Below, in pieces: positions 1 to 35,386 of a stretch of 35,386 bases of DNA. This stretch comes from Candidatus Parabeggiatoa sp. nov. 3. Its GTDB lineage: Bacteria; Pseudomonadota; Gammaproteobacteria; Beggiatoales; Beggiatoaceae. The notes under the pieces were generated by a model. It had not been told where the DNA came from. It did no database searches and saw nothing but the letters and a program-made list of their open reading frames with translations. Both the position numbers and the translations under genes were made by a program. The stretch spans positions 1 to 35,386 of the forward strand of contig QNEL01000014.1 in assembly GCA_003645185.1 (NCBI GenBank). The letters run 5' to 3'. Numbering within the stretch: the stretch's first letter is position 1; every line of letters starts with the position of its first letter.

Positions 1-215
1 CTGAGACGCGATTCTGAGACGCGATTCTGAGACGCACGCAGTGCGTCTCTACAGAATTATTTGATAATCGATGCCCTGTTGATTAATTGTAGAGACGCGA
101 TGCATCGCGTCTCTGGTAATATCACGATTATGAAACGCGATTATGAAACGCGATTCTGAGACGCGATGCATCGCGTTTCTACAGAATTATTTGATAATCG
201 ATGCCCTGTTGATTA
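1..215. repeat. GAGACGCGATGCATCGCGTCTC palindrome cluster with a 38-bp direct repeat
   Basis: The left edge is built from short units related to GAGACGCGAT and its complement, forming self-complementary stretches such as GATGCATC flanked by GAGACGC/GCGTCTC. A 38-base segment starting TCTACAGAATTATTTG occurs identically at 48-85 and 178-215. The same GAGACGCG/CGCGTCTC family reappears at the right edge (35210-35386). I see no reading frame that looks coding. This is a dispersed non-coding repeat family; its mobility is not shown by the sequence. Confidence 0.8.
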
Positions 216-742
216 TTTTGAGGGTGTTTTGAGTTTGATGATGCTCAAGATAATATCATCAAAATTGATTTTGAGATGAAATACACAGGGCCGATGCCCT
301 AACTCTTGCCTTAAACTTTGCAAGGTAAAAAACAGTTCGACATTTTGCGTTAAACAAAAAATAAAATAGTGTTAATAATCAATAAGTTAATTAACATCCT
401 CCACAGGGCTGGATACCGCCCTATTTTGCCCGGTGAGAGACAATAATTGTTCAAAAAAATACCATTTGGTTCAATTTTTTATCAAAATGCTTCAAAATAA
501 TAAGATAAGTTTATCAAAATAGCCCATTTTGGTTAACTTTTATAATTTTTTTGGCAACCCCAGGTTGCCACCTGGGGCTATGATCTCGCTACGCTCGGCA
601 ACGAAGTTTCACATTCAACCCCTACGGGGTTGTGCTTTTAAGATTTTTTTGATCGATTTGCTTTTGTAGTCCATCCAATCGCGAAAGCTTTTAAAAGTTT
701 AAATTGTGCCCGCGTGCAGTATAGTTAATTATAAATAACAAA
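216..742. other. AT-rich intergenic stretch with small GC-rich palindromes
   Basis: About 530 bases without a credible gene. It is AT-rich apart from two small self-complementary GC patches: GGCAACCCCAGG...CCTGGGGC near 552-577 and CAACCCCTACGGGGTTG near 617-633. A related phrase (AACCTGGGGTTGC) occurs before the gene at 20719, so this too is probably a dispersed repeat. No RNA gene or promoter could be supported. Confidence 0.5.
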
Positions 743-770
743 TAACTGATAACTGATAACTGATAACTGA
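743..770 (+). repeat. Four perfect TAACTGA heptamers
   Basis: TAACTGA is repeated four times without interruption. Abundant intergenic TAACTGA direct repeats are known from marine Beggiatoaceae genomes, so this array is one of the better clues to the source organism. Here it lies 3' of the minus-strand glycosyltransferase, next to a palindromic repeat. Related arrays are at 10490-10530, 16092-16115 and 35180-35213. Confidence 0.9.
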
Positions 771-780
771 TTTTCACATT

Positions 781-870
781 TCACGCAAAAGTTTCGCGAA
801 GCGAAACTTTTGCGTGAGCCGAAGGCCAGCGAAGCTAAATACAGTTTTGCGCGCAAAACTTTTGCGTGAA
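781..870. repeat. Palindromic repeat pair, TCACGCAAAAGTTTCGC type
   Basis: 781-817 is an inverted repeat with two perfect 17-base arms (TCACGCAAAAGTTTCGC and its complement) around GAA. It is followed by CCGAAGGCCAGCGAAGC and a second palindromic segment, GTTTTGCGCGCAAAAC, at 844-859. The whole composite is present in inverted orientation at about 10533-10618, so it is a dispersed repeat. Its position just past the stop codon of the glycosyltransferase at 880-3669 means it could end up in the mRNA tail, but there is no T-run of a normal terminator. Confidence 0.85.
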
Positions 871-879
871 ACTGATAAC

Positions 880-3669
880 CTACCACCACAGCTTCCACCA
901 TTTCTTGCGAGCTTGACTATAGTAAATGGAGTCTGAAGCGAGTCTAAAATCTTCGGCTTGTTTAGTTAAATGGGGGTTATAAAACGGATCTTTTTGCAAA
1001 ATGGCTCCCCAACGTTGTTTCATGTAGGCTTCTTCTTGGCGTAAACGGTTTTTCTTGGCTGCTGTATTTTCTAAGCCTCGGCTTTTGGATTCGTGGTGAT
1101 AAAAGGTGACGTGGGGTAGTACGACGTGACGTAAACCTTTGTTGAGTAGTTTGAGACAAAAATCGACATCGTTGAAGGCTATGGCGAGTTGTTCATCAAA
1201 ACCGTTGATTTGTTCCCAGAGTGTCCGTTTTATCATGAGACAAGCGCCTGTGATGGCGGAGTAATTCGATACGATGGCTAGGCGATTAAAATAGCCTGGG
1301 CTGTTGGCGGGAAAGTGTTTATGCCCATGATTCGCAATCCCGCCTAGGCCGCAAATCAGGCCGGCATGTTGAATGGTATTATCCTCTGGATACAATAACT
1401 TACAACCGACTGCGGCTATTTTTGGGTGTTGGGCAAACCCTATCATTTCTTGTAGCCAATTCGGGGGCCCTAAAACGGTTGTGTCGTTATTGAGCAATAG
1501 GATGATGTCACCGTTAGCGGCTTTGACACCGTGATTGACTAATTTGGAAAAATTAAAAGGGATGTCGTGTCGAGAAACTGTAAAAGCTTGGCCTAATTCT
1601 GCCTGATATTTTTCAAACAGGGCGAAAGTGATTGCGTTAGTGCTGCCATTATCAACGATAATGATTTCCCAGTTGGGGTAGGTGGTGAGGGTGCGAATGC
1701 TTTCAATACAGTGTGCCAGCATGGCCGCCATATCTTTAGTCGGTATGATTATACTGACGAGCGGTTGTTTTTGGACGGGGTAATGTAGGATGTGAGTTTG
1801 CGCGACAAGAGGATTGGGTGTGACGCGCCCTCCTAATCCTTCTCTATCCAAGGCTTGTTGAACGATTTCTAATGTCTTGGCTGGGTTAATGGCAATTGGA
1901 GCTTGCCGACGACGGTGATAAAGGATTTTTGGAATATGTTCAATACGCTGGGTTTGCTCGGTGAATCTCAATACCATATCCCATAAGTGCAGTTCATGCT
2001 GGGCTTTATAAAATAGATTGATTTGTTTGATGAAGTTGAGCCATTGCCCTCGATTGATTTGGTTTTTCAATAGCTTGGCGGCCCATTCTCCTAATGGTTG
2101 AGGGTGCCAGGTTTCACGCATTCCGCCGATTTCTTTTAATAAGCGGGTACGATAAACGCTCAATTGTCCGGTATATAGCTGTCCACAAACCATCTCAGGA
2201 GCCCATGCTGGCTTAAAATAAGGCTTATGAAAGCTTTCAAGATCGTTCATTTGATCTTCATCAGAGTACAGCATATCAATGGGTTGGGCAGCTTGATTAA
2301 TCTTTTTGGCGATTTCTAATAGTGCGTCTTCGCTTAAGACATCATCCGGCCACAAAAAAACGGTATAGTCGCCTGTGGCGAGTGCCAGTGCGGTATTGAT
2401 TTGGCTGGCGAGTGATTGTTCCGGTTGACTGTAGGCGAGTTTGATTTGATCGGGATAGCGGCGACAGTAGGTTTCAAGCCAGGTTTGATGGGTGTCAGTG
2501 ATCAGACAAAGTTCCCAGTGGGGATAGATTTGTTGCACTACGCTGTTTAAAGCGGCCTGTAAATACAATTCAAGCCCTGCCTCATTGATAGGCATCGTGA
2601 TAATCACGCTGATAAGCGGTAATGGTTTTTTCAGTAGTGCGCTTTTCAATTTGCGGGTTGAAGGCGAAACGTAGCTATAATGGCTTAGCTTGTCTTTTAT
2701 GATTTCTTTTATTAACCATACAAATAGAATGTTTTTTTGGTTGTCGGCATCGGGGGAGTGGAGTTGACAAAAATAGCGGCCGGGCAATATGGGCTGATCT
2801 AAGACAAATTCTGTCCATTGGCCATCAATTACAGTTGCGCCTTTGAGCGAAGCAACGGCGAATAATTCAATTGTATCAGTGTGTTGTGCAAAAAGAGATA
2901 AGACTAATTGACATTGATTGATCCGGCCGCCAGTGCCGAGTTTCAAAAAAACGCGGGTAATGGTTTGGCTATCGGCCTCTAAATCTATCTGCCATTGCAG
3001 GATTTTTCCACGCAGGAGTGGCAACTTTGTGACTATCACTGGGTTGGCAGTGGGTGATAGGCACATTGCTGGCATTAGACTATAAGGATATAAATCAATG
3101 AGGGTGTCGGGTAAAACCGGGTGTTCACTGGTTAGCCAGAGAAACAAGGTATTGTTTTGATTATCGGCATCGGGGGAGGTGAGTTGACAAATATAGTGGC
3201 CGGGTAACAAGGGCCGCTCTAATTTGAAATCGGCCCATTGATTATCTTGTTGTGCTGTTGTGCCATCAAACTGAGTTGTGGCGATTAAAGTCTGTCTATC
3301 TTGTTGTTTTTCAAAGAAAGAGAGTTGTAAATGACAGTGATTGATTCTGCCACCCGTACCGAGTTTGAGGGCAATAACCGATAGAGGTGGGTTATCGGCC
3401 GCTAATTTGAGAGGCCATTGTAGGGTTTTGCCGTTGAGGATGGGAATAGAAACTTGTATGGCTTGGTTGACTTGCTCGGCGGTTGATCGGGCCAGCATGG
3501 GCTTTAAACCGTAATCGTGCAAATCTAGGCGCGGTTCTGGCAAAAAAACGAGGTGGGTAGTTGTTTGTGCGATCACTCGACAGAGTTTTTCTAGCGAAAC
3601 CGTTTGGGTTGCTGTGAGTCTGTGATCAAAGTGTTTTGATAAGCGTTGGGAATTTTTTTTAGAAGACAT
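880..3669 (-). CDS. Two-domain GT2 glycosyltransferase with duplicated N-terminal module
   Basis: A 929-residue protein expected to transfer sugars onto a surface glycan in the cytoplasm. Residues about 75-182 and 213-321 are a tandem duplication: both copies contain LKLGTGGRIN, a polar Cys/Leu strand, a LPG turn and SPDADNQ. Two GT-A domains follow. The first (about 350-590) opens with PLISVIITMP and has PDD at 441-443 and SDEDQM at 469-474; relative to relatives it seems to carry an insertion of roughly 40 residues around 525-560. The second (about 636-900) has VSIIIPTKD, VDNGST and NNDT at 727-730. No transmembrane segment is evident. The module recurs once in the glycosyltransferase at 17037. 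ATG start; the Shine-Dalgarno is weak. The family assignment is safe; donor and acceptor are unknown. Confidence 0.9.
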   Translation of the reverse strand: MSSKKNSQRLSKHFDHRLTATQTVSLEKLCRVIAQTTTHLVFLPEPRLDLHDYGLKPMLARSTAEQVNQAIQVSIPILNGKTLQWPLKLAADNPPLSVIALKLGTGGRINHCHLQLSFFEKQQDRQTLIATTQFDGTTAQQDNQWADFKLERPLLPGHYICQLTSPDADNQNNTLFLWLTSEHPVLPDTLIDLYPYSLMPAMCLSPTANPVIVTKLPLLRGKILQWQIDLEADSQTITRVFLKLGTGGRINQCQLVLSLFAQHTDTIELFAVASLKGATVIDGQWTEFVLDQPILPGRYFCQLHSPDADNQKNILFVWLIKEIIKDKLSHYSYVSPSTRKLKSALLKKPLPLISVIITMPINEAGLELYLQAALNSVVQQIYPHWELCLITDTHQTWLETYCRRYPDQIKLAYSQPEQSLASQINTALALATGDYTVFLWPDDVLSEDALLEIAKKINQAAQPIDMLYSDEDQMNDLESFHKPYFKPAWAPEMVCGQLYTGQLSVYRTRLLKEIGGMRETWHPQPLGEWAAKLLKNQINRGQWLNFIKQINLFYKAQHELHLWDMVLRFTEQTQRIEHIPKILYHRRRQAPIAINPAKTLEIVQQALDREGLGGRVTPNPLVAQTHILHYPVQKQPLVSIIIPTKDMAAMLAHCIESIRTLTTYPNWEIIIVDNGSTNAITFALFEKYQAELGQAFTVSRHDIPFNFSKLVNHGVKAANGDIILLLNNDTTVLGPPNWLQEMIGFAQHPKIAAVGCKLLYPEDNTIQHAGLICGLGGIANHGHKHFPANSPGYFNRLAIVSNYSAITGACLMIKRTLWEQINGFDEQLAIAFNDVDFCLKLLNKGLRHVVLPHVTFYHHESKSRGLENTAAKKNRLRQEEAYMKQRWGAILQKDPFYNPHLTKQAEDFRLASDSIYYSQARKKWWKLWW

Positions 3670-3681
3670 GGTTCACCGGTT

Positions 3682-3782
3682 TAGTACAGCGGATTAACGG
3701 ACTAAACGGATTGTTTCAAGGTTGATTGAACTCTCACAGGTGGGTGGAACAAATCCGTTTATACCGTAAATCCGTTGTACTA
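3682..3782. repeat. Long imperfect inverted repeat upstream of the glycosyltransferase
   Basis: Arms at about 3682-3714 and 3750-3782 begin/end with TAGTACA-CGGATT and contain AAACGGATT; they pair over about 32 bases with a handful of mismatches, around a 35-base centre. It sits directly upstream of the ATG of the minus-strand glycosyltransferase, so it would be in its 5' leader. It is either a degenerate mobile element or a leader hairpin. Confidence 0.65.
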
Positions 3783-3818
3783 GGGATGTTGTAGGAGGGA
3801 TAGGAAATTTGGGAAAGA

Positions 3819-3840
3819 GGGCAATCACAAGGGATTGCCC
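3819..3840 (-). terminator. Hairpin after the 197-residue gene, possible weak terminator
   Basis: GGGCAATC and GATTGCCC form a perfect 8-base stem with a six-base loop, 20 bases past the stop codon of the minus-strand gene 3860-4453. On the minus strand it is followed by TCTTTCCC, a poor T-tract, so termination is uncertain. The sequence resembles the common GGGCAATCCCTTGTG-type dispersed repeat of this genome. Confidence 0.35.
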
Positions 3841-3859
3841 CTACAAACAAGGGTTTAGG

Positions 3860-4453
3860 CTATAGCAGAAGTTTTTTGCGTTCAATATGGAACAAATGCA
3901 CAAAGCGATCACCCTGCTTTTTCCACCACTGAGGCAGTGTGGATTTGATCGTTTTATTCCCCACAATCGCTGCTATACGGGGTGGCAGAGCATCACTGGA
4001 AACCAAGATCAACACTTTGTATTGATTATTTTGCTCATTAATCACCTTAGTGATTTGCCACTTTTGAAATCTGCTCTTGTCCTTAAAACTTTGGATGTAG
4101 TCAACTTCATTTAATTCCCCAATTCTGCAACCTTCCCAGCTTTCAAAACCGCGCAGGGTTTTAAAGTCTTCTTCTTGCCGAGCAGTTATGTATTCTCCCA
4201 CCGTGTCTTTCAGAAGGGCTATTTCCGCTTCGTTAAGCGATGGTTCTTCTGGCTCTACTTCTTGAAGGGCCGTTTCTGCATCCTTGTTAGGCGATTTTTT
4301 TTCTGGAACGACAGTCTCCTGTTGAACGGCAGGTTGTGGCATTGTTTCAGCCGGTATGGGTGTCGCTTCATCGGCAACACAAGGATTAAACAATAGGCTG
4401 ATGCCTATACAAAAACTACCCATAATAGGTAGAGGCGTTGTCATTTTTGTCAT
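3860..4453 (-). CDS. Exported protein of unknown function, NTF2-like C-terminal half
   Basis: A 197-residue protein. A signal peptide covers about residues 1-27 (hydrophobic GSFCIGISLLF, then CVADEA). A low-complexity Glu/Pro/Ala linker runs to about 70. The C-terminal region (about 75-190) begins EAEIALLKDTVGEYITARQ and resembles the accessory NTF2/SnoaL-like domains that sit behind transpeptidase or peptidase domains in related bacteria; that comparison is from memory and weak. No catalytic motif is visible. The first ATG was taken; AAGGA lies about 13 bases upstream, and a second ATG three codons later is possible. It stands alone between two repeats. Confidence 0.7.
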   Translation of the reverse strand: MTKMTTPLPIMGSFCIGISLLFNPCVADEATPIPAETMPQPAVQQETVVPEKKSPNKDAETALQEVEPEEPSLNEAEIALLKDTVGEYITARQEEDFKTLRGFESWEGCRIGELNEVDYIQSFKDKSRFQKWQITKVINEQNNQYKVLILVSSDALPPRIAAIVGNKTIKSTLPQWWKKQGDRFVHLFHIERKKLLL

Positions 4454-4555
4454 CTGATAAACCTATTCCTTGTTAATTGAAAAAAAGAGTTTGTTACGAA
4501 ATTGATAAACAAGTGTAGTGATCAACAAAATGTTAAACGGAAAATGCTGATTTAT

Positions 4556-4692
4556 GGCCTGATTTACACTGATTGATAATCAGCACAATCCGTGTTCTTT
4601 GCCCGTTTTTAATCAGCGTTTCACGCGCGCGGTGAAGCGAAGCTTCACGACGCGCGTGAAAATCATGATAATCATGACAATCAGCGTTCTAT
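4556..4692. mobile_element. Partial MITE-like element containing a nested palindrome
   Basis: It contains GATTTACACTGATT at the left and ends with AATCAGCGTTCTAT at 4679-4692, the terminal sequence shared with elements at 6146-6263, 16189-16343, 22355-22389 and 30818-30860. The interior is interrupted at AATCAGCG by the palindrome 4619-4661. A clear left terminal repeat is not preserved. It has no coding capacity. Confidence 0.6.
4619..4661. repeat. TTTCACGC-type palindrome inside the MITE-like element
   Basis: Arms TTTCACGCGCG...GTGAAGC and GCTTCAC...CGCGCGTGAAA pair around a GAA loop, with a small two-base internal mismatch. The ends TTTCACGC/GCGTGAAA are those of the dispersed palindrome family of this window. 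Confidence 0.75.
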
Positions 4693-4700
4693 TTTGTAAA

Positions 4701-4727
4701 TAAAAAGCCCCTTTGCTTTGGGGCTTG
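4701..4727 (-). terminator. Rho-independent terminator of the PKD-protein gene
   Basis: On the minus strand AAGCCCC and GGGGCTT form a perfect stem with an eight-base loop, followed by a TTTATTT tract. It lies about 30 bases after the stop codon of the gene at 4756-5886, the classic place and form for an intrinsic terminator. Confidence 0.8.
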
Positions 4728-4755
4728 TAATTAATAGAATGAGTCAGGCCGTTTT

Positions 4756-5886
4756 TTATTTAACCACTTCAAATTGAAGCGGTGTGCCTTCATTGAAGAC
4801 AAACGGACCATTATTCTCAACAACATGGTAAATGATATAAATATCAAATTTACCTACCAAATCTCCAAACTGACCACTGAAGATATCATCAATATTTACT
4901 ATCTCTGTCAATATCAGGGATTGAACTAAAGGCCAAGGTTGAGGTGAACTTGGCCCACCCCAAGGTTCAAAATTATAGTCAATATTCCCATTTTTTAAGA
5001 GCCATTGTTCTGAACCTGATGGATAATTGACCGCGACAAGTATATCAGCCGGCTTGTTTATATGGGCAAAGGCCACTTTGATACTGGCCTGAATCTTGAC
5101 ATTATCAGAACTGCGAATGAGTGAGTTATTACGCAAAAATGAACTGTCAAGCAAGACACCGCCGTAAAACGATGCCCCTTGAGATGTAACCAATAAAGGA
5201 CTTGTTGGTGAAGGGGTTACTACTGCGGCTGGAGAAACCGTAATATATTTTGAGCTACTGGCCGTTTTGCCTAGATTATCACGTACTGTCAGGGTAATGG
5301 TATAGCTGCCCGCTTGAGTAAAAGTCGCAGAGGAATAGGAACCTGATGGCGTTGTGGAAATAGGGGGACTTATCTGCCATTGGTAAGCCGCAATCCTCGC
5401 ACCACTGGTAGTAGCCCGAGAGGCCGCTGCATTTAACGTAACAGGTAAAGGTGCTGTTCCAGAAGACTGGGAAATAGTGAAGCTGGCAACCGGCGCTGTG
5501 GATGGTGTAGGGGTAGTCCCTGGATCCGTACCACTACTCCCCTTTGATAACGCTGTAATCGTTTGTCTTGTGGTATCTTGGTTTCCTAAACTATCTGTTA
5601 CAGTCAAAGTGATGGTGTACGTACCAAGCGTAAAATAATGCATTTGTTGCATGTTGAGGGGCAACATAAACTGCTTATCACTGCTTATCCATTTATAGTC
5701 AGTGATGCTTGCTCCCGGAGATGGCTGCGAGCCTCTTGCGTCTAATGCAACGTATAATGGTACGGGCCCTGAAGTTGGCTGGGCAATAAAGCTGGCTTTG
5801 ATAGCATAAACGGTGGGTGTCAATACAAAATATAAGACTAGTAATGTGACCCATTGCCGGTAGGCACTTTGATTAAATAATGGCAT
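4756..5886 (-). CDS. Exported protein with two PKD domains
   Basis: A 376-residue protein from the ATG at 5886; this start is preferred over an upstream TTG because AGGA is seven bases ahead of it. Residues about 1-29 are a signal peptide (hydrophobic VTLLVLYFVLTP, cleavage near VYA). Two PKD beta-sandwich repeats follow: the first about 30-110 with GPVPLYVALDARGS and GTYTITLTVTDSLGN, the second about 133-220 with GTAPLPVTLNAAAS and GSYTITLTVRDNLGK. They are separated by a Pro/Thr/Gly linker. The last 150 residues are a further beta-rich domain that I do not recognise. PKD repeats usually act as extracellular spacers or glycan/protein-binding units. Monocistronic, ending at the terminator 4701-4727. 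Confidence 0.85.
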   Translation of the reverse strand: MPLFNQSAYRQWVTLLVLYFVLTPTVYAIKASFIAQPTSGPVPLYVALDARGSQPSPGASITDYKWISSDKQFMLPLNMQQMHYFTLGTYTITLTVTDSLGNQDTTRQTITALSKGSSGTDPGTTPTPSTAPVASFTISQSSGTAPLPVTLNAAASRATTSGARIAAYQWQISPPISTTPSGSYSSATFTQAGSYTITLTVRDNLGKTASSSKYITVSPAAVVTPSPTSPLLVTSQGASFYGGVLLDSSFLRNNSLIRSSDNVKIQASIKVAFAHINKPADILVAVNYPSGSEQWLLKNGNIDYNFEPWGGPSSPQPWPLVQSLILTEIVNIDDIFSGQFGDLVGKFDIYIIYHVVENNGPFVFNEGTPLQFEVVK

Positions 5887-6145
5887 TGGCAATTCCTGTA
5901 ATGATTTTTAAAGAAGGGTTGAGTTGGATGGCATATCGAAAAATTCCCTATCCAAAAAAAATCACGAATGGTGAATTTTGAGAAAAGCTGACATTCAAAA
6001 AGCGAATGGTGACTTTTGAAGTGTGAATGGCGACTGGTAGAGGCCATTAAGAGAAGCGTTTTTTGATTCAAAGAGGTTTTGAGTTTGAGATAGACTTTTG
6101 AGAGTAGTGGGGGCAGAAAGGTGATGGTGGTTTGAATTAAAAGTA
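5887..6145. other. Intergenic region with imperfect GAATGGTGA repeats
   Basis: About 260 bases between the PKD gene and a MITE-like element. Around 5962-6035 the phrase GAATGG(T/C)GA(A/C)TTTTGA is repeated imperfectly three times. It contains the leader of the PKD gene; no promoter is clear enough to call. Confidence 0.4.
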
Positions 6146-6263
6146 GATAGAACGCTGATTAACACAGATTAAATTAGCGTTTCACGCAAAAGGCTCAAAA
6201 AAACGTTTGCGTGAAACAGAAGGATCGTTACGCTAAAATCATGACAAGAATCAGTGTTCTATC
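6146..6263. mobile_element. 118-bp MITE-like element with 15-bp terminal inverted repeats
   Basis: The ends GATAGAACGCTGATT (6146-6160) and AATCAGTGTTCTATC (6249-6263) are inverted repeats with one mismatch. The interior contains AATTAGCG followed by a TTTCACGC...GCGTGAAAC hairpin at about 6179-6220, then AAAATCATGAC. There is no open reading frame, which fits a non-autonomous element. Related copies or ends are at 4556, 16189, 22355 and 30818. Confidence 0.75.
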
Positions 6264-6288
6264 ATATCACCTTTATGCCTTACTACCG

Positions 6289-6310
6289 GGGCGAACAGCT
6301 CAGTTCGCCC
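6289..6310. repeat. GGGCGAAC/GTTCGCCC hairpin past the 646-residue gene
   Basis: A perfect 8-base stem with a six-base loop, about 50 bases after the stop codon of the minus-strand gene 6361-8301. It lacks a T-tract on that strand, so it is better called a stable mRNA-end hairpin or small repeat than an intrinsic terminator. Confidence 0.5.
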
Positions 6311-6360
6311 TAGCCTAACTAGAAATAATGGCATTGATGGGTAGAGGGAGAATACCGGTT

Positions 6361-8301
6361 CTACCGGCTGCAATTCAACACTCTCCAATGGGCCATTTCC
6401 CCAGAATTCATTTCATAACCATAGAGAAGGGTCGGCCAACTATATCTGTTACGGAATTGATGCTCAGCATCAACAACCGAATCGTTATTTCTTGGCGTAA
6501 ATACCGCTCTTCCGCTCGTGAACGCAGCCACATCCGCAGAATAACGGGCTTTGACATCCGAAATACTAAAGGTGCCACAGCAATCTGCCAAGTTCAAGTC
6601 CCCAGTTGATCCACTCGTGGTGGTCAAACATTCTGGACCAATCGCAGGTGACACACATTGTCCCCGACTGATAGTCGCGCCACCAGCAGTGCGTTCCTCT
6701 GTATCCCACACTTCAAGGGCAAAAGTCTTAGGCATTTGCACAAGGGCTTGTGCTGCTGCTCTAATGTAGCCAGCAAGATTGGTTTCAAGGTAGTAATCAG
6801 CACGTTCACCATAGAAGAACTTCGTGAAACTCCAGCTATGAAACCACGTTTGTAAACTGCCAGATTCGCCAACCGCTACTGCACCAGCCCCATCAAAATA
6901 GAAGCCACTACAATATTGGCCGCCCACACGCACAGCCTCTTCAACTTCGGCAATACTGTTTATCCCCGATCTATCAATAACCCGTCTATCAAAATCATCG
7001 ATTTCAAGGTTTAGGGCATTGCCAGTTACCTCATTACCAAAACGGAAAATGCCCGTACCTGCTGTCCAACGGAGATTGACTGGCAGAATGAGACCCGTTG
7101 AAGCTTCTCTGTCGACGGTACCATAAACATTATTAATACCATTGATTGCAAAACGTGACAAATTATAATCGTCACCATCAGCTAAGGTGGGGCCCCAAGT
7201 GTTGTTAAAACTAATAAGACTTTCATACCGGAGACTCCCCGGCATTGGATTGAACGGATCGGGTCCTTCTTCTTGGAAGCCATAGATGTAATCCCCATGT
7301 GGACTTATACCTATAGGAGATGCCGCCCCATTTTCATTATGAACAATAACCCCTCGGTTGGTGCCCACCAACACTGGGTTATCAACGTCCAGACTGTTCC
7401 CATTCACGTCGATGCGGTAGTTATCAATACGATGGTCTGTACCAGTGGTACGGAAATTAGCTATCACAGGCGCATTATATGCCAGACCGGTATCCTGCCC
7501 TACCTTGGAGACCACAGCAAAACCCGATAACACATTAGGCACATCCCTTAAACCACGATTACCTACCCACACCGGATCCGTGAAAGTGGGCGCAACGACA
7601 TCAAATTGGTTGGTAAAACGTTGCCCTTCAGCATTACTCCATTTCCAGGCAGTGGTGCCACGATGAGACATAAATTCAGTTTGGTAAGGTGCCCATTGCC
7701 CAGGATCGCCACTCAATAAAATGTTCATCATGTTATGATCCATACCATCCAGTACGGCTTCACCGATGAATTCAATATACCCCTGTTGTTTTTGGAGTTC
7801 AATCTTGTCTTCTGTCAGAATCGCATTAGCTTCAGGTATTAAGCCATAACTTGGATCCATACACGGCCAATGCTTCTCACCGTCTGTTCCTTCACAATGC
7901 GAGGTAGGTAAATCCATATCACCCTGATCTGCCATTTCAACCAAACCGGTGTATTGGAAGTTCTTGATATCCAAACTTTGATCCAATTCCCACTCACCAT
8001 CACCATCAATGTCAGCTATACGGAAGACAAACACATCTCCAGGTGACAAAATGATGTCAAAGTCACGCAACTCAGCACACCATGCCGCGCCCCGGAAACG
8101 CAAATGGCCTTGAATCCATAAAGGCGAGTCATTCGTGATAGTATAGTAATTTTCCCATCCTTCAGAACCATTATAATAAGGGAACAGAACAACATCACCT
8201 TTACCACCGTGTTGGAATTCCATCACAGCATTGGCTTGTGATGCTACTCCTAAACTTAACGCTACACCGACAGCTACGGCAAGCTTCTTCATTTTCTTCA
8301 T
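6361..8301 (-). CDS. Exported Cys-rich protein of unknown function with a DxDxD motif
   Basis: A 646-residue protein with a textbook signal peptide (MKKMKKLAVAVGVALSLGVA, cleavage after ANA). The mature part starts VMEFQHGGKGDVVLFPYYNG. An acidic loop IADIDGDGEWELD near residues 93-105 resembles a calcium-binding DxDxDG loop. About ten cysteines are scattered through the mature protein (for example HCEGTDG...PCMD, GQCVSP, ADCCG, and a C-terminal NCSR), consistent with disulfides in an exported protein. No enzyme motif is visible. GAGGA nine bases ahead supports this ATG. I believe similar uncharacterised proteins occur in other sulfur bacteria but cannot name a family; a surface or sheath structural role is only a guess. 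Confidence 0.8.
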   Translation of the reverse strand: MKKMKKLAVAVGVALSLGVASQANAVMEFQHGGKGDVVLFPYYNGSEGWENYYTITNDSPLWIQGHLRFRGAAWCAELRDFDIILSPGDVFVFRIADIDGDGEWELDQSLDIKNFQYTGLVEMADQGDMDLPTSHCEGTDGEKHWPCMDPSYGLIPEANAILTEDKIELQKQQGYIEFIGEAVLDGMDHNMMNILLSGDPGQWAPYQTEFMSHRGTTAWKWSNAEGQRFTNQFDVVAPTFTDPVWVGNRGLRDVPNVLSGFAVVSKVGQDTGLAYNAPVIANFRTTGTDHRIDNYRIDVNGNSLDVDNPVLVGTNRGVIVHNENGAASPIGISPHGDYIYGFQEEGPDPFNPMPGSLRYESLISFNNTWGPTLADGDDYNLSRFAINGINNVYGTVDREASTGLILPVNLRWTAGTGIFRFGNEVTGNALNLEIDDFDRRVIDRSGINSIAEVEEAVRVGGQYCSGFYFDGAGAVAVGESGSLQTWFHSWSFTKFFYGERADYYLETNLAGYIRAAAQALVQMPKTFALEVWDTEERTAGGATISRGQCVSPAIGPECLTTTSGSTGDLNLADCCGTFSISDVKARYSADVAAFTSGRAVFTPRNNDSVVDAEHQFRNRYSWPTLLYGYEMNSGEMAHWRVLNCSR

Positions 8302-8663
8302 ATTACGAAGTCCTCTTTACAATGTATCAATTAAATCAATTAATCACATCAATAGTCAATTATCAATGATCTGTTATCAAATTATCAATGATCTGTTATC
8401 AATGATCAGTTATTTAAATCACCTATCCGTTTTCAAATCCGAGAGCCGCAAACAGACGCTTTACGACGGTTTATAATACCAGGCCCATTTATATTAATAA
8501 ATCTTATCGAATTAGACTTTTAAATCAATCTCTAAATAAATAAATACTACTGCCTTCATAACAATCATTCTAAATGATGGTTTTGAAGAAAACAAGTTTT
8601 GTTGAATATTTCAATGAGGTAACTCAAAAAAATTAATATACCAATGAAGATTATGGTGTTGGT
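8302..8663. other. Upstream region of the 646-residue gene with ATCAATGATCTGTT repeats
   Basis: Very AT-rich, presumably holding the promoter of the exported-protein gene. Between 8356 and 8408 the phrase TTATCAATGATCTGTTATCA recurs two to three times. No clean -35/-10 pair could be called. Confidence 0.4.
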
Positions 8664-8895
8664 GTTGGAGTTCGCAAGCTCACTCCAACCTACATTTGTG
8701 GTATTTTAATTTTTTTGTTGGAGTTCGCAAGCTCACTCCAACCTACATTTGTGGTATTTTAATTTTTTTGTTGGAGTTCGCAAGCTCACGCCAACCTACA
8801 TTTGTGGTATTTTAATTTTTTGGGAGTGTTGGAGTGTTGGAGTTCGCAAGCTCACTCCAACCTACATTTAGTGGTATTTTAATTTTTTGGGAGTT
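8664..8895. repeat. 53-bp tandem array of hairpin units, four copies
   Basis: Each unit contains GTTGGAGTTCGCAAGCTC followed by ACTCCAAC, at 8664-8689, 8717-8742, 8770-8795 and 8836-8861; GTTGGAGT and ACTCCAAC form an 8-base stem. Units are separated by CTACATTTGTGGTATTTTAA plus a T-run. The first three are exactly 53 bases apart; the fourth is 13 bases further away because of extra GGAGTGTTG-like sequence. The third copy has one stem mismatch. It is not a CRISPR: the spacers are the same in all units. Confidence 0.9.
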
Positions 8896-9126
8896 ACCTA
8901 ACATTAAACTGAGATAAAATCAAGCCAATATTATAGCCACCCTCTGAGTGTTTAAATCTTTATGGTAAGAATATTACTCTATGTTTCAATGTATGTCAAT
9001 ATACAACAAAGTGAGTGATTTGTACAACAAAAATATTTTTGTGAGTAGGAGTGTTGTAAAAATACAACATATACCCTTTAAAAGCCTAATAATTAACAAG
9101 GACTTTAGAGGCCAATTTCCCAATTC
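8896..9126. other. AT-rich spacer after the GT4 gene
   Basis: About 230 bases following the stop codon of the minus-strand glycosyltransferase. It includes TTGTACAACAAAAATA and TGTTGTAAAAATACAACA, a weak inverted TGTTGTA motif. No gene is supported. Confidence 0.35.
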
Positions 9127-10488
9127 TTATGTTTTCCAACGTGTCAACCAACGTCGTAATGTTCGCAGTGGTGCTGTCAATCGCATTGAATGTGAATTTT
9201 CAATAAATTCTAATTGTTGTTCTAGCGCCACTTTTTGCAATTGTAGCGCGTTATACTCATGCTCACAATCCCTTCGAGCTTGTGATTTTCTTAACCCATT
9301 TTCGACTATCCTATCTGGGGCTCGCGATGCCTTGGCACATAACGAGAGTAAAGATTGGGTGACAATTGACCAGCGGTACTTTAGAGCGAGCATTCTAACA
9401 CCGTCTATATAGGTTGCATAGTTTTTAGGATTATGCAATTTTTCAATCGCCGCTATCCAAGCGTCTTCGTCTGTCGGATTAACCACAATACCCGCTCGGT
9501 AATGAGCAATTTCATCGGCCAAGACATCGCCTTGCGTTGTGATAATCGGTTTCCCCGCCCATAAATAAGATAAAATACGGGTACGAAAAGAAAAATGGCT
9601 TTCAAGGGTATCAAAATGGGCACTGACACCGACATCGGCATCTAATAAATGATTGTGCAAAACATCATAAGGCACCCAACCACTGTGAAAAATGACTTGT
9701 GTATTATATAAACCTAATTCTTGCGCTAAAGCAATCGCACGGTGTTGCTTAGGCATAGTGTGGATAGTTGTATTAGGATGTTGTCCTCCTAAAAAAACCA
9801 GCCTTAAATCAGGATATCGTGGTGAAAGACGATGAACAGCCCGAATCAATGTCAGCGGGTCAAACCATTCCCAAATACCACCACCCCATAATAGAACAAA
9901 CCCGGCATCATCATCAAGGTTTTGTCGAAAACCGCTACCAGTTCGCTGCGGCACATTGTCTGGCAATCCAAAAGGCACCGTTATCACGCGCTGTTGAATT
10001 TCGTGATAAGTCAATGGGTTAATACGATCCAAGGCCAGCAGATGACCGAGCCATAAATCACGTTGGCGCGAACTGGCACACAGAAAATAATCGGCCCATT
10101 TCAGTTGTTCATTCATCATGCGAACTTGATCAGCGATGATGGGCATGTCTTGTGGCGCGTGGTGTTGTTCTAAACCTTCTAAAGGGACAGGATCATACAA
10201 ATCGGCCACTAAAACTTTATCACTCTCACGGAGTATGGGATAAAGATCAAAAATATAACCTTGAAAGATGATAATATCATGACGACTTGTTAATTCTATT
10301 ATATTCTCTTTCGTGTGTTGTACCAAAGAGACATTTGTCGGGTGTTGCAGTGTATCAGGTATCGCATTCGGTGCTGCCAATGTGACAGTATAAGAAGGGG
10401 CCAAGGCTTTGGCAAATTCCCAATAGCGAATACCAGGCCCAGCCATACGTTCAGTAATCACATCAGGCGATAATAGGAGAATAGACAT
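9127..10488 (-). CDS. GT4-type glycosyltransferase with C-terminal helical tail
   Basis: A 453-residue retaining GT-B glycosyltransferase (glycosyltransferase group 1 family), cytoplasmic, probably using a nucleotide sugar for surface glycan synthesis. The N-terminal Rossmann half starts SILLLSPDVITERMAGPGIR with the acceptor-side glycine loop. The C-terminal half has FVLLWGGGIWEWFDP, VIFHSGWVPYDVLHNHLLDADVG and the donor-binding block SFRTRILSYLWAGKPIITT. The last 60 residues form a predicted coiled coil ending SMRLTAPLRTLRRWL, a tail seen on several rhamnosyl/glycosyltransferases. I chose the ATG at 10488; four further codons up to a TTG at 10500 lie inside the heptamer array and are unlikely to be translated. 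Confidence 0.88.
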   Translation of the reverse strand: MSILLLSPDVITERMAGPGIRYWEFAKALAPSYTVTLAAPNAIPDTLQHPTNVSLVQHTKENIIELTSRHDIIIFQGYIFDLYPILRESDKVLVADLYDPVPLEGLEQHHAPQDMPIIADQVRMMNEQLKWADYFLCASSRQRDLWLGHLLALDRINPLTYHEIQQRVITVPFGLPDNVPQRTGSGFRQNLDDDAGFVLLWGGGIWEWFDPLTLIRAVHRLSPRYPDLRLVFLGGQHPNTTIHTMPKQHRAIALAQELGLYNTQVIFHSGWVPYDVLHNHLLDADVGVSAHFDTLESHFSFRTRILSYLWAGKPIITTQGDVLADEIAHYRAGIVVNPTDEDAWIAAIEKLHNPKNYATYIDGVRMLALKYRWSIVTQSLLSLCAKASRAPDRIVENGLRKSQARRDCEHEYNALQLQKVALEQQLEFIENSHSMRLTAPLRTLRRWLTRWKT

Positions 10489-10489
10489 T

Positions 10490-10530
10490 TCAATTATCAA
10501 TTATCAATTATCAATTATCAGTTATCAGTT
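10490..10530 (-). repeat. TAATTGA/TAACTGA heptamer array touching the GT4 start codon
   Basis: Read on the minus strand this is TAACTGA followed by three to four TAATTGA units and then AA-ATG. It occupies the ribosome-binding position of the gene 9127-10488, for which no AGGA-type sequence is present. Confidence 0.8.
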
Positions 10531-10677
10531 CCACGCAAAAGTTTTTGCGCGCAAAAACTGTATTTAGCTTCGCTGGCCTTCGGCTCACGCAAAAGTTGCG
10601 CGCAACTTTTGCGTGAAATGTGAAAATAATTTATCAGTTCCACGCAAAAGTTTTGCGCGCAAAACTTTTGCGTGGAA
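10531..10677. repeat. Cluster of three TTTCACGC-family palindromes
   Basis: 10585-10616 is a perfect 32-base palindrome (half-site TCACGCAAAAGTTGCG). 10638-10677 is a perfect 40-base palindrome (half-site TTCCACGCAAAAGTTTTGCG). About 10533-10584 is a partial palindrome joined to GCTTCGCTGGCCTTCGG, the inverted copy of the composite at 781-870. None is coding. They lie between the start of the GT4 gene and the stop of the serpin gene. Confidence 0.85.
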
Positions 10678-10847
10678 ATCAGTTCCAGTTAACCCTTAAT
10701 TTTGGGAATACTAAAGTTTGAACGGAAAGTTCCGAGACAAAGATGGTGGGCAACAAAAACCCGTAGGGAGCCCTACAAAAGAACGTTTTTAGGCGAAAGC
10801 GAAGATGGCATTGAGTTTTACGGTTCCAACTTGAGTTTGCAAACAAT

Positions 10848-12230
10848 TTATTGAACTTCCAAATCCCCATGATCAACGAGTTCAAATATTAATTTCTCAC
10901 CTTCTCGGAATCCTTCTAAATCGGCCCATGATTTGACTAACTTACCAGACTCATTGCGGTGACGCACGACAGGAATATGCAGTTTCAAGTCTGGTGACAG
11001 GGTGGCTTCATAATCCTGTGGCGGTATATCTAACGGATTCACCACTCGCCCCAAAAACAAAATGCTGCCCGATGGATTATGGCGAATTAAGAATAGAAAA
11101 GGATGATCAGCGCGGAAGGTTTTAGGGGGTTCAGGCATAGCTGTTCCGCCAATACCAATACCAGTTGATGCAGCGGCTTCTGTGCCTTTTTCATTGACAT
11201 CGACAAACGCTTTATGAATGACTGAAGAAATAACGAGGTTTTTTGTACCATTTAGCCCTGAAAAGTCGGCCTGACGAGAATTGAACGCATCTGGCATACC
11301 CATAACCGCAAGTGTGTTGGATAACTCAAATTCACCACTGATCTTGAATTTGGGCAAAAAGACGGTAACGTCCTTTTTTATAAAAAGGTTTAACCACATT
11401 TCAAGTTGTTCTGCTGTCAGCGACTGTTCCCATTTCGAGAACCCACCCTTGGGAAGAATAACTATCATGGAAACTTCATTTCCTTCGTAGGGCAGTTCAA
11501 GCACTTGAACAAGAGCATCTTCAAAATACGAACTGTGAATTTCTTTCTGACTCATCATGAACGGCACCTCAACACTGGTTTCGGGAGTCACCCAAAAAAG
11601 CGCCGTTTCACTCTTATCAAACTCAGTGGCCCAATTGCCTTTAAAATAAATAGCATTAACGAGGACAAGGCGGGTTAAACTACTGAGCATACCCTGCTTA
11701 ATGAGTTCTTTGATTTTGTTTTGGGTTTGTTCCTCTACCCAAATGTTGATTTTCAAGCGGGCCGCTTCAAAAGCAGTTTGAAAATCAACCGATTTCAGTT
11801 CAGCCTGATAAGCATTTGTTACCAAGTCGATAAAGCTATCAAGAAAGGGATAGGCTTGATCAACCCACAATCCATTGGCAACATTGAGCGCGATATCTTC
11901 TTTCTGCTGAGCCGCATTGATTTGCGCTTGCAACTCACCAAATGCGGAATGAAATTGAGTTTGATCTGTGCCAAAATGTAAAACATCAGACATTTGCACC
12001 GCAGTCTGCTCTCGTGCCCCAGCATAAGTCATAGCGAGAGCGGTTGAAATACTGTAGGGGGATAAAAAAAGATTACCCGTTTGCAATGTTTGCAATTGCT
12101 TGTAGAGATCAAATGCAAAAGCGGTGTTACTCGACACGACAGCCTCTGTGTTTTCAGCTGCAAAAACCGCTTGAGTTGACACCAAGAATACTGTAATGCT
12201 TGCCGTTAAGATTTGTTTTTTCAGTTTCAT
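10848..12230 (-). CDS. Secreted serpin (serine/cysteine protease inhibitor)
   Basis: A 460-residue serpin counted from the ATG at 12230, which gives a clean signal peptide (MKLKKQ, hydrophobic core, cleavage near VFA-AEN); an ATG six codons upstream is possible. The serpin fold is covered in full: FDLYKQL, NLFLSPYSISTALAM, LVLVNAIYFKGNW, and the C-terminal signature FRADHPFLFLIRHNPSGSI (about 372-390). The reactive-loop hinge EKGTEAAAST (about 347-356) has the small residues typical of inhibitory serpins. The scissile bond should lie within GGTAMPEPP; small or apolar residues there suggest an elastase-, chymotrypsin- or subtilisin-like target. About 62 residues follow the normal end of the fold (FLGRVVNP), an unusual extension. 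Serpins are uncommon in proteobacteria. Confidence 0.93.
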   Translation of the reverse strand: MKLKKQILTASITVFLVSTQAVFAAENTEAVVSSNTAFAFDLYKQLQTLQTGNLFLSPYSISTALAMTYAGAREQTAVQMSDVLHFGTDQTQFHSAFGELQAQINAAQQKEDIALNVANGLWVDQAYPFLDSFIDLVTNAYQAELKSVDFQTAFEAARLKINIWVEEQTQNKIKELIKQGMLSSLTRLVLVNAIYFKGNWATEFDKSETALFWVTPETSVEVPFMMSQKEIHSSYFEDALVQVLELPYEGNEVSMIVILPKGGFSKWEQSLTAEQLEMWLNLFIKKDVTVFLPKFKISGEFELSNTLAVMGMPDAFNSRQADFSGLNGTKNLVISSVIHKAFVDVNEKGTEAAASTGIGIGGTAMPEPPKTFRADHPFLFLIRHNPSGSILFLGRVVNPLDIPPQDYEATLSPDLKLHIPVVRHRNESGKLVKSWADLEGFREGEKLIFELVDHGDLEVQ

Positions 12231-12409
12231 AGCAATAATAGCAATCATCTACCAAAATTTATAACATGTCAATCATTGTTTATATTGACAGCCTTAGAGA
12301 GAAGAAATATTATAAATCAATCATTTACAAATGCATTCAAAAGTGTTCACAAGTTCAAGAGTCAGTTGCCATTGAAAAAGGCGAGAGGTTCGCCCCTACT
12401 CATAAACTC

Positions 12410-12438
12410 CTGAACTCCTGAACACATCGAACTATAAT
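12410..12438 (+). promoter_or_regulatory. Candidate sigma-70 promoter of the DUF255 gene
   Basis: TATAAT at 12433-12438 is a perfect -10 hexamer; 17 bases upstream is CTGAAC, a poor -35. Transcription would begin near 12445, leaving a leader of only about eight bases before the ATG at 12453, which fits the absence of a Shine-Dalgarno sequence there. Confidence 0.35.
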
Positions 12439-12452
12439 ACGAATAATTATTA

Positions 12453-14582
12453 ATGAAGACAAAACCGAACACACAACAGACTAACGCCCTAGTTAATGAA
12501 ACCAGCCCTTATTTACTACAACACGTTCATAACCCAGTGCAGTGGTATCCGTGGGGAACACAGGCCCTCAGTTTAGCTAAACAACACGATAAACCTATTT
12601 TATTGTCTATTGGTTATTCAGCCTGTCATTGGTGTCATGTTATGGCGCATGAGTCATTTGAAAATCCACAAACCGCAGCCTTGATGAATAATTTATTTAT
12701 CAATATCAAAGTGGATCGTGAAGAACGGCCTGATCTGGATAAGATTTATCAAATGGCCCATCATTTGATCACGCAACGTACTGGTGGTTGGCCGTTAACA
12801 ATGTTTTTAAGTCCTGAAGATCAGTATCCGTTTTTTGGGGGCACTTATTTTCCGCCGCACCCGCGTTATGGCATGCCCGCTTTTACTGATTTATTAAAAA
12901 AAGTGGCCACATTCTATCATGAACATCAAGATCAAATTAAGGCACATCAGCAATCATTAGCGAAAACCTTAAACCCCGATGAGGCATTGCAAATCACAAG
13001 TGTCGATCTGATCAACGCTGCACCTCTTAATATAGCGCGCGAGGAATTGGCAGCAAGTTTTGATAAGATCCAAGGCGGTTTTGGAGGCGCACCTAAGTTT
13101 CCCCATATTCCCAATATTGAGCGTTTACTGCATCACTATATCATGACAGCAAGGCAAGGTGAACCTGATAAGGCGGGGTTAGATATGGCCTTGTTTACTT
13201 TGAAAAAAATGGCCTTAGGGGGCCTATACGATCAACTTGGGGGCGGATTTTGCCGTTATGCTGTGGATGAACTTTGGATGATTCCCCATTTTGAAAAAAT
13301 GCTCTATGACAACGGCCCCTTTTTGACTATCTATAGTGAAGCGTGGCAATTTCTTCAGACTAACAGCAGCCTTTTTGAAAACACCCAAGCCCTTTCTCAA
13401 AATGGGGATGATCAGTTATTTAAGCACATCGTTTGGGAAACGGTAGATTGGGTTATCCGTGAACTGCTTTCAAAAGAAGGGGGTTTTTATTCAAGCTTGG
13501 ATGCCGATTCTGAAGGTGAAGAAGGCAAATTTTACGTTTGGACTAAAGACAAACTCAAAGACTTATTGGATAACGATTCCTATAAATTGTTTGCCTATCA
13601 TTTCGGTTTAAATCGGGCAGCGAATTTTGAAGGCAAGTGGCATTTACACGTTTTCCATAATCGCGAAAAAACGGCTAAACATTTTAAATTATCCCTTGAA
13701 GAACTCAATACCCGTTTAGATAAGGCGCAAGCTACCTTGTTTAAATATCGTGAACAGCGAGTACGCCCAGGGCGTGATGAGAAAATACTAACTTCATGGA
13801 ATGCCTTAATGATCAAAGGCATGGCAACAGCCGGACGGATTTTTGATCGTGAAGATTATCTCCAAATCGCAGAACAAGCGCTTGATTTTATTAAAAATAC
13901 CCTCTGGGTTGACGGCCGATTGTTAGCAACGAGCAAAGATGGCAAAGCACATTTAAACGCTTATTTGGATGACTACGCCTTTTTATTAGAGGCCATTTTA
14001 ACCTTATTGCAAGCACGTTGGCGCGATGGCGATTTAACTTTTGCCATAGCCTTAGCGGAAGTGTTATTAGAAGAATTTGCCGACACCGAAACAGGCGGTT
14101 TTTATTTTACCGCGCATGATCATGAAACCTTGATTTCTCGGACTAAATCGTTTACAGATGATTCCCTTCCCAGTGGCAATGGCATTGCCGCCTTAGCCTT
14201 GGGAAGATTAGGCTTTTTGTTAGGCGAATCCCGTTATCTTGAAGCGGCAGAAAAAACCCTTCAATCTGCGTGGACACATATCACACAAACGGCAGGAACC
14301 CATACAACCCTGTTATTGGCGCTAGAAGATTATTTATTCCCCCCTCAAATGATTATCTTACGGGGAGAAGGAGACACCTTGAAAACCTGGCAAGCAGCGT
14401 GTCAAAAAGACTATGCGCCACAACGTCTCTGTTTTGCGATTCCAAATGATGCCACAGAATTGCCCTGTACGTTGTCAGAGAAAAAACCCCAAGATGGAAC
14501 AGTCGCTTATATTTGTACAGGGTATAAATGTAGTATGCCAATAACCTCATTAGATGAATTGATAAAAGCGTTGACTTTGTAA
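12453..14582 (+). CDS. yyaL: YyaL/DUF255 thioredoxin-domain protein
   Basis: A 709-residue member of the DUF255/SSP411 (spermatogenesis-associated protein 20-like) family, found across bacteria and eukaryotes with poorly defined function. The N-terminal thioredoxin fold has [20 protein letters not shown] (about 15-34), the CHWCHVM motif at about 59-65, REERPDLD and [11 protein letters not shown]. From about residue 190 an (alpha/alpha)-barrel, related to N-acylglucosamine 2-epimerases, follows with [53 protein letters not shown] and [12 protein letters not shown]. The length is normal and the gene appears intact. It probably acts in the cytoplasm; a redox or sugar-isomerising role has been proposed for the family. 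It is not obviously tied to its neighbours. Confidence 0.93.
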
Positions 14583-14619
14583 AATACCTGATGTCGCAAA
14601 ATAAATTTTGCTTAATGTA

Positions 14620-14733
14620 GGATGGGTAAAGAATGTTGCCGGCCCCATTCAAATCAATATTTCACGCTAAAGTTTCGCTCCGCGAAACTTTAGCGTGAAA
14701 TGGGGGCCGGTAACGTGTTTTTGTTGCCCACCT
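14620..14733. repeat. Composite repeat: GTGGGTAAC hairpin element split by a 41-bp palindrome
   Basis: Outer parts are TAGGATGGGTAA at the left and GGTAACGTGTTTTTGTTGCC at the right, the halves of the dispersed GTGGGTAAC...GTTGCCCAC element. Inside sits an inverted repeat CCGGCCCC/GGGGGCCGG enclosing a palindrome at 14660-14700 with 19-base arms (TTTCACGCTAAAGTTTCGC) around TCC. It lies in the 168-base gap between the DUF255 and TPR genes and ends 18 bases before the latter's ATG. Confidence 0.75.
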
Positions 14734-14750
14734 TAATTTAAAAAAAAGAA

Positions 14751-16091
14751 ATGACAAAAAAAACTAAAAAGCAGCATGATTCCGTGGCAAGTGATTTTGC
14801 CATTTCTCTGACTGACACCGAACAAACCAATCCGGCAGCGGCCGATTTATTGCGCCTGTGTGCTTTTCTTTATCCCGAAAATATACCAGAAGAAATTTTA
14901 AAAGAAGGCATTAAAGCCTTAGACGGCCATTTAAAACAGATTGCTGATGATCCAGAAGCTTGGGGTGAAGCGATACAAGAAGCTTATAAAACTCAGTTTT
15001 TGCGATATAATCCCAATCGCAAAATCATGACGATGAACTATTCTATACAAACTTTTTTGAAACAAGGCATGTCAGGTGCTGAACAACGGATATGGGCAGA
15101 AAAAGCAGTACAGGTGATGAATCATGTTTTTCCAGATGTTGAGTTTTCAAATTGGCCCCAATGTCAACGTTTATTGCGATGTGCTAAAACCTGTACTGAT
15201 CACATTATACAATCGCAGTTAATACTGAAAGAAGCCCCTGAATTACTCAGTGAAGTCGCCTGTTACTTGCATGAAAGAGCGCAATATGCACAAGCAAGGC
15301 CGCTTTATGAACAGGCTTTGGCTATTCGAGAACAAATGTTAGGTAAAACCCATCCCGAAGTAGCCGAAAGCCTGAATGATCTGGCCAGTTTGTATCATAT
15401 TATGGGTAAATATACACAAGGCAAACCGCTATATGAACGCGCCTTGGACATTGTAGAAGTCGCCTTAAATAATGAACCGTCAGAGCCTGATAAATTACAT
15501 AAAAGACGGGCCACCAGTTTAAACAATCTAGGCAGCTTACATAAAGCGCAGAAATTATATGAAGAGGCAAAACCTTACTATAAAAAAGCCTTAGAAGTTT
15601 TGGAAAATGTATTAAAAGAAGAAAACGCTAATCTCGCGGCAACACTCAATAACCTTGCCGGCCTGTATGAAGCGCAAGGCGAATATCAAATAGCCAAGCC
15701 GATGTATGAAAGGGCATTAGAAATTTGGAATGAAGCGGTTGAAGATGATCATCCTAACATTTCAGCCACCATCAATAATCTCGGTGGATTGTATAAACTC
15801 ATGGGAGAAGATGAGAAAGTTCAACCCTTACTGGAACAAGCCTTAGCGATTCGTGAACAAGCCTTAGGTGATCACCCCGATGTGGCGATCAGTCTCAATA
15901 ATCTGGCCGAATTTTATAAATCAATTGAAGACTATGCTCAAGCCAAACCCATGTATGAGCGGGCCATCAAGATTTTAAAGCAGACTTTTGAATCAAAGCA
16001 TCCGCATATCAATATGTGCGTCAACAATTATGAACATTTACTGTCGCTTATGAAGAAACCACAAAAACGGCGATCAAAGCGTCGTAAATAG
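14751..16091 (+). CDS. Winged-helix plus TPR protein, C-terminal half of an NB-ARC/STAND-type protein
   Basis: A 446-residue protein. Residues about 18-150 (TDTEQTNPAAADLLRLCAFL, IPEEIL, a QTFLKQGMS block, then VFPDVEFSNWPQCQRLL) match the winged-helix/linker region that follows the NB-ARC ATPase in bacterial STAND proteins. Residues about 165-430 are six 42-residue kinesin-light-chain-type TPRs (SLNDLASLY, SLNNLGSLH, TLNNLAGLY and so on) plus a partial seventh. The protein ends in a basic tail, KKPQKRRSKRRK. The ATPase and any N-terminal effector are missing. Upstream DNA is a composite repeat, so this may be a decapitated gene or a stand-alone adaptor. The ATG follows an A-tract without a Shine-Dalgarno. 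Protein-protein interaction is the likely role. Confidence 0.85.
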   Translation: MTKKTKKQHDSVASDFAISLTDTEQTNPAAADLLRLCAFLYPENIPEEILKEGIKALDGHLKQIADDPEAWGEAIQEAYKTQFLRYNPNRKIMTMNYSIQTFLKQGMSGAEQRIWAEKAVQVMNHVFPDVEFSNWPQCQRLLRCAKTCTDHIIQSQLILKEAPELLSEVACYLHERAQYAQARPLYEQALAIREQMLGKTHPEVAESLNDLASLYHIMGKYTQGKPLYERALDIVEVALNNEPSEPDKLHKRRATSLNNLGSLHKAQKLYEEAKPYYKKALEVLENVLKEENANLAATLNNLAGLYEAQGEYQIAKPMYERALEIWNEAVEDDHPNISATINNLGGLYKLMGEDEKVQPLLEQALAIREQALGDHPDVAISLNNLAEFYKSIEDYAQAKPMYERAIKILKQTFESKHPHINMCVNNYEHLLSLMKKPQKRRSKRRK

Positions 16092-16155
16092 CAGTTATCA
16101 GTTATCAGTTATCAGTTTCACGCAAAAGTTTTGCGCGCAAAACTTTTGCGTGAAA
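16092..16155. repeat. TCAGTTA heptamers plus a perfect 40-bp palindrome
   Basis: 16092-16115 holds three TCAGTTA units (TAACTGA on the other strand), starting directly after the TPR stop codon. 16116-16155 is a perfect 40-base palindrome without a loop (half-site TTTCACGCAAAAGTTTTGCG). The same juxtaposition of heptamers and palindrome occurs at 743-817 and 10490-10677. Confidence 0.9.
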
Positions 16156-16188
16156 ATCAGTTATGATCGGACTGATTAGATTAACGTT

Positions 16189-16343
16189 GATCTGAAATCA
16201 GCGCGAATCATGATCATCAGTTACATCAGCGTTCTATCTCAAATGTTAATTCCAATAGAACGCAGATTGTCATGATTGCACTGATTAACGCAGATCTGAA
16301 ATCAGCGCGAATCATGATCATCAGTCACATCAGCGTTCTATCT
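16189..16343. mobile_element. MITE-like element with a duplicated 51-bp right end
   Basis: 16189-16239 and 16293-16343 are 51-base direct repeats differing at one base; each begins GATCTGAAATCAGCGCG and ends CATCAGCGTTCTATCT. The second copy is preceded by ATAGAACGCAGATTGTCATG near 16255, which with the end forms the inverted termini of the family. The right boundary falls six bases before the premature stop of the toxin gene. Confidence 0.75.
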
Positions 16344-16348
16344 TCTTA

Positions 16349-16489
16349 TTAAAGACTTGCCATTTCAAACCAAAGGAGTGTCGGAGCCATCAATGATACT
16401 TGATCTAATTGATTAGCTATGTCAGTCGCTTGTGGTTCATTAAATAATACAGCCGCAATAGCGGAAGCATCCACGACTTTAATGTTCAT
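16349..16489 (-). pseudogene. Truncated PIN-domain (VapC/FitB-like) toxin
   Basis: A 46-codon remnant starting MNIKVVDASAIAAVLFNEP, the canonical N-terminus of PIN-domain RNase toxins including the first catalytic Asp (D7). It continues to LLWFEMASL and then stops at TAA. Normal PIN toxins have about 130-140 residues, so the other acidic residues are absent and no RNase activity is expected. The stop lies six bases from the end of the MITE-like repeat 16189-16343, so insertion or deletion at that repeat probably removed the rest. The ATG overlaps the end of the antitoxin gene by 11 bases, the usual operon arrangement. Confidence 0.8.
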
Positions 16490-16712
16490 CTCGATCACCT
16501 CTAATCATCTCAACAGATTCTGCCGGGGTTTCCAAGCCAAGCTGTTGTACTTTAGCCAAGATTTGCTTTGGTGTGGATGGTTTAACTTTGATGGCATCTT
16601 CCAAAATGGTTAGCAATTCACTTTGTAAGGTACGGTGATTTTGAGAAGCACGTAAAGCGATGTTTTGTACGATCAGTTCCGGTACGTTATTAATAGAAAG
16701 TGTCACTGGCAT
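16479..16712 (-). CDS. FitA/VapB-like ribbon-helix-helix antitoxin
   Basis: A 77-residue protein from the ATG at 16712, chosen because GAGGA lies seven bases upstream. An alternative start 11 codons earlier lacks support. The N-terminal VTLSINNVPELIVQNIALRA followed by SQNHRTLQSELLTILEDAI is the Arc/FitA ribbon-helix-helix pattern (beta strand, helix, helix with SxxSE). The C-terminal 30 residues (PKQILAKVQQLG) would be the toxin-binding tail. Such proteins bind their own promoter and neutralise a PIN toxin. The partner toxin is truncated here, leaving an orphan antitoxin. Confidence 0.85.
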   Translation of the reverse strand: MPVTLSINNVPELIVQNIALRASQNHRTLQSELLTILEDAIKVKPSTPKQILAKVQQLGLETPAESVEMIRGDRDEH

Positions 16713-16813
16713 ATGCCTGTCCTCAATGTTTAAAACTTGTGTCACTGTAGTTCAATTAAAAATTTTAGGCAAGTCCTTTTCCTTCTTCCCAAACTTTGCA
16801 ACTTCTATGTCGG

Positions 16814-16839
16814 GTGGGTAACGTGTGTTTGTTGCCCAC
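16814..16839. repeat. GTGGGTAAC...GTTGCCCAC hairpin repeat
   Basis: Nine-base arms (one G-T pair) around an eight-base loop. The same element is at 23323-23348, in a tight perfect form at 33463-33482, and split at 14620-14733. This copy stands in the gap before the GT-GH fusion gene. Confidence 0.85.
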
Positions 16840-16947
16840 CATTCTCATTATGTAGGGGCAAGCCCTTGTGGTTGCTTTTTTCCCCCCAGTTTTTGCGTGC
16901 AAAAACTTTTGGGTGTTGTGTATTTAACCCAATCGAAAAATGCTATA

Positions 16948-17009
16948 TATCCTTTATTATAAATAATCCTTGTAGTTATATCCTTTATTATAAACAATCC
17001 TTGTAGTTA
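16948..17009 (+). repeat. 31-bp direct repeat ahead of the GT-GH fusion gene
   Basis: Two tandem copies (16948-16978, 16979-17009) of TATCCTTTATTATAAA(T/C)A followed by ATCCTTGTAGTTA, differing at one base. The second ends 27 bases before the ATG at 17037. The motif AATCCTTGTAGTT recurs in both arms of the inverted repeat just downstream of the gene (20370-20450), so the gene is bracketed by related sequences. Confidence 0.85.
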
Positions 17010-17036
17010 TCCTATTCGACTCAAAACTCATCATTA

Positions 17037-20000
17037 ATGAATTTACGACACTCTTTAAAACAACTCTTCAAAAAGCAAAAAGATCGCTTAACCCAATCAC
17101 CTCGTTTCCATACGGTCATTGAAGATCAATACCCAGAAAGCACCCTATTAAGTACACAAGGTTGCCATCAAAAGGGATTAATTTCTCATGGACAAATTCC
17201 CGTTACCCTATTAGCCGGTGTCTGCATTCGTTTTCACTTAATCCCCAGTGAACCCCTTATTACCGGCCTACGTTTAAGATTTGGCACGTATTGTCGGATC
17301 AATCAGTGCCACATCACGCTGAGAATCAACGATTTTACACACCGTTTTAATGCGCGTCAGTTAGTCGATAATCAATCAACCGATATTCTGTTTCCCACAC
17401 CGCAAACCTGTATTCCTGGGCAACCCGTCGCGCTTGAAATTTATTGTGAAGATGCCGCTTCCAATCACACCGTCGCCGTTTGGTGTGGCAAAATGCAAAC
17501 TGCTTTTATCAATACCCTGAATTTAAATAAACCCCTGATTTTCCCAGAACTCTCACAACCGCGTGTCAGTATCGTCATCCCTGTTTTTAATAAAGCCTTG
17601 TACACCTACAACTGCTTATTAACACTACAAGCTTGCGATCCGGAAATCAGCAAAGAAGTGATTATTATTAATAATGCTTCTAGTGATGATACCGCTGCCC
17701 TATTGGCACAATTGCAAGGTGCAATCAAGATCATCAATAACACCAAAAATCAGGGTTTTGTACAAGCCTGTCGGCAAGGTGCAGAAATTGCCAATGGCGA
17801 ATTCATTCTCTTTTTAAATAATGACACTCAAGTCACGCCTAGCTGGTTATCGAATCTCGTGAAAGTCATGGATACCCAAGCCGATATCGGCATTACCGGT
17901 TCCAAATTGATTTATCCAGATGAGCAGTTGCAAGAAGCAGGTGGGATGATTTTTAACGATGCCAGTGGTTGGAATTATGGCAGATTGCAAGAACCCACAG
18001 ATGCGCGTTATAACCAAAGTCGAGAAGTCGATTATTGCTCAGGCGCGAGTTTAATGATCAGAAAAACCCTATGGAATCAACTAGGTGGCTTTGATATGCG
18101 CTACGCGCCAGCCTATTACGAAGACACCGATTTATGTTTTGCAGCGCGTCAAGCCGGTTATAAAGTCTATTATTGTCACGACTCCCAAGTCATACACCAT
18201 GAAGGCATTACCGCCGGCACTGATATTCAAAGCGGTTATAAAGTCTATCAAGGCATCAATCGGAAAAAATTTCAAGCCAAATGGTGGAACGTCTTATCAA
18301 GTCACCCACCACCACCGCCACAAAGCTCCCCCGATGCTGCCGCATTCCGCTTTATGGCGGCCACCCATTTTCGCATCCCAGAAAACAAAATCATAGCCAC
18401 CCACTTTTTAGCACAAGGCTGGGCCGCCAATTTTTGGAGTTATTTGAATATCAACAAAGTTGATCAAGAAATCGAACTGATTCAAAGCATGGGATTTAAT
18501 ACCGTCATACTCTTAATCCCCTGGGTAGGTTTTCAAACCAAAGTTGATCCCATCACCTATTATCAAGACTATTTCACCTTGTTTCAGCAATTATTAGACA
18601 AATTGCAACAGCATAATCTGCAAGTCATTTTGCGACTCGGTTATAGTCATGATAACGGCCCTGACAGCGAGCCAGAAGGCTTTTTGCGGCAAATCGTTAT
18701 TGCTGCCGAACCGCTTATGTTAAAAGCATGGTGTGATTATTTGGATCGGCTATGGGATATCGCACAACGCTATTCTAATGTACTCGGAGGGTTTATTACT
18801 TGGGAAGACTTCTTTTTCATGGATTTAACGCACACTCCCCCAGAAACACGGCTATTATTTGGCACGCGCACCGGTTATCAACGTTATTTGGAAGAACACT
18901 ATACCCTAGAAGAGATTTCTGATCGTTATCAACACAGCTTTGAAGCTTATACTGACATCCCAATTCCCGCTTTCAAATCCAGAGCGATTCATTTATTCTG
19001 TGCATTTTGGGATCAAATACTGATTGAAACGCTTTTCCAAGCCTCCAAAAAACATTTTCCACCGTTAACGATGGAAGTCAGAACCGATTGCGATTATCAA
19101 GAAGACTCAACTATCTGTCATCACGACACTTTTGATTTGACACCAGACACCTATTTGACAACGATTTACTATGCGCCAGCATGGGGGGCCCCTAATGATG
19201 GCCGTTTAGAAACGGCCGAAGAGGTTTTAAAACGTATGCAGTTTATGTTTGATCATCTTCATACCCAAACCAACAACCTCTTTTTTATTGATCAATTCAA
19301 TTTCATTGATAACACACCAGGCTTTGAACATAACACCAGCATTTTACCGGATCAGATTCCTCAGTTTTTAGCCGGCGTTGCCCCCATTTTACAATCACAA
19401 ACGATTGGATACGGAATGTGGACATTACACGATGTTCGTGCTAACGCATTGAAAAATGGCCTGTTTGAACGCGATTACCCAATATGGGAAATAGACAATG
19501 GCGAAATCGTTTTTGATAGTGCGACTCAAAAAAAAGCTGCTTTGTTAAGATCAAACGGTGTACTCAGTCAATTACTGGCTTGGTGTGTCGGTATTCCTTA
19601 TGTCAAAGAGATGCCTTTTCAATTAGACTTTAAAGTGAAATCGGCAGAGGATGCCAAGACAGCCGGTGAAATCTCGCTTGTTGTGGTTTATGAGAATAAA
19701 ATCATACATCAAGACACCGTATCTTGGCAGATTGAAAACGATTGGCAAGATATCCATTTAGAGAATATACCGTTTTACCTTGGGCATACCTTAAAACTCG
19801 AAAATCAAGGCACGCCCGTTTTGTTGAGTGATTTATACTTATATCAAGTCTGGCAAGAAAACGGAGTCATTGATGCCCAAGGCAAACCCAAATCGTTTTA
19901 CAAACACTTAGTTTCGCTCAACCAACAGTTGACTCATCAAAAACAGCCTCAGTTGAAAAGTGTTTTTCAGCAAGAAGACATCACACCAGAACAGCTTGAA

Positions 20001-20351
20001 GGTGTCTTTCCTGATCACTGGATGGGTAAAACCGTATTAGGGCTCATTGCCCAACCGCTTGAACAAGAAAACTTCTCTTTTGTGATCAAAGCGTATGTAC
20101 CAGAAACTTGGCAGGATTATCATAACAGCATTATGTTAACCCTAGATGCTCAACAATATCCTATCAGTCAACCCATTAAAGCAGGTTACAACGAAATTTT
20201 AGTCGGCCCACTAGACAATAGCTTGTTTAACGACATCGTCTTTTTTCAATTAGAAGCCGAAAACGTTTTTTCTCCTAGCCAATATGATGCACAGTCTCAA
20301 GATGATCGAAAAATCAGTCTGCAATTAATCGAATTAGGTTTTGAAGGCTAG
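17037..20351 (+). CDS. GT2 glycosyltransferase fused to a glycoside-hydrolase-like TIM barrel
   Basis: A 1104-residue multidomain protein. Residues about 55-155 repeat the accessory module seen twice in the glycosyltransferase at 880-3669 (LRLRFGTYCRINQCHITL, CEDAASNHT). Residues about 175-420 are a GT-A domain with VSIVIPVFN, NNASSDDT, NND at 261-263 and YEDTD at 361-365. After a proline-rich linker (SSHPPPPPQSS), residues about 440-815 read as a clan GH-A-like (beta/alpha)8 barrel: GFNTVILLIPWVGF, LQVILRLGY, GGFITWEDFFF (E590 as candidate acid/base) and GYGMWTLHDVRAN near the end. The expected strand-7 nucleophile position reads FFIDQFNF (750-756), so the usual Glu may be missing. The last 290 residues are beta-rich. 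No signal peptide or membrane segment is visible, so the barrel would be cytoplasmic. The GT call is firm; the hydrolase function is an inference. Confidence 0.85.
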   Translation: MNLRHSLKQLFKKQKDRLTQSPRFHTVIEDQYPESTLLSTQGCHQKGLISHGQIPVTLLAGVCIRFHLIPSEPLITGLRLRFGTYCRINQCHITLRINDFTHRFNARQLVDNQSTDILFPTPQTCIPGQPVALEIYCEDAASNHTVAVWCGKMQTAFINTLNLNKPLIFPELSQPRVSIVIPVFNKALYTYNCLLTLQACDPEISKEVIIINNASSDDTAALLAQLQGAIKIINNTKNQGFVQACRQGAEIANGEFILFLNNDTQVTPSWLSNLVKVMDTQADIGITGSKLIYPDEQLQEAGGMIFNDASGWNYGRLQEPTDARYNQSREVDYCSGASLMIRKTLWNQLGGFDMRYAPAYYEDTDLCFAARQAGYKVYYCHDSQVIHHEGITAGTDIQSGYKVYQGINRKKFQAKWWNVLSSHPPPPPQSSPDAAAFRFMAATHFRIPENKIIATHFLAQGWAANFWSYLNINKVDQEIELIQSMGFNTVILLIPWVGFQTKVDPITYYQDYFTLFQQLLDKLQQHNLQVILRLGYSHDNGPDSEPEGFLRQIVIAAEPLMLKAWCDYLDRLWDIAQRYSNVLGGFITWEDFFFMDLTHTPPETRLLFGTRTGYQRYLEEHYTLEEISDRYQHSFEAYTDIPIPAFKSRAIHLFCAFWDQILIETLFQASKKHFPPLTMEVRTDCDYQEDSTICHHDTFDLTPDTYLTTIYYAPAWGAPNDGRLETAEEVLKRMQFMFDHLHTQTNNLFFIDQFNFIDNTPGFEHNTSILPDQIPQFLAGVAPILQSQTIGYGMWTLHDVRANALKNGLFERDYPIWEIDNGEIVFDSATQKKAALLRSNGVLSQLLAWCVGIPYVKEMPFQLDFKVKSAEDAKTAGEISLVVVYENKIIHQDTVSWQIENDWQDIHLENIPFYLGHTLKLENQGTPVLLSDLYLYQVWQENGVIDAQGKPKSFYKHLVSLNQQLTHQKQPQLKSVFQQEDITPEQLEGVFPDHWMGKTVLGLIAQPLEQENFSFVIKAYVPETWQDYHNSIMLTLDAQQYPISQPIKAGYNEILVGPLDNSLFNDIVFFQLEAENVFSPSQYDAQSQDDRKISLQLIELGFEG

Positions 20352-20369
20352 GATTAAATCAAAAACCAA

Positions 20370-20510
20370 CTACAAGGATTGTATATAATAATGGATTGGA
20401 TCGTGGCGGTACTTGGTTTAAATCCTTTCTTATATACAATCCTTGTAGTTAGGGTTTTTGTCGTTAGGGTTTTTGTCGTTAGGGTTTTTGTCGTTAGGGT
20501 TTTTGTATCG
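20370..20510. repeat. 20-bp perfect inverted repeat followed by a 15-bp tandem array
   Basis: Arms AACTACAAGGATTGTATATA (20370-20389) and its exact complement (20431-20450) enclose 41 bases, 18 bases past the stop codon of the GT-GH gene. Immediately after, AGGGTTTTTGTCGTT is repeated at 20451, 20466 and 20481, with a partial fourth copy at 20496. The large hairpin could slow transcription leaving the gene, but no standard terminator is present. Confidence 0.9.
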
Positions 20511-20718
20511 TGAACGACACCATATATGATCAGAAAAAATTTTTCAACATATTCATTCTGTGCGAAAACCTATGAAAGGGAAAAAGAACTTAACTGTTTG
20601 TTTTTATTATATAAAAAATTATTTACGGACAAGTTTATTTGAAATGAATCTATTTCAAAACTTATGTATAACGATGAAGGTGTAACCTGGGGTTGCACAA
20701 AAAATAGGAACAAAGTTT
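20511..20718. other. AT-rich upstream region of the receiver-like/MBL operon
   Basis: About 200 bases before the operon. It includes TTATTTACGGACAAGT at about 20622-20637, the complement of the left end of the MITE-like element 32782-32857. It also holds AACCTGGGGTTGC at about 20687, a fragment of another dispersed repeat. The promoter presumably lies here, but no convincing hexamer pair was found. Confidence 0.4.
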
Positions 20719-21426
20719 ATGTTATTAACAATGAACGAGAAACCTATCAAAAAGGTTGCCGTTGTCAACGATACGGCCACAAACCGTGATGAAATGGCAG
20801 AAAGTCTCATCGAAATCGGTTTAGAGCCCATCATTCAGACTTCTCGCTTAAATTCGATAGAAGACTGTATCACAACAGTCATGAATCAGGCAGAAGCCGC
20901 CATTTTGGAACATCATTTCAAATCAGATTATTATGCCAATTTCAGGGGCGCAGAAGTCGTTGCTCAATTATATAGACAACATTTTCCATCATTACTCGTC
21001 ACAGCTTGGGCAGAGGCAGATCGGGATAACATCCATCCCTTTCGCCGACATATTCCAGTGTTGATTAGAAGTAATCAGGCCGAACCTGAAAGCATTATAG
21101 GTGGCTTTGAACAATGTCTCAATGAGTTTAAAAATAGTTATTCAAGCGAGCGGAAACCATGGCGTACTCTAGTCAGAATTGAAGAAGTTCATCAAGATTC
21201 AGAAAAAACAATGGTTTACGCAATGGTACCAGCATGGAATCCTCGACAAGTTGTTAAATTCCCACTCAGTTTGTTTCCAATGAATTTACAAGCAAGCGTT
21301 GAACCCGAAGCTCGCTTTTTAGCCAAAGTGAATATCGGGGCAACTCATTATGACGAACTGTATTTTACCGACTTCAATATTGTCGACAAACCACGAGGGG
21401 AATATGCCAAGTTTTTACATTCTTGA
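20719..21426 (+). CDS. Degenerate receiver-like protein, first gene of a two-gene unit
   Basis: A 235-residue protein; AGGA nine bases upstream supports this ATG. The N-terminal 120 residues follow a CheY-like alternation: strand KKVAVVND, strand AAILEHHF, a Gly in FRGAEVV, strand SLLVTAW and strand IPVLIRSN. The phosphoacceptor Asp appears replaced (ILEHH), the acidic pair is reduced to ND, and the strand-5 Lys is Arg, so phosphorylation is unlikely. The C-terminal half (about 140-235; WRTLVRIEEVHQD, ARFLAKVNIGATHYDELYF) is a beta-rich domain I do not recognise. The stop codon lies inside the next gene (23-base overlap), implying translational coupling and a shared function with the MBL-fold protein. 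Confidence 0.7.
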   Translation: MLLTMNEKPIKKVAVVNDTATNRDEMAESLIEIGLEPIIQTSRLNSIEDCITTVMNQAEAAILEHHFKSDYYANFRGAEVVAQLYRQHFPSLLVTAWAEADRDNIHPFRRHIPVLIRSNQAEPESIIGGFEQCLNEFKNSYSSERKPWRTLVRIEEVHQDSEKTMVYAMVPAWNPRQVVKFPLSLFPMNLQASVEPEARFLAKVNIGATHYDELYFTDFNIVDKPRGEYAKFLHS

Positions 21427-22288
21427 TGTGGGCCATGGAAATTGCGCGGTATTAATTGACCGTGAGGGTGTGGTTGTGATTGATGCTGGACCAAACACAG
21501 TCCTACTAGACTTTCTAATTGAGCATCATATCAATACGGTTGATATCTTATTACTTTCTCATTCTGATGCAGATCACATAGCCGGAGCCATCGGTTTGTT
21601 GATATCGGAAGAAATCGTTGTTAAACAAGTCTATGTGAACTCAGATTCAACGAAAAATAGTCAACTCTGGAATGACTTAGTCTATATGCTCTCAGTTGCC
21701 CATCAAGAAAACCGTCTTTATTTTGAACCAAGTCTGACTCCCCATCTCAATGGCAAACTTGATCAAGGTGATATAGGCATTGAGATTTTAGCGCCCAACC
21801 AGTATATTGCGGCAAGAGGGCCAGGTAGTCAAGATCGTCAAGGACGAAAGTTAAGCTCAAACTCAATCAGTGCAGTCATTCGTCTGTCTTACCATGGCAA
21901 GTCATTCGCACTTTTGCCAGGCGATCTTGATTTGGTAGGACTTGAAAATTTGTTAGAAGATCATGCTGATATTCAGACATGGCTAACTGTTTACCCACAT
22001 CACGGCGGAAAACCGGGTACAGGGAATGTTAAGGCATTTACCAAAAGATTCTGTGAAGCGGTTAAGCCAGAAAGGGTCATTTTTTCAATCGGTGACAATG
22101 CAATACGTTTTCCAAGCAAAGAAATCCTTGAAACTGTGGAAGAAAGCTTAGATAATATCAAAATGCTTTCTACACGTTCTTCTAAAATGCTAGAACAGCA
22201 TATTGAAAAAACCGGCAGCAAGTTACATCAAAACGCTGTCGGTCATATACACTTAATATTTGAAAGTGAACAGGTGATTATTATGTAG
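21404..22288 (+). CDS. ComEC/Rec2-type metallo-beta-lactamase-fold protein
   Basis: A 294-residue hydrolase from the ATG at 21404, which has GAGGGG just upstream and starts MPSFYILDVGHGNCAVLID, the usual beginning of stand-alone ComEC-like MBL proteins. A longer frame from 21350 would lie wholly inside the previous gene and is unlikely. Metal ligands are visible: SHSDADHIAG (53-58 in HxDxDH form), LLPGDLD (GD at 173-174) and YPHHGG (199-201). There is no membrane segment, so it is a soluble version of the nuclease-like ComEC C-terminal domain. Such proteins often occur in conflict or signalling operons; a nuclease or phosphodiesterase role is inferred. It overlaps the receiver-like gene by 23 bases. 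Confidence 0.85.
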   Translation: MPSFYILDVGHGNCAVLIDREGVVVIDAGPNTVLLDFLIEHHINTVDILLLSHSDADHIAGAIGLLISEEIVVKQVYVNSDSTKNSQLWNDLVYMLSVAHQENRLYFEPSLTPHLNGKLDQGDIGIEILAPNQYIAARGPGSQDRQGRKLSSNSISAVIRLSYHGKSFALLPGDLDLVGLENLLEDHADIQTWLTVYPHHGGKPGTGNVKAFTKRFCEAVKPERVIFSIGDNAIRFPSKEILETVEESLDNIKMLSTRSSKMLEQHIEKTGSKLHQNAVGHIHLIFESEQVIIM

Positions 22289-22354
22289 GTCAAGTTTTTT
22301 AACAAAATTTGTCATGGTGATATTGAGGTTGAACATGAATAATCAATAGAAGCT

Positions 22355-22389
22355 GAAATCATGACAATCAGTGCAATCAGCGTTCTATC
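22355..22389. repeat. Right end of the MITE-like family
   Basis: GAAATCATGACAATCAG followed by TGCAATCAGCGTTCTATC, matching the right termini of the elements at 4556 and 6146. No left end is found, so this is a solo end. It lies 20 bases before the methyltransferase ATG. Confidence 0.7.
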
Positions 22390-22410
22390 ACCAAAGCCCC
22401 CCTTGTCATA

Positions 22411-23310
22411 ATGAAAATAAGAAAATTCCAAAGCCAACAAGATTTTCAAAATCTCTTAGCACAGCATCCTGACATTCGTGAACATGCCGCATTTGAAGTG
22501 GCGATCATGTCACGCCGTCAGGGCAATAAACGTTTTTCATTGGAAGGCTATTGCAAAGTGTGTGAACGCCCTACTACGTTTTTAGTGGATCGCTTATTTG
22601 GTGCCCAAGAGACGGCTGAAGGTTGGCTACCTAATTGGCGTGAGCGTTTGGTTTGCACACATTGTCACTTAAAGAATCGTTTACGCGCTATGTTACATGC
22701 TATCAAAGAAGTTGCGTTAACACGTCTTAGCAAAGGGCAATCCGTCTCTTTATATGCAATGGAGCAAATTACATCACTGTTTGCATGGTTAAATAAAAAA
22801 AGTCAACAGATTGAAAATCTCACTTGTGTCGGCAGTGAATATTTAGGTGAGAAAATTGAGGGAGGAACAATTGTTGATGGTATTATCAAAGGCATCCGCC
22901 ATGAAAATATAGAAGCACTGAGCTTTGCAGATCACAGTTTTGATATAATCACTTCAAATGATGTATTAGAACATGTTAATTTACCCGAACAAGCCATTGC
23001 CGAAATGTACCGCGTTTTAAAAAAGGAAGGCGAAATTTTTATCACAATACCTTTTCATCTCAATGCCTTTCAAACAATACGCCGTGCCCAACTCGTAAAT
23101 GGTGAGATCAAACACCTCTTACCGCCTCTTTATCACGGCAATCCACTTTCTAAAAAAGGTTCATTAGTTTTTAATGATTTTGGCTGGGAATTTCTTGAGC
23201 AACTCAAAGCTGCCGGGTTTTGCGACGTGTCGTTATGTCATTACTGGTCTTATTTATATGGATATTTAGGTGAACCGCAATATTATTTTTGGGCCTATAA
23301 ACCCAACTAA
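22411..23310 (+). CDS. SAM-dependent methyltransferase with N-terminal zinc-ribbon pairs
   Basis: A 299-residue class I methyltransferase. Residues about 48-90 contain two CxxC pairs (YCKVCERP and VCTHCHLKNR), a likely zinc-binding knuckle. The catalytic half has a divergent glycine region, VGSEYLGEKI, then IEALSFADHSFDIITSNDVL and EHVNLPEQAIAEMYRVLKKE followed by GEIFITIPF, the type-11 methyltransferase blocks. It probably modifies a sugar or glycan precursor, judging from the neighbouring glycosyltransferase and methyltransferase genes; the substrate is unknown. No Shine-Dalgarno sequence is clear before the ATG, which follows a MITE end. Confidence 0.85.
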   Translation: MKIRKFQSQQDFQNLLAQHPDIREHAAFEVAIMSRRQGNKRFSLEGYCKVCERPTTFLVDRLFGAQETAEGWLPNWRERLVCTHCHLKNRLRAMLHAIKEVALTRLSKGQSVSLYAMEQITSLFAWLNKKSQQIENLTCVGSEYLGEKIEGGTIVDGIIKGIRHENIEALSFADHSFDIITSNDVLEHVNLPEQAIAEMYRVLKKEGEIFITIPFHLNAFQTIRRAQLVNGEIKHLLPPLYHGNPLSKKGSLVFNDFGWEFLEQLKAAGFCDVSLCHYWSYLYGYLGEPQYYFWAYKPN

Positions 23311-23322
23311 CTTTTATGTAGG

Positions 23323-23348
23323 GTGGGTAACGTGTTTTTGTTGCCCAC
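23323..23348. repeat. GTGGGTAAC...GTTGCCCAC hairpin repeat between methyltransferase genes
   Basis: Same dispersed hairpin as 16814-16839. It begins 12 bases past the stop codon of the first methyltransferase and ends 24 bases before the start of the second, so it would form a hairpin inside any shared transcript. Confidence 0.85.
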
Positions 23349-23372
23349 CATTAAAATCTAGGAATTATTTTT

Positions 23373-24665
23373 TTGTCTAATCAAACCGTTTCAAACGACA
23401 CCAACACCCAACAACTGAGTGGCGCAATAACAAGAGCAACACATCAGATCATAGAAGGGATTGCGAAAGATAATTCTGCTCCTGATCGCCCTGTTGCATT
23501 AGAAGTCTTTCTTGATGATGCGTTTTATTTTAAATTCATTGTCAATGACAACAATGAGCCTTCAGGCAAAACACATTTATTTTTTCCTCAGCATTATTTC
23601 CAGTTTCATTGTGATTTGCCACGACACACCTTAAAACTCAGTATTCGCTTCGCTGATAATGGCAAAAAACTTGAAAATAGCCCATTTCAGATTCATTACG
23701 ACGGCACCCCTATCACAGTTGCCATAGAAAATGATGAGGAATATATTGAAGAAACGCGCACTTGGTTGAATAAACGCTTTGGCGAAGGTTATATCGATGG
23801 CATTTACTTTGCCCATCAACCCATCTATGGTTACCGTGCTGGTTATTGTGAACCAAACTTGCTTGATCGCTATTTGATTACCTTTCATATCATGAATGCA
23901 CTCACCCATTTTTCCTTCAACACATTTTTAGATGTGGGTGGTGCAGAAGGTTACAAAGCCGCGATGGTTGCAAAATTTTTCGATGCACAAGTCACCTCTT
24001 CTGATGTTTCACAACAAGTGTGTAATAGAGCTTATGAACTGTATGGCATTGAAACCGCCATCGGTAATATGCACTCATTGCCTTTTGAAGATGAACAATT
24101 TGAGATTGTATTATGCAGCGAATCTCTTGAACATGTGCCTGATTTTAAAAAATCCCTCACAGAAATATTAAGGGTGTGTAAACAAGCAGCCATTATTACC
24201 GTACCCCACGAATCACAGGAAACGGTTAAAAATAACATTGAAAGTAGAGAAGTACATGCTCATATGCAATCTTTTGACGTTTATTCTTTTGAATATCTAA
24301 ACAAATTAGGATACGAGGTTTTTATCCAAAAGATTCTGTTGCGATCTCAAAAAATATTGACCCCAGGTATTTTAATGGAATGCTATCCTGATACCATTGG
24401 TATTATTGAAAACAAAGCATTAAAATGGTTAGCGAAACGAGCCCCTTGGCTAATGCGTCTGATATTTAACAAGTTCGTCGTAGCCCCCCTTTTGGAACAA
24501 GATGCCATACTCGATCAAAAGCGTACCGATCTGTTTTACGGTGGTATCCTTGCCATCATTATTAAAGATAGACACGCTTTTTCCGTTTCTCCCAACAAAC
24601 TTATTAGGATGCGAGAAGTGATGGATTTTACCGTTCCTTTTTTACGAAAGAAAAAAATAAATTAA
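23373..24665 (+). CDS. SAM-dependent methyltransferase with N-terminal beta domain
   Basis: A 430-residue protein. It starts with TTG; AGGA nine bases upstream supports this, and there is no in-frame ATG before the catalytic domain. Residues about 30-120 form a beta-rich domain (ALEVFLDDAFYFKFIVND, HTLKLSIRFADNGK) resembling accessory modules of glycan enzymes. The class I methyltransferase begins near residue 170 with FLDVGGAEGYKAAMVAKFF, then VTSSDVSQQV, MHSLPFEDEQFEIVLCSE, SLEHVPDFKKSLTEILRV and AAIITVP. The tail of about 120 residues contains a hydrophobic stretch near LAKRAPWLMRLIFNKFVV that could touch membranes. It probably methylates a glycan or lipid-linked sugar. A likely partner is the methyltransferase just upstream. 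Confidence 0.85.
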   Translation: MSNQTVSNDTNTQQLSGAITRATHQIIEGIAKDNSAPDRPVALEVFLDDAFYFKFIVNDNNEPSGKTHLFFPQHYFQFHCDLPRHTLKLSIRFADNGKKLENSPFQIHYDGTPITVAIENDEEYIEETRTWLNKRFGEGYIDGIYFAHQPIYGYRAGYCEPNLLDRYLITFHIMNALTHFSFNTFLDVGGAEGYKAAMVAKFFDAQVTSSDVSQQVCNRAYELYGIETAIGNMHSLPFEDEQFEIVLCSESLEHVPDFKKSLTEILRVCKQAAIITVPHESQETVKNNIESREVHAHMQSFDVYSFEYLNKLGYEVFIQKILLRSQKILTPGILMECYPDTIGIIENKALKWLAKRAPWLMRLIFNKFVVAPLLEQDAILDQKRTDLFYGGILAIIIKDRHAFSVSPNKLIRMREVMDFTVPFLRKKKIN

Positions 24666-24667
24666 AA

Positions 24668-24725
24668 GCCACGGAATGACACACACGGAATGATTTTTTC
24701 CGTGTTTTTCCGTGTTTTTCCGTGG
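24668..24725. repeat. GCCACGGAA...TTCCGTGGC inverted repeat after the methyltransferase
   Basis: Outer arms GCCACGGAA and TTCCGTGGC pair perfectly; inner CACGGAA and TTCCGTG copies allow alternative pairings, since TTCCGTG occurs three times on the right. It begins two bases past the stop codon and may act as an mRNA-end hairpin. No T-run follows. Confidence 0.7.
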
Positions 24726-24821
24726 CAAAATCTGATAACACCGTATTTTCTGCTGTTCTCTTTCCAATTTCCTATTTATCCATTTATTTTATTCATTTAT
24801 TTTATTTTAACGGTTTGACTT

Positions 24822-25910
24822 ATGACAAATTTATCTGACAATGAGATCACACAGCGTTATTTAACGGCTTGTGCCACCCATATTCAATGGCTAATTGATG
24901 AAGTACGAATTGAGAACAATCAATTGCTCATTAACGGTTGGGCGATTGTGACTGAGGGTGAGCCAAATAACGCCCGTTTTCTGATCAATGGTAAAGCGTT
25001 CGATCAAGTTGACTACGCCATGCCAAGCCCCGATCTTAAAGAAATATTCTGGAATATTCCAGCAGCACAGAATGCTCGTTTTGTCTGCAAAACCGCGATT
25101 GACGAAAACACTTTCAGTGACGGTTTTGCTTGTCTTGAATTTTTACAAAATAACAATACCCAATTGGCACGTCAAACCGCATGGTATTGGCCGAATCCCA
25201 ATCATAACTTGCCAACCCCGGAAGAGGCACGGATTCGTCGGGTAATCGGTGCGCCAGATTCCACCAGTTATCTGATTGGCGGCGCGGCGATATTTAAAAG
25301 GTTTGAACACTATCTTGAACAAAAGTTTTCTCGGCCCTTCAGCGATTTTAAGTCCATTTTGGACTGGGGTTGCGGCTCAGGGCGTGTTTCAAGACATTTC
25401 CATGTCGTACCCGATTCAGAAATTTGGGGCGTTGACATTGACAAAGACAATATCTCTTGGTGCCAAACGCATTTGCCGCACGGCAAATTTTCTGACATTC
25501 CACTGACACCACCGACACCATTGCCAGACGATTACTTCGACTTAATCATTGGCATATCGGTACTCACCCATTTGAACGAAGAGAACCAATTTGCTTGGTT
25601 ACAGGAACTCAAAAGAATAGCCAAAAAGGGAGCAACCCTGATGCTATCCATTCAAGGCCTATCGCAAACAGGGCTTTATCGCCCCCCACCTGCTATCCTT
25701 CGAGAGGTTGAAGAGAAAGGGTTCCTCATAACAGGTAGAAACAGCGATCTGGATGATGTGATGGCTGATAACACTCATTATATTAACGTTATCCAATCTC
25801 GCGATTACATACACAAACAATGGGGAAAATACTTCACAATTCTCGACATTGTCGATGCGATGGCAGCTAATCAAGATGTTGTTGTCATGCGAAATGACAA
25901 AACGTCTTAA
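24822..25910 (+). CDS. SAM-dependent methyltransferase with N-terminal glycan-enzyme-type beta domain
   Basis: A 362-residue protein. Residues about 18-115 (IDEVRIENNQLLINGWAIV, NARFLINGKAFDQVDY) match the small beta-sandwich often attached to glycosyltransferases and methyltransferases in surface glycan clusters. The class I catalytic domain starts about 178 with SILDWGCGSGRVSRHF, followed by IWGVDIDKDN, a PLPDDYFDLIIGISVLTHL block and GATLMLSIQG. All SAM-binding motifs look intact. The gene ends 26 bases before the membrane protein at 25937, which suggests a shared operon. Glycan methylation is inferred. Confidence 0.87.
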   Translation: MTNLSDNEITQRYLTACATHIQWLIDEVRIENNQLLINGWAIVTEGEPNNARFLINGKAFDQVDYAMPSPDLKEIFWNIPAAQNARFVCKTAIDENTFSDGFACLEFLQNNNTQLARQTAWYWPNPNHNLPTPEEARIRRVIGAPDSTSYLIGGAAIFKRFEHYLEQKFSRPFSDFKSILDWGCGSGRVSRHFHVVPDSEIWGVDIDKDNISWCQTHLPHGKFSDIPLTPPTPLPDDYFDLIIGISVLTHLNEENQFAWLQELKRIAKKGATLMLSIQGLSQTGLYRPPPAILREVEEKGFLITGRNSDLDDVMADNTHYINVIQSRDYIHKQWGKYFTILDIVDAMAANQDVVVMRNDKTS

Positions 25911-25936
25911 ACAAGAAACTAATCTGGAGACACACC

Positions 25937-27817
25937 TTGAAAAATGTTTTGATGCGATACAGCTCATGGTTAGGCAATGTGCTGATACTCAGTGCATGGA
26001 TAACCGTTTTTTGGTGGTTAAATGAGTCGCCGCACTGGACTACCATTTTTTCACAGTCAAATGTTTCTCTCTGGGCAATATTCGTAGTTGGCCTACTTTT
26101 TTTAGGACTGAGTCACTTACCACTGGCTTGGCAAGCGCCTAATAAGATGGCTGATTGTTCCAAAAAACAAAAATGGCTTACCCATTTATTCGCAGCCAGC
26201 TTACCCCTCTTGCTGTTTTGGTTACTTTACCATTTAGTTTTAAACACTTGGTGGAGCTTTGATGATCCCGATATTTTGCGTTATATCGATAGGATAGGCC
26301 CTATCGCTGGCTTTTTTGATCCCAGTCAAAAATATAATTTCTATACGCCATTACAACACTTTTCTTTGGGGATAGATTATGGATTATTTGGGTTGAATCC
26401 TACCGGCTTTTATTGGCATCACTTGCTTTCTTTGTCTGTGGTTATCCTGTTGGCTTACCTTGTATTAAGCTTATTTTTCGCACCACTGCTGGCCAGCATG
26501 ATAGTGAGTTTATTCGTCGTTGCGGTACCCACGGCTCATATCACTCATTTTCTGATGGTGCGACACTATGTAGAAGGATTGGCCCTTTCTCTGATAGCCG
26601 TGTCGGCTTATGTGCAAGCCGTCAGGCAAGAAAGGTGGGCTTGGGCAGGGTTAGGCAGTCTCTTTTACTTACTGGCAACCATGGCAAAAGAGCTGTATGT
26701 GCCGCTAGTGATTGCATTAGTTTGGCTACCTATTGGAACGGTTAAAACACGTCTACGCTTATTGATACCTTATATCATTGTTGCCATTTTATATACGCTG
26801 TTGCGTATTTATATGTTAGGAGAACATGTTTTCTCTGGGTATTCTGAAAAAAGCACAACTTGGCTGGATGTCGTCAACTTTCCAACGGCATTTATAAACG
26901 TCATGGGTTGGCATGCCTTATGGCAGTGGTTAATCATGTTAGGCATCGCCAGCGTTTTTAGCGTCATGCTTTGGCAAAGGCGATTGACTTTGGGGTTATC
27001 CAGCTTAGTCTGGTTTGGTATGGCATTCATTCCCTTGATACCGATTATGTGGCGAATACCGATGCTCCCTTATTATTTGTTTGTCTTTGTGCTGCTATTT
27101 TACATTGGGTGCGGGATTGCGCTTAACCACTTAGGAAAACTTTCGCCTTGGCGTAATGCTCTGATAACCGGCGTTTTTTTGGCACTACTGCTGACGAGTT
27201 TACTGCCTGTGCAAACAGCACAATTTCACCTCCATGCGCTCAAGCAAGCTGAGAAAACACAAGGCGAGTTTCTGATGTATAACCCCTCTTCCGCCACCGT
27301 TTTGATTTACGATTACCCTGTTGCCACCAGTCTGATTTATTTACGAAATAAGGTGTTGAGTCGCACAGAAGGCGTGAAATGGTGTCCAAAAGAAGATTGT
27401 TTGTGTACAACCCAGTATCCGGGCTACACAGCCAAGCAATATGTCAATGGAGAATGGCAAACGAAAACACTTTCGCCAGCAGGATGTGGAAATGTTAAAA
27501 AGCCTTTGTCAGTCATCATTAGCTTAACACCTGATACCGTGAACTGGCATTTTGGCCCTTATCCTCAAGGGCAAGGACAATATTATGCCAAAGTCACAAT
27601 GCAAGGCGGGCAAGCTCAAAATCATGCCGCCTTTTTTCCTATTCAGCCACAAGGCACTCAGCCTCTTGCACAACCCTTATCAAACCCAGTTCAATGGATA
27701 GTGAAATACGTGACTCCAGATGGCCAAGAAATTTATTCAGCACCCTTATTGCTGGAACCGACGCAAATGAATGAGCAAGGATTAGTCGAAGTGATTTGGC
27801 ACGCTTCTGATGACTAA
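25937..27817 (+). CDS. Polytopic GT-C-like membrane protein
   Basis: A 626-residue integral membrane protein. The TTG start is supported by GGAGA six bases ahead; an ATG five codons later is the alternative. About ten to twelve hydrophobic segments cover residues 10-435. After the second or third one comes WWSFDDPDILRYIDRIG, an acidic loop like the catalytic DD/DPD loop of GT-C glycosyltransferases (PMT/ArnT type). The last 190 residues are soluble and contain a Cys-rich patch, KWCPKEDCLCTTQ; they probably face the periplasm. It likely transfers a lipid-linked sugar or moves a glycan across the inner membrane. It is 26 bases downstream of a methyltransferase. Confidence 0.8.
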   Translation: MKNVLMRYSSWLGNVLILSAWITVFWWLNESPHWTTIFSQSNVSLWAIFVVGLLFLGLSHLPLAWQAPNKMADCSKKQKWLTHLFAASLPLLLFWLLYHLVLNTWWSFDDPDILRYIDRIGPIAGFFDPSQKYNFYTPLQHFSLGIDYGLFGLNPTGFYWHHLLSLSVVILLAYLVLSLFFAPLLASMIVSLFVVAVPTAHITHFLMVRHYVEGLALSLIAVSAYVQAVRQERWAWAGLGSLFYLLATMAKELYVPLVIALVWLPIGTVKTRLRLLIPYIIVAILYTLLRIYMLGEHVFSGYSEKSTTWLDVVNFPTAFINVMGWHALWQWLIMLGIASVFSVMLWQRRLTLGLSSLVWFGMAFIPLIPIMWRIPMLPYYLFVFVLLFYIGCGIALNHLGKLSPWRNALITGVFLALLLTSLLPVQTAQFHLHALKQAEKTQGEFLMYNPSSATVLIYDYPVATSLIYLRNKVLSRTEGVKWCPKEDCLCTTQYPGYTAKQYVNGEWQTKTLSPAGCGNVKKPLSVIISLTPDTVNWHFGPYPQGQGQYYAKVTMQGGQAQNHAAFFPIQPQGTQPLAQPLSNPVQWIVKYVTPDGQEIYSAPLLLEPTQMNEQGLVEVIWHASDD

Positions 27818-27862
27818 TCTTCCATTTTTTCTTTAAGGGATACGGCATAAAAGATTTAAATA

Positions 27863-27916
27863 GCGTCTTTTGCGTCTTTTGCGTTGTAAAAAAAACGCTA
27901 AAGACGCTAAAGACGC
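27863..27916. repeat. GCGTCTTTTGCG / CGCTAAAGACGC imperfect hairpin
   Basis: Arms at 27863-27885 and 27894-27916 are 23 bases each, with two mismatches, around an eight-base A-rich loop. They are built from the repeated phrase GCGTCTTTTGCGTCTTTT. It sits between the two membrane-protein genes and could form a strong mRNA structure. Confidence 0.8.
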
Positions 27917-27968
27917 AATAAAATCAAGCAGTTAATAACTTTGTATAATGTGTGAGAGAACGATTGCT

Positions 27969-29760
27969 ATGATCTCAAAAAAATATGAAAGTCAAACAAT
28001 TCAACGGGTTGCATGGCTCACTGTTTTTATCTTGACAGCGATACTCTTTATCGCGTTGCAAAATTTCTTTCCATTTATCCAACTGATTAGCTTAGACGAA
28101 CCCATTGCGTATGCCTATTTAGAAGATATCAGCATCAAACTGTTACTCTCTTTGGTGCTAACCCTATTATTGGTTAGTACAGTGATGAAATACACTTCCC
28201 TTGCTATGACGCTGACTTTAGGAGCAGCACTTGGCATGGTTTTTTTCATCATCGTCTTGAATCTCAAAATGGTTGATCCAACCCAAATTAACTGGTTGAT
28301 GCGTCGAGATTGGCAATGGCACTTTATGGGTTGGCACTTTTTCAGGCATGAACCTTGGCACTTTCCGGTTGTGGGAAAGATTAGCGGGATTATTTTTCCC
28401 GTCGGCACCTCCATCGGTTTAACCGATTCTATTCCGCTGTTTGCCTTACTCTTTAAACCGTTTACGGCATTATTGCCGCGTGATTTTCAATACATCGGTT
28501 TATGGTTTCTCACTTGTTTTACCTTACAGGGTGTTTTTGCGGCCCTATTAATCCGACTACGCAGTCAAAATCTGCTCATTATCGCTATTGGCAGCCTATT
28601 TTTTGTATTGAGTCCGATTTTACTCATCCGCCTCAATCACGCCGCTCTGTGTGCCCACTGGTTATTACTGGCAGGACTTTGGCTGTACTTTAGAACTTCT
28701 CAGAGTAGCCCATATGGGGCTGGTTGATCTTTATCAGTCTCAGTGCCTTAATTCATCCTTATTTAACCGCAATGATGTTCGGTTTAGTCACCGCTTTTTA
28801 TGCACGTCTGTGGTTAATTGATCGTCGCTATACCGCTATTTCTGTTTTAGGGCAATTACTCCTATTAGGCTTAACCTATGAATTTACTGGCACCATTTAA
28901 CCCAATGTGGTGGTCTCTATTACTCAAAAATATGCCTGTCGTCACAGAGGGCCAAAATGATGGATTTAATTATCTCGGTGTAGGCGTATTAGTGATGGGC
29001 ATTTGGGCCATCTATGAATTAAGCAAGCGTACTATGCAAGCAGCAACGTTCAAAAAACTGTTGCCTTTAGGTGTCGTCTGTATTGGTTTTACCCTGTTTG
29101 CCCTCAGTAATAAAATCACAATGGGAGATGCTGTACTCATTGATTTTAAAAGTGATTTAATGAATCTATTTGCCCCATTTCAATCATCAGGTCGATTTTT
29201 TTTGGCCTGTCAATTACACGCTACTTTTTTTAATCATTAGCCTATTGATTGTCAGGAATAGATTACGCACTGCCATTATCTACCTCAGTTTCGCTTTGAC
29301 GATTCAAGTACTTGATTTACACGCGATACATCAAGCTATCCGTCACAACCATAGAGAAGCGAGCTTCTATAGCTGGGAGAATCCTTTACAGTCTTCTACT
29401 TGGAACGAATTGTCTTCGTATGATTATCAACATATCACTTTAGTTCCTCCAAGTGCTTGTGGAGAAGCGGCGGCACCTTATTTACCTTTTTCACGCCTAG
29501 CAGGCCGTTATGATATGACGATCAACAGTGGTGTTGCGGCACGAGTTGATGTTGAAAAAATGAAGCAATATTGTCAGACGCTCTTTTTAGATATCCGGCA
29601 GGGCAAAGTGACAGATGACACGATTTATATACTCCATCCTAACTATCTGGAGGAATTTAAAAAAGCGACGGTGCCCATCGTGTGTCTCAAGATTGATGGT
29701 TTTGACACCTGTGTCACAGAGGCCAGCTTCAAACAATGGGAAGGAAGCCAACATTATTGA
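27969..29760 (+). pseudogene. DUF6311-like polytopic membrane protein, broken by three frame changes
   Basis: One protein is spread over three frames. Segment 1 (from ATG 27969 to about 28710) has many hydrophobic helices and HFFRHEPWHFPVVGKISG, FPVGTSIGLTDSIPL. Segment 2 (about 28709-28877, frame offset 2) continues PIWGWLIFISLSALIHPYL. Segment 3 returns to the first frame with MNLLAPFNPMWWSLLLKNMP. Segment 4 (from about 29204, offset 1) runs WPVNYTLLFLIISLL to the stop at 29760. The first break is one base short in a C-run at 28709. The third is one base too many in an eight-T run (29196-29203). At the second, family comparison suggests some residues are also missing. The intact protein would be a glycan-related membrane protein of about 595 residues. 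Decay or assembly error are both possible. Confidence 0.75.
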
Positions 29761-30034
29761 TTAAAAAAAGAACGCAAGAGACGCTTCGATTTATCTTCTT
29801 GACTTCTATTCTTGTTTTCCGTTCGCGAAAAAAGTTTGCGTTTGTCAAATCTCCTATTCAAATCTCCAAAAAGGTGGGCTTACACCGGCTCCTGTGAATA
29901 GGGTGTGGGGAAGGGAGGAAAACAGGCCCTAGATGGAGACTGGAAAATTTGTCACTTTTTTTAAAAAACAGCTTTCTTTTTTTTCCAGATTGTGTTAAGG
30001 TCTCATTTTATTTGACTATTCAGGAGACATTATC
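29761..30034. other. Intergenic region ahead of the glutaminase-like gene
   Basis: About 270 bases. It contains CGTTCGCGAAAAAAGTTTGCG, a decayed relative of the CGCAAAAG palindromes, and GGGCTTACACC, a fragment of another repeat. A T-rich stretch at 29948-29992 precedes the gene. AGGAGA at 30022-30027 is a strong ribosome-binding site for the ATG at 30035. Confidence 0.5.
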
Positions 30035-30655
30035 ATGATTTTGGGTATTAATAATTTACAACATGCGATACCGATTTTGGTACCGGGATTAGAAAGCTTG
30101 GAAGAACAATATGATCAATCTGAGTGGCTTGGATTTGTTAGCTCGGGTAGTGTGATACAGCCAATCTCATCGAAGGAACAACCCTTATCAAGCTGGCTAC
30201 CCGAATATTCCCCTGGTAGCGCCATTCTGAATCTGAAGGTGGGTACGGAACAGCCTCAGTGGTGTCAAAACGAAAAACAAGCCGTGGCTTATATGGGGAA
30301 ATTGGAAAATGCCGTAGCCAGTAGGACATACTTGTTAGAACTCGGGTATGAGTTTGAAGGCAATACAGATATCGAGCTGTTCTGTACGCTGTTAAATCGC
30401 TATATGGATGTGGGGAGTTCTCCGGTTGATGCAATGAGATATGCCTTCCTGCGTTTGCAGGGACATTTTGCAGTGATGGCCTTATGTGCCCAGCCTAATG
30501 AACAGCTTATAGTAGGCAGTAGAGGCTATTCGCTGAGTTTGGGTGTTTGTTATGAGAGTTTAATTGTGGGTTCCGATACCCAGATATTAAAGCAACTTTC
30601 TCCATCTGTAATGGCAATAGGGGAAAGCAAACCGGTTGTGTTGTATTCGGTTTAA
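30035..30655 (+). CDS. Stand-alone GlmS glutaminase-like domain lacking the catalytic Cys
   Basis: A 206-residue protein that aligns by eye along its whole length with the N-terminal glutamine amidotransferase (class II, Ntn) domain of GlmS, glucosamine-6-phosphate synthase. Matching blocks are the start (MILGINNLQHAIPILVPGLE against MCGIVGA...ILLEGLRRLEYRG), TDIE at 111-114 (TDTE), LQGHFAV at 141-147 (LRGAYA), SRGYSLSLG at 162-170 (RxGSPLxIG) and GSD at 179-181. The nucleophile Cys that follows the initiator Met is absent, the HTRWATHG block is not recognisable, and the isomerase half is missing. It should not release ammonia from glutamine; a regulatory or ligand-binding role is a guess. 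The AGGAGA site shows it is probably translated. Confidence 0.65.
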   Translation: MILGINNLQHAIPILVPGLESLEEQYDQSEWLGFVSSGSVIQPISSKEQPLSSWLPEYSPGSAILNLKVGTEQPQWCQNEKQAVAYMGKLENAVASRTYLLELGYEFEGNTDIELFCTLLNRYMDVGSSPVDAMRYAFLRLQGHFAVMALCAQPNEQLIVGSRGYSLSLGVCYESLIVGSDTQILKQLSPSVMAIGESKPVVLYSV

Positions 30656-30740
30656 TGCCTTAAAGGGCAAGCCTACCATTCATTCGATTGGATGGGCAAG
30701 CCCTTGCCCATTTTCATTGGAAAAAGTTGTAGGGTGGGGT
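30656..30740. repeat. GGGCAAG/CTTGCCC repeats after the glutaminase-like gene
   Basis: GGGCAAGCC occurs at about 30665 and 30694 and is followed by CTTGCCC, so it can fold in two ways. It belongs to the family of GGGCAAGCCC repeats also seen near 16856-16878. A terminator role is possible but no T-run follows. Confidence 0.5.
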
Positions 30741-30817
30741 AGGGCGGGGTGTTAAATTTTCGTGAATTTTTGTAGTGATCAACAGTTAAACAGAAAAAGA
30801 GGGTTTGAACAAAAGGT

Positions 30818-30860
30818 GATAGAACGCTGATTGCGCTGATTGTCATGATTTACACTGATT
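30818..30860. repeat. Left end of the MITE-like family
   Basis: It begins GATAGAACGCTGATT, identical to the left terminal repeat of 6146-6160, then GCGCTGATTGTCATGATT and ends TACACTGATT. It directly precedes the nucleotidyltransferase fragment and may have removed its 5' part. Confidence 0.7.
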
Positions 30861-30875
30861 AATATTAATGACTTA

Positions 30876-31274
30876 TTGTTATCGTGCCTCATTCATTTTG
30901 GTCAAGGTTCGGCAAAAGCACTGTCTTATGAAGATTTTGATTTAGAGGAGGGTTGTATTAACATCATTGAAAATTATCCTTTACATATATTTACTGTCAA
31001 GCGGGGGAATCTTTATCAAGATTTACTTCAAGATGTAGAAATAGACAACATAGCAGGGATTCCTTATTTAAACGCTAAAGGCCTTATTGAACTTAAAAAA
31101 GAGTCTATAAAACCGAAAGACCAAATAGATGTACAAGTATTACAATCATTGATTGAGTCAAACACCATGCAGCCAGATCAATTCGACACAGGCAGAATCA
31201 AGAAAATTGTCGGTAAAACGCTTGTAGAACATCCTTTAAAACGTGCTTTTAAACTTCATTTAATGCTTGAATAA
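30876..31274 (+). CDS. Probable 5'-truncated nucleotidyltransferase-like protein
   Basis: About 132 residues. The frame is open from 30849 but has no ATG near its start; the nominal start is a TTG. The C-terminal pattern AGIPYLNAKGLIELKKESIKP followed by KDQIDVQVLQSLIE is like the end of stand-alone nucleotidyltransferases (helix, then Lys/Arg-Pro-Lys-Asp, then ID-V--L). The N-terminal half of such proteins, with the GG and DxD catalytic residues, is absent. The frame begins inside the MITE end 30818-30860, so this is likely a gene remnant. Confidence in the family is modest. Confidence 0.45.
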   Translation: MLSCLIHFGQGSAKALSYEDFDLEEGCINIIENYPLHIFTVKRGNLYQDLLQDVEIDNIAGIPYLNAKGLIELKKESIKPKDQIDVQVLQSLIESNTMQPDQFDTGRIKKIVGKTLVEHPLKRAFKLHLMLE

Positions 31275-31413
31275 TTAAAAGGAAAACGACTTCAATCCAC
31301 TGAAAATATAAAAAAAGAGATCGGTAAATGATGAAGTTGGCTATTGGCTACAAAATAGGTTATTGTCTAAGGGAAAATTTGTGATTTTCCTGTTTAACTC
31401 GTGAGGATGAACC

Positions 31414-31929
31414 ATGACTGAATTAGTCGAATTTGAGAATGAAACAGGAGAACCAGAGATGGGAACATTTAGCCACAGTTTTGCCAAATCACAACTGACT
31501 ATTTTGTTGTCTGAGAAACAGAAATTTAGGGCAATGGTTGAATTAAGTTTGGACGCGACTCAAGTCGATTTGAGCCAATTTGGACTCAAAAACCAAAATG
31601 AGCTGATACCTGATATCAGTATCTATCAAAGAGGTGGGCATCGTCCTAAAAAAGGACGAGATATTCTGAAAATATCAGAAATGCCATTGTTAGTCATTGA
31701 AATTCTGTCACCCAAACAAGGCCTTGATGATATTATTGCTAAGTTTGAAGCCTATTTCGCATTAGGTGTTAAGTCATGTTGGTTAGTTATTCCGTTGAAT
31801 GAATCCATAACAGTTTATTCTGCACCAGAACACTTTAAAACGTTTGGCAATGAAAATACTGAAGTCATTGATGAGATAATGGCTATTCAATTACCGATTA
31901 AGGAAATCTTTGATCCAGAAAATTTTTAA
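31414..31929 (+). CDS. Uma2 family endonuclease-like protein (DUF820)
   Basis: A 171-residue protein with the PD-(D/E)XK-type core of the Uma2 family: LIPDISIYQ (catalytic Asp), then MPLLVIEILSPKQGLDDIIAKF (E-x-L and following Lys) and YFALGVKSCWLVIP. The usual length is 180-200 residues, so it is complete or nearly so. GAGGATG lies just before the ATG (TCGTGAGGATGAACCATG), a good ribosome-binding site. Uma2 proteins are very numerous in cyanobacteria and filamentous bacteria; their biological role is unsettled. Confidence 0.85.
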   Translation: MTELVEFENETGEPEMGTFSHSFAKSQLTILLSEKQKFRAMVELSLDATQVDLSQFGLKNQNELIPDISIYQRGGHRPKKGRDILKISEMPLLVIEILSPKQGLDDIIAKFEAYFALGVKSCWLVIPLNESITVYSAPEHFKTFGNENTEVIDEIMAIQLPIKEIFDPENF

Positions 31930-31968
31930 GGCCATTATCTACATTATTTTAATCCACCATTCAAAGGC

Positions 31969-32196
31969 GTGCCTATTTTGACAAACAACCAAAAAGCCAT
32001 TCAAAAAATGGATAAAACCCATTTTTCGGTAGTGTCACTTTCTGACGCATCTGACGAAAAAGAATACTGGCTTTCCAAAAAACCGTCTGAACGTTTACAA
32101 GCAATGGAACTCTTGCGGCAAATTAACTATGGCTATGATCCATTTACCACCAGACTTCAAAGAATTCTTACAGTTACTCAATTCCCATCAAGTTGA
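31969..32196 (+). CDS. Small partner protein upstream of a nucleotidyltransferase
   Basis: Up to 75 residues. The core MDKTHFSVVSLSDASDEKEY followed by WLSKKPSERLQAMELLRQI and NYGYDP is a small conserved family that I recall lying directly upstream of nucleotidyltransferases in many genomes. The start is uncertain: GTG at 31969, TTG at 31978 (AAGG ten bases ahead, perhaps best) or ATG at 32008. It overlaps the next gene by 68 bases, so the two are almost certainly co-expressed and may form a toxin-antitoxin-like pair; that function is inferred. Confidence 0.7.
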   Translation: MPILTNNQKAIQKMDKTHFSVVSLSDASDEKEYWLSKKPSERLQAMELLRQINYGYDPFTTRLQRILTVTQFPSS

Positions 32197-32578
32197 ATAT
32201 TTGCTCATTGGTGGGTATGCCGTTGGCTATTATGGATATCCACGATCAACGGGCGATATGGATGTGTGGATTGCTATTAATCCTGAGAATGCGGAAAAGT
32301 TAGTTACAGTTCTCAAGGAATTTGGATTTGATGTTCCAAACTTATCACCTGAACTCTTTTTAGAAAAGGGAAAAATTACCCGAATGGGCGTACCACCAAT
32401 GAGACTTGAAATTTTAACAAGCATTTCTGGTGTTAGCTTTGAAGAGTGTTACAAAAATAGAACGGTTGATGTTGTTGATGGGGTTAAAATTAATTTGATT
32501 AGCATCTCTCATTTGAAAGCTAACAAAAAAGCCAGCGGTAGACATAAAGACTTAAATGACTTAGAAAACCTGCCCTAA
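32129..32578 (+). CDS. Nucleotidyltransferase (DUF6036/AbiEii-like minimal NTase)
   Basis: A 149-residue protein with the DNA-polymerase-beta-type nucleotidyltransferase core: YLLIGGYAVGYYGYPRST (GG at 28-29), GDMDVWI (Asp 43 and 45), then MRLEILTSISGVSFEECY, in which the third acidic residue is the Glu of RLEIL, and a C-terminal KKASGRHKDLNDLENL. All three metal-binding positions therefore look present. Its start overlaps the small partner gene by 68 bases. Related NTases act as toxins or in phage defence (AbiEii, MenT); whether this one does is unknown. Confidence 0.85.
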   Translation: MAMIHLPPDFKEFLQLLNSHQVEYLLIGGYAVGYYGYPRSTGDMDVWIAINPENAEKLVTVLKEFGFDVPNLSPELFLEKGKITRMGVPPMRLEILTSISGVSFEECYKNRTVDVVDGVKINLISISHLKANKKASGRHKDLNDLENLP

Positions 32579-32695
32579 TAGTTTAGGGCGTTGCAAGAAA
32601 CTCAACAAGCATTTGCTAAACCATCTACGATGATTGGCAAACCATTCAACTTATTTCCACTTTGTGTTAAATCAGTATCAACTCTAATGTCTATT

Positions 32696-32772
32696 GTGAA
32701 AGAACGATTGCTATGAACTCCAAAAAAATACGCTTGCCTTTCATAACAAAATGTTTAAAGGGGCTTGAGTAG
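32696..32772 (+). pseudogene. Orphan copy of the DUF6311-like gene's start region
   Basis: 32696-32730 matches 27952-27985, the ribosome-binding region and first codons of the DUF6311-like gene, at all but a few positions (GTGA-AGAACGATTGCTATGA is common to both). Here the ATG at 32713 opens only a 19-codon frame ending in TAG at 32770. It is probably the residue of a second, deleted copy of that gene or a recombination product. Confidence 0.6.
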
Positions 32773-32781
32773 ATTTTTTCT

Positions 32782-32857
32782 GACTTGTCCGTAAATAAAT
32801 TTTTAGCTAATAAAGACAAATAGTTAAATTATAAAACCCCTTATTTTCGGACAACTC
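32782..32857. mobile_element. 76-bp MITE-like element abutting the acetyltransferase stop
   Basis: GACTTGTCCGTAAATAA (32782-32798) and TTATTTTCGGACAACTC (32841-32857) are 17-base inverted ends with two mismatches. A single end of the same type (TTATTTACGGACAAGT) is at about 20622. The element overlaps the stop codon of the minus-strand acetyltransferase by one base. It has no coding capacity. Confidence 0.65.
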
Positions 32858-33441
32858 TAATACAATTTGATTGGACGAGCAGGCACACCAACGGCCAATG
32901 TGTGACTTGGAATGTCTTTTGTCACCACAGCATTCGCTCCAATGACAGCATTATCACCTATTGTCACACCGGCGACGATTGTCACGCCTCGCCCAATCCA
33001 AACATTTGAGCCAATGACAATTGGGGCCGAGGTGTGTCCAGCATCACGCAATAAGCTATTCTGGCTCATGCGATGATTCGCATCGCGCACACTGGTATAT
33101 TCACCAATCATGCTACCGGCTCCAATCTCAATATTCGCGTATGAAACCAAGTGTACACCACGCGAGAAAACAACGTCATTGCCTATCGTAATACACCCTT
33201 GTTCTTGGGTTTCAAAATATAAATCACGATATAAAAGCAGATTCTTGCCAAAATGAATCTCTCTTGTTCCGTGAACTTCTGGGCAACTATAAACAACAAC
33301 ACTCGCATCAAGTGGCGTTTTAATTTGAGCCCCTAAACAAGCGTGTGCCCAAAGACGTTGCCAAGGTTTTTGTACAGCATTAATCCCAACAGCTAACGGT
33401 GTTAAAATCTTACTTGTCCAGCGTTTAATTGAACGTGGCAT
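32857..33441 (-). CDS. Hexapeptide-repeat acyltransferase (left-handed beta-helix)
   Basis: A 194-residue O-acetyltransferase-like protein. The second half consists of hexapeptide turns: ITIGNDVVFSRGVHLV, IEIGAGSMIGEYTSV, IVIGSNVWIGRGVTIVAGVT and IGDNAVIGANAVVTKDIPSH, ending AVGVPARPIKLY, the classic end of the LbetaH acetyltransferases of the maltose/galactoside O-acetyltransferase type. The catalytic His is probably in RDANHRMS. AGGAGG nine bases before the ATG is a strong ribosome-binding site. It lies 141 bases downstream of the NDP-sugar/sugar-transferase fusion on the same strand, so acetylation of a surface sugar is likely. Confidence 0.9.
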   Translation of the reverse strand: MPRSIKRWTSKILTPLAVGINAVQKPWQRLWAHACLGAQIKTPLDASVVVYSCPEVHGTREIHFGKNLLLYRDLYFETQEQGCITIGNDVVFSRGVHLVSYANIEIGAGSMIGEYTSVRDANHRMSQNSLLRDAGHTSAPIVIGSNVWIGRGVTIVAGVTIGDNAVIGANAVVTKDIPSHTLAVGVPARPIKLY

Positions 33442-33462
33442 TTTGCCAAGCCTCCTTGTCGG

Positions 33463-33482
33463 GTGGGCAACGGGTTGCCCAC
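33463..33482. repeat. GTGGGCAAC/GTTGCCCAC hairpin between the two sugar genes
   Basis: A perfect 9-base stem with a two-base loop, a compact form of the element at 16814 and 23323. It stands 22 bases upstream of the acetyltransferase ATG, in its leader if the two genes are co-transcribed. Confidence 0.8.
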
Positions 33483-33582
33483 CTCTTATCTATAACTATT
33501 AACCCCTATCAGTTTGTGTCGGGGCAAAAAAACACATATTTACAATGTATTTAATATCAAAATATCATTAAAAATCAGATAC

Positions 33583-35178
33583 TTATTCTCTGTGGTACTC
33601 TGTGGTACTCTGTGGTACTCCGTGTTCTCTGTGTTGAAAAAACCAAGCTCGCGCTGTGAAACAGGCCAATAACCCTCGCAATAACCACACAATATCTGTA
33701 CTAAAATGACGGGTACGAGCATAATGGGCTTCCACTATCAAACGTTCTTCTCTTGGGGCATCGAACGACAACGTCAATTGACTTGGCCCGATTAAACCTA
33801 CTGGCGCGTAATCGCGCATTCTTTCCCAAACCTCAATATGATCTGTCTGAGCCGTGCGTGCTTCTGCTTGTTCAGGTGTTTCTGGCCGCACACCTACCAT
33901 CCGTAATCGCCCTGTGATAACCGCCAATAATTTCGGTAAATGTCGCAATAAGGCAATGGAGGTTGCCCATTCCAAAGCGGTAAAATCACGCGGCTGTGAG
34001 ATACCCTCTTGATCGATTCTTTTGAGATTGCCCCGTAACTTGATTTTGCGTAAAGGTTTCCGAGGATTTTGCAATAATGCGGCTAACAAGGCTAACGGCC
34101 ATAATGGTATTGAAATCAACAACGTGAATACACCTAAAGCACGGTTTAACACTTCAACAAATTGGCTATACAGGATTGGTGTCTTCAAATCAGCCAATAA
34201 TCGCCTATCAAAAATGAGCTGAACCTTGCCAGTATTAACGGGTATCAACAGATTACCCCAAACAATAGCATTATTGAGTTCCAGCGATTGACCAATATAA
34301 GTGCAGGGCAGAACAACAGTATTATTGAGCTTGGCATGACGCTCAACTTTTACATCGTCACATAATACCACTTTATCGACTAAACGCGCCCCCGCATGAA
34401 CGCGGCAAAAAGCACCGACTAGCCCCGTATTATGCGGAGAAACCTTAGAACGACGACCGACTTGTAATTTATCCGTGATTTTTCGCACAGGTAAAACTAA
34501 AGTTGGAAAATGTCCTGCCAAAATGTCAAAATTAGCTTGATGAAAAGCTTTCAGGGAATCTAGCATCGATAACTTACCTTCAACCGGAAGCGCGTAAAAT
34601 GTTGTTTCCGGTGTTAAAGTGTCTGGATTGACAAAAACCCTGTTTTGATTGACTTGTTGCCCATTGGCCGATTGATGCTTTGCAATAAGGGGAATGCAAG
34701 GAAAACGAACTAAATTACTCGCTTGCCAAGGATTCGGGCCCGTTTGTTGACGCAATAAGCTCATACCCGCATGACTTCCTTGAATGGTTGCCACGATTTG
34801 TCCATCAAGTTGTTGGGCTTCGCTTAAAAAATCCTGAATCTCAAGACTACGCAGTAAATCAGCACGAATAAGCAAGTATTCAGAATCGCTCAATTGAGCA
34901 CCTAAGCGAGCAAGCACATCAGCCGGCGCTTCTTGCCCACGACTCAATATATATTCAAACTCTAAACCCCAACGTTCACCATTGCCCAAATAGCGTTCTA
35001 TGTAATCAGCAAAAGGTGAAATCACGACAAAAACCTCGCGTATACCGGCCATCCATAATGCTTCAAGTGTATATTCAATCAAAGGTTTAGTCGCGATTGG
35101 CAATAAAGCAACACAAGTTCTCTGAGTTAAAGGTTGTAATTCTGAACCCTTGCGATCAGCAAATAAAATAGCTTTCAT
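33583..35178 (-). CDS. NDP-sugar pyrophosphorylase-like / bacterial sugar transferase fusion
   Basis: A 531-residue fusion. Residues 1-230 look like a nucleotidyltransferase domain (MKAILFADRKGSELQPLTQR, IATKPLIEYTLEALWMAGIR), but the GGxGTR loop reads DRKGSE and the usual PKP lysine is lost, so it may be inactive. Residues about 255-325 are hexapeptide-like turns. Residues about 340-515 are a bacterial sugar transferase (WcaJ/PF02397 type): hydrophobic segment GVFTLLISIPLWPLALLAAL, then GRLRMVGVRPETPEQAEAR (from 423) and PVGLIGPSQL (458-467). It should load a sugar phosphate onto undecaprenyl phosphate to start a glycan. The last 16 residues are encoded by a simple repeat and look like read-through. 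The ATG follows heptamer repeats, with no Shine-Dalgarno. Confidence 0.82.
   Translation of the reverse strand: MKAILFADRKGSELQPLTQRTCVALLPIATKPLIEYTLEALWMAGIREVFVVISPFADYIERYLGNGERWGLEFEYILSRGQEAPADVLARLGAQLSDSEYLLIRADLLRSLEIQDFLSEAQQLDGQIVATIQGSHAGMSLLRQQTGPNPWQASNLVRFPCIPLIAKHQSANGQQVNQNRVFVNPDTLTPETTFYALPVEGKLSMLDSLKAFHQANFDILAGHFPTLVLPVRKITDKLQVGRRSKVSPHNTGLVGAFCRVHAGARLVDKVVLCDDVKVERHAKLNNTVVLPCTYIGQSLELNNAIVWGNLLIPVNTGKVQLIFDRRLLADLKTPILYSQFVEVLNRALGVFTLLISIPLWPLALLAALLQNPRKPLRKIKLRGNLKRIDQEGISQPRDFTALEWATSIALLRHLPKLLAVITGRLRMVGVRPETPEQAEARTAQTDHIEVWERMRDYAPVGLIGPSQLTLSFDAPREERLIVEAHYARTRHFSTDIVWLLRGLLACFTARAWFFQHREHGVPQSTTEYHRE
33588..33633. repeat. TGTGGTACTC decamer repeat at the 3' end of the fusion gene
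   Basis: TGTGGTACTC occurs three times in tandem at 33591-33620, followed by a decayed copy, CGTGTTCTCTGTG. The repeat lies inside the frame and supplies the last codons of the sugar-transferase fusion (HREHGVPQSTTEYHRE), so the original stop codon was probably replaced. Confidence 0.75.
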
Positions 35179-35179
35179 A

Positions 35180-35213
35180 TCAGTTATCAGTTATCAGTGA
35201 ACAGTTATCAATT
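35180..35213 (-). repeat. TAACTGA heptamers touching the fusion-gene start codon
   Basis: On the minus strand: TAACTGT, a decayed unit, then two TAACTGA units and T-ATG. As at the GT4 gene (10490-10530), the array fills the position where a Shine-Dalgarno sequence should be. Confidence 0.8.
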
Positions 35214-35386
35214 TCGTAGAGACGCGATGCTTCGCGTCTCTGAAACCTCGCATCTCTGAAACATCGCGTCTGTGAAACCTCGCGTCTCGCGATCTGAGAC
35301 GCGAGGCATCGCGTCTCTACAGGGGGCAAAAGGCTCGCGTCTGTGAAACCTCGCGTCTCGCGATCTGAGACGCGAGGCATCGCGTC
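35214..35386. repeat. GAGACGCG/CGCGTCTC palindrome cluster at the right edge
   Basis: Multiple CGCGTCTC/GAGACGCG units, several self-complementary (for example GAGACGCGATGCTTCGCGTC). A longer segment beginning TCTGTGAAACCTCGCGTC and including CTGAGACGCGAGGCATCGCG recurs twice (from about 35268 and from about 35339, the second cut by the window end). The short frame that can be read through it is repeat-derived and not a gene. Confidence 0.85.

Follow-up and report, generated by a model that had tools for sequence, protein, structure and literature searches.

Domain layout of the fused gene

The window, that is, the whole stretch of 35,386 nucleotides analyzed here (Candidatus Parabeggiatoa sp. 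nov. 3, contig QNEL01000014.1), contains on its forward strand an open reading frame (17037 to 20351) encoding a protein of 1104 amino acids, and it also encodes other glycosyltransferases (GTs), a nucleotidyltransferase/sugar-phosphate transferase, and methyltransferases. From the N to the C terminus, the protein comprises a beta module, a GT2 domain, a hinge, a barrel of the kind found in glycoside hydrolase (GH) clan GH-A, and two beta-sandwich modules, a layout supported by orthologs; the positions given for these features all refer to the forward strand.

The N-terminal beta module (residues 50 to 165; 17184 to 17531) gave no Pfam match and had a mean ortholog identity of 50%. The segment behind it (residues 175 to 425; 17559 to 18311) matched PF00535 with an E value of 6.5e-25 and a score of 88.4 bits, where the cut-off is 23.3, the match covering positions 1 to 164 of 168 in the profile. 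Both the DXD-type nucleotide-sugar/metal motif N261-N262-D263 (17817 to 17825) and the GT2 acceptor-side/base motif Y361-E-D-T-D365 (18117 to 18131) were invariant in nine orthologs. Judged by this profile match, the fusion protein has a GT2 domain of the GT-A fold, and the first-pass annotation of this DNA, which had described the domain as intact and named the two motifs, was correct in this respect.

The Pro-rich hinge (residues 423 to 438; 18303 to 18350), in which P426 and P427 were invariant among the fused orthologs, leads into the barrel (residues 445 to 805; 18369 to 19451). Two C-terminal beta-sandwiches follow in the structural model, the first at residues 815 to 965 (19479 to 19931), with a CBM_4_9 match in one homolog only, and the second at residues 990 to 1104 (20004 to 20348), which is absent from paralog L002 in the alignment. 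Since no hydrophobic segment was found in residues 1 to 60 (maximum 19-residue Kyte-Doolittle score of 0.38), the protein is read as cytoplasmic as far as the sequence tells, in line with the earlier statement that a signal peptide is lacking.

Occurrence of the barrel and its fusion partners

A paralog in the same genome (contig C56) was 63% identical to the window protein over residues 160 to 968 and showed the order GT4-GT2-barrel. Within the Beggiatoaceae, the barrel was present in 17 of 42 genomes, and a search for the same domain order found it joined to GT2 in at least 11 of them, including members of Parabeggiatoa, Halobeggiatoa, Thioploca, and Thiomargarita. The first-pass annotation had allowed that two separate genes might have been joined here by an assembly error, and such an error was ruled out by the paralog and the orthologs of the same order. 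More broadly, the ortholog of Parabeggiatoa 4572_84 (L036:3374-5868), in which a frameshift, real or a sequencing error, leaves two overlapping open reading frames, could be taken as a sign of an artefact of assembly or gene fusion, or of a pseudo-domain in decay, but we consider this explanation extremely improbable, as one of the GT2-barrel carriers is a single-contig genome (G005) and the barrel retains a mean ortholog identity of 69%.

The partners of the barrel varied. Proteins of about 2300 to 2400 residues ending in GT2 plus barrel were found in two genomes (L039:158-7048 and L040:9708-16853), and the one that was scanned, L040, is a single chain of GT2, GT4, and GT2 domains followed by the barrel. 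Three genomes have the barrel and its C-terminal modules without any fused transferase, and the barrel thus does not strictly need one. In the barrel tree, branches were long and the three standalone copies did not group together; the tree does not show whether the fusion or the standalone form is ancestral.

Outside the Beggiatoaceae, no clear relatives of the barrel turned up among 369 genomes of Gammaproteobacteria and 398 of Pseudomonadota, samples that are not exhaustive and partly overlap, and a second profile gave one short, weak match outside the family (E value of 1e-4 over 68 positions). Viral contigs and phages yielded no barrel relatives, and anti-phage models gave no match. A match on a Delftia plasmid (E value of 2), which lies on the strand opposite an annotated gene, was taken to be a chance hit.

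When plasmids were searched with tblastn, a homolog from another phylum was recovered, in Pseudodesulfovibrio profundus (27% identity; E value of 1e-20). Its barrel sits behind a Sulfotransfer_2-like domain (E value of 6.7e-4; 20.3 bits, slightly short of the Pfam threshold of 22), and the fusion lies in a capsule island, among genes of the export, KpsC-like, GT, GHMP kinase, nucleotidyltransferase, and methyltransferase types. Depending on the lineage, the barrel carries a GT2, GT4-GT2, or sulfotransferase head and is in this sense a portable module. The sulfotransferase-barrel gene is found at L080:12295-14502 (NZ_LT907976.1), and two copies of one IS3 transposase flank the island.

Predicted fold of the barrel

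An AlphaFold2 model of residues 441 to 1104, built from nine sequences, had a mean pLDDT of 70 and contained eight strand/helix units in (beta/alpha)8 order, followed by the two beta-sandwiches. The model of the full-length protein was poor (pLDDT of 54) and unusable for the mutual orientation of GT2 and barrel. The barrel was compared with known structures using VIA-align (PDB Z scores of 21 to 24), and it aligned with a GH5_18 enzyme (Z of 24.4, rmsd of 3.4, 318 residues), GH42 (Z of 23.4, rmsd of 4.4, 341 residues), and a GH164 beta-mannosidase (Z of 23.2, rmsd of 3.9, 327 residues). Because the model aligns with these clan structures at Z scores of 23.2 to 24.4, a clan GH-A fold is supported; the three matches are ties, and assignment to a particular family is not supported by the model. 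Fold prediction and comparison both agreed with the TIM barrel that the first-pass annotation had read behind the hinge.

With the clan members GH5_18, GH164 beta-mannosidases, GH42, and archaeal GH35-type enzymes the barrel has the (beta/alpha)8 fold and strand order in common, and with GH42 and archaeal exo-glucosaminidases it may also share a helical insert after strand 4. In clan GH-A enzymes, strand 6 usually has a conserved Tyr and strand 8 a Trp; the barrel has both. Sub-threshold sequence links likewise led to GH5, GH35, GH42, and archaeal exo-glucosaminidases. No Pfam or NCBIfam model reached its cut-off on the barrel; the best Pfam model for its sequence was Cellulase (PF00150; E value of 0.12, 12.2 bits versus a cut-off of 23.5), while GH42 (PF02449) gave no match to the window protein and an E value of 0.0041 for one divergent homolog. 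The barrel was further compared with genuine GH42 proteins taken from plasmids, using hhalign profiles and 40 shuffled trials. The profile of strands 3 to 5, with the helical insert included, scored 33.7 versus a shuffled maximum of 21.0 (probability of 53%), and the profile of strands 7 to 8, meant to fix the nucleophile column, gave no signal over the shuffles.

The catalytic motifs of the clan were absent. At the end of strand 4, the GH-A Asn-Glu is replaced by W589-E590-D591 (18801 to 18809) in all 17 sequences (16 from the Beggiatoaceae plus the Pseudodesulfovibrio homolog), and at the end of strand 7 (model strand 308 to 314 of the construct), where the GH-A Glu nucleophile is expected, the strand reads FFI-D752-Q753-F, with the Asp-Gln pair (19290 to 19295) invariant. 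Filing the barrel under GH42, GH35, or GH5 was rejected, given the scores below the Pfam cut-offs and the missing motifs. With neither the strand-4 Asn-Glu nor the strand-7 Glu in place, classing the barrel among the GH-A hydrolases is not warranted. It differs from the clan in having W-E-D, E-x-R-x-D, and D-Q motifs, and also in being cytoplasmic, as predicted, and fused to biosynthetic enzymes.

A conserved set of residues at the strand ends

The active sites of TIM barrels lie at the C-terminal ends of the strands. In the barrel, conservation was 0.83 at these ends versus 0.66 at the N-terminal ends, a difference reached by 2% of circular shifts. Residues R533, W589, E590, D591, E680, R682, D684, H695, Y711, D752, Q753, W795, and D799 were invariant in the 17 sequences from two phyla, and the Pseudodesulfovibrio homolog keeps them all at 22% identity over the barrel. 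Among them, R533 lies at the end of strand 3 (18633 to 18635), E680-x-R682-x-D684 at the end of strand 5 (19074 to 19088), and W795 and D799 on strand 8 (19419 to 19433). Both D752-Q753-F-N-F on strand 7 and W589-E590-D591 on strand 4 were invariant in 16 of 16 Beggiatoaceae family members. Their places in the model suggest that the invariant residues may form one catalytic pocket. Mean ortholog identity was 69% for the barrel, 75% for GT2, and 48 to 51% for the beta modules, so the barrel is constrained nearly like GT2 and unlike the beta modules.

The first-pass annotation, which had correctly placed the hinge, W589-E590-D591, and F750-I-D752-Q753-F-N-F756, had called the nucleophile doubtful. 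The canonical Glu is indeed missing, but this does not amount to decay: because the pocket residues are invariant in both phyla, whether the barrel is joined to a glycosyltransferase or to a sulfotransferase, the site on strand 7 is, on the aligned sequences, replaced by another invariant constellation and not eroded. A degenerate hydrolase was ruled out by the invariance of the pocket. Carboxylates were looked for at the ends of strands 4 and 7, and E590/D591 and D752 were found there. E590, the acid/base candidate named earlier, is invariant and at the right strand end, but an ungapped match to GH42 (GFITWED/GFQTDNE) aligns E590 with the Asn and D591 with the Glu. In light of this match, either E590 or D591 may take the GH-A acid/base position, and E590 could still serve though the Asn is absent. 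D752 is likely the nucleophile, as suggested by its place at a strand end in a medium-confidence model, not by an alignment; the catalytic role proposed for E590/D591 likewise follows from a strand end in that model.

Proposed function and relation to known systems

We propose, with a probability of about 0.5, that the barrel is the catalytically competent, glycosidase- or transglycosidase-type head of a cytoplasmic enzyme of surface-glycan synthesis. By its family membership, the GT2 head would transfer a sugar onto a glycan acceptor, using a nucleotide donor, and the barrel, similar in fold to clan GH-A but with an active site of its own, would be a second head that processes carbohydrates. 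D752 would probably act as nucleophile or base and E590/D591 as acid/base, while R533, E680, R682, D684, H695, Y711, and W795 would line the sugar site. The barrel may share its substrate, a glycan or lipid-linked intermediate, with the attached enzyme and would trim, transfer, or re-join it, and the flanking beta-sandwiches would hold the chain. This reading is favored by the intact GT2, the clan GH-A kinship of the fold, the invariant strand-end residues, and a polysaccharide setting: the capsule island of Pseudodesulfovibrio, the PIG-L/GT2 gene beside the paralog, and the sugar-related genes of the window. The missing canonical GH-A motifs and the variable neighborhoods of the fused gene speak against it.

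As the main alternative, and in line with the glycan-holding or length-sensing step suggested by the first-pass annotation, the barrel could be catalytically dead and serve beside GT2 as a clamp that holds the glycan or gauges its length, its polar pocket binding a specific sugar. This would fit the loss of both canonical GH-A motifs and the resemblance of the flanking beta-sandwiches to carbohydrate-binding modules, and it has a precedent in the tunicate cellulose synthase CesA, which likewise combines GT2 with a hydrolase-like barrel whose catalytic residues have changed, namely a GH6 domain lacking its catalytic Asp (PMC7464555). The tunicate enzyme differs in that its barrel is GH6 and not GH-A, that it is a eukaryotic membrane synthase, and that its Asp is lost, while the present barrel has a different invariant set instead. 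Five invariant carboxylates with an Arg and a His at or near the strand ends, kept over two phyla and with unlike fusion partners, are more than expected of an enzyme turned lectin, and barrel copies without a transferase exist; we regard a dead clamp as less likely than a catalytic head.

Less likely still is that the GH-A scaffold performs another chemistry in a bifunctional transferase, such as a glycosyl transfer that uses a lipid-linked or activated donor, or a lyase or epimerase reaction. The pocket is unlike those of the GH-A families compared here, the Arg on strand 3 and the E-x-R-x-D on strand 5 offer a possible binding site for an anionic group, and the partners (GT2, GT4, and sulfotransferase) are biosynthetic; against this, the barrel showed no direct sign of a donor or cofactor site, and the fold neighbors listed are mostly hydrolases.

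Fusions of transferases with hydrolases are already known. In the GT84-GH94 protein, as in our case, a glycosyltransferase and a hydrolase-type domain share one chain, and its GH94 part adjusts chain length; it differs in being a membrane protein of unrelated families whose GH94 is an active phosphorylase. Hydrolase-like barrels also occur in cytoplasmic polysaccharide-assembly proteins, as WbsX-type (GH99-like) domains of O-antigen clusters. These resemble the present barrel in their biosynthetic setting and differ in sequence, as the WbsX Pfam model gave no match to it at E values up to 1 (hmmscan). In a narrow literature search, we found neither the GT2-barrel pairing, this pocket, or its reuse with a sulfotransferase, nor a study of such machinery in Beggiatoaceae.

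When a hydrolase-like barrel occurs within a biosynthetic protein, it is readily written off as inactive or as a lectin. A strictly conserved pocket different from the textbook one, recurring with different biosynthetic partners, makes this barrel a candidate, open to direct testing, for a new enzyme family that helps assemble capsule or sheath polysaccharides, and the fusion points to an undescribed step in the building of surface sugars by giant sulfur bacteria. Tentatively, the barrel might represent a new family of carbohydrate-active enzymes built on the GH-A scaffold, defined by Asp-Gln on strand 7, Glu-Asp on strand 4, and Glu-x-Arg-x-Asp on strand 5, that serves as a portable cytoplasmic biosynthetic module transferring or editing the nascent glycan, on glycosyltransferases in giant sulfur bacteria and on a sulfotransferase in a sulfate reducer.

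Gene neighborhood

In most genomes the fused gene has different neighbors, and the context therefore gives no substrate. Just upstream of it in the window lies a small FitA/Arc-type antitoxin-like open reading frame on the reverse strand (16479 to 16745), whose partner toxin was not identified. The reverse strand also encodes a strong match to bacterial serpins (10848 to 12248; PF00079, E value of 7e-127) and a single chain of nucleotidyltransferase, hexapeptide repeat, and the C-terminal half of a Bac_transf sugar-phosphate transferase (33583 to 35178), a combination unusual for glycan initiation. On the forward strand, a DUF6311 membrane-protein gene (27948 to 29760) appears broken into three open reading frames in different frames. 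A neighbor of the paralog (L043:11783-14917) encodes a fusion of a PIG-L deacetylase-like domain with three GT2 domains.
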